Part shown: one piece after another, positions 1-64,000 of the stretch
Numbering within the stretch: position 1 is the first letter of the stretch
Layout of the letters: every line of letters starts with the position of its first letter
Origin: Sporolactobacillus sp. THM19-2
Lineage (GTDB): Bacteria > Bacillota > Bacilli > Bacillales > Sporolactobacillaceae
DNA length: 64,000 bases
Assembly: GCF_004153195.1 (NCBI RefSeq)
Contig: NZ_SEMC01000005.1
Coordinates: 124,001-188,000, forward strand
Direction: 5' to 3'
The notes under the pieces: model-generated
The model's database searches: none
What the model saw: the letters and a program-made list of their open reading frames with translations, nothing else
What the model was told of the DNA's origin: nothing
Translations under genes and position numbers: made by a program

Positions 1-253
1 TTTGTTTGCTCAGGCCAATTCACTGGCGGTGGCCGTAATCAATAATGATCTCGCTCTGACATCCAAAGCATCCATTCATTTCATACGACCCGTGAAGGCC
101 GGGGAGCGTGTCGTTGCCAAGGCCAGAGTCGTCAAGAAAGAAAGAATTCGAACGGTTGTTGAGGTGAACAGTTATGCGGGTCAGGATCACGTATTCAGAG
201 GCATTTTTACTATGTTCCGTTCACATCGCAGTAAAGGTAAAGAAAAACGGTAA
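1..253 (+). CDS. fapR: FapR, transcriptional repressor of fatty acid/phospholipid genes (3' part)
   Basis: This is the C-terminal 83 residues of a protein that begins before the window. It reads in the frame starting at base 2 and stops with TAA at 251-253. The run [12 protein letters not shown] followed by [13 protein letters not shown] and a closing [10 protein letters not shown] fits the hot-dog effector domain of FapR. In that family this domain binds malonyl-CoA and so releases the DNA-binding N-terminus from fab promoters. Location just before fabD supports the call. In Bacillus subtilis plsX lies between fapR and fabD; here only 50 bases separate the stop from the fabD start. The DNA-binding half is not visible. 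Confidence 0.85.
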
Positions 254-303
254 ATGATTACTACATAGATGAATGAGTTCATATGAAAACAGGAGGAAAC
301 AGC

Positions 304-1248
304 ATGGGCAAGATAGCATTTGTTTTTCCGGGACAGGGTTCGCAAAATGTCGGTATGGGGAAAGATCTGTTTGAGAGCTGCCCGAAAGCTGAAAAAATGT
401 TCAGATCTGCTGACTCCCGGCTTGGCTTCCCGCTGTCCGACCTTATTTTTAACGGTCCGGAGGAAAAGCTGAAGCGAACTGAGAATACGCAGCCGGCGCT
501 GTTCACCATCAGTGCCATATTATACAGACTGCTTTCAGAAAAAGGAGTGAAAGCTGATTATGTCGCCGGACACAGTTTGGGTGAGTATAGTGCGCTTTAT
601 GCGGCCGGTGTGTTCAGCCTTTCAGACGGCGTATATGCTGTCAGACAGAGAGGACTGCTGATGGAACAGGCTGTACCGGCCGGTGAGGGCACCATGGCTG
701 CCGTACTGGGTCTTGATCCCGGAACGCTGGACCGGATATGTATCCAGGTCACGCAGAAGGGCTCATCTGTCCAGATGGCGAATCTGAATGCTCCGGGTCA
801 GATCGTTATATCCGGTACATTGGCCGGAGTTCAGACGGCGTCCCGTTTAGCTGAACAAGCAGGGGCAAGACGTGTGGTTCCCCTTGCTGTCAGCGGTCCT
901 TTCCATTCTGCTCTGATGCGTCCGGCGGCAGATGCATTCCGCCGTGTGCTTGATGGTTTAACTGCCGGGAATGCTGATATTCCCGTAGTTGCAAACAGTA
1001 CGGCTGAACTCGAAGAATCAAAAGAAGACATCATCCGCAATCTGGTGAAACAACTTTATTCGCCCGTACGCTGGGTCGAATCCATTGAAAAACTACGCAG
1101 CCTGAATGTAGACACGTATATAGAGATCGGCCCCGGGCGTGTTCTTTCCGGACTCATCAGAAAGATACACCGTGGTTGTACCCTACTACAGGTGAACGAT
1201 CTGAAGAGTCTGGATGAGGTTGCGGAAAAACTGAAGGAGTGTGTATAA
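304..1248 (+). CDS. fabD: Malonyl-CoA:ACP transacylase FabD
   Basis: Cytosolic type II fatty acid synthesis enzyme that moves malonyl from CoA to acyl carrier protein. 314 residues, the usual length. It opens with the family sequence FVFPGQGSQ, carries the nucleophile motif GHSLGEYSA with Ser about 91, and His about 201 in PFHSAL. An in-frame ATG lies earlier at 283, but the Shine-Dalgarno AGGAGGAA (291-298) sits between the two ATGs, so 304 is the real start. The next gene, fabG, starts 2 bases after the stop, so the two are translationally close. Likely repressed by FapR through an upstream promoter outside the window. Confidence 0.96.
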
Positions 1249-1250
1249 AA

Positions 1251-1997
1251 GTGGAGCTCAATGGAAAAGTTGCACTTGTAACGGGGGCGTCCAGAGGAAT
1301 CGGGAAGGCCATCGCACTTGAGCTGGCCCGGCGAGGTGCCTCGATAGCGGTTAATTATGCGGGAAATCAGTCAAAAGCGGAAGAAACTGTTGCGGAGATC
1401 AAAGCGCTTAGCCGGGACGCCGCGGTCGTTCATTGCGATGTATCACAGGAGAATCAGGTTAAGGACATGATAAAATTCGTGATCCGGACATTTGGAACGC
1501 TTGATATTGTCGTAAATAACGCGGGCATTACACGGGACGGTCTGTTGATGAGAATGAAAGAAAAAGATTGGGATGCTGTTCTTGACATCAATCTGAAAGG
1601 CGTATTTCTGGTTACGAAAGCTGCACTGCGCCCGATGATGCGTCAGAGAAGCGGAAGGATTATCAACATCGCCTCTGTTGTCGGAATACTCGGAAATGCC
1701 GGGCAGGCGAATTACGTTGCCGCAAAATCAGGAGTGATTGGTCTGACAAAATCTGCAGCAAGAGAAGTCGCTGCACGCGGGATCACAGTTAATGCTGTTG
1801 CCCCTGGTTTTATCACAACAGAAATGACGGAGCAGCTCTCCGATGAGGTCAAGGAACAGATGAAAAAGCAGATTCCCCTTCAGCGTCCGGGAACTCCGGA
1901 AGACGTTGCAAAGGCTGTCGCTTTTTTAGCCTCAAAAGACAGCAGCTATATGACCGGTCAAATATTAAGTATTGACGGTGGTATGGCGATGCAATAA
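1251..1997 (+). CDS. fabG: 3-oxoacyl-ACP reductase FabG
   Basis: NADPH-dependent reductase of the first reduction in fatty acid elongation; short-chain dehydrogenase family, 248 residues. Visible are the nucleotide-binding TGASRGIG near the N-terminus, the structural NNAGIT motif, and the catalytic triad Ser about 142, Tyr about 155 and Lys about 159 (NYVAAKSG). The frame is open from GTG 1239, but that codon overlaps the end of fabD and has no ribosome site. GTG 1251 follows AAGGAG (1234-1239, inside fabD) at 11 bases and gives the family length, so it is preferred. Coupled to fabD. Confidence 0.95.
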
Positions 1998-2111
1998 AAT
2001 AATTGAAGTATGCCCGGAGCTGTGATATGGATGCACAGGAAAAACGGGTATTGACCTAAAACAGTCTTTCCTGTCGCTTTTATTCGTGTATTCTTGAGGG
2101 GGGGTGAAAGC

Positions 2112-2354
2112 ATGGCAGAAAATGATGTGCTGGAACGGGTAAAAAAGATCGTCGTCGACAGACTTGGTGTTGATGAAGCAGATGTGAAACCGGAAGCTTC
2201 ATTCAAAGAAGACCTCGACGCGGATTCATTGGACATCGTCGAACTTGTGATGGAACTGGAAGATGAATTCAATCTGGAGATTTCAGATGAAGATGCAGAA
2301 AAAATACAGACCGTTGGTGATGTAGTGAATTACATACAGAGCCACGTATCATGA
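2112..2354 (+). CDS. acpP: Acyl carrier protein
   Basis: 80-residue acidic carrier protein that holds growing acyl chains on a phosphopantetheine arm. The attachment Ser is residue 39 in the [10 protein letters not shown] motif, where the family has DSL. The start ATG 2112 follows an unusually strong purine-rich ribosome site, GAGGGGGGTGA (2097-2107), fitting the very high expression of this protein. It is separated from fabG by 114 bases. A TTGACC lies at 2051 in that gap but no convincing -10 element is spaced from it, so a private promoter is not shown. A terminator hairpin follows directly. B. subtilis calls it acpA. Confidence 0.95.
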
Positions 2355-2368
2355 CATGAGAAACGCAC

Positions 2369-2416
2369 AAGCCCCGTTTTTATAAACCTGTTTATGAATA
2401 CGGGGTCTTATTTTTT
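2369..2416 (+). terminator. Rho-independent terminator after acpP
   Basis: AAGCCCCGT (2369-2377) pairs with ACGGGGTCTT (2400-2409, one mismatch). The 22-base loop folds again by ATAAAC/GTTTAT. A run TTATTTTTT follows at 2408-2416. It closes the fab operon before rnc. Confidence 0.85.
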
Positions 2417-2455
2417 ACAGGCCTCTCATGTTACGGCAGATGGAGGTGATTTTGT

Positions 2456-3184
2456 TTGTCCGGTTCAAATAAACAGGATATAAGAGACAAAGAAACTCTG
2501 GCTCATATTGACCAGTTTCTGAAAGAGTTTTCTTTTACTTTTAAGAACAAGGATCTGCTTTACCAGGCTTTTACACATTCATCCTATGTGAATGAGCATC
2601 GCCAGGGTACTCAGAAAGATTATGAAAGACTGGAATTTCTCGGAGATGCGGTTCTCGAATTAATGGTGTCGCAGTACTTGTTTAAACATTTCCCCAATCT
2701 TTCAGAAGGAGATATGACAAAACTGAGGGCGGCCATTGTCTGTGAAACAGGATGGGTCATGTTTGCCCATACGCTTTCTCTTGAAAATAAGATCTTTCTG
2801 GGGCGCGGTGAAGAATCCACAGGCGGACGCAATCGGCCGGGGTTATTGGCCGACGTATTTGAGGCGTTTGTCGGAGCATTATATCTCGATCAGGGATTGG
2901 CGGAGGTCAACAGATTTCTTGAGAGGGTTGTCTATCCTAAAATCGCTGATGGTACTTTTTCCCATGTGATGGATTTTAAAAGTCAGCTTCAGGAAACGGT
3001 TCAGAGTAAAGACCTTGGCCAGATTGATTATGACGTCACTCTGGAAAAGGGCTCGGCTCAGCATCGTGAATTTATTGCAAAAGTTCAGTTAAACGGTGAG
3101 GTCATGGGAAACGGTAAGGGACCGTCAAAAAAAGATGCGGAACAAAGTGCGGCACGGGAAGCACTTAAAAAGATCTCGGGGTAA
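2456..3184 (+). CDS. rnc: Ribonuclease III
   Basis: Double-strand-specific endoribonuclease for rRNA and mRNA processing; 242 residues. The N-terminal endonuclease domain has the signature [13 protein letters not shown] (about 57-69), with acidic metal ligands including Glu60 and Asp64. The C-terminal 70 residues form a double-stranded-RNA-binding domain ([20 protein letters not shown]). The start is TTG 2456 after GGAGGTGAT (2442-2450). No ATG lies near the expected N-terminus, so the TTG is well supported. It begins the rnc-smc-ftsY group, as in Bacillus. Confidence 0.95.
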
Positions 3185-3219
3185 AGGAAGCAGCCGGGAA
3201 ATCCCGGCTGTTTCCTTTA
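3183..3219 (+). terminator. Hairpin between rnc and smc (terminator or processing site)
   Basis: A 13-bp stem, GGAAGCAGCCGGG (3186-3198) with CCCGGCTGTTTCC (3203-3215, one G-U pair), closed by the loop AAAT. Only TTT follows, so it may be a partial terminator or an RNA processing/stability element, not a full stop. smc starts 31 bases downstream with no clear promoter between. Confidence 0.6.
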
Positions 3220-3250
3220 CCGGCAGGAGAAGCAGAATGGAGGAATCAGG

Positions 3251-6200
3251 ATGTTTCTGAAAAGGCTGGATATCTCAGGTTTCAAGTCCTTTGCCGATAA
3301 AACATCCGTGACATTCGTTCCCGGAGTGACAGCTGTTGTCGGGCCAAACGGGAGCGGAAAGAGCAATATCACTGAAGCGATACGCTGGGTACTTGGCGAG
3401 CAGTCGGCAAAGTCGCTGCGCGGTTCGAAGATGGAGGATATTATCTTCTCCGGAAGTGACGCGCGAAAAGCAGTTAATATGGCGGAAGTGACGCTGACCC
3501 TTGACAATCGCGATCAGTACATCCCGCTGGACTACAGTGAAATCGTCGTCACCCGGCGCGTATTCCGGTCGGGTGAAAGCGAATTTATGTTAAATCGTCA
3601 GAATTGCAGACTGAAAGATATTGTTGATCTGTTTATGGATTCAGGACTCGGGAAAGAAGCTTATTCTGTCATCGGACAGGGTAAAATAGATGAAATATTA
3701 AACAGCAAGTCGGAAGACAAGCGCAAAATATTTGAAGAAGCTGCCGGAGTACTTAAATATAAACTGCGGAAGCAGGCGGCGGCGAAAAAGCTCGTCGATT
3801 CCGAAGATAATCTGAATCGGGTTGAAGATATTCTTCATGAATTGAAAAACAGGCTGGATCCCCTGGAAAAGCAGGCTTCTGTTGCCAAAGATTACCTTGC
3901 AAAGAAAGCAGAACTCAAGCAGGTAGATGTTGCACTGCTCGTGTATGATATCGACCGGATTCATCACTCCTGGACGGAAAAGAAAAAGCGTGTTCAGGAT
4001 CTGAATCGCCGCAAATCAGAACTTGAAAAAACGCTTCATGAGACAGAGGAGCGGTTCCAGACGATGAGAGAACGGCTTGATCATTTCGATCAGTCAATCG
4101 ATGAGTGCCAGTCAAAACTGGCTGAAGCAGGAGAAAACCTCGAGAAAATTCTTGGCCGGCAGCATGTCCTGAAGGAAAGGAAACGACATACAGAAGGCAG
4201 TTCCCAGGACTTAAAAGAACGGATTGAACAGCTGACGCGTCAGCTGAAAGAAGAGCAGGAGCAGTATAAGAAAGCAGAAACTGTTTTTCTTGAAGAACGT
4301 GCGAAAATGCAGCGTCTCAATAAAAGTCTGAAGGAAAAGCAGACTAAATATACTGATTTTGACCAGAACCTTGACGAACAGATTGAAAAAGTGAAGGCTG
4401 AATATATTGACGTGTTAAATCAGCAGGCGTCTATGAGAAATGAGACCCGCTATCTGAATGATCAGCATGCTTCCATCAGCCATAAGCGATCTCTGACTGA
4501 TGAACAGATCCATGCAGCGTCTAAACGGGTCCAAGAAGCAGAATCCGGAAGACAGCTGGCGGAACGGAAGCTGAAGGAGGCAACTGCAGAAGGGGACCTG
4601 CTGCGTAAAGCGTTAGATGATGCTGATTCTGCATTGGAGCAGCAGCACAACCGTTACACAAAACAAAAGCATGCTCTTGAGAAAATTACCCGTTTCATTG
4701 ATCAGGCGGAATCTAAAAAGGAAATGCTCGAAGCGCTGAAGGAAGATTATGCAGGCTTCTATCAGGGTGTCAGGATGGTTCTGAAAAACAGACACAGGTT
4801 GCAGGGTATATCCGGGGCTGTGGCCGAACTGATTCGTGTGGATCAGGCGTACCAGACAGCTATTGAAGTCGCTCTTGGCGGCTCTTCCCAGAGCGTGGTG
4901 GTCGCCGATGAAGCATCGGGACGACGTGCCATTCATTTTCTCAGGAAGAATCAGGCGGGTCGTGCCACGTTTCTTCCTTTATCGGTGATGCGGCCCCGTT
5001 TTCTTCCGGTGAATGAGCGAAGGCAGCTTGAGAAGAGATCCGGCTTTATCGGCACGGCCGACGAACTCGTTACGTGTGACGCGAAATACCTTACCGTCAT
5101 CAGACATCTTTTAGGTTCGGTCATTATTGCCGAGACGCTGGAACAGGCGAATCAGCTGGCCCATGTGATGGGATATAAATTCAGAATCGTCACGCTGGCC
5201 GGCGATGTTGTTTCTCCCGGCGGGGCCATGACAGGTGGAAGCCGGAAGAAGAATGGTTCAGGGCTGATTGGCAGAAACTCTGAGATTGAGACAATAAAAA
5301 ACCAGCTCAGGGAAATGCGCACAAAAGTACGTGAACTGAAAGCGCAGTTTTCTGAATTAAAAAATACACTCTCTTCCGACGAGCTGAAAAGAGGGAAACT
5401 GGCTGATTCGCTGAAAAAAAATGATGAGAAAATGCAAAACCTCAGGTCCCATCTGTTCGAGGCCGGTGCTGAAGAAAAAAGCAGCAGGGACAACTATCAA
5501 TTACTGACCCGGGAACACGGTGATTATGCGGCTGAGGAAAATAAAATAAACGCCAGACTCAATGAAATCAAGCGAATAACCGCCGAAAACGAGGAAAAAG
5601 AGCAGGCGCTGACGGCCAGAATCAATCAATTAACGGAAACCAGTCATCATCGAACGTCTGCAAGAAGTGCTCTGGAAAAAGAAATCACCGCCCTGAAGGT
5701 AGAGACAGCATCGCAGAATCAAATTGTGATTCATCAGCAGGAGACAGTCAAACAGATGAAAGCACATGTCGAAGAGCTTACTGCCTCTATTGATGCACTC
5801 AGGTCATCTGCTGAAGGGGTAGATGCAGATCTGAGTGATCAGGTTCTGTCTGAAGAGAAATTAAGGATGGAGGCAGAGCGATCAAAGCGTGAAAAAGAAC
5901 ACCTTGCGGCATTATTGAAAGAGCGGAAAGCAAAGCGGACCGCTGATCATTCTGAAATTGCCGGGCTGGAGTCCGAAATGAAAAGGGACCGGGGAAAATA
6001 TGATCATCTGACACAGGCCTTTCAGAATGAAAAGGTTGCTTTGGAGCGCCTTGACGTCCAGCTTGACCATTTACTCGATGCCCTCCGGGAAGATTACGAA
6101 ATGACGATTGACAGAGCAAGGGAAAACTATCGGCTTAAGATCGATCCTGAGGATGCCCGAAAGAAGGTTAAACTGATCAAACGGGCGATCGATGAACTTG

Positions 6201-6820
6201 GGACGATCAATGTTGGAGCCATTGAGGAATATGATCATGTACTTGAGCGTTATCAGTTCCTTACAAACCAGCGGAATGATCTCCTTAAAGCCCGTGAAAC
6301 TCTGGAACATGTGATGACAGAGATGGATCGTGAAGTAGCCAGACGCTTTTCCGAAACCTTTACGAAAATCCGCAGCCAGTTTCAGATGGTTTTTCAGGAA
6401 CTTTTTGGCGGCGGACGTGCAGATCTGAAATTGATCGACCCGAACGATCTACTTGAAAGCGGTATTGAAATATTTGCCGAGCCGCCGGGGAAAAAGCTCC
6501 AGCGGCTCTCCCTTCTCTCAGGTGGAGAACGGGCACTGACGGCGATTGCACTTCTTTTTGCTATTCTCAAGATTCGCCCGGTACCGTTCTGCGTTCTGGA
6601 TGAGGTGGAAGCGGCACTGGATGATGCCAATGTGGACCGATATGCCGAATTTCTTAAGAATTTTAGTTCCGAAACGCAATTTATTGTGGTGACGCACCGG
6701 CACGGTACGATGGAGCATGCTGATGTCCTTTATGGGGTGACCATGCAGGAGTCGGGCATCTCGAAACTGGTGTCTGTAAGATTGGAAAAAACGGATGAAT
6801 TACTCCAGACCGGCGGGTAA
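3251..6820 (+). CDS. smc: Chromosome partition protein Smc
   Basis: ATPase that compacts and separates sister chromosomes with ScpA and ScpB. 1189 residues, the full family length. Order: N-terminal half of the ABC head with Walker A GPNGSGKSN (about 31-39); a long coiled coil; a hinge around residues 520-670 (GFYQGVRMVL through VVSPGGAMTGG); the returning coil; then the C-terminal head with signature LSGGERALTA (about 1089-1098) and Walker B VLDEVEAALDDAN. ATG 3251 follows GGAGGAATCAGG. Nothing is missing or broken. Confidence 0.98.
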   Translation: MFLKRLDISGFKSFADKTSVTFVPGVTAVVGPNGSGKSNITEAIRWVLGEQSAKSLRGSKMEDIIFSGSDARKAVNMAEVTLTLDNRDQYIPLDYSEIVVTRRVFRSGESEFMLNRQNCRLKDIVDLFMDSGLGKEAYSVIGQGKIDEILNSKSEDKRKIFEEAAGVLKYKLRKQAAAKKLVDSEDNLNRVEDILHELKNRLDPLEKQASVAKDYLAKKAELKQVDVALLVYDIDRIHHSWTEKKKRVQDLNRRKSELEKTLHETEERFQTMRERLDHFDQSIDECQSKLAEAGENLEKILGRQHVLKERKRHTEGSSQDLKERIEQLTRQLKEEQEQYKKAETVFLEERAKMQRLNKSLKEKQTKYTDFDQNLDEQIEKVKAEYIDVLNQQASMRNETRYLNDQHASISHKRSLTDEQIHAASKRVQEAESGRQLAERKLKEATAEGDLLRKALDDADSALEQQHNRYTKQKHALEKITRFIDQAESKKEMLEALKEDYAGFYQGVRMVLKNRHRLQGISGAVAELIRVDQAYQTAIEVALGGSSQSVVVADEASGRRAIHFLRKNQAGRATFLPLSVMRPRFLPVNERRQLEKRSGFIGTADELVTCDAKYLTVIRHLLGSVIIAETLEQANQLAHVMGYKFRIVTLAGDVVSPGGAMTGGSRKKNGSGLIGRNSEIETIKNQLREMRTKVRELKAQFSELKNTLSSDELKRGKLADSLKKNDEKMQNLRSHLFEAGAEEKSSRDNYQLLTREHGDYAAEENKINARLNEIKRITAENEEKEQALTARINQLTETSHHRTSARSALEKEITALKVETASQNQIVIHQQETVKQMKAHVEELTASIDALRSSAEGVDADLSDQVLSEEKLRMEAERSKREKEHLAALLKERKAKRTADHSEIAGLESEMKRDRGKYDHLTQAFQNEKVALERLDVQLDHLLDALREDYEMTIDRARENYRLKIDPEDARKKVKLIKRAIDELGTINVGAIEEYDHVLERYQFLTNQRNDLLKARETLEHVMTEMDREVARRFSETFTKIRSQFQMVFQELFGGGRADLKLIDPNDLLESGIEIFAEPPGKKLQRLSLLSGGERALTAIALLFAILKIRPVPFCVLDEVEAALDDANVDRYAEFLKNFSSETQFIVVTHRHGTMEHADVLYGVTMQESGISKLVSVRLEKTDELLQTGG

Positions 6821-6860
6821 TGGCCGATACATACCGTCATTTTTTGAAGGGGGCAGAACT

Positions 6861-7856
6861 ATGAATTTTTTCACCAGGATGAAAGAGAAGATCAGCGGCG
6901 GAACGGAAACGGCAACAGAGAAATTCAGAGATGGGTTAAGTAAAACCAGAAAATCGTTTTCTGATAAAATGAATAACCTGGTCAAGAGATACAGGAAGGT
7001 TGATGAAGAATTTTTTGAAGAACTGGAAGATATCCTGATTGAATCGGATGTCGGCATGACGACGGTTCTTGATCTTGTCGAGCAGCTGAAAGACGAAGCA
7101 AAAACAAGAAATATCAAAGAAACCGAAGAACTGAAAGAAGTTATTATTGAGACGCTATCAGGTTTTCTGACCAAAAATAAAGAAGAGACAAAACTTCAGA
7201 TGAACCCGGATGGATTAACCGTGATTTTGATGGTTGGCGTAAACGGTGCCGGTAAGACGACGACAATTGGCAAACTGGGCTACAGGCTCAAAAAAGAGGG
7301 GAAGACCGTTCTGCTGGCTGCAGCAGATACCTTTCGTGCCGGTGCCATTGATCAGCTGAAGGTCTGGGGGGATCGCGCGCAGATTGATGTGATCAAACAC
7401 CAGGAGGGAAGTGATCCCGCATCGGTCATTTATGATGCGATAAAAGCCGCAAAGTCACGTGGTACGGATGTGCTTCTCTGCGATACAGCCGGTCGTCTGC
7501 AAAATAAAGTCAATCTGATGAAAGAGCTGGAGAAGATTAAGCGTGTCATCGAAAGGGAGTGTCCCGGCGGACTGCAGGAAGTACTTCTCGTTCTTGATGC
7601 TACAACCGGCCAGAATGCGCTCAATCAGGCGAAACTTTTTAAAAAAGCTTCTAATGTTACGGGTATTGTACTTACAAAACTTGACGGGACGGCAAAGGGC
7701 GGCATCGTTCTCGGCATCCGCCATGAACTTGATATCCCTGTCAAACTGGTTGGTCTCGGAGAGAAAATGAATGATCTGCAGGTTTTTGATGCTGATGCCT
7801 TTCTCTATGGAATATTCTCAGATCTTTTTAATACACCGGATGTAAAAGAAAAGTGA
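6861..7856 (+). CDS. ftsY: Signal recognition particle receptor FtsY
   Basis: GTPase at the membrane that docks the SRP-ribosome complex for cotranslational membrane insertion; 331 residues. A short charged N-terminal region leads into the NG domain. G1 is GVNGAGKTTT (about 126-135), G3 DTAGR, G4 TKLDGTAKGG. The frame is open upstream into smc from 6795, but ATG 6861 follows GAAGGGGGCAG (6846-6856) and gives the length seen in Bacillus. It has no long acidic A domain like that of Escherichia coli. The gene order smc-ftsY is conserved in Bacillales. Confidence 0.97.
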   Translation: MNFFTRMKEKISGGTETATEKFRDGLSKTRKSFSDKMNNLVKRYRKVDEEFFEELEDILIESDVGMTTVLDLVEQLKDEAKTRNIKETEELKEVIIETLSGFLTKNKEETKLQMNPDGLTVILMVGVNGAGKTTTIGKLGYRLKKEGKTVLLAAADTFRAGAIDQLKVWGDRAQIDVIKHQEGSDPASVIYDAIKAAKSRGTDVLLCDTAGRLQNKVNLMKELEKIKRVIERECPGGLQEVLLVLDATTGQNALNQAKLFKKASNVTGIVLTKLDGTAKGGIVLGIRHELDIPVKLVGLGEKMNDLQVFDADAFLYGIFSDLFNTPDVKEK

Positions 7857-7873
7857 ACTGTTAAGATAAAAAC

Positions 7874-7902
7874 TTGACAGTGTGGGCAGGTTTCTGTATG
7901 AT
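7874..7902 (+). promoter_or_regulatory. Sigma-A promoter of ylxM-ffh
   Basis: A perfect -35 TTGACA (7874-7879), 17 bases, then TATGAT (7897-7902). Transcription should start near 7909. Confidence 0.85.
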
Positions 7903-7908
7903 GAGTCA

Positions 7909-7927
7909 GTAAAGGAAAAGCCTTTAC
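7909..7927 (+). promoter_or_regulatory. Stem-loop at the 5' end of the ylxM-ffh transcript
   Basis: GTAAAGG (7909-7915), loop AAAAG, CCTTTAC (7921-7927): a perfect 7-bp stem placed almost exactly at the predicted transcription start. Such a hairpin may protect the mRNA 5' end; this role is inferred. Confidence 0.55.
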
Positions 7928-7945
7928 ACTTAAGGGGATTTTACT

Positions 7946-8281
7946 ATGCTTGAGAAGGTTTTACGAGTCAATGCCCTATATGATTTTTATCAGCCGCTTC
8001 TCACCCCTAAACAACAGGAATACCTGGACCTTTATTATCTCAATGATCTTTCGCTGGGTGAAATTGCCGAGAGATGCCAGGTTACCAGACAGGCAGTATA
8101 TGATAACCTGAAACGGGCGGAACACGCACTGGAAGCCTTCGAAGAAAAATTGGGGCTTTTCCGGAAGTACCAGTCACGACAGTCTTTAATCCGGGAATTA
8201 CGTACGGAAGCAGGCAAGATGGACAGTGATGATCGCCGGATAGTAGATTCGGTTCTCGACCGGATGGAGAAATTGGATTAG
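7946..8281 (+). CDS. ylxM: YlxM/p13-like helix-turn-helix protein, putative SRP accessory
   Basis: 111 residues of the UPF0122/YlxM family, which is encoded next to ffh in most Firmicutes. It has a sigma-region-4-like helix-turn-helix in residues 25-60 ([20 protein letters not shown]) and a helical C-terminus. In streptococci and Bacillus it is reported to interact with or modulate SRP; whether it binds DNA is not settled. ATG 7946 has a modest ribosome site (AGGGG at 7932-7937). It is the first gene behind the promoter at 7874 and leads into ffh with 12 bases between. Confidence 0.9.
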
Positions 8282-8293
8282 GAAGTGAGAAGA

Positions 8294-9643
8294 ATGGCAT
8301 TTGAAGGTCTGTCTGAAAGACTACAGGCAACGATGAAGAAAATCCGTGGCAAAGGTAAAGTCTCCGAATCTGATGTAAAGCAGATGGGACGGGAAATCCG
8401 TCTGGCTCTTCTTGAAGCCGATGTTAATTTCAAGGTTGTTAAATCCTTTGTTAAACGTGTTCAGGAACGGGCAATTGGTCAGGAAGTGCTGAAAAGTCTG
8501 ACACCCGGTCAACAGGTCATCAAAGTGGTTAAAGAAGAATTAACTGCACTGATGGGCGGTGAACAGACAAAATTTAATTTTGCATTGAAGCCGCCTACGG
8601 TTGTCTTGTTTGCCGGGCTGCAGGGTGCCGGTAAAACGACATCCGCTGCCAAGCTGGCAAATTATCTTCGCAAGTCGAATAATAAGAAACCGCTGATGAT
8701 CGCTGCCGATATTTATCGCCCTGCTGCGATTAAACAATTGCAGACTTTAGGCAGTCAGCTGAATATCCCTGTCTTTTCGCTGGGCGATCAGGTCAATCCT
8801 GTTGATATTGTCCGCAGGGGACTTGAGGAGGCCGGTAAAGAGCACAACGATCTTGTCCTGATTGATACTGCCGGCCGGCTTCATATTGACGACACGCTGA
8901 TGGATGAACTGGAAAAGATTAAGGCTGTCAGTCATCCGGATGAAGTTTTTCTTGTCGTTGATGCAATGACCGGACAGGATGCCGTCAATGTTGCCTCCGC
9001 ATTCAATGAGCGTCTTGATCTCACAGGGGTTATCATGACGAAACTGGATGGGGATACACGCGGCGGAGCTGCTTTATCGATCCGCTCAGTGACTGGAACG
9101 CCGATTAAATTTGTCGGTACGGGTGAAAAGATGGATGCCCTTGAACCTTTCCACCCGGATCGAATGGCCTCCCGCATTCTTGGTATGGGTGATGTTCTCT
9201 CCCTGATTGAGAAGGCACAGGCCAACGTCGATCAGGAAAAGGCCAAAGAGATGGAGAAGAAAATTATGTCCGTCAGCTTTACATTGGATGATTTCCTTGA
9301 TCAGATCGGTCAGGTCCGTAATATGGGACCGATTCAGGATCTGCTTGCCATGATGCCCGGAGCAAACAAGTTCAAGGGTATGAAGAATATGCAGATTGAT
9401 GATAAAAAAATTGATCAGGTTGAAGCTATTATCCGGTCCATGACCGTTCAGGAAAAAAATGATCCTGATATGATCAATGCCAGCCGGAGGAAACGGATCG
9501 CTCTTGGCAGCGGGACTTCTATCGCCGACGTGAACAGGCTGCTTAAACAATTCAAAGACATGAAACGCATGATGAAGCAGTTCATGGGCAGCGGCGGCAA
9601 GGGCAGGAAGCGTCGGAATCCCTTTAATCTGCCGTTTACGTAA
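8294..9643 (+). CDS. ffh: Signal recognition particle protein Ffh (SRP54)
   Basis: GTPase that binds signal sequences with scRNA and delivers ribosomes to FtsY. 449 residues. An N domain is followed by the G domain with G1 GLQGAGKTTSAAK (from about residue 108), G3 DTAGRLHID and G4 TKLDGDTRGGA. The methionine-rich M domain holds the signal-binding groove and the RNA-binding SRRKRIALGSG motif, and the protein ends in KRRNPF. ATG 8294 follows AGGAAGTGA (8280-8288); a GTG nine bases earlier lies inside that site. The stop codon sits within a small inverted repeat (9629-9655). Confidence 0.97.
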   Translation: MAFEGLSERLQATMKKIRGKGKVSESDVKQMGREIRLALLEADVNFKVVKSFVKRVQERAIGQEVLKSLTPGQQVIKVVKEELTALMGGEQTKFNFALKPPTVVLFAGLQGAGKTTSAAKLANYLRKSNNKKPLMIAADIYRPAAIKQLQTLGSQLNIPVFSLGDQVNPVDIVRRGLEEAGKEHNDLVLIDTAGRLHIDDTLMDELEKIKAVSHPDEVFLVVDAMTGQDAVNVASAFNERLDLTGVIMTKLDGDTRGGAALSIRSVTGTPIKFVGTGEKMDALEPFHPDRMASRILGMGDVLSLIEKAQANVDQEKAKEMEKKIMSVSFTLDDFLDQIGQVRNMGPIQDLLAMMPGANKFKGMKNMQIDDKKIDQVEAIIRSMTVQEKNDPDMINASRRKRIALGSGTSIADVNRLLKQFKDMKRMMKQFMGSGGKGRKRRNPFNLPFT

Positions 9644-9655
9644 GCATTACGGCAG
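9629..9655 (+). repeat. Inverted repeat spanning the ffh stop codon
   Basis: CTGCCGT (9629-9635) and ACGGCAG (9649-9655), a perfect 7-bp stem with a 13-base loop. No T run follows, so it is not a standard terminator. It could slow readthrough into rpsP. Confidence 0.4.
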
Positions 9656-9697
9656 GGAATACAGCAAAACAGTAAACTTTCAGGAAGGTGTTTATTT

Positions 9698-9970
9698 ATG
9701 TCAGTTAAAATTCGTCTGAAACGTATGGGAGCAAAAAAACGTCCATTTTACAGAGTCGTTGTTGCCGATTCACGTGCGCCGCGTGACGGCCGTTTTATCG
9801 AAGAAATTGGAACTTATAATCCGGTATCCACACCCAAGGCTTTTGATGTGGACGAGGAGAAAGCACTGGACTGGCTGAAGAAAGGTGCACAGCCATCCGA
9901 CACGGTCCGTAATCTCTTCTCCAGGAAGGGACTTATGGAGAAATTTCATCATGCTAAATTCCAGAGATAA
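9698..9970 (+). CDS. rpsP: 30S ribosomal protein S16
   Basis: 90-residue ribosomal protein, the usual Bacillus length. It starts with the family signature [20 protein letters not shown] and includes [19 protein letters not shown]. It binds 16S rRNA and helps assemble the 30S body. ATG 9698 follows GGAAGGTG (9683-9690). In B. subtilis rpsP is followed by khpA (ylqC) and ylqD; here the next gene is rimM, behind a strong hairpin. Confidence 0.98.
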
Positions 9971-10005
9971 ACACTGTGACGGGAGTTATCTCTGAATATG
10001 TACCA

Positions 10006-10045
10006 GTGAAAAAGAGAAGGGGGACAGTTCCCTTCTCTTTTTCAC
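10006..10045 (+). terminator. Perfect 16-bp hairpin between rpsP and rimM
   Basis: GTGAAAAAGAGAAGGG (10006-10021) pairs perfectly with 10030-10045 around an 8-base loop. The right arm contains CTTTTT and the left AAAAAG, so it could terminate from either side or attenuate rimM-trmD. No promoter is evident between it and rimM, so some readthrough is expected. Confidence 0.7.
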
Positions 10046-10071
10046 TATATACCAGGCAAGGAGGAATGATT

Positions 10072-10596
10072 GTGACACATTGGCAATATGTCGGTAAAAT
10101 TGTCAATACACGGGGCATAAAGGGGGAGGTTAAAGTGATCAGCGTTACTGATTTTCCGGATGAACGTTTTGCCACAGGTGCACTTTTATATGTGCATGAT
10201 GAGAAAAATAGCACGTATCACCCCCTGACAGTGACCGGCTTTACCAGACGGAAGACGTTCGACTGTCTGACGTTTAAGGATTATGATTCAATTAATGCTG
10301 TAGAAAAATATAAAGGATGTTCCCTGTATGTGCCTCGTGAGCAGCTTTCTGAGCTGGAAGAGGGATCCTACTATTATTATCAGATCATCGGTGCACAGGT
10401 GATGACAGATACCGGAACGCGCCTTGGCAGGATAAAAGAAATATTATCACCAGGCGCAAATGACGTCTGGGTTGTGGAAACTGAAGGAAAAGATCTGCTG
10501 ATCCCTTATATCAAAGATGTTGTCAAAGCCGTTGATACCGAAAAGAAACAGGTAACCATTCATTTAATACCGGGGCTGATCGATCATGAAGATTGA
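10072..10596 (+). CDS. rimM: Ribosome maturation factor RimM
   Basis: Assembly factor for the head of the 30S subunit that binds S19. 174 residues, normal for the family. It opens [17 protein letters not shown], the RimM N-terminal barrel, and ends with a PRC-barrel ([19 protein letters not shown], then [10 protein letters not shown]). The frame is open from 9976, but that part is encoded by the hairpin. GTG 10072 lies 7 bases after AAGGAGG (10058-10064), while ATG 10066 is too close to it. Overlaps trmD by 11 bases. Confidence 0.94.
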
Positions 10597-11317
10597 CATA
10601 CTTTCCCTTTTTCCGGATATGTTCAGCGGGGTACTGTCCGAGTCTATTTTAGGACGGGCCGCTGAAAGAGGAGCAGTTTCTTACCATATCACAGATTTCA
10701 GGGATTATACGAAAAATAAGCATCGTAAAGTTGACGATTATCCCTTTGGCGGGGGGGCAGGAATGGTTCTTATGCCTCAGCCTCTGTTTGACGCCGCTAA
10801 ATCGGTCAGCACTGAAGGAGGCGGAGCGTCGCGTGTCATCCTCACCTCTGCACAGGGTAAACCTTTTCGACAGAAGGATGCCATCGATCTTTCCGGAGAA
10901 AAACACCTTGTTTTTATCTGTGGGCACTATGAGGGGGTTGATGAACGGGTCGCCCGTTGCCTGGTCACGGATGAATTTTCCATTGGTGATTTTGTGATGA
11001 CAGGAGGAGAACTGGCGGCGATGTCGATGATCGACAGCATCGTCAGGCTTCTTCCGGGAGTACTCGGCAATGACACATCCGCCTTAACGGATTCTTTTTC
11101 CGATGGATTGCTGGAACATCCTCAATATACACGTCCGGCTGATTTCAGAGGGATGAAAGTACCTGATGTCCTGCTGTCAGGAAACCATGAACGGATTGCC
11201 GAATGGCGTCATAAAGAATCCCTCAGAAGAACCTTCACACGCAGACCGGATCTGCTTAAGGGCAGGCCTTTGTCCGATCAGGAAAGGAAATGGCTGAGAG
11301 AATTTAAACAGGAATAA
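10586..11317 (+). CDS. trmD: tRNA (guanine-37-N1)-methyltransferase TrmD
   Basis: Methylates G37 next to the anticodon with S-adenosylmethionine, preventing frameshifts. 243 residues. SPOUT trefoil-knot features are visible: [27 protein letters not shown] and [14 protein letters not shown]. The C-terminal helical domain ends in [15 protein letters not shown]. It starts inside the end of rimM (11-base overlap), so the two are translationally coupled; this pairing is conserved in bacteria. Confidence 0.97.
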
Positions 11318-11331
11318 ATCCGCCGGTCTGC

Positions 11332-11361
11332 TTGCATATTCATGAAACAATATGGTACTAT
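11332..11361 (+). promoter_or_regulatory. Candidate sigma-A promoter of rplS
   Basis: TTGCAT (11332-11337), 18 bases, TACTAT (11356-11361). Transcription would start near 11368, giving an 86-base leader. Confidence 0.55.
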
Positions 11362-11367
11362 TAAATT

Positions 11368-11453
11368 CGTGGCATTTGTAAGTTGAATACGATGTTCCGC
11401 TGCAGTCAAAGGAGGCTGTAAGAGCATTTGTACGGAAGGAGGCCATTACTGTT
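11368..11453 (+). promoter_or_regulatory. rplS 5' leader, probable L19 autoregulatory leader
   Basis: Untranslated leader in the position of the L19 leader RNA known in Bacillus. It has a repeated 9-mer GCATTTGTA (11372-11380 and 11424-11432) and two Shine-Dalgarno sequences, AAAGGAGG (11408-11415) and GAAGGAGG (11435-11442); only the second serves rplS. I could not confirm the family fold by eye. Confidence 0.45.
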
Positions 11454-11795
11454 ATGTCTAACGTGATTGATGAGATTACTAAAGAGCAGCTGCGTACCGA
11501 TGTCCCGGATTTCAGACCCGGAGATACACTAAAGGTACACGTAAAAATCACCGAAGGAACACATGAACGTATACAGGTGTTCGAAGGTGTTGTCATTAAG
11601 CGTCACGGTACCGGAATAAGTGCGACATTTACCGTAAGAAAGATTTCTTATGGTGTCGGTGTCGAACGGACCTTCCCGGTGAATTCGCCGAAGATTGATA
11701 AAATTGATGTGGTTCGTCTGGGCAAGGTTCGCCGGGCAAAGCTTTATTATCTCCGTGAACTCCGCGGTAAAAAAGCGAGAATCAAAAGCAGATAA
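11454..11795 (+). CDS. rplS: 50S ribosomal protein L19
   Basis: 113 residues, full length. It contains [13 protein letters not shown] and [15 protein letters not shown], and the [22 protein letters not shown] tail region typical of L19 (cited here in parts). It sits at the 30S-50S interface. ATG 11454 follows GAAGGAGG at 11 bases. It has its own promoter and leader after trmD, and a terminator follows, so it is probably expressed as a single gene plus readthrough. Confidence 0.98.
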
Positions 11796-11821
11796 TTTTT
11801 TTATCATGTCAATAAGAATCG

Positions 11822-11854
11822 AAAAAGGGTCTGGGAAACCAGACTCCTTTTTAT
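11822..11854 (+). terminator. Rho-independent terminator after rplS
   Basis: AAAAAGG-GTCTGG (11823-11834), loop GAAA, CCAGAC-T-CCTTTTT (one bulged T). The stem is GC-rich and the right arm ends in TTTTT. Confidence 0.85.
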
Positions 11855-11979
11855 ACTCTTAAAGAAAACATGAAATGGATGAAACAAATCATGAAAGAAT
11901 GTGGAGCAGGGGGCGTTTCCCTCTCTTTTCACGGGATGATCCACAATAATTGCACGTAAAAAAGAAAGGAGGCGTTCAC

Positions 11980-12855
11980 ATGACGATTCAATGGTATCCT
12001 GGTCATATGGCTAAGGCCAGACGACAGATGATCGAGAGAATGAAGCAGATAGACGTTGTTATCGAGCTTGTCGACAGCAGAATTCCGGAAGCTTCACGGA
12101 ATCCGCTTGTTGACGAAATGGCCTCAGGAAAATCCAGACTGCTGATACTGAATAAGGCGGATATGGCCGATAAGCTCATCACACAAAAATGGGAAAATTA
12201 TTATGAACGTCAGGGCTATATCGCCCACCAGGCAGACAGCAGAACAGGCAAGGGTGTATCAGCCATACCGGAAGTTGTTCACCGGATGACTGCCGGTCGA
12301 CGGGCAAAACTGGAGCAAAAAGGATTCCGGCCGCATGCTGACCGTGCCCTTATTATTGGGATTCCCAACGTCGGCAAATCGACCCTGATTAACCGGCTCG
12401 CGGGGAGAAAAATTGCAAAGATTGGTGACCGCCCGGGCGTCACGACAGCCCAGCAGTGGATAAGGGCAGGCAATACAATGGAACTGCTCGATACTCCGGG
12501 GATTCTGTGGCCGAAGTTTAAATCTCACGAAGTCGGCCTGTATCTGGCGGCAACAGGGGCTATTAAAGAAGATTTGCTGGATTTTCAGGAAATAGCTGTT
12601 TTTATTTTGAAAATTTTAATACGCAGGTATCCGTCACAGCTTTCTGAACGTTATAAGCTGCCGCCTGTCAACCGCTCAGCAACAGACGAAAATGAGCAGG
12701 ATCTGATTGTTGCTCTTTTTGATCAGATAGGCAGAAACAGGGGCTGCCTGATGAAAGGCGGCAGCATCGATTATGATCGGACGTCTGAGCTGATCGTCAG
12801 GGATTACAGGAATCAAAAGCTGGGTCATCTGACACTTCAGACCCCGCCGGTTTAA
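11980..12855 (+). CDS. rbgA: Ribosome biogenesis GTPase RbgA (YlqF)
   Basis: Circularly permuted GTPase needed for late 50S assembly, where it acts at the L6/L16 region. 291 residues. The permuted order is clear: G4 NKADMAD comes first, then G1 GIPNVGKST (about 127-135), then G3 DTPGI. The N-terminus is IQWYPGHMAKA. ATG 11980 follows AAAGGAGG (11966-11973). The frame is open from 11950, but that start lies before the ribosome site. The 184-base gap after rplS holds a terminator and a possible hairpin (GTGGA 11900-11904 with TCCAC 11939-11943) but no clear promoter. Confidence 0.96.
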   Translation: MTIQWYPGHMAKARRQMIERMKQIDVVIELVDSRIPEASRNPLVDEMASGKSRLLILNKADMADKLITQKWENYYERQGYIAHQADSRTGKGVSAIPEVVHRMTAGRRAKLEQKGFRPHADRALIIGIPNVGKSTLINRLAGRKIAKIGDRPGVTTAQQWIRAGNTMELLDTPGILWPKFKSHEVGLYLAATGAIKEDLLDFQEIAVFILKILIRRYPSQLSERYKLPPVNRSATDENEQDLIVALFDQIGRNRGCLMKGGSIDYDRTSELIVRDYRNQKLGHLTLQTPPV

Positions 12856-12956
12856 TCCTGGCGGAGCTTTATCACCTTCCGGTTAAGCGCGTCTGAAGCG
12901 CAGGCCGGCATTAAAGAAAACCATTTCTTTACCGATATAAAAGACAGGGGAAGAAC

Positions 12957-13718
12957 ATGCAATACATGACCGTTGCTCAGATTAAAGAAAAACTGCAGGC
13001 TGTACAAACTCTGTCACCTGAAGATTATTCAGCATTGGAACATGATTCACGTGCCGGTGTCCGGCACCTGATCAGGATCTGGGAGCGAAAGCAGCAGCGC
13101 AGAAAATTGCTGATCGAAAAATTCGATGAAATGAACCGTTATGAACGGGAACTTTGGGATCAGGGCTTCCAACATGTTGCCGGCATCGATGAAGCCGGCA
13201 GAGGCCCGCTTGCAGGCCCGGTTGTTGCAGCCTGTGTGATACTCGGAACGGATACGGTTTTACCCGGACTTAATGATTCAAAACAACTGACTCCTTCGAA
13301 GCGTGACCTGTTGTACAGACAGATCCGGCAGAATGCTTTATCAGTCAGTGTCGGGATGGTTTCGGCCCGTGAAATTGACTCTGTGAATATATACCAGGCA
13401 GCAAGGCGATCCATGGTGCAGGCAGTAAAAAATATGAAGATCAAGCCGGATTATCTTCTGATCGATGCCATGCGCCTGCCACTCGAAATTGATCAGAGTT
13501 CGCTCATAAAGGGCGATGCACGGAGTAACTCAATTGCCGCCGCATCAATTATCGCAAAGGTCACCCGGGACAGGCTTATGAATGAGCTGGATCAGGTATA
13601 TCCCGGTTATGGATTTTCAGGAAATAAAGGTTACGGGACAAAGGAGCATGTTGAGGCGATCAGGAAACTGGGTCCCTGTCCGGAGCATCGCATGACATTT
13701 GCTCCGCTGAAATCATAA
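12957..13718 (+). CDS. rnhB: Ribonuclease HII
   Basis: Removes ribonucleotides and RNA from RNA-DNA hybrids. 253 residues, with the N-terminal extension of about 70 residues seen in Bacillus RNase HII. Catalytic acids lie in GIDEAGRGPLAGP (Asp78, Glu79), and further acids in the LLIDAMRLP region; it closes with EHRMTFAP. ATG 12957 follows AGGGG (12946-12950) by 6 bases; a second in-frame ATG at 12966 would be 15 bases away. It is followed after 21 bases by the ylqG-like gene, as in Bacillus. Confidence 0.95.
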   Translation: MQYMTVAQIKEKLQAVQTLSPEDYSALEHDSRAGVRHLIRIWERKQQRRKLLIEKFDEMNRYERELWDQGFQHVAGIDEAGRGPLAGPVVAACVILGTDTVLPGLNDSKQLTPSKRDLLYRQIRQNALSVSVGMVSAREIDSVNIYQAARRSMVQAVKNMKIKPDYLLIDAMRLPLEIDQSSLIKGDARSNSIAAASIIAKVTRDRLMNELDQVYPGYGFSGNKGYGTKEHVEAIRKLGPCPEHRMTFAPLKS

Positions 13719-13739
13719 AAAGATATTGAAGGTGATTTC

Positions 13740-15254
13740 ATGAATTTCCAGCCTTATGCGATCAGCCAGAGTCAGCTGGCAGGTACATTCGTTCCTGAAC
13801 AGATTCTCAGGGGAAGAGTCATGGAAATCCTGCCGGATCGGAATGTGCTCCTTCAATTAGGGGCAAATCAGGTGATCGCAAAAATTGATGCAGTAAATCC
13901 ACCGCTTAAAGCAGGGAAGGACTATCTATTTCAGATTAAACAACTGTCACAGCCTGTTACAGCGCAGGTTCTGCATCGCCGTCCGGGAGATCGGAATCAG
14001 ATACCGTCGGGGGAGTCGATGGTTCAGAGCACTCTGGAGACATTCAGGGTAAAAGATGATGCTGTAAACCGTCAGCTGGTTCAGTCATTCTTTGATATGG
14101 GCGAGCCCCTGACCCGTGAAATGCTCGTTGCAAGCCGGGCATTAATCGGGGGAAGATCTGCTGCTCCTTCAGATATCCAGTCTATCCGCTGGCTGATTAA
14201 TCGTGATCTTCCTTTGAGCCGGACATTTTTTGATATGGCCCGTGATTTAATGACGTCAGAATCTGCTGCGCATCAGCTGTCGACACTTCAGGATCAGCTG
14301 CTCCATTCGGATAAGGTCACCTCATCCATCGAGGCGCTGAAAAAAACAATAGCTGAGCTTCTGCACCCCGAGTCTGCCCTTTTGCCGGCCTCCGGGATGA
14401 AAGGTGAGACCCCTTCACTGTTTCTGCTGCAACACTTTTTTGCCGGGCTTGGGAAGCCTGAGGTCCGTTTACAGCCCCTTCAACGTTTCTTAAACAGCAT
14501 GATGACAGTTAAAGATGCGGATGAATTACTGAAGGCACTGAATATCAATATGAAGCCCTCAGATTTTTTGAAGCAACTCTCCGTTTTTATCTCCGGATCA
14601 AATCCGGCAGATACCCGCCATCCGGCAGAAAATCCGAGTTATTCTCTTTTCGTGCACGTACTGAAACTTATGGGGTTTGAATATGAGCATAAATTGTTGA
14701 AACAGGCCGAAAGCGGAGAACAACTGGATCATGGCCATTCTCTCAAAGCCGGGCTCCTTGCTGTTGTTCAGGATAAGGAAGCACCGGTTCAAATCCGTAA
14801 AACGGCATCTGAGATGGTACAGCGTATCACCGGCGATCAGATTCAAATGATTTCTTCAGATCCTGATGTTGCACAGTTCTCTTTTCAACTGCCCGTTCCA
14901 CGGCACAATGATATCGAGGATGCAACGGTCTATTTTGAGAGTAAGAGAGGCAGAAAAGGGCAGATTTCTCCTGATTCATGTACGATTGTTCTATGTCTGG
15001 ACCTGCCTCACCTGAAAAAAACGATAATCTGTATCCGAATTCAGAATCGATCGATGTCTCTTACTGTCGAAAACAGCAGGACCGATCTGAGTCAGTTGTT
15101 AAAGGACGGACAATCTGAACTCAGTCAGCACCTTTCTGCTATGAATTATCAGTTAATTTCCGTTTCTCAGGTTGAAAATCTGGATCCCGGGCTGATCCGA
15201 AGGGCGAGTGAGCCACTGGTTTTATCACATTACCGTCTGGATGTGAAAGTATGA
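13740..15254 (+). CDS. ylqG: YlqG-like protein with flagellar hook-length-control-type C-terminus
   Basis: 504 residues; function not established. The N-terminus has a small beta-rich domain (residues 20-70, ILRGRVMEILPDRNVLLQL). A long helical, low-conservation middle follows, and then a C-terminal beta/alpha domain (about 395-500) resembling the Flg_hook domain of FliK: IVLCLDLPHLKKTIICIRIQ, then MSLTVENSRTDLSQLL. No signal peptide or membrane segment is seen. It overlaps ylqH by 4 bases (ATGA). The partner is a free FlhB-C-like protein, and this FliK-like/FlhB-C-like pairing suggests a substrate-specificity switch of type III export. That role is inferred. Confidence 0.75.
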   Translation: MNFQPYAISQSQLAGTFVPEQILRGRVMEILPDRNVLLQLGANQVIAKIDAVNPPLKAGKDYLFQIKQLSQPVTAQVLHRRPGDRNQIPSGESMVQSTLETFRVKDDAVNRQLVQSFFDMGEPLTREMLVASRALIGGRSAAPSDIQSIRWLINRDLPLSRTFFDMARDLMTSESAAHQLSTLQDQLLHSDKVTSSIEALKKTIAELLHPESALLPASGMKGETPSLFLLQHFFAGLGKPEVRLQPLQRFLNSMMTVKDADELLKALNINMKPSDFLKQLSVFISGSNPADTRHPAENPSYSLFVHVLKLMGFEYEHKLLKQAESGEQLDHGHSLKAGLLAVVQDKEAPVQIRKTASEMVQRITGDQIQMISSDPDVAQFSFQLPVPRHNDIEDATVYFESKRGRKGQISPDSCTIVLCLDLPHLKKTIICIRIQNRSMSLTVENSRTDLSQLLKDGQSELSQHLSAMNYQLISVSQVENLDPGLIRRASEPLVLSHYRLDVKV

Positions 15255-15541
15255 ACGACAGAGAACCTTCTAAAAAGAAAAAGGCTGTGGCTCTGAATTA
15301 TAAAACAGGGCAGGACCAGGCGCCTTATGTTTCAGCAAAAGCTGATGGAAAAATGGCTGAGCAGTTAATTGAAAAGGCTAAGTCTTTAAATATTCCAATA
15401 CAGGAAGATCCCGATCTTGTTTCTATGCTTTCCCGGCTTGATCTGAATGAAATGATACCTGTTGAACTTTATGAAGCTGTTGCTGAAATTTTCGCTTATA
15501 TCCGGAAAATTGATGAAAAAAAAGGAGGAAATGCGCACTGA
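15251..15541 (+). CDS. ylqH: YlqH/FhlB, free-standing FlhB C-terminal-domain homologue
   Basis: 96 residues. From residue 12 it aligns with the part of this window's own FlhB just after its NPTH autocleavage site. AVALNYKTG here matches AVALEYKAE there; IPVELYEAVAEIFAYI matches IPQDFFKAVAEILAYV. It has no membrane segments and no NPTH, so it mimics the cleaved cytoplasmic fragment (FlhB-CC). In other bacteria, free FlhB-C proteins can replace FlhB-CC in export. A charged N-terminal tail (REPSKKKK) precedes the domain. Coupled to ylqG by a 4-base overlap, and over 10 kb from the fla operon. Confidence 0.88.
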   Translation: MNDREPSKKKKAVALNYKTGQDQAPYVSAKADGKMAEQLIEKAKSLNIPIQEDPDLVSMLSRLDLNEMIPVELYEAVAEIFAYIRKIDEKKGGNAH

Positions 15542-15772
15542 GTTGCCGAATAGTAACAATACAGATCATGCATTTTGATTTACCCTCTTTTCCTTATTTT
15601 CAGTATTCCCTCCCCCTGAAATTTTCCTGAACTCATCTCTTGTGACCGGCATCAATCTATTACATTCGCTCTCTTTATCCCGCTGAGGTTTCACTTTATT
15701 GTCGTGATTCCATTTTTATCGTGCTAAAAAACGATAATATGAATATTTTGTGACTATAATGTTACGAAACAT

Positions 15773-15802
15773 TGGACAAAAGGAGCAGCATTTCGTTATA
15801 CT
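15773..15802 (+). promoter_or_regulatory. Sigma-A promoter of sucCD
   Basis: TGGACA (15773-15778), 18 bases, TATACT (15797-15802). The start is predicted near 15809. Confidence 0.65.
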
Positions 15803-15818
15803 AGATGTGGAGAAAGGG

Positions 15819-15852
15819 CTTTCATTTTTCAAAACATTCAATGAAATGAAAG
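15819..15852 (+). promoter_or_regulatory. Inverted repeat in the sucC leader, abutting the ribosome site
   Basis: CTTTCATTT (15819-15827) and AAATGAAAG (15844-15852) form a perfect 9-bp stem with a 16-base loop. The right arm touches the Shine-Dalgarno AAGGGG (15853-15858), so pairing could affect sucC translation. Confidence 0.5.
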
Positions 15853-15863
15853 AAGGGGAACGA

Positions 15864-17048
15864 ATGAACATTCATGAGTATCAGGGAAAGCAACTGTTGA
15901 AACAGTATGGTGTTGCTGTCCCCAGAGGGTTTGTGGCGTTTACACCTGACGAAGCGGTTGAAGCAGCTCAAAAACTTCAGTCGGCTGTCACTGTGGTTAA
16001 AGCACAAATTCATGCAGGTGGAAGAGGAAAGGCCGGAGGAGTAAAAATTGCAGGAAGTAAAAAAGAAGTGCATGATTTTGCAGAAGAACTCCTTGGAAAG
16101 ATTCTGGTGACTCACCAGACCGGTCCTGAAGGAAAAGAAGTGAAGCGCCTTTTAATCGAAGAAGGAAGCGATATTGAAAAGGAATACTATCTTGGTCTGG
16201 TACTTGACAGAAGTTCTTCACAAGTCACAGTGATCGCTTCTTCAGAAGGCGGGATGGACATTGAACAGGTTGCTTCCGTAGCACCTGACAAGATTTATCG
16301 TGAGGCGGTGGACCCCTTTCTCGGCCTGACCCCTTTCCAGGCACGCAGGATCGCTTTTGACATTGGAATTCCAAAGAAACTTGTCAATAAAGCGGTTAAA
16401 TTCATGCTTGGACTTTATCAGGTGTTTGTTGACAAAGATTGCTCAATTGCTGAGATTAATCCACTGGTGGTCACAAAGCAGGGTGAGATTCTGGCCCTTG
16501 ATGCAAAATTGAATTTTGATGATAACGGTCTTTACCGTCACAAGGATGTTCAGGCGTTCAGGGATCTGGATGAAGAAGACGGGAAAGAAATTGAAGCTTC
16601 AAAATTTGGCCTGAACTATATCGCGCTTGATGGAAATATCGGTTGCATGGTGAATGGAGCGGGTCTTGCGATGGCGACCATGGACATTATTAAATCTTTT
16701 CATGGTGAACCCGCCAATTTCCTTGATGTCGGCGGCGGTGCGAGTAAGGAGAAAGTAGAGGCTGCCTTCCGTCTGATCCTTTCTGACCCCAATGTTAAAG
16801 GCATTCTTGTCAATATCTTCGGTGGCATTATGAAGTGTGACGTCATAGCCGAAGGTATTGTTGCGGCGACTGAACAGGTTGACCTGAATGTCCCGCTTGT
16901 GGTCAGACTTGAAGGAACAAATGTGGCACGGGGTAAGGAAATCCTCAGACAGTCCGGCCTTGATATTACACCTGCGCATAATATGGCGGATGCTGCGGAA
17001 AAAATCGTGACACTGGTTAAATCAGCTGCAGGAGGCGTCGCAAAATGA
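15864..17048 (+). CDS. sucC: Succinyl-CoA synthetase (ADP-forming), beta subunit
   Basis: Substrate-level phosphorylation step of the TCA cycle, with SucD. 394 residues. The ATP-grasp domain starts [12 protein letters not shown], with [16 protein letters not shown] for nucleotide binding, EINPLVV at the metal site, and the C-terminal CoA-ligase flavodoxin fold ([27 protein letters not shown]). The frame is open from 15750, but ATG 15864 begins the conserved N-terminus and follows AAGGGG at 5 bases. Overlaps sucD by 4 bases (ATGA). Confidence 0.97.
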
Positions 17049-17953
17049 GTATTCTCGTTCACAAAGATACCCGGGTGATTGTCCAGGGGATTACCGGATC
17101 CCAGGGCCTTTTCCATACCAGGCAGATGCTTGATTACGGAACCCGGATTGTCGGGGGTGTCACACCTGGTAAAGGTGGAACCCAGGTTGAAGGTGTGCCG
17201 GTTTTTGATACTGTGCGGGACGCTGTCAATCAAACGCAGGCTGATTGCTCCGTGATTTACGTTCCCCCTGCTTTTGCAGCGGATGCCATTATTGAAGCTG
17301 CAGATGCCGGCATATCCCTGGTGATTGCCATCACCGAAGGCATTCCGATTCTGGATATGGTGAAAGTGAAACGCTATCTTAAAGATAAAAAGACACGTCT
17401 GATCGGTCCAAACTGCCCGGGTGTCCTCTCGGCAGATGAATCAAAGATCGGCATCATGCCTGGATATATCCATAAAAAAGGCCATGTTGGCGTAGTTTCG
17501 CGTTCAGGGACTCTGACTTATGAGGCCGTTCACCAGCTGTCTCAGCTGAATGTCGGACAGACTACAGCTGTAGGGATTGGCGGCGATCCGGTGAATGGGA
17601 CGAGTTTTATCGATGTGCTTAAATTGTTTAATGAGGATCCGGAAACTTTCGCGGTCGTCATGATTGGAGAAATCGGCGGGCATGGTGAAGAGGATGCGGC
17701 CGCCTGGGCAGAACAGAATATGGATAAACCATTGGTCGGTTTCATAGGCGGTAAAACAGCTCCTCCAGGAAAAAGAATGGGTCACGCCGGGGCCATTATC
17801 TCAGGTGGTAAAGGGACAGCTGACGAAAAGGTTCGCGTCATGCGCGATCATGGTGTTTCCGTGGCTGATACACCGGCAACCATCGGGGAAACTATGGTTC
17901 AGCTCCTGAAAGATCGCGGCTTGTACGAAAAATGCCTGATCAGTAATCAGTAA
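17045..17953 (+). CDS. sucD: Succinyl-CoA synthetase (ADP-forming), alpha subunit
   Basis: 302 residues. The N-terminal CoA-binding Rossmann domain has [14 protein letters not shown] and GGVTPGKGG. The phosphorylated His is about residue 247 in [16 protein letters not shown]. Pairs with SucC, with which it overlaps. The pair sits between ylqH and dprA as in Bacillus and has its own promoter. A hairpin follows the stop. Confidence 0.97.
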
Positions 17954-17958
17954 TTTCC

Positions 17959-17986
17959 GGGAAGACACGTTATGGCGTGTTTTCCC
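17959..17986 (+). terminator. Hairpin after sucD, probable terminator
   Basis: GGGAAGACACG (17959-17969) with CGTGTTTTCCC (17976-17986): 11 bp including one G-U, 6-base loop. The T run lies in the right arm and not after it, so it is only moderately convincing. Confidence 0.6.
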
Positions 17987-18111
17987 TGCATCTGTTTGTG
18001 AATAATATCTCATTTACCCGTTGTTTGTCTTTCCTCCATCATATCCAGCAAGCCCCATCCATCCGTACCATTCTTTCACTTTCCCTAATTGATTAGAAAA
18101 AGGTGACCTAC

Positions 18112-19008
18112 ATGGATCTACTGACATTAAAGCTTTTTCATATTGACCATTGCCGGGGCCTGGGAAGAAAAACAATTCGTGCCTTTTTAAAAATAGATCC
18201 GACCCTGCAGTTTCTCGATTGCTGTACAGTGAAAGATCTGACCGAAACTTTTCATATGACCGGCCAGTATGCCGAATTATTTCTAAAAGATTTTCACCTG
18301 TTTCAACCTGATAAAACGGCACGTATCTACCTGGATCGCGGGATATCTGTCATTCCAGTGCACAGTCCGATGTATCCGCGTCTGTTGAAGAAGATATATG
18401 ACCCGCCATTTCTCATCTATGCAAAAGGCAGGGTGGATCTGTTACAGGAGCAGCATATGCTCAGTGTAGTCGGGACGCGACATCCTTCACATGAGGTGGT
18501 TCCGGTCATGAAGTGTCTGCTTCATCCGCTCATTGATCGTGGATGGACCATCGTCAGTGGTATGGCTCTGGGTGTAGACGGGATAGCGCATCGTCTGGCA
18601 ATGAACGGAAAAACGATTGCGGTACTGGGATCCGGCATATGCTGTCCCTATCCGAGACAGCATATGCCGTTGTTTGCAGGCCTTTGTTCCAAACAACTGG
18701 TCCTTAGCGAATATCCCCCGTTTTCACCACCGGCACGATGGAGGTTCCCCGAAAGAAACCGTATCATCAGCGGCATGTCTCAGGGTACACTTGTTATCGA
18801 AGCCCGGGAAAAGAGTGGCTCATTAATTACGGCAGATCAGGCTCTGGAACAGGGGCGGGAAGTCTTTGCTGTTCCAGGGTCCATCTTAAATGATAACAGT
18901 AAGGGGACACACAGATTGATTCAGCAGGGGGCAAAGCTGGTGACAGAAACAGAAGATATTCTTGAAGAACTGCAAAATCTTTCCGGTACCGGCAAACAGG
19001 AATTGTAA
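18112..19008 (+). CDS. dprA: DNA processing protein DprA (Smf)
   Basis: Single-strand DNA-binding, RecA-loading protein for natural transformation. 298 residues. An N-terminal helical (SAM-like) part is followed by the Rossmann DprA domain: VVGTRHPS, SGMALGVDGIAH, VLGSGICCPYP, FPERNRIISGMS and REKSGSLITADQAL. It ends shortly after the Rossmann domain and lacks the extra C-terminal winged helix of some DprA proteins. ATG 18112 follows AAGGTGA (18100-18106). Its presence suggests at least part of a competence system. Confidence 0.95.
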   Translation: MDLLTLKLFHIDHCRGLGRKTIRAFLKIDPTLQFLDCCTVKDLTETFHMTGQYAELFLKDFHLFQPDKTARIYLDRGISVIPVHSPMYPRLLKKIYDPPFLIYAKGRVDLLQEQHMLSVVGTRHPSHEVVPVMKCLLHPLIDRGWTIVSGMALGVDGIAHRLAMNGKTIAVLGSGICCPYPRQHMPLFAGLCSKQLVLSEYPPFSPPARWRFPERNRIISGMSQGTLVIEAREKSGSLITADQALEQGREVFAVPGSILNDNSKGTHRLIQQGAKLVTETEDILEELQNLSGTGKQEL

Positions 19009-19019
19009 GACCTGAAATA

Positions 19020-19045
19020 CCGTATTTTACAACCGTATTTTACAA
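19020..19045 (+). repeat. Perfect 13-bp tandem duplication between dprA and topA
   Basis: CCGTATTTTACAA occurs twice with no gap (19020-19032, 19033-19045). It also lies inside AATTGTAA (19001-19008)/TTACAATT (19040-19047), an 8-bp inverted repeat starting at the dprA stop. An A/T-rich run with eight Ts follows at about 19056. Confidence 0.7.
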
Positions 19046-19086
19046 TTGAAAAATATTTTTTTTGAATGGAATCTTTTGCTTCAAGT

Positions 19087-19115
19087 TTGACAAAGCTTAC
19101 ATCAATAATTAATAT
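19087..19115 (+). promoter_or_regulatory. Sigma-A promoter of topA
   Basis: A perfect TTGACA (19087-19092), 17 bases, TAATAT (19110-19115), about 40 bases before the topA start. Confidence 0.75.
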
Positions 19116-19156
19116 AAGTGAAGATTTGAATATTATCAGAAAGGGGGAGAAACAAC

Positions 19157-21244
19157 ATGAGTGATTACTTAGTTATTGTAGAATCTCCCGCTAAAGCAAA
19201 AACCATTAAACGCTATCTTGGATCAAAATATCAGGTGAAAGCATCCATGGGGCATGTCCGTGATTTGCCGAAAAGCCAGATGGGTATTGACGTGACCGAT
19301 CATTATAAACCGAGATACATTACCATACGCGGTAAGGGTCCTGTGCTGAAAGATCTTAAAAGTGCAGCCCGGAAAGCAAAAAAAGTATATCTTGCAGCGG
19401 ACCCCGATCGAGAAGGTGAAGCTATTGCCTGGCATCTTGCGCACAGTCTTGACATTGATGATCGGTCGGACTGCAGGGTCGTATTTAATGAAATTACAAA
19501 ACCGGCGATTAAAAAAGCCTTTAAGCAGCCAAGAAAAATTAATATGAATCTGGTCGACGCGCAGCAGGCACGTCGCGTATTAGACAGGCTGGTGGGGTAC
19601 AATATCAGTCCGCTTCTCTGGAAAAAGGTGAAGAAAGGTCTGAGTGCCGGTCGTGTTCAGTCGGTTGCGCTGCGAATGATTGTGGAACGTGAAAAAGAAA
19701 TTAAAGCTTTTGTTCCTGAAGAATACTGGTCGATCACTGGGCGGTTTCGAACAGGTGAAGAAACGTTCACCGCTGATTTCTTTGGCCTTGATGGTCACAA
19801 ACACGCTTTAAAGAAAAAAGAGGACGTGGAAGAAGTCCTTTCAAAACTGAAAAATGACCAGTTTTCAGTCACGAATGTTCAAAAAAAGGAACGACTCAGA
19901 TTTCCAATTGCGCCTTTCACGACGTCCTCTCTTCAGCAGGAAGCGGCACGGAAATTGAACTTCCGTGCCCGAAAAACGATGATGATCGCTCAGCAGCTCT
20001 ATGAAGGTATTGCCCTTGGAAGACAGGGGAACGTCGGACTGATTACGTATATGAGAACAGACTCAACCCGCATCTCTGATGTCGCGAAATCAGAGGCCAA
20101 AGAATTCATAGTGCAGCATTATGGTGAAAAGTATATCAGTAATTTACATGCCAGAAGAAAGAAGTCCGAGAATGTTCAGGATGCTCACGAGGGCGTCCGG
20201 CCTACGTCGGTACTCAGGCAGCCGGGTGAAATGAAGCAATTTTTGAGCCGTGATCAGTTCAGATTATATAAGCTGATCTGGGAACGCTTTGTGGCCAGTC
20301 AGATGGCACCTGCTGTCCTGGATACGGTACGGGCCGATCTGGAGCAGAATGGTGTAACCTATCGCGCCACAGGGTCAAAAGTGAAGTTCCAGGGGTTTAT
20401 GAAAGTATATATTGAGAGCAGTGACGATAAGAAAAAAAATGAAAAAGAATCAAAATCCAATCGCTTTCTGCCGGAACTCAAAGATGGGATGACGGTTGTT
20501 AAAGAAAATAATGAGCCAAAACAGCATTTTACTCAGCCGCCTCCGCGCTATTCTGAAGCCTCACTTGTACGCAAGATGGAAGAAATCGGGATTGGCAGAC
20601 CGTCAACCTATGCACCAACGATTGACACGATTCAGAGACGTAACTATGTGACGATGGAGGCCAAACGCTTTGTCCCGACAGAACTTGGCCTGATCGTTCT
20701 GAAACTGATTGTTGAATTTTTTCCTGAAGTCATTAATATTGATTTTACTGCTCAGATGGAGACCAGTCTGGACGAGGTCGAAGAAGGCAAAAAAAACTGG
20801 ATTGCAACCGTCGACAGTTTTTATCAGGAATTTTCAAAAAGACTGTCTACCGCTGAAAAAGAAATGCAGTCGGTCACAATCAAAGATGAACCTTCCGGCA
20901 TTATGTGCGAAAAATGCGGACATGAAATGGTCTATAAAATGGGTCGTTTCGGAAAGTTTCTGGCCTGTTCCAACTTCCCGGCCTGCCGGAACACGAAGCC
21001 GATATTAAAAAAGACAGGGGTTACCTGCCCGAAATGCGGCAAAGGTGAAGTCGTCGAGCGCAGAAGTAAAAAAAGGAGAATTTTCTATGGGTGCGACCGT
21101 TATCCGGCATGCGATTTTGTATCATGGGATAAGCCGATTCAGAGAAACTGTCCGAAATGCGGATCGTACCTGATTGAAAAAAAATCAAAAAACAGTAAAA
21201 GAGTGCAATGTCCAAAATGTGATTATCAGGAAGAAACGCAATAA
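19157..21244 (+). CDS. topA: DNA topoisomerase I
   Basis: Type IA enzyme that relaxes negative supercoils. 695 residues. The TOPRIM domain holds [12 protein letters not shown] (from residue 8) and the metal-binding [12 protein letters not shown] (about 81-92). The catalytic Tyr is about 298 in [11 protein letters not shown]. The C-terminus has three four-cysteine zinc ribbons ([52 protein letters not shown]). ATG 19157 follows AAAGGGGGAGAAA. It has its own promoter and precedes trmFO as in Bacillus. Confidence 0.98.
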
Positions 21245-21300
21245 ACGGTATTAGAGCTACGGGGTGACAGGATGGAGCAAAGGAAAGTGAGGGAAAACAG

Positions 21301-22608
21301 ATGACGGAAAGGTCGGTTACCGTGATCGGTGCTGGTCTTGCGGGCAGTGAAGCCGCCTGGCAAATCGCCAGACGAGGTATTCCGGTGACACTTTATGAAA
21401 TGAGACCGAAGAAATTCACACCGGCTCACCATACGGATCAGTTTGCAGAGCTTGTCTGCACGAATTCTCTGCGCTCCAATTCACTGACCAATGCAGTGGG
21501 TATATTAAAGGAAGAAATGCGCAGACTGGATTCGCTGATCATCAAAGCTGCAGATACAGCCAGTGTCCCTGCAGGAGGAGCACTGGCTGTTGACCGCCAT
21601 GATTTTTCAGCAAAGGTCACAGAAACACTTAAAAATATGCCATTAATCCGCGTGGTGCATGAAGATGTGACCACCCTTCCCGATGGGATTACTGTTGTCG
21701 CGACAGGGCCGCTCACATCTGATGGTTTATCCCGGTCGCTGAAAAAAATGACCGGTGAAGATTATCTTTATTTTTATGATGCCGCAGCGCCGATCATCTC
21801 GGCAGAAAGTATTGATCGCAGTCGTGTATACTTAAAATCGCGTTATGATAAGGGCGAAGCAGCGTATTTAAATTGTCCGATGACAAAAGAGGAATTTTAT
21901 CGTTTTTACGATGCACTGATTCACGCTGAGACGGCCCCTGTAAAAGCTTTTGAAAAAGAACACTATTTTAACGGCTGTATGCCGGTTGAAATTATGGCCA
22001 GACAGGGGGCGAAAACGTTACTGTTCGGACCACTGAAACCTGTTGGACTGGAGCATCCGGAAACGGGAGAAAGGCCCTATGCCGTTGTTCAGCTCAGACA
22101 GGATAATTCAGCCGGGACCCTCTTTAATATGGTTGGTTTTCAAACCCATTTGAAATGGGGGGCACAGAAAGAAGTCTTTCGTCTGATACCCGGTCTGGAA
22201 CGGGCGGAGATTGTCCGTTATGGTGTGATGCACCGAAATACCTTTCTCAATTCTCCTGAGCTGCTCAGACCGACCTATCAGACCAAAGTAAGGGAGAATC
22301 TGTTCTTTGCCGGACAGATGACCGGAGTTGAAGGCTATGTTGAATCAGCTGCCTCCGGATTGATTGCCGGAATCAATGCTGCACGTTATTTTTCAGAAAA
22401 ATCATGTCTTGTCTTTTCTGAGGAGTCGATTATCGGCAGTATGGCGCATTATATTACATCGGCTGATCCAAAGCACTTTCAGCCGATGAATGCCAACTTT
22501 GGTCTGTTGCCGCCCTTACAGGAGCGAGTAAAGGATAAAAAAGAGCGGGCAGCCGGCTATGCGACGCGGGCTCTGAATACAATTCAGAATCTTGTTATAA
22601 AACTGTAA
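21301..22608 (+). CDS. trmFO: Methylenetetrahydrofolate-tRNA-(uracil-54-C5)-methyltransferase TrmFO
   Basis: FAD- and folate-dependent enzyme that makes ribothymidine at tRNA position 54. 435 residues. The FAD-binding N-terminus is [14 protein letters not shown]. Two cysteines described as catalytic in the B. subtilis enzyme are present at the same numbers, Cys53 ([10 protein letters not shown]) and Cys226 (NGCMPVE). Near the C-terminus it has [23 protein letters not shown] 21301 follows a weak site (AAAGTGAGGG). In B. subtilis xerC comes next; here it does not. Confidence 0.97.
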
Positions 22609-22614
22609 ATTGTG

Positions 22615-22643
22615 TTGCTTATTCTGATAACATGTGCTACCAT
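22615..22643 (+). promoter_or_regulatory. Sigma-A promoter (extended -10) of hslV-hslU-codY
   Basis: TTGCTT (22615-22620), 17 bases, TACCAT (22638-22643) preceded by TG at 22635-22636. It lies just after the trmFO stop. The start is predicted near 22650, giving a leader of about 177 bases. Confidence 0.65.
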
Positions 22644-22649
22644 GTAATG

Positions 22650-22826
22650 GCAGGAAGCCGTGTGTTCAGATCTTCCTATTATAAATGATTGATCGACACG
22701 CTCGTTAATCATTATCATATATAGATTTGAAACAATGATTCACAAATAGCCTTAATTCGGGGCTTTTTCACGCATTTGTGGAAAGGGCTTTCGAGCTTGA
22801 TACATCGCTGAAGAGGGAGGTTGATT
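22650..22826 (+). promoter_or_regulatory. Structured leader of hslVU-codY with alternative pairings
   Basis: AATCATT (22707-22713) is flanked by two identical copies of its complement, AATGATT at 22684-22690 and 22734-22740, so two 7-bp stems exclude each other. Right after the second copy, CACAAAT (22741-22747) pairs with ATTTGTG (22774-22780) around AGCC (22748-22751)/GGCT (22761-22764) followed by TTTT. The layout resembles an attenuator; no known riboswitch family was recognised. Confidence 0.45.
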
Positions 22827-23369
22827 ATGGGCGTCTTCCACGCTACCACGATATTTGCCATTCGACATAAAGGCCACAGTGCGATGGCAGGTGACGGGCA
22901 GGTCACGCTGGGCCAGTCGGTCATTATGAAGACATCGGCTCGAAAAGTCCGCAGACTCTTCCATGGCCGGGTCATTTCCGGCTTTGCCGGTTCGGTTGCC
23001 GATGCTTTCACCCTGTTTGAAAAATTTGAAGGCCGCCTGGAAGAGTATAACGGCAATCTTCAGCGCTCTGCAGTTGAACTGGCAAAGGAATGGCGGGGAG
23101 ATAAAATGCTTCGCCAGCTGGAAGCCATGCTGATTGTGATGGACCGGGATAATCTCTTGCTTGTCTCAGGAACAGGAGAAGTGATCGAACCGGATGACGG
23201 GATGCTTGCCATCGGGTCAGGCGGAAATTATGCACTTGCTGCCGGCAGAGCACTTAAAAGCTGGGGATCGCCTGAACTGACCGCAAGGGACATTGCTGTG
23301 AGAGCTCTGAATATCGCCAGTGGAATCTGCGTCTATACCAATGATCACATTATTGTTGAGGAACTGTGA
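22827..23369 (+). CDS. hslV: ATP-dependent protease subunit HslV (ClpQ/CodW)
   Basis: Proteolytic chamber subunit that partners HslU; 180 residues, proteasome-beta fold. It begins [12 protein letters not shown], then [14 protein letters not shown] and [10 protein letters not shown]. The family nucleophile is the first Thr of TTIFA after N-terminal processing; B. subtilis CodW has instead been described as using an N-terminal Ser, which is absent here. ATG 22827 follows GAGGGAGG (22813-22820); TTG 22821 would touch that site. First gene of the hslV-hslU-codY set. Confidence 0.95.
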
Positions 23370-23402
23370 TCCTTATAAATTCGAGCAGTGTGAGGTGTAA
23401 AA

Positions 23403-24809
23403 ATGGCGGCTTCACTTACTCCCAGGCAAATTGTTGAACAATTGGATCGATTCATAATTGGTCAGAAAGAGGCCAAAAGATCTGTGGCTATTGCTCTGCG
23501 TAATCGCTATCGACGGAGTCTGCTTGATAAAAAAGTTCGTGAAGAGATTGTTCCAAAAAATATTCTGCTGATTGGGCCGACTGGCGTCGGGAAAACCGAG
23601 ATTGCCCGGAGAATGGCAAAGATTGTGCATGCGCCCTTTGTCAAATTTGAGGCGACTAAATTTACAGAAGTCGGTTATGTGGGCCGCGATGTTGAATCCA
23701 TGGTCCGTGATCTGGTTGAGACATCTGTCAGAATGGTCAAAGAAGAACAGATGCAGCAGGTAGAATCAAAGGCAGCTGTTTTGGCAGAGAAAAAACTGGT
23801 TAACCTGCTTGTACCGGGTGATAAAAAAGAGGATCAGGCAAAAAATCCTTTTGAATTACTTTTCGGGAACCAGAACAGCCAGAACACGGGGCAGGACCGG
23901 AAAACGGACGACGATGTGGATTCTTCCATTCGGAGTAAGCGCCAGCAAACGGAAAAACTGCTGCAACTTGGTGAGCTGGAAGATCATGTCGTGACCATCG
24001 AAGTGGAAGAACAGACAAAAAATCAATTGACTCATTTGTTTCAGGACAGCGGTATGGGGCAAATTGGGTCAAATCTGCAGAATCTTCTGGGGAATCTCAG
24101 CCCTGGAAAAACAAAGAAGCGCAGGATGAAAGTCAGTGATGCAAGAAAATTGCTGACACGTGAAGAAGCAAGAAACCTGATCGATATGGATCAGGTGATA
24201 AGTGACGCTGTCGTACGGGCAGAACAGTCAGGGATCATATTCATCGATGAGATTGATAAGATCACGGGTAAAGACGGGCAATCCGGAGAAATATCCAGAG
24301 AAGGTGTACAAAGAGATATTCTGTCCATCGTTGAAGGGTCAACGGTGATGACAAAATATGGACCTGTAAAAACAGATTATGTGCTGTTTATTGCCGCCGG
24401 AGCTTTTCACCTGTCCCGACCTTCTGATCTGATCCCTGAACTTCAGGGACGGTTCCCCATCCGGGTTGAGTTAAAGAGTCTGTCTATTGAGGATTTTATG
24501 AAGATTCTGGTACAGCCGAACAATGCCCTGATTAAACAGTATCAGGCACTGCTTCAGACGGAAGGTATATCTGTTCAATTTTCTGGCGAGGCTATCCATA
24601 AATTGGCAAGGATTGCATATACAGTCAATCAGGAAACGGATAATATTGGTGCCAGAAGATTACATACGATACTGGAAAAACTTCTGGAGGATCTATCTTT
24701 TGAAGCACCGGATATTTCACTCAAAGAAGTCATGATTACGCCGGAGTATGTGGATGAAAAACTGTCAAAGATTGTTAAAAACAGAGATCTCAGTCAATTT
24801 ATTTTATAA
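23403..24809 (+). CDS. hslU: ATP-dependent unfoldase HslU (ClpY/CodX)
   Basis: AAA+ ATPase that recognises, unfolds and feeds proteins into HslV. 468 residues. N-domain and Walker [10 protein letters not shown] (about 58-66), pore loop GYVGRDVE, then an intermediate I domain (about 110-230, low conservation, Gln/Asn-rich). Walker B is IIFIDEIDK (about 279), sensor 1 FIAAGAFH, and arginine-finger region [13 protein letters not shown]. The C-terminus ENDs in SQFIL, the tail that docks into HslV. ATG 23403 follows GAGGTG. Confidence 0.97.
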
Positions 24810-24843
24810 ATTAATTTAACTGTGCACTCAGGAGGAATAGATG

Positions 24844-25620
24844 ATGACTTTACTGGAGAAAACAAGAAAAATTAATCACCTGTTGCAAGGGACTAAAACA
24901 CAGGTGGACTTCAACGAAATGGCAAAGACCCTGCGGGATGTCATTCAGACCAATACATTTGTTGTCAGCAGGCGCGGGAAGATTCTTGGATTATCATTGA
25001 AACTTGAATTTGAGAATGAACGGATCAGGAAGATGTTTGAAAGCAGGCAATTTCCCGAGACCTACACGAGAAATCTGTTCAGTGTGATGCAGACTTCCCC
25101 TAATCTGGATATAAACAGTGAGTTCAGTATATTTCCGGATGAAAATAAAGATTTGTTTGTTAATGGTTTAACGACCGTTGTTCCAATTGTCGGAGGAGGG
25201 GAACGGTTAGGTACACTGATCCTGTCCCGACTGAATGAAACGTTTACAGATGAAGATCTGATTCTTGCGGAATATGGCGCGACCGTAGTCGGTATGGAGA
25301 TTCTTCGTGAGAAAACCGACGAGGTTGAGGAAGAAGCGCGCGAGAAAGCGATCGTTCAAATGGCAATCGGTTCTCTTTCATACAGTGAACTGGAAGCGAT
25401 AGAACATATTTTTGAAGAACTCGATGGCAAAGAGGGTCTGCTTGTTGCAAGCAAAATAGCGGATCGCGTAGGTATTACACGTTCTGTGATTGTTAACGCG
25501 CTCAGGAAACTGGAAAGTGCAGGTGTTATTGAATCCAGATCACTGGGAATGAAAGGGACATACATCAAAGTGCTTAATGACAAGTTTTTGGTTGAACTCA
25601 ATCGTATTAAAGGCGAATAA
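24844..25620 (+). CDS. codY: Global transcriptional regulator CodY
   Basis: GTP- and branched-chain-amino-acid-sensing repressor of nutrient-limitation genes. 258 residues from ATG 24844 (ATG 24841 also in frame). The N-terminal GAF domain (residues 1-155) includes [11 protein letters not shown] and [17 protein letters not shown] linker helix [12 protein letters not shown] leads to the C-terminal winged helix-turn-helix [25 protein letters not shown] (24831-24835) precedes the start by 8 bases. In Bacillus CodY also affects the fla/che operon that follows here. Confidence 0.98.
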
Positions 25621-25638
25621 GTCCAGATATACTTCAGG

Positions 25639-25676
25639 CTCCGGGTGATCGTTCTTTCACCCGGAGTTTTATTATT
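25639..25676 (+). terminator. Rho-independent terminator after codY
   Basis: CTCCGGGTGA (25639-25648) and TCACCCGGAG (25657-25666) form a perfect 10-bp stem with an 8-base loop, followed by TTTTATTATTTT. Confidence 0.92.
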
Positions 25677-25703
25677 TTGTTGAAAAAAATTCAAAATAAA
25701 ATA

Positions 25704-25734
25704 GATCATATGAAATGATCCATTTTAAATGGAT
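25704..25734 (+). promoter_or_regulatory. Overlapping inverted repeats upstream of fla/che
   Basis: GATCAT (25704-25709)/ATGATC (25715-25720), directly overlapped by the 17-base perfect palindrome ATCCATTT-T-AAATGGAT (25718-25734). No T run follows and the location is past the codY terminator, so an operator is more likely than a terminator. The binding protein is unknown. Confidence 0.5.
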
Positions 25735-25771
25735 TTTCTCCTGAATTTTCATTTAGCCTATTCAGCCAGAG

Positions 25772-25786
25772 CCAGAGTAACTCTGG
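25772..25786 (+). promoter_or_regulatory. Perfect palindrome CCAGAGT-A-ACTCTGG upstream of fla/che
   Basis: A 15-base perfect inverted repeat with a single central base, about 125 bases before the flgB promoter. Operator-like; its regulator is unknown. Confidence 0.45.
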
Positions 25787-25908
25787 AAATAATCAATAGA
25801 GCGTTTACATAAGGATTGATTTTCTCACTTATTCACAAAATATGTGACTAAAGCCCCGCGCCCATGGTACCAAAATAGTTAAATCCTGTCGAGAAAAGCA
25901 GAAATTTG

Positions 25909-25936
25909 TAGACATTAAGTCGAAAATTGATAAAAT
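25909..25936 (+). promoter_or_regulatory. Sigma-A promoter of the fla/che operon
   Basis: TAGACA (25909-25914), 16 bases, extended -10 TGATAAAAT (25928-25936). The start is predicted about 26 bases before flgB. No SigD-type element was found in this gap. Confidence 0.65.
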
Positions 25937-25968
25937 GAAGATATTGGTATATGGAAAGGTCGTGAGAA

Positions 25969-26352
25969 ATGATGTTCAATGATTACCCGATAAATACGAT
26001 TCAGCTGGCCATGAACAGATCTTTTGCGCAGCAGAATCTCATTGCACAGAACATTGCCAATGTTGATACACCCGGCTACAAAGCAAAAAAAGTGGCGTTT
26101 GATTCGCTGTTAGGCGACCAACTTCAGGCATATCGAACCCGTCCGGGGCACATATCTTTTTCCGGTTCAGATCCGAAGGGATATCATACAGAAATGGATA
26201 CATATGGTACGATACAGGATAACGGCAATAATGTAGATATCGATCATGAGATGTCAGAACTTGCCAGAAACCAGCTGCTTTATCAGACACTTTCACAGTC
26301 AGCGGCTGATCAATTTAAAAAATTCAATATTGTACTGGGAGGCAATGCGTAA
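25969..26352 (+). CDS. flgB: Flagellar basal-body rod protein FlgB
   Basis: First gene of the fla/che operon; proximal rod component exported by the flagellar type III system. 127 residues. It has the rod/hook N-terminal motif NLIAQNIANVDTPGYKAKKV and a C-terminal amphipathic helix (SELARNQLLYQTLSQSAADQ) as in axial proteins. ATG 25969 follows AAAGGT by 8 bases; a second ATG at 25972 is equally possible. The stop shares a base with the flgC start. Confidence 0.95.
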   Translation: MMFNDYPINTIQLAMNRSFAQQNLIAQNIANVDTPGYKAKKVAFDSLLGDQLQAYRTRPGHISFSGSDPKGYHTEMDTYGTIQDNGNNVDIDHEMSELARNQLLYQTLSQSAADQFKKFNIVLGGNA

Positions 26353-26801
26353 TGGGTATGTTCAGCAGTATGGATGTCGCCGCATCCGGGTTAACGGCCC
26401 AGCGATTTCGTATGGACACTGTTTCCTCAAATATTGCCAATGCGGATACGACACGTGAACGGTTGGTTAACGGGGTATGGCAGCCTTACAGACGTAAAAT
26501 GGTACATATTAAAACCATCGATTCTTCTTTTCAATCCGCATTCCGACAGGCTCTGGGATCTTCTGCCGGTGGAGTAGAAGTTTCTCATGTTACGGAAGAC
26601 CCGTCACCTTTTCCCCAGAAGTATGATCCGGCTGATCCGGATGCGGACGCAAACGGCTTTGTCAGACAGCCCAATGTTGATCCTCTGAGAGAAATGGTGG
26701 ATCTGATGGAGGCAAACCGTTCTTATGATGCGGGTGTAACGGTCATGAATGCAAGTAAGAGCATGCTGTCCAGAGCTTTGGATATCGGGAGGCAGGGATA
26801 A
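26352..26801 (+). CDS. flgC: Flagellar basal-body rod protein FlgC
   Basis: Proximal rod protein, 149 residues. The N-terminus is MDVAASGLTAQRFRMDTVSSN followed by IANADTTR, where the family has ANxxT. The C-terminal helix ends PLREMVDLMEANRSYDAG, shared by rod and hook proteins. It begins on the last base of the flgB stop (TAATG), so reinitiation is likely; ATG 26358 is a possible alternative start. Confidence 0.96.
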   Translation: MGMFSSMDVAASGLTAQRFRMDTVSSNIANADTTRERLVNGVWQPYRRKMVHIKTIDSSFQSAFRQALGSSAGGVEVSHVTEDPSPFPQKYDPADPDADANGFVRQPNVDPLREMVDLMEANRSYDAGVTVMNASKSMLSRALDIGRQG

Positions 26802-26803
26802 TC

Positions 26804-27106
26804 ATGGGAATCACACCGGTAAATCTGGTAAACTCTGCTGAGAAAGCTGCAGCTTCTAAGCCGAACAGTGCCGCTTCTTTTCAACAATCATTTGCCTCCT
26901 CTCTGAAAGATGCTCTGAATTCAGTCAATGAATCCGAGCAGACAGCAAATCATATGGTGACAGATCTGGCAAGGAGTGCGGGTACGGAAGACTTACATAC
27001 AGTAATGATTGCGATGCAGAAAGCAGATATTCTGCTACGGACGACTGTTCAGGTCCGCGACCGGGTGATCGGCGCCTATCAGGAAATCATGAGAATGCAA
27101 ATTTAA
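26804..27106 (+). CDS. fliE: Flagellar hook-basal body complex protein FliE
   Basis: 100 residues. Links the MS-ring to the rod and is among the first exported proteins. The C-terminal half is the FliE signature: DLHTVMIAMQKADILLRT, then QVRDRVIGAYQEIMRMQI. ATG 26804 follows GGGAGG (26787-26792). It lies two bases after flgC. Confidence 0.95.
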   Translation: MGITPVNLVNSAEKAAASKPNSAASFQQSFASSLKDALNSVNESEQTANHMVTDLARSAGTEDLHTVMIAMQKADILLRTTVQVRDRVIGAYQEIMRMQI

Positions 27107-27142
27107 CGACGATCACGCAGCTCTTTACGGGGGACTTGACGG

Positions 27143-28744
27143 ATGAAGGAGAAATTTTATTCTGCAGTCGGACGCATAAAAAAATTCTGGACCGGCTTGT
27201 CCAGAAAAAGAAAGATATGGATAATTGGCCTGTCGTCGGCTGTACTAATAGCGGTCATCCTGACCTTTTTAATAGGAAATGTAAAACATTATACGCCACT
27301 CTACAGTAATTTGTCTGAAAGCGAAGCCGGCCAGATAAAAGATACGCTTGACAGCAAGAGCATCCCCTATAAGCTTTCTGAAGGCGGGACAACGATCAGC
27401 GTTCCGCGTGATCAGGTGGATCAGCTGAAAGTTGAACTTGCCGCTCAGGGCATACCCAAATCCGGCCAGATTGATTATTCTTTTTTTGGTCAGAATGCAG
27501 GCTTTGGCATGACGGATAAACAATTTGATGTACTTCAGAGAGCTGCCATGCAAACCGAGCTGGGTAATCTGATTTCCGGAACGAAGGGCGTTAAATCGGC
27601 GAAGGTGATGATTACACTGCCTCAGAATTCTGTCTGGCTGACGGACAATAAAGATGAGAACCAGTCTTCGGCTTCTATTGTACTCAATGTAGATCCCGGT
27701 TATCAGCTGAGCAGTGAGCAGGTTAACGGGCTGTACCATCTTGTTTCAAAAAGTGTGCCTCATCTTCCTGTCAGTAATATCGTCATTATGGACCAGTATT
27801 ATAACTATTATGACCAGAAAAATGCTGATTCAGCCGGTCATTCGACTCTTTCTACATATGAAGAGCAACAGCAGATTACAAGGGACATTCAAAATAATAT
27901 TCAGCGCAGAGTAAGTCAGATGCTAACGATGATGATGGGACAGGGAAAGGTCCTGGTGAACGTCACGGCCGATGTCGATTTCACGCAGACAAAAGAAAAA
28001 CAGGATCTGGTTGAACCGGTGGATCGGCAGACCATGGAAGGCCTTCAGACGAGTACGGAACACATTACTGAGACCTATACCGGTCAGGGAGCCGCCGGTC
28101 AGGCCGGTACCGGTACAAATGATGTCCCTACCTATCAGGCAGGCGATAATGGGAACGGCACTTATCAAAGAGTAGAAGACCGGGTGAACAATGAATTCAA
28201 CCGAATTCACCGGGATGTTGTCAGCAGTCCCTATAAGGTTATAGATCTGGGTATCCAGGTCATGATTGAGCCGCCTCAGCCGGAAAATGATAATTCATTA
28301 CCTCAGCAGCGCGTAAACGATGTGAAACAGATTTTGAATTCTATTGTACAAACGTCTATTTCAGATGCACAGGGACAGGAAATTCCGGCAAATCTTGTGA
28401 ATCAAAAGACCTACGTATCGGTTGGACAGCTCAATGGACAGGCACCCGCTCAGGAACCTCGCGGACCTGTATTATGGCCGTATATCTTGGGCGGTGTGCT
28501 GGCAGTCGCAGCCGGCCTGATTGTATGGATGCTCATCAGGCGGAGAAAACGCGTTTCGGCGCGAGTGGAACAGGAAGAAGCTGCTCTCCGGAACATTCCT
28601 TCTGATCAGCCTGAGGAATCTGATTCTTCCATAGACGAGGAAAATCCTGATCAAAAGAAATATAACGCATTAGAACAGATGGCAAGGCAACGCCCGGAAC
28701 AGTTTGTTAAATTATTAAGAAGCTGGCTGTCTGATGATCGATGA
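27143..28744 (+). CDS. fliF: Flagellar MS-ring protein FliF
   Basis: Inner-membrane ring that scaffolds the basal body and houses the export gate. 533 residues. N-terminal transmembrane helix at about 26-46 (WIIGLSSAVLIAVILTFLIG), YscJ/FliF ring-building domains (PLYSNLSESEAGQI, IPKSGQIDYSFF, TLPQNSVWL), an extracellular low-complexity Gly/Gln section, and a second membrane helix at about 449-469. The cytoplasmic tail (EQMARQRPEQFVKLLRSWL) is the FliG-binding segment. Confidence 0.97.
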   Translation: MKEKFYSAVGRIKKFWTGLSRKRKIWIIGLSSAVLIAVILTFLIGNVKHYTPLYSNLSESEAGQIKDTLDSKSIPYKLSEGGTTISVPRDQVDQLKVELAAQGIPKSGQIDYSFFGQNAGFGMTDKQFDVLQRAAMQTELGNLISGTKGVKSAKVMITLPQNSVWLTDNKDENQSSASIVLNVDPGYQLSSEQVNGLYHLVSKSVPHLPVSNIVIMDQYYNYYDQKNADSAGHSTLSTYEEQQQITRDIQNNIQRRVSQMLTMMMGQGKVLVNVTADVDFTQTKEKQDLVEPVDRQTMEGLQTSTEHITETYTGQGAAGQAGTGTNDVPTYQAGDNGNGTYQRVEDRVNNEFNRIHRDVVSSPYKVIDLGIQVMIEPPQPENDNSLPQQRVNDVKQILNSIVQTSISDAQGQEIPANLVNQKTYVSVGQLNGQAPAQEPRGPVLWPYILGGVLAVAAGLIVWMLIRRRKRVSARVEQEEAALRNIPSDQPEESDSSIDEENPDQKKYNALEQMARQRPEQFVKLLRSWLSDDR

Positions 28745-28759
28745 AAGGGGGTAAGCAGA

Positions 28760-29776
28760 GTGGCAGAACGAAGAAATAAGCTTTCCGGCAGACATAAGGC
28801 AGCAATATTAATGATTGCCCTCGGGACCGAAGTTTCAGCGAATGTTTTCAAGCATCTGACGGAGCAGGAAATCGAAGATCTGACACTGGAAATTTCCAAT
28901 GCGCATAAGGTGGCTCCGGAACAAAGAAAACAGATCGTCGACGAGTTCTTTCAGACAGCGAGGGCCCAGGAGTACATCTCACAGGGGGGAATTGGCTATG
29001 CCAAACAGATCCTCGAAAAAGCGCTTGGAACCGATCAGGCGAATAAAGTGATACAGCGACTGACATCAACGCTGCAGGTTCGTCCGTTCGACTTTATGAG
29101 GAAAAGTGATCCTCAGCAAATTTTGAATTTTATTCAGAATGAGCACCCTCAGACGATTGCTCTGGTCCTGTCTTATCTGGAACCTGATCAGGCGGCTTCT
29201 GTCCTCTCTGCACTTCCTGAGGACAGTCAGGCTGATATTGCGATGAGAATAGCACAGATGGATCGCACATCACCGGAGATCATTTCTCTGGTTGAGCGTA
29301 TTCTTGAGAAAAAAGTATCCAATACGTCAGTCAATCAGGATTACACTCAGACCGGCGGTGTGGCCTCGATCGTCAATGTACTTAACGGCGTTGACAGATC
29401 AACAGAAAAAAATATTTTAGATCAGCTTGAACAGCTGGATCCTGATCTTGCTGAAGAAATTAAAAAGCGGATGTTTGTTTTTGAAGACATTATTATTCTT
29501 GATGATCGGGCAATCCAGCGCGTCATCAGGGAGAGTGAAAATGAGGATTTAATCCTCGCTATGCGTACTGCCAGCGATGAAGTGAAAGACCTGATTTTTC
29601 ACAATATGTCCGATCGAATGGCTGCAAGCTTTAAAGAAGAAATGGAATATATGGGCCCGGTCAGACTGCATGATGTCGAAGAAGCCCAGACGCGAATTGT
29701 GAATACAATCAGAAGACTGGAGGATGCAGGAGAAATCGTCATCGCCAGAGGAAAAGGGGATGATGTCATTGTCTAA
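28760..29776 (+). CDS. fliG: Flagellar motor switch protein FliG
   Basis: C-ring rotor protein that receives torque from stator units. 338 residues. It has the N-domain for FliF (HKAAILMIALGTEVSANVF), the middle-domain EHPQT motif (NEHPQTIALVLSYL), and the C-domain with alternating charges in the torque helix (FHNMSDRMAASFKEEMEYMG). The start is GTG 28760 after GAAAGGGGGTAAG. The end overlaps fliH by 17 bases. Confidence 0.97.
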   Translation: MAERRNKLSGRHKAAILMIALGTEVSANVFKHLTEQEIEDLTLEISNAHKVAPEQRKQIVDEFFQTARAQEYISQGGIGYAKQILEKALGTDQANKVIQRLTSTLQVRPFDFMRKSDPQQILNFIQNEHPQTIALVLSYLEPDQAASVLSALPEDSQADIAMRIAQMDRTSPEIISLVERILEKKVSNTSVNQDYTQTGGVASIVNVLNGVDRSTEKNILDQLEQLDPDLAEEIKKRMFVFEDIIILDDRAIQRVIRESENEDLILAMRTASDEVKDLIFHNMSDRMAASFKEEMEYMGPVRLHDVEEAQTRIVNTIRRLEDAGEIVIARGKGDDVIV

Positions 29777-30530
29777 TGTGATTAAATCACCTGAGTCCGG
29801 CAATAAGAAGAAAGTGATCCGGGTGAATCAGGTGATTGACCCGCTCTGGGATATGACCTATGAAAAGACGGATCCTGAATCGCCGGAAAAGCAGCTCGCT
29901 GAGAAAACAGCAGATGCGAAACGCAGAGCTGAACAAATGATTGCTGATGCAGAAAACAGAAAAAAACAGTTTGAAATCTGGCAGGAGAAAGCCAGTGCCA
30001 AAGCGGCAAAGGAAAGAGAGACGGCTTATCATCAGAAGGAAAAGGAAGGCTATGATGCAGGTTTAAAGCGGGGGATGCGTGAAAGTCAGAAAATATATGC
30101 GGAGAAAATTGCTCAGGCGAATGCACTTATTGACCAGGCACATGAGTCAGGCCGGCGTTATCTGAAAGAAGCGGAACCGGAGATACTGAAACTTTCAATG
30201 GCGATAGCTGAAAAAATAATAGGCACTTCTGTAGCCCTTGATGAAGATAAATGGTTTTCCCTTGTTACTAAAGCTGTGAAAGAGGTCAGAGATCAGAAAA
30301 CAATAAAAATTATGGTATCTCCTGCTCATTTTGAATCGATCAACAGGCACAGAAGAATACTTGATGATATGGTCCGGGATGCAGAAGTATTCATTTATGC
30401 AGATGGCGATCTTCCGGAAAACGGATGCGCGATTGAAACCTCTTTCGGAAAAATTGATGCAGGTGTCGACAGTCAGTTGCAGGTGATCAGGGAAAAATTA
30501 TCTGAGCTGATGGAGGAGGACGGGCAATGA
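29760..30530 (+). CDS. fliH: Flagellar assembly protein FliH
   Basis: Regulator/stator of the export ATPase FliI. 256 residues from ATG 29760 (29763 also possible). A charged Ala/Glu/Lys-rich coiled coil occupies about 45-120 (EKTADAKRRAEQMIADAENR). The C-terminal domain (ILKLSMAIAEKIIGT, then GCAIETSFGKIDAGVDSQL) is the conserved FliH/YscL/V-ATPase-E fold. The frame is open further upstream inside fliG, but the purine-rich AGAGGAAAAGGGG at 29747-29759 favours this start. Confidence 0.93.
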   Translation: MMSLSNVIKSPESGNKKKVIRVNQVIDPLWDMTYEKTDPESPEKQLAEKTADAKRRAEQMIADAENRKKQFEIWQEKASAKAAKERETAYHQKEKEGYDAGLKRGMRESQKIYAEKIAQANALIDQAHESGRRYLKEAEPEILKLSMAIAEKIIGTSVALDEDKWFSLVTKAVKEVRDQKTIKIMVSPAHFESINRHRRILDDMVRDAEVFIYADGDLPENGCAIETSFGKIDAGVDSQLQVIREKLSELMEEDGQ

Positions 30531-31840
30531 ATACGCAAAGGCTGATCCGTGAACTTTCGGCGATGGACAGTTATCGGCGCTTCGGCAAAATTACCCGCGT
30601 TGTGGGGCTTCTGATTGAATCAAAGGGTCCGGAAGCATCAGTCGGTGATGTATGTATGATTCATATAAAAAACCGCCGGCGTATTACAGCCGAAGTTGTT
30701 GGGTTTCATGAGGAAAATATCCTGCTTATGCCCTATTCCACTGTCGCCCATATCTCTCCGGGCTGTCTGGTTGAGGCCACAGGGCATCCACTTGAAATCA
30801 AAGTCAGTAAGCAATTGATCGGGCATGTTTGCGACAGTCTGGGAACGCCGATGGATCCTGTACAGTTTACAGAACCTTTTGATCTGGTCTCTACCAGCCG
30901 GACGCCACCGGATCCGCTCAGACGGCCAAGAATCAAAGAACCGATTGAACTGGGTATTCGTTCCATAAACGGTCTGCTTACAGTAGGTAAAGGACAGCGC
31001 GTAGGCATTTTTTCAGGAAGCGGTGTCGGAAAAAGCACATTGATGGGTATGATCGCGCGGAATACATCTGCGGATTTGAACGTGATCGCCCTGATCGGAG
31101 AGCGGGGGCGCGAAGTCAGGGAATTTCTTGAAAAAGATTTAGGGGCAGAAGGAATGGCTCATACGATTGTGATTGTTGCAACGAGTGATCAGCCGGCATT
31201 AATGCGCATAAAGGGTGCCTTAACTGCAACATCTGTTGCCGAGTATTTCAGATCAAGGGGCAAAGATGTCCTCCTGATGATGGACTCACTGACACGTGTT
31301 GCCATGAGTCAGAGAGAGATCGGACTTGCAGTAGGGGAACCGCCCACAACGAAAGGCTATCCGCCATCTGTATTTGCCATGCTGCCTAAACTGCTGGAGC
31401 GGACAGGAACCGACGAGAAGGGAACCATTACCGCTTTTTATACCGTTCTGGTCGATGGCGATGATCTTGATGAACCCATATCAGATACGGCCAGAGGAAT
31501 ACTCGACGGCCATATCGTACTGGACAGGAAACTGGCACAGAAAGGGCAGTATCCGGCAATTAATGTGTTAAAAAGTGTCAGTCGTGTGATGAATGATATC
31601 ATACCTGATGACCATCAGAAAGCAGCTTCACATTTCAGGGCCCTGCTCTCACAATACATAGAATCAGAAGATTTAATCAATATAGGGGCTTATAAACAGG
31701 GCAGCTCAACGGTAATCGATGAAGCGATTAAATACCATCCCGGAATGATTGAGTATCTGGCGCAAAAACAGGAGGAAAGAGTCACGCTCTCAGAATCCGC
31801 AGATCAGCTGCATGCTCTTTTTGGAAAGGAGTCTGGTTAA
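30527..31840 (+). CDS. fliI: Flagellum-specific ATPase FliI
   Basis: ATPase that docks chaperone-substrate complexes and powers early export. 437 residues, F1-beta-like. Walker A SGSGVGKSTLMG (about 163-174), glutamate-switch region IALIGERGREVREF, Walker B VLLMMDSLTRVA, and the ATPase signature PAINVLKSVSRVM. ATG 30527 overlaps the fliH stop by 4 bases. Hexamerises below the export gate with FliJ as central stalk. Confidence 0.98.
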   Translation: MNTQRLIRELSAMDSYRRFGKITRVVGLLIESKGPEASVGDVCMIHIKNRRRITAEVVGFHEENILLMPYSTVAHISPGCLVEATGHPLEIKVSKQLIGHVCDSLGTPMDPVQFTEPFDLVSTSRTPPDPLRRPRIKEPIELGIRSINGLLTVGKGQRVGIFSGSGVGKSTLMGMIARNTSADLNVIALIGERGREVREFLEKDLGAEGMAHTIVIVATSDQPALMRIKGALTATSVAEYFRSRGKDVLLMMDSLTRVAMSQREIGLAVGEPPTTKGYPPSVFAMLPKLLERTGTDEKGTITAFYTVLVDGDDLDEPISDTARGILDGHIVLDRKLAQKGQYPAINVLKSVSRVMNDIIPDDHQKAASHFRALLSQYIESEDLINIGAYKQGSSTVIDEAIKYHPGMIEYLAQKQEERVTLSESADQLHALFGKESG

Positions 31841-31842
31841 TC

Positions 31843-32301
31843 ATGGCGTTTGATTTCAGACTGGCACGTGTTCTGGAACTTGCAGATAACAAGAAAAAGA
31901 ATCTTGAGGCTGAGTACCAGACATTGTTCAGGCGATTGGAAGACATGGCAAAAAAACTGATTGATCTGCTTAATCAAAGGGAAAAAAAGCAGCATGTTTT
32001 TCAAAACCAGATGCAAAAAGGGACGACTATTGACTCGATTAAAGGCCGGTTATCTGATACGGCAATTCTGGATCAGCTGATCGCAGAAGAAACACGTCAA
32101 TATGATCGACTGAAGCAGCAGATGGAAGCCTATCAGGCTGACCTGCTGGAAAAATCCATTGAAGTAAAAAAGTACGAAAAACTAAGAGATAAAAAGTGGC
32201 AACACTATCTGGAGAAAAAGAAAAAGATTCAGTTGAAAAGCATGGATGAAATTGCGGCTTCACGTGCGTCGGACAGGATAAATGGTGTAAAAAGGTGGTG
32301 A
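31843..32301 (+). CDS. fliJ: Flagellar export protein FliJ
   Basis: 152 residues, nearly all coiled coil with many Lys, Glu and Gln (FRRLEDMAKKLIDLLNQREK). It is the central stalk of the FliI hexamer, equivalent to ATP synthase gamma, and also escorts chaperones. Identification rests on size, coiled-coil character and position directly after fliI, because sequence conservation in this family is low. It starts 2 bases after the fliI stop, with AAAGGAG at 31826-31832. Confidence 0.9.
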   Translation: MAFDFRLARVLELADNKKKNLEAEYQTLFRRLEDMAKKLIDLLNQREKKQHVFQNQMQKGTTIDSIKGRLSDTAILDQLIAEETRQYDRLKQQMEAYQADLLEKSIEVKKYEKLRDKKWQHYLEKKKKIQLKSMDEIAASRASDRINGVKRW

Positions 32302-32313
32302 GCAGCGTCGATT

Positions 32314-32901
32314 ATGAAAATCCTGAAAATCGGTCTTGCTGTTCTGGTTCCAGTCATTTTATTAGTGGTTATCGGCGGCTTTCTGCTCAGTCTTTCGGGA
32401 GTAGATCCTGTTACGGCAACCAAAAATCTGTTAACGGGTTCCCATAACTCTGAGCAGAGTAATACGGGTCCGGACAGCTCTCAGATGGAAAAAATGAAAA
32501 AAACAATATCAGACCAGAATGACACCATCAGACGTCTGCAAAACGATTCACAGAAGAAAAATGATCAGATCGCTCAGCTGAATAATGAACTGAATCAGGC
32601 TCAGCATAATGCGGATCAGGAGGGGAGCAGCCAGGGAGAAGCTGCCAGGCGGGCTGTTTATGCACAGACCTACAAAAATATGGACCCGGCCAAAGCATCG
32701 GCCATTTTTGAAAAGCTGAAAACAAATCAGGCTGCAGAATACTTAAATATGCTTGATAATAAGACAAAAGCAGCCATTCTGGAAAATATGGCGCCGGACA
32801 AGGCGGCGTCACTGACGCCGCTGCTTAAACCGCTTCAGGAACCGGAGCCTTCCTCCGACTCCGGCACAGAAACGACAAACAGCACAGTGCCGAACCCTTA
32901 A
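32314..32901 (+). CDS. ylxF: YlxF/MotE-like membrane protein of the fla operon
   Basis: 195 residues. One N-terminal membrane helix (about 6-28, IGLAVLVPVILLVVIGGFLL), a periplasm-side coiled coil (55-105, Asn/Gln/Asp-rich), and a C-terminal MgtE-N/FliG-like helical repeat domain (TYKNMDPAKASAIFEKL, ILENMAPDKAASLTPLL). In other bacteria the related MotE acts with the stator as a chaperone for MotC; in Bacillus its role is not established. Placed between fliJ and fliK as in B. subtilis. Confidence 0.85.
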   Translation: MKILKIGLAVLVPVILLVVIGGFLLSLSGVDPVTATKNLLTGSHNSEQSNTGPDSSQMEKMKKTISDQNDTIRRLQNDSQKKNDQIAQLNNELNQAQHNADQEGSSQGEAARRAVYAQTYKNMDPAKASAIFEKLKTNQAAEYLNMLDNKTKAAILENMAPDKAASLTPLLKPLQEPEPSSDSGTETTNSTVPNP

Positions 32902-32934
32902 TCCTTGACCAGCCCTTTGAAAGGAGGTGAGAAA

Positions 32935-34848
32935 ATGGACAGCAGCCAGTTTCGTATTGAAAACGGAGGCTCTTTTCATAAAGTGGTGAAGAAAAAGAAG
33001 ACGAAACCTGTATCGCAGCACCCTGTAAATTTTATGAATGTGGTTCAGATGGTCATGGTGGGTCATCCATCCGAAAGGCCGAAAAAATCAGGATATGCAG
33101 GCAGGAAAAACACTTCAGAAGCGTTTTCTCATATGGACATCCACTCTTTTCAGGAAAAGAGACCGGGCTCGAAATTCGTGCATACGGACCACACTGAGCA
33201 GATTGCTAAGAAGAAGATGAGCCCGCTTGTCGTTGATCAGAGCAATCCATCCGTCAACAGAGTCAGCAGTGAAGGTATTCCGGGAAAAAGCCTGCCGGAA
33301 AAAGTTTCATCCCTGTCTGATAAAAAGGTAAAAAATGGCGCTCAGGATCAGTTCTTTCCGGTTAATCAGAAAAGCGGCTGCAGGGCAGATCCAGACAGGC
33401 AGCCTGTTCAAACCGTAGCCAAAGAAATCAGCCAGATGCCGGTGGGATCAGGCCGGCACGCTGACAAGGTGCACCCTTTTAATACTTCCAATTTATCAGA
33501 AAAAGAATCCGGAAGTCATTTTTCACATGATGCTTCTACCCCCCGCACGCAAGCAAAAACTCCGGGGCATTTATTGGGGACGGAATCCGCTGATGCGGAT
33601 CAGCCCACCGGTCATTCCGAGACCTTTGAGCAAAGCAATCCATCCGTCAACAGATTAATGAATGAGGGTATTCTGGAAAAAAGCTTGTCGGAAAAAGTTT
33701 TATCCCTGCATGATAAAAAGATAAAAAATGACGCTCAGGATCGGTTCTTTCCGGTTAATCGGAAAAGCGGCTGCAGGACAGATTCAGACAGGCAGCCTGT
33801 TCAAACCGTAGCCAAAGAAATCAGCCAGATGCCGGTGGGATCAGGCCGGCACGCTGACAAGGCGCACCCTTTTAATACTTCCAATTTATCAGAAAAAGAA
33901 TCCGGAAGTCATTTTTCACATGATGCTTCTGCCCTCCGCACGCAAACGAAAACTCCGAGGCATTTACCGGGGCAGATATCTGCTGATCCGGGTCAGCCCA
34001 CCGGTCATTTTGATACCCGTTTTTCCTTATTATCTGCTCTCACTCAGGTGGGGCAAGAGGGTAAAAAGAGGGATTCCGTAAGCCCTGAGCTCCTGCCGGC
34101 CGCTCAGAAAAGAGTAGATGGGACCTTGATGAACTCAGGAATCGTCACAGCCTCACCCCGAAAAGGTGAAGGGACGCAGCAGGATATCCGGCTCCTGCTT
34201 CACCGCAACCAGGCAGCAGCACCGGTACACTTGAGCAAAGCCGCTCCGCCCCGGGAAGCCGCTAAGGGATCTGTTCCGGAGGCTTCCGCGTTTGACCAGC
34301 CTGTTGCCCTGCGACAGGTGAATCGTATGACGCTGTGGGCCACTTTCAATGAAAATCGGCCCGAGGCGGTAACGGTTTCTGATTTTATTGGACGACAGAT
34401 TTCTGAACAGCTGGCCAAATGGCTGAAACAGTCATCCTTTCAAATGACTGACAGGAATAATAACCGTTTAACGGTTACTCTTTACCCTGAACAGCTGGGG
34501 CAACTGACGATTTCAGTCATTCAAAGTGAGGAGGGGATCATTGCCAGATTGTCAACCCAGACTAAATTTGCTAAGGATATGATTGAATCCGGATTGACCC
34601 GGCTGGCCGACCAATTATCCCGACAGGGCATACCCGTCAGTCAAATAGATGTTTCACGGCAATGGCAGACGGCGGACAGTAATGATTCAAAACCATGGCC
34701 GGATCAGCATGGATATCAGTCCTTTCAGGGGAATGAACATGATTCAGGTGAAGAAGATCACCGGCAAGAGAATCAGCAATCTGCCCATATACCGGAAAAC
34801 GCAGAAGACAAACCAGCCTTCATAGACTGGATGACAGGAGGGATATAG
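32935..34848 (+). CDS. fliK: Flagellar hook-length control protein FliK, with internal duplication
   Basis: Exported ruler that measures the hook and switches FlhB from rod/hook to filament export. 637 residues, long for a Bacillus FliK. The N-terminal part is Ser/Lys/His-rich and probably disordered. Residues 101-231 are repeated as 232-362 with about four-fifths identity. The C-terminal Flg_hook domain (about 505-590) has LTVTLYPEQLGQLTISVIQ and the following ARLSTQTKFAKDMIESGL. ATG 32935 follows a perfect AAAGGAGGTGA (32920-32930); the frame is open from 32905 but without a ribosome site. Confidence 0.95.
   Translation: MDSSQFRIENGGSFHKVVKKKKTKPVSQHPVNFMNVVQMVMVGHPSERPKKSGYAGRKNTSEAFSHMDIHSFQEKRPGSKFVHTDHTEQIAKKKMSPLVVDQSNPSVNRVSSEGIPGKSLPEKVSSLSDKKVKNGAQDQFFPVNQKSGCRADPDRQPVQTVAKEISQMPVGSGRHADKVHPFNTSNLSEKESGSHFSHDASTPRTQAKTPGHLLGTESADADQPTGHSETFEQSNPSVNRLMNEGILEKSLSEKVLSLHDKKIKNDAQDRFFPVNRKSGCRTDSDRQPVQTVAKEISQMPVGSGRHADKAHPFNTSNLSEKESGSHFSHDASALRTQTKTPRHLPGQISADPGQPTGHFDTRFSLLSALTQVGQEGKKRDSVSPELLPAAQKRVDGTLMNSGIVTASPRKGEGTQQDIRLLLHRNQAAAPVHLSKAAPPREAAKGSVPEASAFDQPVALRQVNRMTLWATFNENRPEAVTVSDFIGRQISEQLAKWLKQSSFQMTDRNNNRLTVTLYPEQLGQLTISVIQSEEGIIARLSTQTKFAKDMIESGLTRLADQLSRQGIPVSQIDVSRQWQTADSNDSKPWPDQHGYQSFQGNEHDSGEEDHRQENQQSAHIPENAEDKPAFIDWMTGGI
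33235..34020 (+). repeat. 393-bp in-frame tandem duplication within fliK
   Basis: Unit 1 is 33235-33627 and unit 2 is 33628-34020; landmarks recur at exactly 393 bases (AGCAATCCATCCGTCAACAG at 33241 and 33634; CAGCCCACCGGTCATT at 33601 and 33994). The middle, coding QPVQTVAKEISQMPVGSG and the residues after it, is almost unchanged, while the edges have diverged. Confidence 0.95.
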
Positions 34849-35304
34849 TTGGTTTCACCTATAAATTCAATGAATACCGTTGCATCAGATCAGGTTGCCG
34901 GGAGAAAAAATGACACACTCAGTAAGGACGATTTTTTAAAATTGTTTGTTGCACAACTAACTCATCAGGATCCCACTTCACCTTTAGACAGTGGTCAGTT
35001 TATTTCTCAGATGGCAGAGTTCACGTCACTGGAACAAACGCAAAATATGGGTCAGGCGATTGATAAATTTGTTGATTCGCAATCGAGTCAGTCATTATCG
35101 GATCAGGCGGTAATGATCGGGAAAAGAGTGGCCTGGGAAGAAGATGATGATTCAGGTCAGACACATCTGGAAAATGGAATCATTTCCTCGGTGACTTTAA
35201 AGGATGGGGCCGTTTATTATGTTACGCAGACAGGCGAGTCTGTTCATCCCTCTTCAGTGACTGAAATCAGTGAACCTGAGGATGCAGGTGTCTCTGAGTC
35301 ATGA
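34849..35304 (+). CDS. flgD: Flagellar hook-cap (scaffolding) protein FlgD
   Basis: Caps the growing hook and guides FlgE polymerisation. 151 residues. The family N-terminal motif is plain: TLSKDDFLKLFVAQLTHQDP, then SPLDSGQFISQMAEFTSLEQ. It is short because it lacks most of the tandem Fn3/Tudor part of enteric FlgD; the C-terminus has one small beta domain (IGKRVAWEEDDD). The start is TTG 34849, immediately after the fliK stop and 7 bases after GGAGG; ATG 34870 is a weaker alternative. Confidence 0.95.
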   Translation: MVSPINSMNTVASDQVAGRKNDTLSKDDFLKLFVAQLTHQDPTSPLDSGQFISQMAEFTSLEQTQNMGQAIDKFVDSQSSQSLSDQAVMIGKRVAWEEDDDSGQTHLENGIISSVTLKDGAVYYVTQTGESVHPSSVTEISEPEDAGVSES

Positions 35305-35693
35305 ACAAAATAAGCGATCACGGTCAGCTGCCCTTTATCCATCCAGCCGTTCATTCCCTGTCGACACATAAGTATAAACCCTCAGCTGAGAAGAGCTCAT
35401 TCAGGTCCGAGCTTGATGCCCGGATACATGATCAGCCTGTAAAAATGAGCAAACATGCACGACAAAGGATGTCGGAGCGTGATATACATTTATCAGCATC
35501 TGAATGGAATCAAATCGGGGAAAAGCTGCACGAAGCAGAGCGAATGGGAATAAGAGATTCACTTATTCTGACAAAAGATGTGGCTCTTGTCGTCAATGCA
35601 CCAAACCACACGGTGATTACAGCTATGGATCTTCAGGAAGCAGGTTCTCATATTTTTACCAATATTAATGGGACAATCATCATTAATCATTAA
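35301..35693 (+). CDS. Flagellar operon protein of the TIGR02530 type, function unknown
   Basis: 130 residues. A hydrophilic N-terminus is followed by the conserved core MSKHARQRMSERDIHLSASE, then LHEAERMGIRDSLILTKDVALVVN and TVITAMD (cited in parts). No signal peptide, membrane helix or known catalytic motif. Found between flgD and flgE in many Bacilli and Clostridia but not described from B. subtilis 168 in this slot. Overlaps flgD by 4 bases, so expressed with it. A hook-assembly accessory is a guess from position only. Confidence 0.8.
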   Translation: MNKISDHGQLPFIHPAVHSLSTHKYKPSAEKSSFRSELDARIHDQPVKMSKHARQRMSERDIHLSASEWNQIGEKLHEAERMGIRDSLILTKDVALVVNAPNHTVITAMDLQEAGSHIFTNINGTIIINH

Positions 35694-35768
35694 AATGGCC
35701 GGACCATGAACAGGGAGCCAGGACTGTGGAATGACAGAAGCAGTCGATAAAAAAAGGAGGAAATCTAT

Positions 35769-36590
35769 ATGTTATTACGTTCATTAGGATCAGGTGTTTC
35801 AGGATTGAAAAATTTTCAGACGGCACTTGATGTGATTGGCAACAACATTTCAAATGTCAGTACAGCCGGGTTTAAAAAAGGTCGTGTAAATTTTCAGGAT
35901 CTGTTCAGTGAACAAACGAAAGGTGCTTCTGCAATTGGTGGCAATGCCTCTTCCGTCAACGCCGTCCAGGTTGGGCTCGGCTCACAGGCCAGTTCAATTG
36001 ACAATATTGTGACAGACGGTACGGTCAATCCAACGGGTAATCCTTATGATCTGGCCATTCATGGTGAAGGTTATTTTCTGGTTCAGGATGAAGATGGGAA
36101 CAGTTATTACACAAGGGCAGGAGACTTTAAACTGAATGTTAATGGGGAACTTGTTAATTCTCAGGGTATGCATGTCAGGGTTATTCAGGGTGGACAGAAC
36201 CCCAATGGAAATATCGATTTGACTGGTTACACTGAATTTTCGGTTGCTGCCGATGGCACGGTCAGTGCGGTAGGCCCGGGGCCAAACGGGACTGGAGATC
36301 AGAACACAGTACAAAATATCGGGAGAATCGCAATCGGTACCTTTTCGAATCCTGCCGGTCTTGAAAAAGTCGGTGACTCGTTATTCAGAGAGACAACGGC
36401 ATCGGGTCCTGCCAATTATGGAACGGAAGCTCAGGGCACCATCCAGCAAGGGGCCCTGGAAGGTTCCAATGTCGATCTGACAAACGAAATGACCGGACTG
36501 ATTGAAGCACAGCGGGCGTATCAGGCCAATGCCCGTACGATTACGACGGCTGATCAGATTCTTCAGGAACTGGTTCAGCTGAAGAGATAA
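35769..36590 (+). CDS. flgE: Flagellar hook protein FlgE (FlgG-like short form)
   Basis: 273 residues. N-terminal axial motif LDVIGNNISNVSTAGFKKGR, the FlgE/F/G core (YDLAIHGEGYFLVQDEDG, YTRAGDFKLNVNGELVNSQG) and C-terminal GALEGSNVDLTNEMTGLIEA followed by QRAYQANARTITTADQIL. By length it resembles distal rod FlgG, but the Bacillus hook protein has this short form and this operon position. ATG 35769 follows a strong AAAAAGGAGGAAA. The 75-base gap before it holds no hairpin I can support. Confidence 0.92.
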   Translation: MLLRSLGSGVSGLKNFQTALDVIGNNISNVSTAGFKKGRVNFQDLFSEQTKGASAIGGNASSVNAVQVGLGSQASSIDNIVTDGTVNPTGNPYDLAIHGEGYFLVQDEDGNSYYTRAGDFKLNVNGELVNSQGMHVRVIQGGQNPNGNIDLTGYTEFSVAADGTVSAVGPGPNGTGDQNTVQNIGRIAIGTFSNPAGLEKVGDSLFRETTASGPANYGTEAQGTIQQGALEGSNVDLTNEMTGLIEAQRAYQANARTITTADQILQELVQLKR

Positions 36591-36652
36591 TGTAAGGACA
36601 GGATCTGTCAGGAAACATTTCTGAACGGGCATGCGGGTGGGTGAACGATCGA

Positions 36653-36889
36653 ATGATCCATTTAACGAAATTTAACGGACAGACTTTTATCTTAAATGCT
36701 TTTCTTATTGAACAGATAGAATCATTGCCTGACACAACAATCACATTAACTTCCGGGAAAAAACTTGTGGTCAGGGAAGGGGCGGAAGAAGTCAGCAGAA
36801 AAGTCACTCTTTTCCTGAAACAGATGTCCTGGTTGCAGGCTGTGCACGCGGAAGAAGGTGTACTTAAATGTTCAAAAGCAAAGGAATGA
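36653..36889 (+). CDS. swrD: SwrD (FlbD-family) swarming/motor-power protein
   Basis: 78 residues, no membrane segment. It reads MIHLTKFNGQTFILNAFLIE with IESLPDTTITLTSGKKLVVRE (the FlbD core, in parts). In B. subtilis SwrD increases motor power for swarming. The frame is open from GTG 36641, but ATG 36653 starts the conserved N-terminus after GGGTGGGTGA. Its last 22 bases overlap fliL. Confidence 0.93.
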   Translation: MIHLTKFNGQTFILNAFLIEQIESLPDTTITLTSGKKLVVREGAEEVSRKVTLFLKQMSWLQAVHAEEGVLKCSKAKE

Positions 36890-37302
36890 ACATCCTGTTT
36901 ATTATTATGTTGCTTGTCATTGTTTCTACTGCGACGATATTTTTCATTATGTCGAATCAGGCAGGGGCCCGGCAGGATGTGGTCAACCCCGATATCAATC
37001 AGATTGTTAAGAATCTGACGGTGGAGACAGGTGAGGTGACAACGAATCTAAAAGATGATCACTTCATTAAAGTAAATTTTAATATCCAGGTATCGAATAA
37101 AGAGGCAAAAGATGAACTGACAAAGCGGCTATTTCAGGTCAAGAACGCCGTGATTTATATCCTGTCAGGAATGACTCCAAATGATCTTGAGGATCAGAAG
37201 GGCATTGCGAACCTCGAAAAGTTAATTCAGTCCCGTGTGAATGACTTTTTACAGAATGGTCACGTGACTCATGTCTATACGACTGAAAAAATTGTCCAGT
37301 AA
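36868..37302 (+). CDS. fliL: Flagellar basal-body-associated protein FliL
   Basis: 144 residues. One N-terminal membrane helix (about 7-28, MNILFIIMLLVIVSTATIFF) and an extracytoplasmic stomatin/SPFH-like domain. FliL surrounds stator units and supports torque. ATG 36868 has AAGGTG 8 bases upstream; ATG 36886 is an alternative. Overlap with swrD suggests coupled translation. Confidence 0.93.
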   Translation: MFKSKGMNILFIIMLLVIVSTATIFFIMSNQAGARQDVVNPDINQIVKNLTVETGEVTTNLKDDHFIKVNFNIQVSNKEAKDELTKRLFQVKNAVIYILSGMTPNDLEDQKGIANLEKLIQSRVNDFLQNGHVTHVYTTEKIVQ

Positions 37303-37335
37303 GCCGTTTCTATTGGTTGAAGTAAGGTGATGAAC

Positions 37336-38334
37336 TTGGCAGATATATTGTCCCAATCTGAAATTGATGCACTGCTTTCAGCACTGTCCACAGGCGAAAT
37401 GAGTGCGGATGAATTAAAAAAGGAAGAGAGTCAGCCCAAAATCAGAGTATATGATTTTAAACGGGCCTTACGTTTTTCCAAAGACCAGATTCGCAGTCTG
37501 ACCAGAATCCATGAGAATTATGCAAGATTACTGACTTCCTTTTTTTCTGCACAGCTCAGGACATATGTTCAGATATCGGTTGCGTCGGTTGATCAGCTTC
37601 CTTATGAGGAGTTTATCCGTTCTATACCGTCTATGACGGTACTGAATATACTTGAAGCACCTCCACTGGAAGGTCATCTGATCGTGGAGATCAATCCGAA
37701 TATTGCTTATGCGATGCTGGACCGGTTGCTTGGCGGTGCAGGACGAAGTATGAATAAAATTGAAAATCTGACAGAAATTGAAACGGATTTGATGAGGAAT
37801 TTATTTAAAAAGGCACTGACGTCATTTAAAGAGGCCTGGTCCTCGGTTGATCCGAACATGCAGCCCAATTATCTGGAACTCGAGACAAATCCTCAGTTTC
37901 TGCAGCTTGTTTCACCTAATGAAACGGTCATTGTTATTTCACTTTCAGCCGTTATCGGAAAATCAAGCGGGATGATTAATATTTGCCTGCCACATGTCGT
38001 GCTTGAACCCGTTCTTCCAAAATTATCCATGCATTACTGGATGAATGAGAAAAAGAATGAGGTATCAGAGGAGGAAGTCAGAGCCCTGCGCAACCGTGTG
38101 GAACATTCTCCGCTGGAAGTCAGTGTGTTACTTGGGAAATCACAGATCACATTAGATGAACTGATGCATCTTGAAAATGGTGACGTCATCAGACTGGATG
38201 CTGCGACCAGCCGGCCTGTTCGCGTTGATATCAGCGGTGTGCCCAAATTTTATGCTCAGCCGGGCACGAAAAACAAGAAAATGGCTGTACAAATTATAAA
38301 AAAAATAGAAGAGGGGGATAAAGGCGATGAGTGA
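37336..38334 (+). CDS. fliM: Flagellar motor switch protein FliM
   Basis: C-ring switch protein that binds CheY-P. 332 residues. The N-terminal CheY-binding peptide is LSQSEIDALLSAL. A CheC-like middle domain contains FSKDQIRSLTRIHENYARLL and NPNIAYAMLDRLLGG, and a C-terminal SpoA domain has VLLGKSQITLDELMHLENGD. The TTG at 37336 is preferred because AAGGTGA (37324-37330) precedes it by about 5 bases and overlaps the earlier ATG 37330. Overlaps fliY by 8 bases. Confidence 0.95.
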   Translation: MADILSQSEIDALLSALSTGEMSADELKKEESQPKIRVYDFKRALRFSKDQIRSLTRIHENYARLLTSFFSAQLRTYVQISVASVDQLPYEEFIRSIPSMTVLNILEAPPLEGHLIVEINPNIAYAMLDRLLGGAGRSMNKIENLTEIETDLMRNLFKKALTSFKEAWSSVDPNMQPNYLELETNPQFLQLVSPNETVIVISLSAVIGKSSGMINICLPHVVLEPVLPKLSMHYWMNEKKNEVSEEEVRALRNRVEHSPLEVSVLLGKSQITLDELMHLENGDVIRLDAATSRPVRVDISGVPKFYAQPGTKNKKMAVQIIKKIEEGDKGDE

Positions 38335-39529
38335 TGGTGATGGACAGCTTTCACAGGAAGAAATTGATGCCCTGATTGGAAAAAGTCAGTCTGCATCAGA
38401 ATCTGAAAAGCATACTGACGGCAGGCTTCATTATTCAAAGAAAGACGATATGTCGGAGCTTGAAGAAGATGTGCTGGGCGAAATAGGCAATATTTCTTTC
38501 GGCAGCGCAGCCACAGCTTTATCAACCATTCTGAATCAAAAAGTTGAGATTACGACCCCGGAAGTCCGTGTGGTTAACAGAAATAACCTGGCAAACGAGT
38601 TTCCTGTACCACACGTGTCCGTTCTGGTCAATTATACAAAAGGATTTCAGGGATCCTGCCTGCTTGTCATTAAGACGAGTGACGCCAGTGTCATTGCTAA
38701 TCTGATGATGGGCGGGGATGGGAAAAATCCCGGTACCCGGATCAGTGACATGGAAATGAGTGCGGTTCAGGAAGCCATGAATCAAATGATGGGGTCTTCT
38801 TCAACTGCGATGTCAACTGTTTTCAACAGAAGGATTGACATTTCTCCGCCGGAATTGACTCTGATGGATGTGAAAACAAAACAGGGTATTGAATTTATCC
38901 CTAAAGATGAAGTGATGTTTGAAATTTCTTTTAAACTGACAATCGGCAATTTAGTAGATTCACATATCATGCAGCTGGTTCCTGTTCAATTTGGAAAACA
39001 TCTGGTCAGTGTATTGATTGATGAGGACAGTAAGCCGGAGACAGACCAGCCGGTTGAGCAACAAAGTCAATCTGCACATCATCCGGCGGCCGAATTGCAG
39101 AAAACACCAGATAAAGAAAAAGTGACTGATTCTTCCCGACAGGAAACGAATCATGCACCATCAATGAAAAATGAGAGTAAGGAATCAAAGCATGTTATCG
39201 CTCAGGCCGATGTTCATCCTGCAGCGTTCAGTGAATTAGACGACAACTCAAAAGATGCTGCAAGAAATAAACCACGTAATTTGAACTTATTGATGGATAT
39301 TCCGCTGGACGTCAGTGTGGAACTTGGGCGCACTCAGAAAACTGTTAAGGAAGTTCTCGAACTTGGACCAGGATCTGTTATTGAGCTGGATAAACTGGCG
39401 GGTGAAGCCATTGATATTCTTGTTAATCAAAAACATATTGCCAGGGGTGAGGTTGTCGTTGTGGATGAAAACTTCGGCATTCGAATTACTGAAATCCTGG
39501 ATCATTATGAGCGTATCAAGAACATGTAA
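38327..39529 (+). CDS. fliY: Flagellar motor switch phosphatase FliY
   Basis: Gram-positive C-ring protein combining FliN function with CheY-P dephosphorylation. 400 residues. N-terminal FliM-like peptide LSQEEIDALIGKSQ. The CheC-type domain has two phosphatase centres of the E-x2-N type, LGEIGNISFG and VQEAMNQMMG, both intact. A low-complexity linker (about 230-315) precedes the C-terminal SpoA/FliN domain (VELGRTQKTVKEVLELGPGS). It is longer than B. subtilis FliY mainly in the linker. Confidence 0.96.
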   Translation: MSDGDGQLSQEEIDALIGKSQSASESEKHTDGRLHYSKKDDMSELEEDVLGEIGNISFGSAATALSTILNQKVEITTPEVRVVNRNNLANEFPVPHVSVLVNYTKGFQGSCLLVIKTSDASVIANLMMGGDGKNPGTRISDMEMSAVQEAMNQMMGSSSTAMSTVFNRRIDISPPELTLMDVKTKQGIEFIPKDEVMFEISFKLTIGNLVDSHIMQLVPVQFGKHLVSVLIDEDSKPETDQPVEQQSQSAHHPAAELQKTPDKEKVTDSSRQETNHAPSMKNESKESKHVIAQADVHPAAFSELDDNSKDAARNKPRNLNLLMDIPLDVSVELGRTQKTVKEVLELGPGSVIELDKLAGEAIDILVNQKHIARGEVVVVDENFGIRITEILDHYERIKNM

Positions 39530-39596
39530 CAGCAAAGAGAATGGTCCGGATGAGATCAACTTTTTCATGAAATCTGTTTAAATTGGAGGGATTCAA

Positions 39597-39959
39597 ATGG
39601 CAGGGAGAATTCTAATTGTGGATGATGCGGCATTCATGAGGATGATGCTGAAGGATATTCTGGTGAAGAATGGCTACGAAGTCGTGGGGGAAGCAGCAAA
39701 TGGGAACGAGGCCATTGTTAAATATGATGAATTGAAACCCGATCTGGTCACACTTGATATCACGATGCCGGAAATGGACGGGATTCAGGCATTGAAAAAG
39801 ATCAGGGAACAGGATCCGGGATGTAAAGTGATTATGTGCTCGGCAATGGGCCAGCAGTCTATGGTGATTGATGCCATACAGGCAGGGGCGAAAGATTTTA
39901 TTGTTAAGCCCTTTCAGCCGGACCGTGTCATTGAGGCCATAAAAAAAACCCTTGGATAA
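39597..39959 (+). CDS. cheY: Chemotaxis response regulator CheY
   Basis: 120 residues, single receiver domain. Acidic pair Asp9/Asp10 (IVDDAAF), phosphoacceptor Asp54 in TLDITMPEMDG, switch Ser in MCSAMG, and Lys in FIVKPFQP. It binds FliM when phosphorylated by CheA and is reset by FliY and CheC. ATG 39597 follows GGAGGGA. Its canonical DxxMPxMDG is a useful contrast to the altered CheB of this window. Confidence 0.98.
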   Translation: MAGRILIVDDAAFMRMMLKDILVKNGYEVVGEAANGNEAIVKYDELKPDLVTLDITMPEMDGIQALKKIREQDPGCKVIMCSAMGQQSMVIDAIQAGAKDFIVKPFQPDRVIEAIKKTLG

Positions 39960-39980
39960 TTTTGAGAGAAGGGCCGTACC

Positions 39981-40658
39981 ATGTTTGGATTAAAAAAGCT
40001 GATCTCCATTCTGACTGTTATTTTTCTGTTACTTTCGTCAGTCACGCCTGCTCTGGCTGAAGGCTCTGGCGCAGGCACAGTTCAGGATATGTTCGAAAAT
40101 AAGCAAATTCAGCAAAAGAAGCAGGAAGCCCCTTCCGGAAATAAAACGGATCCATCTCAATCAGAGCAGGTCTCTTATGGAAATACGAACTTGTTTCTGG
40201 CCTTTGTGAAACTGATTTTCGCGTTACTGCTTGTTCTTGCCCTTATCTATATTTTATATCGATTTGCCGCGAAAAGAACTGGAAGTCTGAGAAATGGAGG
40301 TCAGCTGAAAAATTTAGGGGGTGTATCGGTTGGAACAAACCGCTCTGTCCAGCTGATTAAAATCGGGAACGAGATCATGGTGCTGGGTGTTGGGGACACA
40401 GTCAGACTCCTGAAAGAAATTACAGATCCAAAAACCGTTTCAGAATTGACTGAACCGGACCCAATTCAGGATCGGTTCGGGGAGCATGTACTTAAAGCAT
40501 TGCATCATACCATGCGGAAACCTGAGGATACAACGGACGGAGATCAGGGAAAAGTCTGGAGAGGGCATCTGACGGAGTTGATCAGCGGGCTAGACAGGAA
40601 CAGGCATGAACGGACAGAAAAACTGAAAAGCATCTTCGGAAGGGAGCGGCAGGAATGA
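39981..40658 (+). CDS. fliZ: Flagellar biosynthesis protein FliO/FliZ
   Basis: 225 residues. Predicted signal peptide (1-27, ending TPALAEG), a short Gln/Lys-rich extracytoplasmic stretch, a membrane helix at about 71-93 (AFVKLIFALLLVLALIYILY) and a cytoplasmic domain with LGGVSVGTNRSVQLIKIGNE typical of FliO. Assists FliP ring assembly in the export gate. Named fliZ in Bacillus. Overlaps fliP by 4 bases. Confidence 0.92.
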   Translation: MFGLKKLISILTVIFLLLSSVTPALAEGSGAGTVQDMFENKQIQQKKQEAPSGNKTDPSQSEQVSYGNTNLFLAFVKLIFALLLVLALIYILYRFAAKRTGSLRNGGQLKNLGGVSVGTNRSVQLIKIGNEIMVLGVGDTVRLLKEITDPKTVSELTEPDPIQDRFGEHVLKALHHTMRKPEDTTDGDQGKVWRGHLTELISGLDRNRHERTEKLKSIFGRERQE

Positions 40659-41329
40659 ACGGTATACCGGGTATACCCACAGATTTTTTTACAAGTCAGC
40701 CGCAGGACGTTGCGATGACTTTACAACTTCTGCTCATTTTGACGATTCTTTCGCTTGCTCCGGCGATTTTAATTCTTATGACATCTTTTACACGGATTAT
40801 TATCGTTCTTTCATTTGTCCGGACTTCTCTGTCTACGCAGCAGATGCCGCCCAACCAGGTCCTGATCGGACTTGCCCTTTTTCTCACCTTTTTTATCATG
40901 GCTCCTGTTTATGGACAGATCAATACACAGGCGCTTCAACCCTACATACGAGGCGACATTAACCAGAATCAGGCGGTTTCAAGGGCAGAGGATCCATTAA
41001 AAACGTTTATGGCAAAAGAGACGCGGCAAAAAGATTTAGACCTTTTTATGAAGTACGGAAAATATAAGATGCCGGACAGGATACAGGATCTTCCCATGAC
41101 GGCACTGGTTCCGGCATTTACAATCAGTGAACTCAAAACCGCTTTTCAGATGGGTTTTATGATCTTTATTCCCTTTCTGGTTATCGACATGGTTGTGGCC
41201 AGCATTTTGATGGCCATGGGGATGATGATGCTGCCTCCGGTGATGATTTCGCTTCCTTTTAAAATTCTGCTGTTTATCATGGTTGATGGATGGTACCTGA
41301 TTGTGGAGTCCTTATTAAAGAGTTTTTGA
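40655..41329 (+). CDS. fliP: Flagellar export gate protein FliP
   Basis: 224 residues, polytopic membrane protein; five copies form the core channel with FliQ and FliR. Signature stretches: SFTRIIIVLSFVRTSLSTQQ, MPPNQVLIGLALFLTFFIM, and near the C-terminus MGMMMLPPVMISLPFKILLF. ATG 40655 overlaps the fliZ stop. Confidence 0.97.
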   Translation: MNGIPGIPTDFFTSQPQDVAMTLQLLLILTILSLAPAILILMTSFTRIIIVLSFVRTSLSTQQMPPNQVLIGLALFLTFFIMAPVYGQINTQALQPYIRGDINQNQAVSRAEDPLKTFMAKETRQKDLDLFMKYGKYKMPDRIQDLPMTALVPAFTISELKTAFQMGFMIFIPFLVIDMVVASILMAMGMMMLPPVMISLPFKILLFIMVDGWYLIVESLLKSF

Positions 41330-41374
41330 ATAGGGTCTATTCAAGGGGATTGATCTGGTAAGGAGGAAGGACAT

Positions 41375-41644
41375 TTGAGTTCTGAAATGGTTTTGTCTTT
41401 AGCTGAACAGGCCGTGATGACCATATTATATGTTTGTGGTCCACTGATGATTATTGGACTTGTTGTCGGATTGATCGTTAGTATCATCCAGGCTGCCACA
41501 CAGATACAGGAACAGACACTCGCTTTTATTCCCAAAATAGTAGCCATGCTTTTCGGATTAATTCTGTTTGGTCCCTGGATGCTTTCAAAAATGCTGACTT
41601 TTACGGAGAATTTATTAGCTAATCTTCCGAATTTCATCAGATAA
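41375..41644 (+). CDS. fliQ: Flagellar export gate protein FliQ
   Basis: 89 residues, two membrane helices (LMIIGLVVGLIVSIIQAATQ is the first with its motif; the second is about 50-75). Part of the FliP5Q4R1 channel. The start is TTG 41375, 8 bases after AGGAGG (41361-41366). Confidence 0.96.
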   Translation: MSSEMVLSLAEQAVMTILYVCGPLMIIGLVVGLIVSIIQAATQIQEQTLAFIPKIVAMLFGLILFGPWMLSKMLTFTENLLANLPNFIR

Positions 41645-41664
41645 AAAAAGGATAACAATATAAC

Positions 41665-42441
41665 GTGTCACTATTAAATGCGCTTCCTTTATTTTTATTA
41701 ATATTTGTCAGGATCTCCAGCTTTCTGGTAACCATGCCGATCTTCTCCTATCGGACGATTCCTGCGAGAGTGAAAATCGGCCTTGCAGCTGTTCTGTCTG
41801 TACTGGTCGATATGACCCTTTTTCAAAATCAGAGTGTTCCGCTGGATGGCGAATTTATCCTTCTGATTGTAAAAGAGGTTCTGGTTGGCGTATCTATGGG
41901 TTTTATTGCCGGTATTCTGACGTATGCCGTGCAGCTGGCCGGATCATTTATCGACCTCCAGATGGGCTTTGCCATAGCGAATATTATCAGCCCGGAAAAT
42001 GGTACGGCCACCCCATTAACCGGTCAATTGCTTTATGTCTTTCAGCTCCTGTTTTTTCTGGGAATCAATGCGCACCATATGCTTCTCAATGGTTTGATGT
42101 ACAGCTTCAAACTGGTCCCTGTCAGTGAGATGAATATACATTTGATCGAGGGAAGTACGGCAGAGTTCGTGACCCGGGTGACTGCCCGGATGTTTGTACT
42201 TGCTTTTCAACTGTCTATGCCGATTGTCGGGTGTCTGTTTCTTGTGGACGTTGCCATTGGGCTCATAGCAAGAACCGTCCAGCAGGTGAACGTTTTCGTA
42301 GTCGGTCTGCCTTTGAAAATTATCGTCGGATTTCTGATCATGCTGATTGTCTTCCCTGCTTTTATCGGGCTTTTCAGCACAATTTTTGAATCTATGACTG
42401 AGATACTGAGCACATATATGAATATCCTCGGGAGTTCATAA
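41665..42441 (+). CDS. fliR: Flagellar export gate protein FliR
   Basis: 258 residues, about six membrane helices. Conserved pieces: SFLVTMPIFSYRTIPARVKI, then QLAGSFIDLQMGFAIANIIS and FVVGLPLKIIVGFLIML. GTG 41665 has only a distant AAAAGG (41645-41650), so initiation may be modest or coupled to fliQ. Confidence 0.96.
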   Translation: MSLLNALPLFLLIFVRISSFLVTMPIFSYRTIPARVKIGLAAVLSVLVDMTLFQNQSVPLDGEFILLIVKEVLVGVSMGFIAGILTYAVQLAGSFIDLQMGFAIANIISPENGTATPLTGQLLYVFQLLFFLGINAHHMLLNGLMYSFKLVPVSEMNIHLIEGSTAEFVTRVTARMFVLAFQLSMPIVGCLFLVDVAIGLIARTVQQVNVFVVGLPLKIIVGFLIMLIVFPAFIGLFSTIFESMTEILSTYMNILGSS

Positions 42442-42442
42442 A

Positions 42443-43531
42443 ATGAATGTTATCCATTATCACGTTGACCTGCAGTTTTTTGCAGGAGAAAAGACAGAAC
42501 CTGCAACGCCTCATAAACGTGAGGAAGGCAGAAAAAAAGGAGAGGTATTCAAGAGTGCAGATCTGAGTACGGCGATCAGTCTGCTGGCTCTGTTTATCTA
42601 TTTCCGGGTAGCAGGCGGAGCGATCGGTAAACACCTCATGGCCGTGATGTCCGGCACTTATCAGCATCATCTGAGTATTGTGCTTAATACGGAGAATGTG
42701 CAGAAACTGTTTACTGAACTGACTTTTGAAAGTCTGAAAGTCCTTCTGCCGCTCCTGATCGTTGCACTGCTGGTCGGGACAGGCGGACAGTTGTTTCAGG
42801 TGGGCTTCCTGTTTCATCCTGAACTGATTCGTTTTAGACCCGAACGGATCAGCATCCTGAAAGGTTTGAAACGTATCTATTCGTTACGGGCAGTCGTCGA
42901 ACTGCTGAAGTCCATTCTGAAGATTATTTTGATCGGTTTATCGGCCTTCACTGTTATCTGGCTTAATATTCAATGGATTATACGGTCGGCTCAAATGCCA
43001 CTGACCGACGGGCTGAAAACGATGACGAAAATTGTCCTTGATATGGGCATGGCTGCATCATTAACCCTGATTGTGCTATCGTTGTTTGATTATTTATACC
43101 AGAGATACGATTATGAGAAAAACATGCGGATGTCCAAACAGGATATCAAGGATGAATTTAAAAATATGGAAGGCGATCCGCAGATTAAATCAAGAATCAG
43201 AGAGAGGCAAAAACAAATGGCTGCGCGTCGTATGATGCAGAAACTTCCTGAGGCGGATGTGGTCATTACAAATCCAACCCATTTTGCTGTTGCTCTGGAA
43301 TATAAAGCTGAGACGATGGATGCCCCCCGAGTCATTGCAAAAGGGGCGGATAGAGTCGCCTTCAGGATAAAAGAAGTAGCCAGGGCCCACCATATCGTCA
43401 TTGTCGAACGCAAACCGCTGGCCCGTGCTTTATATTTTCAGCTTGATATCGGCGACAGTATTCCTCAGGATTTTTTCAAGGCAGTTGCTGAAATTCTCGC
43501 CTATGTGTATCGACTTAAAAGAAAGGGATAA
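42443..43531 (+). CDS. flhB: Flagellar export switch protein FlhB
   Basis: 362 residues. Cytoplasmic N-terminus with EPATPHKREEGRKKGEV, four membrane helices, and the cytoplasmic C-domain with the autocleavage site NPTH at about 277-280. Cleavage between Asn and Pro enables the switch from hook to filament export, triggered by FliK. The post-NPTH part is matched by the free-standing ylqH product of this window. ATG 42443 lies one base after the fliR stop. Confidence 0.97.
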   Translation: MNVIHYHVDLQFFAGEKTEPATPHKREEGRKKGEVFKSADLSTAISLLALFIYFRVAGGAIGKHLMAVMSGTYQHHLSIVLNTENVQKLFTELTFESLKVLLPLLIVALLVGTGGQLFQVGFLFHPELIRFRPERISILKGLKRIYSLRAVVELLKSILKIILIGLSAFTVIWLNIQWIIRSAQMPLTDGLKTMTKIVLDMGMAASLTLIVLSLFDYLYQRYDYEKNMRMSKQDIKDEFKNMEGDPQIKSRIRERQKQMAARRMMQKLPEADVVITNPTHFAVALEYKAETMDAPRVIAKGADRVAFRIKEVARAHHIVIVERKPLARALYFQLDIGDSIPQDFFKAVAEILAYVYRLKRKG

Positions 43532-43553
43532 TCACAGAAAGGAGGGTTAAGAG

Positions 43554-45590
43554 ATGGGAAAAAGAAGTGATTACATCGTTATGCTGGGTGTGATTCTGAT
43601 TGTTATGATGCTGATCATACCCCTTCCGCCGACCTTACTCAGTTTTTTAATTATATTAAACATCTCGCTTGCGCTCATCATTCTACTCATCACGCTTAAT
43701 GTCAACGAACCTCTTGAGTTTTCTGTTTTCCCATCTCTGCTTCTGATCATGACCCTGTTCCGGATCGGGCTGAATGTTTCGACAACGCGGCTCATACTGA
43801 CTGAAGGAGACGCCGGGCAGGTGATCGAGGCATTCGGGCAGTTCGTCGTATCAGGGAACGTGATTGTGGGTCTGGTTGTCTTTCTGATCCTGATCATTGT
43901 CCAGTTTATCGTGATTACAAAAGGTGCTGAACGTGTTGCAGAAGTGGCAGCCAGATTTACACTGGATGCGATGCCGGGAAAACAAATGAGCATTGATGCC
44001 GATATGAATGCCGGATTAATTGACGACAGAGAAGCAAAGAAAAGGCGTGAGAAGATTACCAGGGAAGCAGATTTTTATGGTGCCATGGATGGCGCCAGTA
44101 AATTTGTAAAAGGAGACGCCATTGCAAGTATCATCATTGTGGCAATCAACCTGCTGGTCGGCATGATTATTGGTGTTCTGCAACAGGGCATGTCCCTGCC
44201 TGATGCTGCACAGACATTCAGTCTGTTATCTGTCGGTGATGGTATCGTCAGCCAGATCCCGGCACTTCTGATCTCTACAGCGACCGGCATTGTTGTGACC
44301 CGGTCCTCTTCAGAGAAAAATATGGGAAGAGAAGTGTCAGACCAGCTGCTGGCATTCCCGGCCATGCTCATTGTTGCCGGTCTCGTGATCTTGACACTGG
44401 GGATGACGCCAATCGGCCTGATTTCGACGCTTCCTATCGCGCTGGTGCTCGTTATTGGAGGCTATCTGTTACGACGCAGCCGCAGCAGACCGGAGAAAGA
44501 TGCGGGTCAGGCCAAGGAAGAAAAGAACGAGGAAAAATTCAGGCAGCGTGAAAATGTAATGGATTTGCTTCAGGTGGATCCGGTTGAATTTGAATTTGGT
44601 TACGCTCTTGTCCCCATTGCCGACAGCAGCCAGGGCGGGGATTTGCTGGACCGGATTGTCATGATTCGGCGTCAGCTGGCTCTGGAATTAGGGATTATTC
44701 TACCTGTCGTCCGAGTCCGTGATAATATTCAGCTTAAACCAGACAGTTATCAGATCAAAATAAACGGAAGCGTAGTCGCAAAAGGGGAGCTGATGCTGGA
44801 TCATTATCTGGCGATGAGTCCCGGAGTTGAGGATGAATCAGTTAAGGGCATCGAGACCACTGAGCCGGCATTTGGGCTGAAAGCACTGTGGATCGATGAA
44901 AAAATGAAAGAACACGCCGAGATGGCCGGCTATACCGTTGTCGATCCGCCATCTGTCATATCCACTCACCTGACGGAAGTCTTCAAAAGACATGCCGGAG
45001 AACTGCTCGGCCGTGAAGAAACCAAACAATTGATCGATCATTTGAAAGAACATGCACCAGCCCTGGTAGAAGCCGTCACACCTGATCCGCTCAGTCTTGG
45101 TGATGTCCAGAAAGTACTGGTCAATCTGCTGAATGAGAAACTGTCCATCAGAAATCTGCCGGTTATTTTCGAAACCCTTGCAGATGATGCCCCCATGACA
45201 AAGGACACCGGTCTTCTGACGGAGTACGTCCGCCAGGCATTATCAAGACAGATAACCGATCAATTCGTCCATCAGGGTGAGCCATTGAAAGTACTGACTC
45301 TTTCCCCTGATCTGGAGAAAAAAATAATGGATTCCGTGCAGAAGACCGAGCATGGAAATTTTCTTGCCATGGACTCAGTTACCACAACCCAGGTGCTGAA
45401 AAATCTGTCTGAGTCTGTTCATATGTGGTCGGATATGGACAGTGATCCGATCATCCTTTGTTCTCCCATGGTCAGGATGTATGTCCATCAGCTTACTGAA
45501 CGTTATTTTCCAAATATACATATTCTGTCCTATAATGAATTGGAGACCAACGTGGAAGTCCAGAGTATTGGAGTGTTAAGTGCGGCATGA
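43554..45590 (+). CDS. flhA: Flagellar export protein FlhA
   Basis: 678 residues. Eight membrane helices in the first ~330 residues, including the FHIPEP signature region with FRIGLNVSTTRLIL and the loop VAARFTLDAMPGKQMSIDAD. The large cytoplasmic domain (about 350-678) forms the nonameric docking ring for chaperones and late substrates. It couples proton flux to export. Overlaps flhF by 4 bases. Confidence 0.98.
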   Translation: MGKRSDYIVMLGVILIVMMLIIPLPPTLLSFLIILNISLALIILLITLNVNEPLEFSVFPSLLLIMTLFRIGLNVSTTRLILTEGDAGQVIEAFGQFVVSGNVIVGLVVFLILIIVQFIVITKGAERVAEVAARFTLDAMPGKQMSIDADMNAGLIDDREAKKRREKITREADFYGAMDGASKFVKGDAIASIIIVAINLLVGMIIGVLQQGMSLPDAAQTFSLLSVGDGIVSQIPALLISTATGIVVTRSSSEKNMGREVSDQLLAFPAMLIVAGLVILTLGMTPIGLISTLPIALVLVIGGYLLRRSRSRPEKDAGQAKEEKNEEKFRQRENVMDLLQVDPVEFEFGYALVPIADSSQGGDLLDRIVMIRRQLALELGIILPVVRVRDNIQLKPDSYQIKINGSVVAKGELMLDHYLAMSPGVEDESVKGIETTEPAFGLKALWIDEKMKEHAEMAGYTVVDPPSVISTHLTEVFKRHAGELLGREETKQLIDHLKEHAPALVEAVTPDPLSLGDVQKVLVNLLNEKLSIRNLPVIFETLADDAPMTKDTGLLTEYVRQALSRQITDQFVHQGEPLKVLTLSPDLEKKIMDSVQKTEHGNFLAMDSVTTTQVLKNLSESVHMWSDMDSDPIILCSPMVRMYVHQLTERYFPNIHILSYNELETNVEVQSIGVLSAA

Positions 45591-46657
45591 AAATAAAAAA
45601 AATCATCGCACCGACCATGCAGCAGGCCATAGAAAAAGTTAAACAGGAACTGGGCAGCGACGCGGTTATCTTTCATACAAAAAAAGTTTCAACAGGCCAT
45701 TTTTTTAACCTGTTTAAGAAAGAAAATATTGAAGTGCTGGCAGCAAGTGATCCTGATACGGAATCCGCATTTAAAACTGTTCCGAAATATTCCGATAATA
45801 GAAGAAGGGAAGTGTCGCCACCTCCTGCATTTCATCAGGATGTCAGGGAAGATCCTCTGTTTTCAGGACCTGATTATATTAAGAAAATGAGAAGGCTGAT
45901 CATCGGTCAGGGAATGATTGCCGAGCATGCGGATCAGATACTGAAAATACTTGTAAAAAAGTGGTATCAGAGCAACGAACAGCTTGGACAGGATCAGCTT
46001 AACCGACTGTTTCAGCTGGAATTGGTCAGGTTGCTGAACCCTGAACGTTTTAAACGACCTCAGGTGGCAGATCAGATGATGATGCTGGTCGGCCCGACCG
46101 GTGTCGGAAAAACGACAACCCTTGCCAAACTGGCCGGACAGGCAGCACTTGAAGGCGTGGAGAAAATGGTTTTAATCACGGCCGACACGTTCCGCATTGC
46201 CGCGATTAATCAGTTGAGAACCTATGGAGAAATCATTGATATACCCGTAGAAGTGGCCTACTCTGCAGAAGATTTCCAGACATTAATTGAAAAATATTCG
46301 GATTATGACCGTGTATTCATAGATACTGCCGGTCGTAATTATCAAAATGAAACATACATCCGGGATATTGGTCATCTGATCGATACCCATTCCCGGATCA
46401 GACCGTATCTTGTCCTCTCGGCAACGGCAAAGTACGAAGATATGGATGCACTGATGACTAAATTTAATCCCTTACATGCCGACCGGATGATTATCACAAA
46501 AATTGATGAAACAAAGACTTATGGCGGCATGATCAGCGCCTTGTTAAATCATCCCCGTAAGCATCTGACCTATGTCACAAATGGACAGGAAGTACCTGAG
46601 GACCTGCAGGCCCCGGATATACATACTTTGATCAATCGAATGCTGGGTGATTGTTAA
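45587..46657 (+). CDS. flhF: SRP-type GTPase FlhF
   Basis: 356 residues. Sets flagellar position and number. N-terminal basic B domain (FHTKKVSTGHFFNLFKKENI), a helical N domain, then G1 [16 protein letters not shown] (from about 169), G3 DTAGRNYQNE and G4 TKIDETKTYGG. Third SRP GTPase in the window with FtsY and Ffh. Overlaps flhA by 4 bases and flhG by one. Confidence 0.97.
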   Translation: MKIKKIIAPTMQQAIEKVKQELGSDAVIFHTKKVSTGHFFNLFKKENIEVLAASDPDTESAFKTVPKYSDNRRREVSPPPAFHQDVREDPLFSGPDYIKKMRRLIIGQGMIAEHADQILKILVKKWYQSNEQLGQDQLNRLFQLELVRLLNPERFKRPQVADQMMMLVGPTGVGKTTTLAKLAGQAALEGVEKMVLITADTFRIAAINQLRTYGEIIDIPVEVAYSAEDFQTLIEKYSDYDRVFIDTAGRNYQNETYIRDIGHLIDTHSRIRPYLVLSATAKYEDMDALMTKFNPLHADRMIITKIDETKTYGGMISALLNHPRKHLTYVTNGQEVPEDLQAPDIHTLINRMLGDC

Positions 46658-47547
46658 TGGGAACAGATCAGGCTGAAAAACTGAGACTGCTCATAAGAAA
46701 ATATCGCGAAGATCAGTATCATCATGCGGATGTTATCGCTGTCCTCAGTGGGAAAGGCGGGGTAGGGAAATCGGTTTTCAGTACGAATTTTTCTATCGCC
46801 CTTGGCAGGACGGGGAAAAGAGTCTTGCTTATTGACCTGGACGTCGGGATGGGTAACATTGAACACCTGCTTGGTCACTCCACTTTATCCAGCGTAGCCG
46901 ACTGCATCCGTGACCATCTGGCCCTGCATGACGCCATCTTTCACGGACCCGGCAACCTTTCTTTCATCCCCGGAGGCAACAGTCTTGCCGAATTGTTCCA
47001 AATTGATGAGAGAAACCTGAACATTTTTCTGAAGCAGGTTGATGATCTGAAAAAAAATTATGATTATATTATTCTTGATTTCGGAGCAGGAGTAAATCAA
47101 AATATGCTTCACTTTTTACTTGCTGCAAAACGGATGATCCTGATCACGACTCCGGAACCTCCTGCTCTGGCGGATGCCTACTCCACGTTAAAAATTATAG
47201 GCTTTCATTACCCGGAAATGGACGCGTCGATCGTAATCAACATGGTTGACGATCTGTCGGAGGGAAAAGAAGCATGGAACAGAATTTCTGAAACCGCTGA
47301 CCGTTTTTTACACATGACCATACACTGGCTGACTTCGCTGCATCGGGACCGGGCGGTAATCAGATCGATAAAGGAACAGGTGCCATGCGTTGTTCAATAT
47401 CCCCGCGCCCGGTACAGTATTGAAATGAAACTGCTTGCCGGTGCTTTTCTCACTCAGAAAGAGGGATTTCCGAAAGTCCGGCAGGATACCACTTTCGGAG
47501 AACGTGTCAGAATTCACTTCAGAAGACTGCGAGGTGGAAAGGGATGA
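46657..47547 (+). CDS. flhG: FlhG (YlxH), MinD-like ATPase
   Basis: 296 residues. ParA/MinD family ATPase that stimulates FlhF GTPase and helps C-ring assembly. Deviant Walker A SGKGGVGKSVFSTNFS (about 31-46), LLIDLDVGMGNIEHLLG, and DFGAGVNQN. The N-terminal FlhF-activating peptide (DQAEKLRLLIRKYRED) is present. ATG 46657 shares a base with the flhF stop, with GGGTGA before it; TTG 46651 is less likely. Confidence 0.95.
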   Translation: MGTDQAEKLRLLIRKYREDQYHHADVIAVLSGKGGVGKSVFSTNFSIALGRTGKRVLLIDLDVGMGNIEHLLGHSTLSSVADCIRDHLALHDAIFHGPGNLSFIPGGNSLAELFQIDERNLNIFLKQVDDLKKNYDYIILDFGAGVNQNMLHFLLAAKRMILITTPEPPALADAYSTLKIIGFHYPEMDASIVINMVDDLSEGKEAWNRISETADRFLHMTIHWLTSLHRDRAVIRSIKEQVPCVVQYPRARYSIEMKLLAGAFLTQKEGFPKVRQDTTFGERVRIHFRRLRGGKG

Positions 47548-48611
47548 AACTCGTCCGTGTGATGGTCGTAGATGACTCAGCATTTATGAGACAAACGCTG
47601 AAAATGATGATTGAAGAAGACCCTGTTTTGCAGGTGGTGACAACAGCAAGAGACGGGCGGGATGCTTTGATCAAACTGAAAAAGTATCATCCGGATGTGG
47701 TCACACTGGATATTATCATGAATGGAGAGATGGACGGACTAGAGACGCTTCACCATATCATGAAGCAAGATCCCACTCCTGTGATTATGGTAAGCGGCGC
47801 CTCGGATGAACATGTGAATTATGTCATTGAAGCGATCAGCAGCGGCGCCTTTGATTTTATTAATAAGCCTTCAGGGAAGGCCGACATGGAATCTATTGGA
47901 GCTAAGCTGCAGTTGAAGATCCACCAGGCTGCTTTATCCAGGATCAGTCCTTCTTCTTCCGATCAGCACACCACAAAGTCAGACGATACAAATTTATTTT
48001 TTCCTTCGCCCGGGGGGAATAACCCTCCTTCACTCATTGTGATCTGTACATCGACGGGCGGGCCCAAAGCTCTTCAGACAGTCATACCGGCTTTAAAAAA
48101 AGAACTTTCCGTTCCGATAATTATCATTCAGCATATGCCTCCCCGGTTTACAAAAACGCTGGCCGAACGGCTGAACAGCCTGTCTGATGTGCAGGTGACC
48201 GAAGCTGCTGACGGAGAAATCCTTCAGAATGGCCGGGTTTACATCGCTCCGGGCGGTCATCATTTGATCATTAAAAAAAATCCGGATGCTCTTTGCTTTC
48301 ATTTGCTGGATACGCCGGCCGTTCATGGCGTCAAACCGGCGGCTGATGTAACCCTTGAGTCCCTGACTCATATCCCGGATCTGTCCGTTCTGGTTGCCGT
48401 TCTGACGGGTATGGGTAAAGACGGCGCGAGCGGGATTAGGCAATTGAAAGAGTCAGTTCAACAGGTTTACGTCGTCGCTGAATCTGAAGAGACTTCTGTT
48501 GTTTTTGGAATGCCGAAAGCGGCAATCGGAACCCATCTGGTAGATGAAGTTTGCGGAATTGATCAAGTGGCGGCATCGATATGCCGCCAGTTTGCACTGA
48601 AGGAGGGTTAA
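47544..48611 (+). CDS. cheB: Chemotaxis glutamate methylesterase CheB
   Basis: 355 residues. N-terminal receiver (1-125) and C-terminal methylesterase (about 165-350), which removes methyl groups from chemoreceptors. Catalytic Ser in CTSTGGPKAL, His in IIQHMPPRFT, Asp in GMGKDGASG are all present. In the receiver the phosphoacceptor Asp56 is followed by IIMNGEMDG where the family has x-x-M-P-x-M-D-G: one residue is inserted and the Pro lost. Overlaps flhG by 4 bases. Otherwise intact. Confidence 0.95.
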   Translation: MKLVRVMVVDDSAFMRQTLKMMIEEDPVLQVVTTARDGRDALIKLKKYHPDVVTLDIIMNGEMDGLETLHHIMKQDPTPVIMVSGASDEHVNYVIEAISSGAFDFINKPSGKADMESIGAKLQLKIHQAALSRISPSSSDQHTTKSDDTNLFFPSPGGNNPPSLIVICTSTGGPKALQTVIPALKKELSVPIIIIQHMPPRFTKTLAERLNSLSDVQVTEAADGEILQNGRVYIAPGGHHLIIKKNPDALCFHLLDTPAVHGVKPAADVTLESLTHIPDLSVLVAVLTGMGKDGASGIRQLKESVQQVYVVAESEETSVVFGMPKAAIGTHLVDEVCGIDQVAASICRQFALKEG

Positions 48612-48616
48612 GGGTT

Positions 48617-50689
48617 ATGGATATGAATCAATATTTAGGCATTTTTGTTGATGAAGCCAGGGAACATCTTCAGAACCTGAATGATAAATTGATGGAACTG
48701 GAAGATCAGCCCCGGGATCCGGAACTGATCAGCAGTATTTTCAGGTCAGCTCATACACTGAAGGGCAGTTCGGGACAAATGGGTTTTGGAAATATGATGA
48801 AGCTGACACATACAATGGAAAATGTGTTTGATGCATTGCGTCATCAGAAAATTACTGTCTCTTCAGATATGATTGACAGACTCTTTGAAGCCCTGGACAC
48901 GCTGGAATCCATGGTTGATTCTGTCGAGCAGGGGGAAAGCGATGAGCAGGATATAAACGGCGTTCTTGCTAAACTGCAGGATCTGGTTCAGGCAGATCCG
49001 GCTCCGGTTTCAGCAGGCAATGGACGTCAGGATCATATGGATCAATCTGCCGGCCACTCCCTGCCGAAAATAAATTTTTCAGATTATGACAAGACTGTGA
49101 TTACCCAGGCAAAGGATCAGAATATGCAGACATTCGTCATTGAGATCACGCTGCGAAACGACTGTGTACTCAAAGCTGCCAGAGCGCTGATGGTATCCAA
49201 TGCACTTGAAGAGGCAGGGCATATCATTAAATCTGAGCCATCAACAGAGGACATAGAAAAAGAAGCATTTGACAGACAGTTTACATATGTTTATGTCAGC
49301 AATATGAGTGCTGAGTCCATTCATAAAAAGGTTATGAACATCTCAGAAATTGAACGTGCGGATATTGTTCCTGTTTCAGACCGTTCATTAGAGTCAGAGT
49401 CCGGGGAGGAAAAAGCAGATCAATCTGCAAAACCTGCTCAGGCGAAAAAAAGGGCATCAAACAACCGCGTGCAGGGTTATCGACAGGTAAAACCGGTTGC
49501 AAAAACAATTCGCGTAAATTTAGAGCGCCTGGATCATTTACTGAATTTATTTGAAGAAATGGTTATTGATCGAAGCCGGCTGGAAAGAATAGCGGCATCA
49601 ATGAACGATCCGGAACTTCAGGAATCTGTGCGTACGATTAAAACGGTCTCGGATCAAATGCAGGAAACGATTCTGAATCTCAGAATGGAACCGGTCGAAC
49701 AGGTATTTAATCGTTTCCCGCGGATGGTGCGCAGCCTGGCAAAGGAGCTGAATAAAAAAGTTCATCTCGTCATCAGCGGATCTGAAACGGAACTGGACAG
49801 AACGATGATCGATGAACTTGGGGATCCTCTGATGCATATGATCAGAAATTCCATGGATCATGGTATTGAACATCCGGACGAGCGCGCCGGAAAGGGCAAG
49901 AATCCTGAAGGGACACTGTCACTCCGGGCTTATCACAGCGGGAATCACGTTTTCATAGAAATAGAGGACGATGGCGCAGGAATCAACAGAGAGCAGGTTC
50001 TTAAAAAAGCTCTTCAGAAGAAACTGATTTCTGAAGAAGTCCAGGCATCAATGACTGATAAAGATGTTTATCATCTCCTGTTTGAATCAGGTTTCAGCAC
50101 TTCCGAAAAAATCTCCGACATTTCGGGAAGAGGTGTCGGACTTGATGTTGTCGAAAGCAAGATTCAGTCAATGAGCGGTTCCGTTCAGGTCGAATCCACT
50201 GAAGGGGCGGGTACTAAATTTACAGTCAGACTGCCGCTTACCCTTTCGATAATCAGTGCCATGCTTGTCCAATGCGGAAGTGAAGTTTATGCTATCCCCA
50301 TGACTTCAATTAAAGAGACGGCGCTGAGCCGTCTGGTGAAGCTGCAGACAATCAGGAATACGCAGGTGATGTCCTATCAAAATCATGTCATGCCGGTGAT
50401 CGATCTTTCCAGTTATCTCGACATACCGGATCCCCCTGAAATGCGGCAGAACAGCTCTGGATCAATCATTGTTGTTCATCACGGAAAGAAAATGGCGGGA
50501 CTTGCTGTTGAAAAAATACTGGGTTATCAGGATATCGTGATTAAACCGCTTGGAAAATACCTGGAAAATGTTAAAGGATTCTCTGGTGCAACCATTCTTG
50601 GAGATGGGAAAGTGTCGCTCATTCTTGATTGCCAGGTCATCATTGAGGGACAGCAGAAACAAACAAAATGTCTGAGGAGGGTTGACTGA
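48617..50689 (+). CDS. cheA: Chemotaxis histidine kinase CheA
   Basis: 690 residues. P1 phosphotransfer domain with His46 in FRSAHTLKGSSGQ; P2 (about 160-265) binding CheY/CheB; P3 dimerisation (IRVNLERLDHLLNLFEEMVI); P4 ATPase with N box DPLMHMIRNSMDHGIE, G1 EIEDDGAGI, G2 SGRGVGLDVV; P5 CheW-like C-terminus. ATG 48617 comes 9 bases after AAGGAGGG; the frame is open from 48581 inside cheB. Confidence 0.97.
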   Translation: MDMNQYLGIFVDEAREHLQNLNDKLMELEDQPRDPELISSIFRSAHTLKGSSGQMGFGNMMKLTHTMENVFDALRHQKITVSSDMIDRLFEALDTLESMVDSVEQGESDEQDINGVLAKLQDLVQADPAPVSAGNGRQDHMDQSAGHSLPKINFSDYDKTVITQAKDQNMQTFVIEITLRNDCVLKAARALMVSNALEEAGHIIKSEPSTEDIEKEAFDRQFTYVYVSNMSAESIHKKVMNISEIERADIVPVSDRSLESESGEEKADQSAKPAQAKKRASNNRVQGYRQVKPVAKTIRVNLERLDHLLNLFEEMVIDRSRLERIAASMNDPELQESVRTIKTVSDQMQETILNLRMEPVEQVFNRFPRMVRSLAKELNKKVHLVISGSETELDRTMIDELGDPLMHMIRNSMDHGIEHPDERAGKGKNPEGTLSLRAYHSGNHVFIEIEDDGAGINREQVLKKALQKKLISEEVQASMTDKDVYHLLFESGFSTSEKISDISGRGVGLDVVESKIQSMSGSVQVESTEGAGTKFTVRLPLTLSIISAMLVQCGSEVYAIPMTSIKETALSRLVKLQTIRNTQVMSYQNHVMPVIDLSSYLDIPDPPEMRQNSSGSIIVVHHGKKMAGLAVEKILGYQDIVIKPLGKYLENVKGFSGATILGDGKVSLILDCQVIIEGQQKQTKCLRRVD

Positions 50690-51159
50690 TGGCAACAGGC
50701 GAAGAAATGACGAAGGTTGTTCTTTTTGATTTAGATCATGAAACATACGGTGTCCCTGTAGAACAGGTGCTGTCCATTGAACCGTTTCAGACGGTCACAC
50801 GCGTCCCGCACGCCGCAGATTTTGTCAGCGGAGTGATGAACCTTCGCGGTGCCATTATACCTGTTATCGATATACGCAGAAGATTGAACATGGGCCATGC
50901 CGCTGTAACAAAAGAAAGCCGTGTCATTGTTGTTGAAGAAGGAGACGTTCAGGCTGGTCTCCTTGTTGATATGGCAAGGGAAGTTGCGGATATTCCGGCA
51001 GGCGGTATTGAGAAGACACCGGACATCGTTGGCGGACCTGAGGCGCGTTTTATCAGCGGTGTCGCAAAAATCAGTCAGGACCGGCTGCTCGTTCTGTTAA
51101 ATCTGGAACAGGTTCTAAATGACAGGGAAATTGAGGATTTGAAAAATATTGAAAGGTAG
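50689..51159 (+). CDS. cheW: Chemotaxis coupling protein CheW
   Basis: 156 residues. Links receptors to CheA. SH3-like fold with EQVLSIEPFQTVTRVPHA, VSGVMNLRGAIIPVIDIRRR and the closing ISQDRLLVLLNLEQVL. It begins on the last base of the cheA stop (TGATG), so translation is coupled. Confidence 0.96.
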   Translation: MATGEEMTKVVLFDLDHETYGVPVEQVLSIEPFQTVTRVPHAADFVSGVMNLRGAIIPVIDIRRRLNMGHAAVTKESRVIVVEEGDVQAGLLVDMAREVADIPAGGIEKTPDIVGGPEARFISGVAKISQDRLLVLLNLEQVLNDREIEDLKNIER

Positions 51160-51165
51160 TTCCGA

Positions 51166-51783
51166 ATGATGTACCGATTAACCGATTTGCAGTCGGAGCA
51201 TCTGGATCTGCTGAAAGAAGCAGGCAATGTCGGTGCTGCACATGCTGCGACATCCCTGTCTGTTCTGCTGAACCGGCGGATTAATATGAATGTTCCTTCT
51301 GTTCAGGTCATTCCGCTAAATGAAATCACCTGTAAAGAGACGGAAAAATATGTCGCTGCAACCCTTATCAATATTAATGGAGATCTGAAAGGCTGCTTCT
51401 TCATGATCGTCGAAGTGGATTCGGCAAATCAGTTAATCCAGTCATTTCTGCCCGGGGGATCTGTGACCGATGAGGACATAGGCAAATCGGCATTCTGTGA
51501 GCTGAGCAACATTCTTTGTGGTTCCTATTTAACCGCACTCTCTTCGTTTCTTCAAATCCGAATGACCCAGTCACCTCCGGCTTTGGCAGTGGATATGGCG
51601 GGCGCTATTCTGGGTGAAGGGATGATTGAGCTGTCCCGCTGTGATGATTATGTACTCCTGATCGATACTGTATTAGTTGATGGCAGCAGGCAAAAAAATC
51701 TGGAGGGAGAATTCCTTTTTCTCCCCTTTCCCGATTCGGTAGATCGGCTCTTTACGTTGACAGAAGGGAAGTTTTTCAGGTGA
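51166..51783 (+). CDS. cheC: CheY-P phosphatase CheC
   Basis: 205 residues. Two phosphatase centres of E-x2-N type: LKEAGNVGAAHA and FCELSNILCGSY, both intact, each followed by the distal Pro. It dephosphorylates CheY-P and is stimulated by CheD in the adaptation loop typical of Bacillus. It starts at ATG 51166 (51169 possible) after AAAGG. Overlaps cheD by 4 bases. Confidence 0.96.
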   Translation: MMYRLTDLQSEHLDLLKEAGNVGAAHAATSLSVLLNRRINMNVPSVQVIPLNEITCKETEKYVAATLININGDLKGCFFMIVEVDSANQLIQSFLPGGSVTDEDIGKSAFCELSNILCGSYLTALSSFLQIRMTQSPPALAVDMAGAILGEGMIELSRCDDYVLLIDTVLVDGSRQKNLEGEFLFLPFPDSVDRLFTLTEGKFFR

Positions 51784-52262
51784 CTTTCGTAGGTATGTCG
51801 GAAATCAGGTACGTAAGGAAACCTGAAAAGATGAAAACGATGGGCCTGGGTTCCTGTGTCGGGGTCGTTGTTTATCATCAGTCATCTGGAATTGCAGGTA
51901 TGGCTCATATTATGCTTCCCGATTCCGCTCTGTCCCGGGTCAGGCCTTTTTCACCGGGAAAGTATGCAGATACTGCAGTTCCCGAATTAATTCATGTCCT
52001 GTCAGATCTCCATGGTCTCCCGCTTAACGGGTTGAAAGCCAAAATGGCGGGAGGGGCGGAAATGTTCAAATCGTTCTCGAATGCTCAAGCAGGCAGTATC
52101 GGGAAAAGGAATGTTGATGCCGTCCACAGACAGCTGAACCAGTTTGGCATTCCCGTCGTAGCCGAAGATACGGGGGACAGCTATGGGCGGACCATTGAGT
52201 TTGACCCGGAGTCCGGTACCTTGATGATTCAGACCATACTTCATGGCAAACTGCTCATTTAG
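51780..52262 (+). CDS. cheD: Chemoreceptor glutamine deamidase CheD
   Basis: 160 residues. Deamidates receptor Gln and binds CheC. The catalytic Cys is in MGLGSCVGVV and His in GMAHIMLP; further conserved AKMAGGAEMF. GTG 51780 overlaps the cheC stop (GTGA). Together with CheC it indicates the Bacillus-type, CheZ-less chemotaxis system. Confidence 0.96.
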   Translation: MTFVGMSEIRYVRKPEKMKTMGLGSCVGVVVYHQSSGIAGMAHIMLPDSALSRVRPFSPGKYADTAVPELIHVLSDLHGLPLNGLKAKMAGGAEMFKSFSNAQAGSIGKRNVDAVHRQLNQFGIPVVAEDTGDSYGRTIEFDPESGTLMIQTILHGKLLI

Positions 52263-52285
52263 TCAGCATAACGGGAGGAATACAT

Positions 52286-53056
52286 ATGGCAAAATCAGAA
52301 TCACAAGAGCAGGAGTACTGGAGACTCTGGACTCAGTCCCATACTGAGGATGCAGCTAATGCCCTGATCCAGATGTATATGCCTCTTGTGCAGTATCATG
52401 TCCGGCGGATCAGTGCCAGTTTACCTAAAAATATTGATCGCGGGGAATTAAAAAGTTATGGTCTGCTCGGGCTTTATGATGCTTTGAAGAAGTTTGACCG
52501 TCATCGGGATCTGAAGTTTGATACTTACGCTTCTTTTCGCATCAGGGGAGCCATTCTTGATGGTTTGCGCAAAGAGGATTGGATGCCGCGATCCGTTCGT
52601 GAAAAAAGTAAGAGGATCGAACGGGCTGCTGAGCAAATAGAGCAGGAAAAGAAACGTTCCGCCTCTCTTGAGGAAGTAGCCGAAGCCTGCGGCATGACTG
52701 ATCAGGAAGTGTCTCAGATCATTTCAGAAGGACTGTTCTCAAATCTTTTATCGCTGGACGATGTTTTTCCGGCAGGAAGTTCTGATCATGCACCTGCCAC
52801 ATTCGAGGACACGGCTGCCGTATTACCGGATCAGCACGTACTTGATGAAGAAAACAAACAGAGGCTGGCCGAAGAAATAGACAAATTAAATGAGAAAGAA
52901 AGACTGGTCGTCTCATTATTCTATTATGACGGACTGACCTTAACGGAAATCGGCAAGGTATTAAGTCTGTCAACATCCCGGATTTCTCAGATTCACAGCA
53001 AAGCACTGTTTAAACTGCGGCAGTTTCTTGTGACAAAAGAAAATGAACGGTTATAA
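52286..53056 (+). CDS. sigD: RNA polymerase sigma factor SigD (FliA type)
   Basis: 256 residues. Directs late flagellar, autolysin and chemoreceptor genes. Region 2 includes YGLLGLYDALKKFD and FRIRGAILDGLRKEDWMPRS, region 3 is AEQIEQEKKRSASLEEVAEA, and region 4 LTLTEIGKVLSLSTSRISQI. ATG 52286 follows CGGGAGGAA. No SigD promoter precedes it here; as the penultimate fla/che gene it depends on full-length operon transcription, which in B. subtilis creates the motile/non-motile cell split. Confidence 0.97.
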   Translation: MAKSESQEQEYWRLWTQSHTEDAANALIQMYMPLVQYHVRRISASLPKNIDRGELKSYGLLGLYDALKKFDRHRDLKFDTYASFRIRGAILDGLRKEDWMPRSVREKSKRIERAAEQIEQEKKRSASLEEVAEACGMTDQEVSQIISEGLFSNLLSLDDVFPAGSSDHAPATFEDTAAVLPDQHVLDEENKQRLAEEIDKLNEKERLVVSLFYYDGLTLTEIGKVLSLSTSRISQIHSKALFKLRQFLVTKENERL

Positions 53057-53070
53057 AGGAGAGAAAATGG

Positions 53071-53649
53071 ATGATTGCCTTCTGGACGGCTTTGAACTTT
53101 GTACTCATCTTGCTGGCGTTTTATCTGATCGTACTTCTATATCAAAAAATTCGTCTGCTTCATGAAAGGGATCCGCGGAAATTTGCAGATGACCTGCAAC
53201 GTGCCTTTGATACTCACCTGAAAGAGATGAGAGAAGAAAATGACCGCCTGATTCGTGAACTGGCTCATTATCAGCAGACTGAGACAGACGGGCGAGCGCA
53301 TGAAGTCGATCCGACTGATTCGGGTACGCTTAAGTCGGATTCCTCTGCCGACGCTGCCGTTGTGGAAAACAGCAAAGCCTTTCGTCAGGTACTCAGTCAG
53401 TCGCTCGACGCTAACACGGACGGAGGAGCACCTGGTCCGGTGGATTCTCCGGCAGAGCCCGGCAAACCTCAGGAAGAATGGACACCACCGGTAGAAGGTA
53501 TAAAGGATAAATGGGAACAGTCAGTCTATATTCGCGCCTTAAAACTGAAGCAGGAAGGAAAGACCAATGCTGAAATAGCCAAAAGGCTGAACCGCGGAGA
53601 AGCAGAAGTAGAACTGCTGTTAAAATTCCGCGAAAACAGGCATACCTGA
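53071..53649 (+). CDS. swrB: SwrB-like swarming/flagellar assembly protein
   Basis: 192 residues. N-terminal membrane helix (3-24), charged coiled coil (30-75), low-complexity Asp/Ser/Pro-rich linker, and a C-terminal helix-turn-helix-like segment (ALKLKQEGKTNAEIAKRLNR). In B. subtilis SwrB promotes activation of the flagellar type III system. Identification is by position after sigD and architecture. Last gene of the fla/che operon; a clear terminator is not seen before the rpsB promoter. Confidence 0.85.
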   Translation: MIAFWTALNFVLILLAFYLIVLLYQKIRLLHERDPRKFADDLQRAFDTHLKEMREENDRLIRELAHYQQTETDGRAHEVDPTDSGTLKSDSSADAAVVENSKAFRQVLSQSLDANTDGGAPGPVDSPAEPGKPQEEWTPPVEGIKDKWEQSVYIRALKLKQEGKTNAEIAKRLNRGEAEVELLLKFRENRHT

Positions 53650-53651
53650 AC

Positions 53652-53680
53652 TTGTCACTGCACCTGCTTTGTGGTATATT
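53652..53680 (+). promoter_or_regulatory. Strong sigma-A promoter of rpsB-tsf
   Basis: TTGTCA (53652-53657), 17 bases, extended -10 TGGTATATT (53672-53680). It overlaps the swrB stop region. The start is predicted near 53687. Confidence 0.8.
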
Positions 53681-53686
53681 AACATT

Positions 53687-53791
53687 TGGTGTCAATCACA
53701 CACGGCGGCTGATCCGTACGAGGGTGCTGAGTACTCAGTTTCGTACGAATAAGAGGCTGTCGGCGGAATAAAACCAACAGGAGGAATTTGC
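53687..53791 (+). promoter_or_regulatory. Structured rpsB leader RNA
   Basis: CGTACGA (53715-53721) pairs with TCGTACG (53741-53747) around the palindrome CTGAGTACTCAG (53727-53738). The flanks carry GGCGGCTG (53704) and GGCTGTCGGCGG (53755). The position suggests S2 autoregulation, which is inferred. Confidence 0.55.
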
Positions 53792-54550
53792 ATGTCAGTT
53801 ATTACTATGAAGCAGCTTCTGGAATCCGGTGTTCATTTCGGACATCAGACCCGTCGCTGGAATCCAAAAATGAAACCCTATATCTTTACGGAGAGAAACG
53901 GTATTTACATCATCGATCTCCAGAAAACGGTGAAAAAAGTCGAAGAAGCCTACCAGTATGTCAGAGACATTGCTGCTGAAGGTGGAAAAATTCTGTTTGT
54001 AGGAACGAAGAAGCAGGCACAGGATTCTGTTAAAGCTGAAGCTGAACGTTCAGGACAGTTTTATGTCAATCAGCGCTGGCTTGGCGGAACGCTGACCAAT
54101 TTTGAAACCATACGTAAGAGAATCAAACATTTGAAAGACCTTGAAAAGATGCAGGAAGACGGGACCTTTGATGTTTTGCCGAAAAAGGAAGTTGTCGGCC
54201 TGAAGAAGGAAATGGCGAAACTGGAGAAATTTCTTGGTGGCATCAAAGACATGGAAAGCCTGCCTCAGGCTCTGTTTGTTATTGATCCACGTAAAGAAAG
54301 AATTGCTATTGCTGAAGCACGTAAACTTCATATCCCGATTATCGCTATCGTAGATACAAACTGCGATCCTGATGAAATAGATGTCATTATTCCGGGAAAT
54401 GATGATGCCATTCGCGCTGTAAAGCTTTTGACCGGAAAAATGGCAGATGCCGTTCTGGAAGCGAATCAGGGAGAAGAAAACAGCGACGCCGCAGAAGAAA
54501 CGGCTGAAACGAAGAATTCAGCAAACGAAGAACCCGTTAAAGCTGAATAA
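53792..54550 (+). CDS. rpsB: 30S ribosomal protein S2
   Basis: 252 residues. [20 protein letters not shown] is the S2 signature, with further [20 protein letters not shown] and [20 protein letters not shown]. The C-terminus is an acidic Glu/Ala tail. It joins the 30S last and is needed for initiation. ATG 53792 follows CAGGAGGA (53779-53786). Transcribed with tsf. Confidence 0.98.
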
Positions 54551-54571
54551 ACATTTGATTCTTTTTACAGG

Positions 54572-54606
54572 GTGATAAGGGGAAAATGCCCTTTATCACT
54601 CTTTTC
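54572..54606 (+). terminator. Hairpin between rpsB and tsf (attenuator)
   Basis: GTGATAAGGG (54572-54581) with CCCTTTATCAC (54589-54599, one bulged T), then TCTTTTC. Partial termination here would lower tsf relative to rpsB. Confidence 0.55.
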
Positions 54607-54637
54607 ACGAAAAAAACAGATGTCAGGAGGATGTGTA

Positions 54638-55522
54638 GTGACAGCAATCAATGCAAAACTTGTTAAAGAGCTTCGTGATCTTACCGGTGCAGGTATTATG
54701 GATTGCAAGCGCGCACTGACGGAAACAGACGGGGATATTAAGAAAGCAATCGATGTCCTTCGTGAAAAAGGAATTGCGAAGGCAGCCAAAAAGTCGGGCC
54801 GTGTTGCCGCTGAAGGCTTGACTGAAATTAAAGTTGAAGGAAATAAAGCTGTGGCACTGGAAGTCAATTCTGAAACGGACTTTGTGGCAAAAAATAATGA
54901 ATTTAAACAGTTGCTGGATAAGCTTGCCGGACACCTTCTGAAGGAAGAGCCGGCTGACGTTGAGGAAGCACTGGGCCAGAAACTGGCGGGTACAGAGGGT
55001 ACTGTCGCCGATTATATTACATCGGCTATTGCCAAAATTGGTGAAAAAATTGCCCTGCGCCGTTTCAAAGTGATTCACAAAAAGGATACGGATATATTTG
55101 GTGCGTATCTGCATATGGGTGGGCGGATTGCCGCTCTTGTCAGCCTGACCGGAGAAAATGAATCGGTGGCAAAGGATGTGGCGATGCACATAGCAGCCAT
55201 TAAACCTCAATATCTCACGGAGAAGGAAATTCCCGATGATATTGTCACACATGAAAAAGAAGTCCTGAAACAGGAAGCGCTGGGTGAAGGAAAGCCGGAA
55301 AACATCGTTGAAAAAATGGTTACAGGACGGCTGAAAAAGTTCTTTAAGGAAATTTGCCTCGTTGACCAGCCTTTCGTTAAGGACGGAGATATTACAGTAA
55401 AGGAATTTCTGAAACAGAATCATGCAGAGGTAAACGCTTTTGTCCGGTATGAAGTAGGCGAGGGAATTGAGAAGAAAGCAGAAAATTTTGCTGATGAAGT
55501 CAAAGCACAAATGAAGCAATAA
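54638..55522 (+). CDS. tsf: Elongation factor Ts
   Basis: 294 residues. Nucleotide-exchange factor for EF-Tu. N-terminal UBA-like domain with [20 protein letters not shown], the EF-Ts signature [13 protein letters not shown], and the C-terminal [20 protein letters not shown] 54638 follows AGGAGG (54625-54630) by 7 bases. The frame is open from 54572, but that part is the hairpin. Confidence 0.97.
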
Positions 55523-55573
55523 TCTGCATCTGCAGGTTTGCCGGTCAGGCACCCTGCTATAACGGGTCAACAT

Positions 55574-55607
55574 AAACGGGGCACACTTCACGTGTCCCGT
55601 TTTTTAA
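55574..55607 (+). terminator. Rho-independent terminator after tsf
   Basis: ACGGGGCAC (55576-55584) with GTGTCCCGT (55592-55600, one G-U), then TTTTT. A strong terminator 26 bases before the pyrH start; pyrH must rely on readthrough or an unseen promoter. Confidence 0.85.
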
Positions 55608-55632
55608 AAAGTGTACAGAGGGGTAGATGAAG

Positions 55633-56358
55633 ATGACCGAGAAAGCCAAATATAAACGGGTGATCTTGAAATTAAGCGGAGAGGCATTGGCCGGATCGAG
55701 TGGCTTCGGCATTGATCCGAAGGTGATCCGCTCGATTACGAAGCAGGTGAAAGAGGTTGTAGAGCTGAACGTGGAGGTAGCGATCGTTGTCGGAGCCGGA
55801 AATATCTGGCGTGGGAAAAACGGGAGCGAAATGGGCATGGATCGTGCTCAGGCTGATTATATGGGCATGCTGGCAACCGTTCTTAATGCGCTTGCACTTC
55901 AGGACAGTCTCGAAAGTCTGGGTGTTGGAACACGTGTCCAGACTTCGATAGAGATGCGTCAGGTCGCTGAGCCCTATATTCGCCGGAAGGCTATCCGTCA
56001 CCTTGAAAAGGGCAGAGTTGTCATTTTTGCAGCCGGAACCGGTAATCCATATTTCTCGACAGACACAACAGCAGCACTGAGGGCTGCTGAGATTGAGGCA
56101 GATGTGATATTAATGGCTAAAAACGATGTGGATGGGGTTTATTCGGCTGATCCTAAAGTAGATAAATCCGCAAAAAAATATAAGGAAATTTCCTATCTCA
56201 GAGTCCTTAATGATGGCCTGCAGGTTATGGATTCTACAGCTTCGTCTTTAAGCATGGATAATAACATCCCATTAGTTGTATTCTCACTCGGGCAAGAAGG
56301 AAATATTAAACGAGCCGTTCTTGGTGAAGATATCGGCACAGTCGTAAAGGGGAGATAA
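55633..56358 (+). CDS. pyrH: UMP kinase
   Basis: 241 residues. Makes UDP from UMP; amino-acid-kinase fold, hexameric in bacteria. It has [44 protein letters not shown] and [18 protein letters not shown] 55633 is 9 bases after GAGGGG (55618-55623); ATG 55627 is too close. Two bases separate it from frr. Confidence 0.97.
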
Positions 56359-56360
56359 AC

Positions 56361-56921
56361 ATGGCTCAAAAAGATGTGCTCAATGAAGCAGAAGAAAAGA
56401 TGGAAAAAACAGTGAAGGCGTTTCGGCGTGAACTGGTAACAATCCGGGCCGGCCGCGCAAATCCTTCCATTTTGAACAAAGTCACGGTAGAATATTATGG
56501 AGTTGAAACACCATTAAAGCAGATTGCTTCCATCTCTGCTCCGGAAGCCCGTCTTTTGGTGATTCAGCCCTATGATCGTTCATCTATTGCGAATATCGAA
56601 CGTGGTATCCTTAAATCAGACCTGGGCATCACTCCAGTGAATGATGGAGCTGTTATCCGGATTCAGATCCCGGCACTGACTGAGGAAAGACGGGCAGAAC
56701 TTGTAAAACTTGTCGGGAAATTTGCCGAAGAAGCCAAAGTCGCCGTTCGAAATGTCCGTCGCGAAGCCAATGACCAGGTCAGGAAAATGGAAAAAAATAA
56801 TGAACTGACGAAAGACGATGTCAGAGCTGCCGAAGAAGACATTCAGAAAATGACCGATAAAACGATTGAAAAGATTGATCAGATAACCGCTGACAAAGAA
56901 AAAGAAATGAAGGCTATTTAA
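56361..56921 (+). CDS. frr: Ribosome recycling factor
   Basis: 186 residues. Splits post-termination ribosomes with EF-G; it mimics tRNA shape. Family features: [34 protein letters not shown], and the long three-helix bundle with [23 protein letters not shown] 56361 lies two bases after the pyrH stop, with AAGGGGAG before it. Confidence 0.98.
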
Positions 56922-57003
56922 ATAAACTGTCTTTCAGGCAACATGACTCATCACGGCTGAACCGGGCAGTTCTGATTTCAGAGCAGATTATGGGGGAAAT
57001 ACG

Positions 57004-57795
57004 ATGTTTAGGAAACTTTCCTTGAATAAAACAGACATGGCGGAATACCATAAGCAGCTTTCATCGGATGCGCAGAAAATTCCTGAACATGTGGCCATCA
57101 TTATGGATGGAAATGGACGCTGGGCGCAAAAACGCAGTCTTCCGCGGGTCTCCGGACACAGAGAGGCATTAAAAACCATAAAAAGAGTGACTCTGGAAGC
57201 ACAACGGCTCGGTGTCAAGGTACTGACCTTATACGCTTTTTCGACAGAAAACTGGAAAAGGCCGAAATCAGAAGTTGACTTTTTGATGAAACTGCCTCAG
57301 CAATTTCTAAATACTTATCTGGTCGAACTGATTGAAAATAATGTCCAGGTTCGCGTGATGGGGGACATGACTCGGATCCCGCAGTATACGATGCGTGCTG
57401 TTTCTCAGGCTGTTGAACAGACAAAATCAAATACAGGACTGATTCTGAACTTTGCTTTGAATTACGGAAGCCACTCTGAGATTGTCTCAGCTGTAAAAAA
57501 AATGGTTCAGGACGTGCAGGCCCGAAAACTGGACCCTGAGTCGATCGATGAAGACCTGTTAGCTGATTACATGCTCAGCCCGGCTCTCCCGGATCCGGAT
57601 TTGCTGATACGTACGGGCGGAGAATTACGTCTCAGTAATTTTATGCTCTGGCAGCTTGCGTATACGGAACTGTATTTCACAGACACGTTCTGGCCGGATT
57701 TCAACGAAGAAGATTTACGTAAGGCGGTCCGTGAATTTGCCTGCAGACAGCGTAGATTCGGTGGCCTTAACGGAAAGGGTGGAGATAATAAATGA
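57004..57795 (+). CDS. uppS: Undecaprenyl diphosphate synthase UppS
   Basis: 263 residues. cis-Prenyltransferase making the C55 carrier lipid for wall synthesis. Catalytic Asp35 in AIIMDGNGRWA; YAFSTENWKRP; DLLIRTGGELRLSNFMLWQ; final FGGL. ATG 57004 follows GGGGGAA. The 82-base gap after frr shows no supported promoter or terminator. Overlaps cdsA by 4 bases (ATGA). Confidence 0.97.
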   Translation: MFRKLSLNKTDMAEYHKQLSSDAQKIPEHVAIIMDGNGRWAQKRSLPRVSGHREALKTIKRVTLEAQRLGVKVLTLYAFSTENWKRPKSEVDFLMKLPQQFLNTYLVELIENNVQVRVMGDMTRIPQYTMRAVSQAVEQTKSNTGLILNFALNYGSHSEIVSAVKKMVQDVQARKLDPESIDEDLLADYMLSPALPDPDLLIRTGGELRLSNFMLWQLAYTELYFTDTFWPDFNEEDLRKAVREFACRQRRFGGLNGKGGDNK

Positions 57796-58583
57796 AGCAG
57801 AGGGTACTGACAGGTGTTGTAGCAGGTGCACTGTATCTCGCCTTCCTTCTCTATGGTTCCTATCCGTTCGCCATTATGGCTGCGATGATTGCGGGGATTG
57901 CTTTTACGGAAACGGCTCTCATGGACAGGATGAAATATTCATCCGGCCCTGTGCTGATTGGGATGTTTTTTGTTATAGCCATCGTTCTTTTCCCTTTTTT
58001 TTCGGACAAAGGTTCCTTTGAAGTGCTGTTCATCAGGCTATTGATTCTGTTCATTCTTGTCATGGCGGTCATGACTTTCTTTTCAAAAAATCATTTTGAT
58101 TATACACAGGCAGCTTATCTGACTTTTTCTGCCCTTTACATAAGCATTCCTTTTTATCTACTTGTCCAGATGCGCTTCCATAGTCTGGCACTTGTCCTTT
58201 TTGTGCAGATCACCATCTGGGCGACCGACAGCGGGGCCTACTTTGTCGGAAGGTCGTTTGGAAAACACAAGCTTGCTCCGCATATCAGTCCGAACAAAAC
58301 CATTGAAGGCTCGGCAGGAGCAATTATTGTGGCCCTACTGACAGCTATCATTTTTCAGCTGATTGCACCGGCTATGGTGTTCCATTCATGGTTTGAACTA
58401 TTCATAGCAGCGCTGATTATCTCTGTCGCCGGTCAAATGGGAGATCTTGTTGAATCAGCGGTTAAACGCCACTTCAACGTCAAGGATTCCGGATCAATTC
58501 TTCCCGGTCACGGCGGGCTGTTTGATCGATTTGACAGTCTGATTTTTGTGCTGCCTTTATTATATTTGACCGGTATTATCTGA
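57792..58583 (+). CDS. cdsA: Phosphatidate cytidylyltransferase CdsA
   Basis: 263 residues, about eight membrane helices. Makes CDP-diacylglycerol for phospholipids. The signature is intact: ESAVKRHFNVKDSG followed by LPGHGGLFDRFDS. Also TIWATDSGAYFVGRSFGKHK and ISPNKTIEGSAG. Coupled to uppS by overlap. Confidence 0.96.
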   Translation: MKQRVLTGVVAGALYLAFLLYGSYPFAIMAAMIAGIAFTETALMDRMKYSSGPVLIGMFFVIAIVLFPFFSDKGSFEVLFIRLLILFILVMAVMTFFSKNHFDYTQAAYLTFSALYISIPFYLLVQMRFHSLALVLFVQITIWATDSGAYFVGRSFGKHKLAPHISPNKTIEGSAGAIIVALLTAIIFQLIAPAMVFHSWFELFIAALIISVAGQMGDLVESAVKRHFNVKDSGSILPGHGGLFDRFDSLIFVLPLLYLTGII

Positions 58584-58603
58584 TATATATGGAGGGATGA
58601 TCA

Positions 58604-59752
58604 TTGAAGCGCATCAGTCTGCTTGGTGCCACAGGATCTGTAGGCACACAGACGCTGGCTGTGGTCAGGGAACACCCGGAAGAATTCACAGTCAGTGCCT
58701 TTTCTTTTGGTGAGAATATAGACACTGCCCTCCCGCTGATTAAGGAATTTAAGCCGGAACTGGTCGCTGTTAAAAACAGGCGAACTGCGGAGCAGATCCG
58801 GACGATGTTACCCGGTCATACAACACTTGTATATGGGCTTAAAGGGATGGTAGAAGCGGCAGCCTGGCCAAACAGTGACATGCTCATAAATGCCGTACTT
58901 GGCAGCATTGGTCTTGAACCAACGCTTGCGGCAATTGAAGCAGGGAAAACGATCGGATTAGCCAATAAAGAAACACTGGTGACGGCCGGTCATCTTGTTA
59001 TGAAGGCTGCTGAAAAATCAGGATCAGCAATTATTCCTGTTGACAGTGAACATTCTGCAATCTTTCAGTCGATGCTGGGTCAGGATCGCTCTGCCGTAAC
59101 GAGACTGATTCTGACTGCTTCAGGAGGCAGTTTCCGTGATAAAACGCGCAAAGAACTGAAAGGTGTAACAGTTGCTGAAGCGCTGAATCATCCGAATTGG
59201 TCCATGGGCGCAAAAATTACAGTTGATACGGCAACAATGATCAATAAAGGGCTTGAAGTGATAGAGGCGCACTGGCTTTTTCACATGCCATATGACAGAA
59301 TTGAAACAGTCATTCACAGAGAAAGTATTGTTCATTCTCTTGTTGAATATACTGATCATAGTCTGATTGCTCAGCTGGGTCTTCCCAGTATGCTGGTTCC
59401 GATTCAATTTGCGCTGACTTACCCCCGCAGACTTGAACTCAGGCAAACAAAAAGGTTAAACTTATGGAAAACAGGGACGCTCCATTTTCAGAAAGTAGAC
59501 AGGCAGAGGTATCCGGCTGTATCACTCGCTTATGAAGCCGGGCGTGCCGGCGGCTCGATGCCGACCGTCCTGAACGCAGCAAATGAAGTTGCTGTGGAGG
59601 CTTTTCTTGAGGGACGGATTCCGTTTCTTGAAATAGAACCATTAATTGAACGGGCACTGGAACAGCATCAGGTCATTCCGGAACCGGATCTGGAAACTAT
59701 TGAAGAGACGGACCGGCTGACACGTCACTTTGTATGCGGATTGATCAAGTAA
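58604..59752 (+). CDS. dxr: 1-deoxy-D-xylulose 5-phosphate reductoisomerase
   Basis: 382 residues. Second step of the MEP isoprenoid pathway, feeding UppS. NADPH-binding [13 protein letters not shown] (6-18), [13 protein letters not shown], metal/substrate [13 protein letters not shown], and [19 protein letters not shown]. The start is TTG 58604, 6 bases after GGAGGGA; no ATG is near. The presence of dxr implies the MEP route to isoprenoids. Confidence 0.97.
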
Positions 59753-59761
59753 GGAGCAGAG

Positions 59762-61030
59762 GTGAAAGATGTGGAAACATTGCTCGTCGTTGTGATCATT
59801 TTCGGGCTTCTCGTCTCGATTCATGAGCTTGGGCACTTATGGGTTGCAAAAAAATTCGGGATACTTTGCCGTGAATATGCCATTGGTTTCGGGCCCAAAA
59901 TTTTTGCAGCCAAAAAGGGTGAGACCGTTTATACCCTGCGATTACTTCCCATCGGCGGTTATGTACGGATGGCAGGTGAGGACCCGGAAATTGTTGAAAT
60001 TAAGCCCGGACAAAATGTTGGACTTTATTTTAATGAGGCCGGGCAGGTAACAAGAATAACAACCGATCATCCGGAGAAATATCCTGATGCGCGTTTTTTG
60101 ACGGTTGAACACTGCGATCTGGAAAAAGATCTCTTTATTTCCGGTTATGAGGAAGAAGACGGGCCATTAAAGCGCTATGATCTGAACGATAAGGCCACCT
60201 ATGTGACCGATAATCAGGACTTTCAGATATCCCCGCTGGACAGGCAGTTCGCTTCAAAATCGGTTCTTGCCCGCTTTTTAACTGTTTTTGCCGGACCGTT
60301 CATGAATTTGCTGCTTGCTGTTTTGATTTTTATTATTTATTTCAGTATCCAGGGAGTTCCGTCCGACGCGCCGAGAATGGGGAAGATAGTGGATAATTAT
60401 CCTGCTCAGGAAGCCGGGCTCAGGGAAAATGACCGGGTCATCAGTATCGATCAGAAAAAAGTGAACAACTGGCAGGATATTGTTTCCTATATCGGCGCCC
60501 GTCCAAACAAACAAATGACTTTTAATATTGAAAGAAATGGAAAAATACATCATATGGATGTTACAGCCGGCCATAGAAAAGCTGAAAAGGGTATGGAAGG
60601 GGTTGTCGGTGTATATCCGCCAACACGCCATTCTATACCAGCATCACTCGGAGCCGGCGTGACTCAGACATATTACTGGATTAAAATGGAGCTGGCCGCG
60701 CTGAAAATGATGGTAACCGGCGGGTTCAGTCTGGATCAGCTTGCAGGACCTGTCGGAATCTATAATGCGACAGGACAGGTTGTTTCACAGGGCTTCATGA
60801 TCGTATTGAACTGGGCGGCATTTCTGAGTGTCAATCTGGCGGTCATTAACCTTCTGCCTCTTCCTGCACTGGACGGAGGCAGACTGACGTTTCTGATTAT
60901 CGAAGGGGTACGCGGCAAGCCGGTGGAGCCTCAGAAGGAAGCTATGGTGCATTTCATTGGATTCGCCTTTTTGATGTTACTCATGCTGCTTGTGACCTGG
61001 AATGATATACAAAATATTTTTACACGCTGA
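59762..61030 (+). CDS. rseP: Site-2 metalloprotease RseP (RasP/YluC)
   Basis: 422 residues. Intramembrane zinc protease that cleaves anti-sigma factors and signal-peptide remnants. HELGH (His21, Glu22, His25) in the first membrane helix, PDZ domain about 200-290 (VDNYPAQEAGLRENDRVISI), and NLLPLPALDGGRL in the third helix supplying the metal Asp. GTG 59762 follows AAGGAGC by 7 bases. Confidence 0.96.
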   Translation: MKDVETLLVVVIIFGLLVSIHELGHLWVAKKFGILCREYAIGFGPKIFAAKKGETVYTLRLLPIGGYVRMAGEDPEIVEIKPGQNVGLYFNEAGQVTRITTDHPEKYPDARFLTVEHCDLEKDLFISGYEEEDGPLKRYDLNDKATYVTDNQDFQISPLDRQFASKSVLARFLTVFAGPFMNLLLAVLIFIIYFSIQGVPSDAPRMGKIVDNYPAQEAGLRENDRVISIDQKKVNNWQDIVSYIGARPNKQMTFNIERNGKIHHMDVTAGHRKAEKGMEGVVGVYPPTRHSIPASLGAGVTQTYYWIKMELAALKMMVTGGFSLDQLAGPVGIYNATGQVVSQGFMIVLNWAAFLSVNLAVINLLPLPALDGGRLTFLIIEGVRGKPVEPQKEAMVHFIGFAFLMLLMLLVTWNDIQNIFTR

Positions 61031-61066
61031 TCCTTTAACTATTGATATATTGATGGGGTGCTGTGG

Positions 61067-62713
61067 ATGAAACAAAGCCAAATGTTTATACCGACTCTGA
61101 AAGAAGTGCCGTCTGATGCGGAGTCGGTCAGCCACCAGCTGCTGCTTCGGGGCGGATTTATTCGCCAGAATGCAGCTGGGATCTATTCTTATCTTCCCCT
61201 TGGGTATAAAGTGATAAAGAAAATTGAACAGATTATCCGTGAGGAAATGGACAGAATCGGCGCCCAGGAGCTTCTGATGCCTGCCATGCAGCCCGCGGAA
61301 CTTTGGCATGAATCCGGAAGATGGGATGTATATGGTCCGGAACTGATGCGTCTGAAGGACCGGCACGGCCGGTATTTTGCCATGGGAGCAACCGGTGAAG
61401 AACTGGTGACAAGCCTGGTCAGGGATACATTAAATACGTATAAAAAGCTGCCCATGACTCTGTATCAGATTCAGACAAAATACAGGGATGAGAAGCGTCC
61501 GCGTTTTGGTCTGCTTCGCGGGCGTGAATTTATTATGAAGGACGCATACTCTTTTCATGCAGATGAAAAAACGCTGGATGATGCTTACTGGGCTATGTAT
61601 CATGCGTATCGGCGTATTTTTGACCGGTGTGGATTAAAGTATCGTGCTGTACTTGCCGACTCAGGTGCCATGGGTGGAAAAGATACACATGAATTCCAGG
61701 CACTGGCCGATATAGGTGAGGATACGATTGCGTACTCTGATCAGTCGGATTATGCAGCAAATCTTGAAATGGCAGCGACCGGACCTGTTGTTCATGTGCC
61801 TCAGAAGGAAGCGGCCCCTCTTGAAAAAGATCAGGGGTATCAGGCAGAGGATCAACAACAGCTTGTTTCGGCCTCATGGTTTAAGACACGAACGGAAACC
61901 GTCCTGGTCTTCACACGTGCAGATGACGAAGTGAATGAAGTTAAAGTGAAAAACGCCCTGGGAGCAGATTTGATTGAACCCATTGCAAAAGATCAGATTC
62001 CCGCCCTCTCGGCACTTTCTGAAGAAACCCGCGTTCTTGCTGATCATGGCGTTGCCACCTGCACGCATGCAGAAGTCTATGATTCTGTCGATGATATGAC
62101 ATATAAACACGTGGATATGAAAAGAGACTTTCATGTAGAGGCTTTTGAAGATCTTCGTTTTATTAAAGAGGGCGATCCATCCCCGGATGGGAAAGGAACC
62201 ATACATTTTGCCAAGGGGATAGAAGTCGGTCAGGTTTTTAAACTGGGTACAAAATACTCGGAAGCCATGAATGCTTTATTCCTTGACGATAAAGGAAAAA
62301 GCAAGCCCCTGATTATGGGCTGTTACGGAATAGGGGTCTCCCGGACATTATCTGCTATCTGTGAGCAGTATCATGATGATAAAGGGATGATCTGGCCAAA
62401 ATCTCTTGCCCCTTTTGCCATACATTTGATTACCATGAATCCGAAAAAGGAAGATCAGAAAAACTTGTCCGCGCTTATTTATAAGCAGTTAACTGATCTT
62501 GGTTTCGATGTCTTATGGGACGACCGAAAAGAACGTCCGGGGGTTAAATTTGCAGACAGTGAACTGATTGGCTGCCCGGTTCAGGTGGTCGTCGGGAAAA
62601 AAGCATCGGACCATATCGTCGAAGCAGGGGGAAGAAAAGAAGGTCACCGTGAACTATGCACCGTGAGCGAACTCAACAAAACGATTGAAACGATACTTGA
62701 TAAAGAGAAGTGA
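61067..62713 (+). CDS. proS: Prolyl-tRNA synthetase (bacterial type)
   Basis: 548 residues, class II. Motif 1 region LPLGYKVIKKIEQIIREEM, motif 2 IQTKYRDEKRPRFGLLRGRE with FIMKDAYSFH, a central editing (INS) domain (about 230-390), motif 3 GCYGIGVSRTLSAI, and the C-terminal anticodon domain (KERPGVKFADSELIG). The usual GPTHEE stretch is GATGEE here (107-112): the Thr and Glu of the TXE loop remain, Pro and His are replaced. ATG 61067 follows GGGGTG; GTG 61058 lies in that site. No T-box is present. Confidence 0.96.
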   Translation: MKQSQMFIPTLKEVPSDAESVSHQLLLRGGFIRQNAAGIYSYLPLGYKVIKKIEQIIREEMDRIGAQELLMPAMQPAELWHESGRWDVYGPELMRLKDRHGRYFAMGATGEELVTSLVRDTLNTYKKLPMTLYQIQTKYRDEKRPRFGLLRGREFIMKDAYSFHADEKTLDDAYWAMYHAYRRIFDRCGLKYRAVLADSGAMGGKDTHEFQALADIGEDTIAYSDQSDYAANLEMAATGPVVHVPQKEAAPLEKDQGYQAEDQQQLVSASWFKTRTETVLVFTRADDEVNEVKVKNALGADLIEPIAKDQIPALSALSEETRVLADHGVATCTHAEVYDSVDDMTYKHVDMKRDFHVEAFEDLRFIKEGDPSPDGKGTIHFAKGIEVGQVFKLGTKYSEAMNALFLDDKGKSKPLIMGCYGIGVSRTLSAICEQYHDDKGMIWPKSLAPFAIHLITMNPKKEDQKNLSALIYKQLTDLGFDVLWDDRKERPGVKFADSELIGCPVQVVVGKKASDHIVEAGGRKEGHRELCTVSELNKTIETILDKEK

Positions 62714-62739
62714 TTGGAGCATCTGGCAGGGGTTCAGCA

Positions 62740-62774
62740 GGGAGCCATTATTAAATGGCTCCCTCTCTCTGTTT
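62740..62774 (+). terminator. Rho-independent terminator after proS
   Basis: GGGAGCCATT (62740-62749), loop ATTA, AATGGCTCCC (62754-62763): a perfect 10-bp stem followed by the pyrimidine run TCTCTCTGTTT. Confidence 0.8.
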
Positions 62775-62779
62775 CAACG

Positions 62780-62960
62780 GCATGACAGCTGATGCAGGAT
62801 GTCATGCGTTCGCTGCGGATCTGGTTCAGGACAAGAACCCGGGAGGAAATAGATCAGTGACGACATGTCATCAAATTCGAACAGGGGGCCCTGTTTCGCT
62901 TATTGCTGATTAGCTGAAAAACGATTAAACTGAAAAACATAAAGTTATTAATCTGAAAAA
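62780..62960 (+). other. Intergenic region before polC with palindromes and direct repeats
   Basis: No ORF. GCATGACA (62780-62787)/TGTCATGC (62800-62807) and AACAGGG (62880-62886)/CCCTGTT (62889-62895) are perfect inverted repeats. CTGAAAA(A/C) recurs at 62914, 62930 and 62953. Confidence 0.6.
62903..62931 (+). promoter_or_regulatory. Candidate sigma-A promoter of polC
   Basis: TTGCTG (62903-62908), 17 bases, TAAACT (62926-62931). A weaker match than the other promoters listed, but well placed after the proS terminator. Confidence 0.4.
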
Positions 62961-63010
62961 GTGTGATGACAGATCATAAACAGGAAATTTCACAGGAGGG
63001 AGATTTTCAG

Positions 63011-64000
63011 ATGAGCGAACCGATGAGCAAGGCTGACAGATGGTCGGTTCTGATGCAGCAGATCGAAACCCCTGATGAGTGGAAGGACAGTTACTTTCTT
63101 CATGGAGAGATCGTGAAATTGACTGTCTTTCGACATGAACATAAGTGGCACTTTGATTTTCTTCTGGACCATATCCTTCCCTCACAGATTTTTGAGTGGA
63201 TCGAGAGCAGCCTGGAGAAGCACTTTAACCGTATTGTACCCACAATAACCTGTTCCATTCAGGCCAGATCAGACGAGGGTGCAGAACGCCTGGTCGAACA
63301 ATACTGGCCGAGAGTTTCCAGTCAGCTGGTAACCCGCTTTCCTGCACTTAAAAGCAGTCTTTCGGTACAGAAACCTGCCGCAGACGGACACAGACTGACA
63401 TTGACGGCAACCAATGAAGCAGAAGCCGCCCTGATGAAACGCAAGCTTCCTCACGCCCTGAATCAGCAGCTGAAATCATTCGGTTTTCCGCCGTTTACCG
63501 TAAATGTAGCCATTAATGCGGATCAGAAGTCAAAAGCCTACGATTCTTTTATCAGGCAGAAAGAAGCAGAGGATCATCAGAAAGTCGTGGAGGCCATGAT
63601 CGAACGCAAAAAGAACAAAGAAGCCCAGGGGAAGCCGGATGATGGCCCCTTCAAGATCGGTTATGACATCCACGATGAACCGGTTTCTATTGAAACCATA
63701 CAGGATGAAGAGCGGCGGATCACGATTCAGGGGTATGTGTTTGATGCTGAAACAAGGGAGCTCAGAAGCGGAAGAACGCTCCTGATCTTTAAAATCACTG
63801 ATTACACAGATTCCCTTATGGTCAAATCCTTTTCTCGTGATAAAGAGGATGCTGAACGGTTCAGAAACCTGAAAAAAGGATTGTGGCTTAAAGTACGCGG
63901 GGGCATACAGAATGACAATTTTGTACACGATCTCGTGATGATTGCGAACGATATCGAAGAAATTCCCGCACATAAAACCATGGATCAGGCTCCGTCCGGA
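63011..64000 (+). CDS. polC: DNA polymerase III alpha subunit, PolC type (5' part)
   Basis: Replicative polymerase of Gram-positive bacteria; the first 330 codons are here and the frame stays open to the window end. ATG 63011 follows AGGAGGGA (62994-63001) by 9 bases. The N-terminal domain (1-200) includes LHGEIVKLTVFRHEHKWHFD and LPSQIFEWIESSL. A KIGYDI-x-DEP linker follows at about 213, then an OB-fold (about 234-325) with RITIQGYVFDAETRELRSGR, LLIFKITDYTDSLMVKSFSR. The exonuclease, PHP and polymerase parts lie beyond the window. Confidence 0.95.
   Translation, partial: MSEPMSKADRWSVLMQQIETPDEWKDSYFLHGEIVKLTVFRHEHKWHFDFLLDHILPSQIFEWIESSLEKHFNRIVPTITCSIQARSDEGAERLVEQYWPRVSSQLVTRFPALKSSLSVQKPAADGHRLTLTATNEAEAALMKRKLPHALNQQLKSFGFPPFTVNVAINADQKSKAYDSFIRQKEAEDHQKVVEAMIERKKNKEAQGKPDDGPFKIGYDIHDEPVSIETIQDEERRITIQGYVFDAETRELRSGRTLLIFKITDYTDSLMVKSFSRDKEDAERFRNLKKGLWLKVRGGIQNDNFVHDLVMIANDIEEIPAHKTMDQAPSG

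Follow-up and report, generated by a model that had tools for sequence, protein, structure and literature searches.

The flagellar operon in the 64-kb stretch of DNA analysed here (the window) contains a fliK gene with two long, similar segments arranged head to tail. This raises the questions of how the repeat arose, what has kept the centres of the two segments alike, and whether a longer FliK would give a longer flagellar hook.

fliK and its genomic context

The following features were assigned at the fliK locus:

31843-32301: fliJ, near neighbour before fliK
32314-32901: MgtE_N-like gene, adjoining fliK
32935..34848, + strand: fliK, flagellar hook-length control protein of 637 aa (PF02120 match and operon position)
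34435..34671, + strand: C-terminal export-switch domain of FliK (Flg_hook), approximate limits (PF02120 match; alpha/beta elements in the predicted model)
34849-35304: flgD, directly after fliK

The start codon of fliK is the ATG at 32935, preceded by AAAGGAGGTGAG. Flg_hook (PF02120) matched residues 500-578 of the protein, numbered from codon 2, with an E-value of 3.4e-16 and 59.3 bits (cut-off 29.8 bits). Genes at this locus are ordered as fliI, fliJ, the MgtE_N-like gene, fliK, flgD and a hook/rod gene. Features expected of FliK were present, namely the C-terminal Flg_hook domain, the place in a flagellar operon, and a long, poorly conserved, disordered N-terminal part. The product of 32935-34848 is thus FliK by domain and operon place, as the first-pass annotation had named it, and its secretion and role in hook-length control are predicted.

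A tandem duplication in the N-terminal part of FliK

Two repeat units were delimited in fliK by Tandem Repeats Finder and by alignment of the units:

33235..33627, + strand: repeat unit 1, FliK residues 101-231
33628..34020, + strand: repeat unit 2, FliK residues 232-362; likeness to unit 1 fades past 34009

Tandem Repeats Finder reported an array at 33233-34009 with a period of 393, 2.0 copies, 90% matches, no indels and a score of 1307, the sole long-period array in the window. Both units are 393 bp long and align in frame without gaps. Pairwise comparison, which had been proposed as a check, gave 41 nucleotide differences and identical residues at exactly 103 of 131 positions, the number estimated by eye when the head-to-tail, in-frame duplication was first described. 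The off-diagonal self-score of FliK was 541, against a maximum of 44 after shuffling. The final bases of unit 2, about eleven, are barely alike to unit 1, so the homologous stretch covers approximately 33233-34009. A search of both flanks found no third, decayed copy, and no copy of the unit was found elsewhere in the genome.

The repeats look disordered by charge and hydropathy. In the predicted model pLDDT is about 42 or lower and almost the whole of each unit lacks secondary structure, low confidence in an AlphaFold model built from one sequence being weak evidence of disorder. Both results agree with the earlier description of this N-terminal region as probably disordered.

The duplication in a second strain

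One further genome of the species was available, G010; it is assembled as a single contig and encodes a 637-aa FliK with both units. Comparison of the four unit sequences revealed 38 inter-unit differences common to both strains, which places the duplication before the divergence of the two sampled strains. The first-pass annotation had suggested that it might set this strain apart from relatives with a single unit, a view that the second genome does not support. It also bears on whether a misassembly made the second unit, since the window comes from a draft genome of 70 contigs; such an artefact is so improbable as to be negligible and is already refuted, as the units differ from each other at 41 sites and the independent one-contig genome has both of them with the same differences.

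Of the 786 sites in the repeat region, 8 differ between the strains, a rate roughly fivefold that of the clonal background (p 2e-4). No site among the four unit sequences from the two strains supported gene conversion after the strain split, and no change in copy number was seen since then, the count being two in each of the two genomes and only two strains being sampled. The suggestion that the units can gain or lose copies, giving length variants, was accordingly not borne out in these strains. Counting units in related strains gave two in the conspecific genome and no recognisable unit in the rest of the genus.

Two other places in the window stand out in the comparison of the strains, whose background divergence is about 0.2%. 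Around 36 positions differ at 25600-26000, in the intergenic stretch between codY (ending at 25620) and flgB (starting at 25969), upstream of the flagellar operon. Positions 44200-48800, from flhA to a cheB-like gene, diverge by about 3% compared with the 0.2% background, a pattern suggestive of import through homologous recombination.

Divergence between the two units

The differences between the units are unevenly distributed, and a near-identical central block was delimited in each:

33392..33537, + strand: central block of unit 1, 146 bp with a single difference
33785..33930, + strand: central block of unit 2 (alignment to unit 1)

Over 48 consecutive codons of the block no more than one is changed, and none of 20,000 codon shuffles produced such a run. 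Earlier descriptions of more than 40 nearly unchanged central codons, and of changed edges around a kept centre, were therefore accurate. The dN/dS ratio between the units is 1.0-1.4, reaching 1.37 at the edges, where the amino-acid sequence is hardly constrained or unconstrained.

Gene conversion and selection had both been put forward to explain the kept centre. Selection would hold the central 48 codons alike if they bind FlgD (hook cap), FlgE (hook protein) or the export gate and if two such sites are useful. The N-terminal part of Salmonella FliK does bind FlgD and FlgE, with partial loss lengthening the hooks (PMC6972891), and in the units analysed here the centre shows a strong depletion of nonsynonymous changes, with 1 at about 112 sites compared with 33 of 193 at the edges (Fisher p 2e-6). 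Nonetheless, synonymous changes are depleted as well, with 0 at about 32 central sites where about 4 would be expected from the edges (7 of 56; Fisher p 0.045), a test only just significant, for a centre picked after the data were seen. Outside this species, the block is also unrecognisable in FliK of the genus or family, and selection on the protein is in our view an unlikely cause. Because the synonymous sites are unchanged too, an old gene conversion or a cycle of unequal exchange appears to fit the centre better than protein-level selection, a preference that we hold with moderate confidence. Of the two earlier proposals conversion is hence favoured, as an event preceding the strain split.

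FliK in related genomes

The 637-aa FliK is the longest in its genus, where the proteins of the 12 other species with FliK measure 436-563 aa (median 475). Those proteins align to it solely over the C-terminal residues 436-636. Removal of one unit would leave 506 aa, inside the range of the genus. Searches with the 262-aa repeat in 26 genomes of the family gave nothing credible outside the species, and shuffled-score tests of the repeat against the N-terminal parts of other FliK proteins were negative. The N-terminal part of FliK evolves too fast for the number of units in relatives to be told. An ancestral state with one unit is suggested by protein length only, no outgroup having a recognisable single unit.

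Within the same genus, FliK of G002 contains a weaker repeat of 39 aa. G004 yielded no match to the FliK of the window, and Flg_hook matched no more than weakly (E 2.9e-5); the gene may have been lost from this genome or may have diverged strongly.

Internal duplications in FliK of other members of the order

Strong internal repeats were found in 6 of the 63 FliK proteins compared across the order, including the one in the window. In G024, 100 aa occur twice before the C-terminal domain, while the congener G023 has a single copy. Internal repeats also precede this domain in G016 (38-aa spacing) and G032 (139-aa spacing). The ruler part of the 913-aa FliK of G154 (L044) consists of several diverged copies of a unit of about 149 aa, a more extreme case than that of the window. 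In the 662-aa protein of G188 (L045) the repeat seems to involve the C-terminal domain itself, with more than one diverged copy. Because the sequences and sizes of the units differ, the duplications across the order are, on comparison of these proteins, separate events.

All FliK proteins with strong repeats have at least 530 aa (6 of the 16 proteins in this size class, none of the 47 below it; p 1e-4), an association rather than a frequency, as long proteins were fetched deliberately. It is doubtful, though conceivable, that the ruler length of FliK evolves in large steps throughout the order by recurrent intragenic tandem duplication and conversion between copies, hook length then corresponding to countable units that are gained or lost.

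Predicted effect on hook length

The explanation that we regard as probable is that a single tandem duplication, 393 bp long and in frame, extended the secreted and disordered ruler or linker of FliK before the strains separated. During export FliK would pass through the hook as it grows, and the additional 131 residues would delay the C-terminal domain in reaching FlhB and switching export, resulting in a longer hook.

In Salmonella, an engineered series of FliK proteins of 310-785 aa gave longer hooks with longer ruler parts, hook length being linear with FliK length over 363-785 aa at 0.2 nm per inserted residue (PMC6126814). At this rate the extra unit predicts about 26 nm more hook, with an upper limit of about 48 nm for a fully extended chain (0.37 nm per residue). 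The Salmonella inserts were helical YscP segments whose effect on the hook was measured, whereas the effect in the FliK of the window is predicted by analogy. Since the repeats look disordered, with no helix predicted in the unit, a calibration derived from alpha-helical inserts may not transfer exactly.

The duplication could also be neutral, with hook length the same or buffered and the extra unit a tolerated filler. In its favour, the edges of the units diverge without constraint, and FliK sizes range broadly across the order (open frames of 360-946 aa) for no evident reason. However, neutrality is at odds with the linear response of hook length in Salmonella and with the impaired swimming and fall in motility caused by long hooks there (PMC6126814), and we consider it somewhat unlikely. 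A longer hook in this species is a fair inference from the Salmonella analogy.

Known parallels and significance

Similar to the FliK described here, YscP of Yersinia enterocolitica is a secreted type III ruler lengthened by internal repeats. Its natural length differs among strains by the number of repeats of 14, 25 and 46 aa, and needle length follows YscP size (PMC3469391). YscP belongs to an injectisome and has several short repeats in strain-variable number, whereas FliK has one 131-aa unit doubled in both strains. A second parallel is a suppressor of a linker deletion in Salmonella FliK, in which function was regained via an in-frame intragenic duplication of about 100 residues, evidence that such events can occur and yield a functional protein (PMC6972891). 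That duplication arose in the laboratory and lies in the C-terminal domain, while the one in the window occurs naturally and affects the N-terminal ruler. The literature searched contained no description of FliK with an internal duplication of natural origin.

That internal duplication changes the length of ruler proteins is already known, and the FliK of the window is an ordinary but clean case. Understanding of hook-length control is unchanged by it. One defined unit has been cleanly doubled in a Gram-positive lineage, which makes this FliK a natural counterpart of the engineered length series and a further indication that the length of type III rulers changes through internal duplication.
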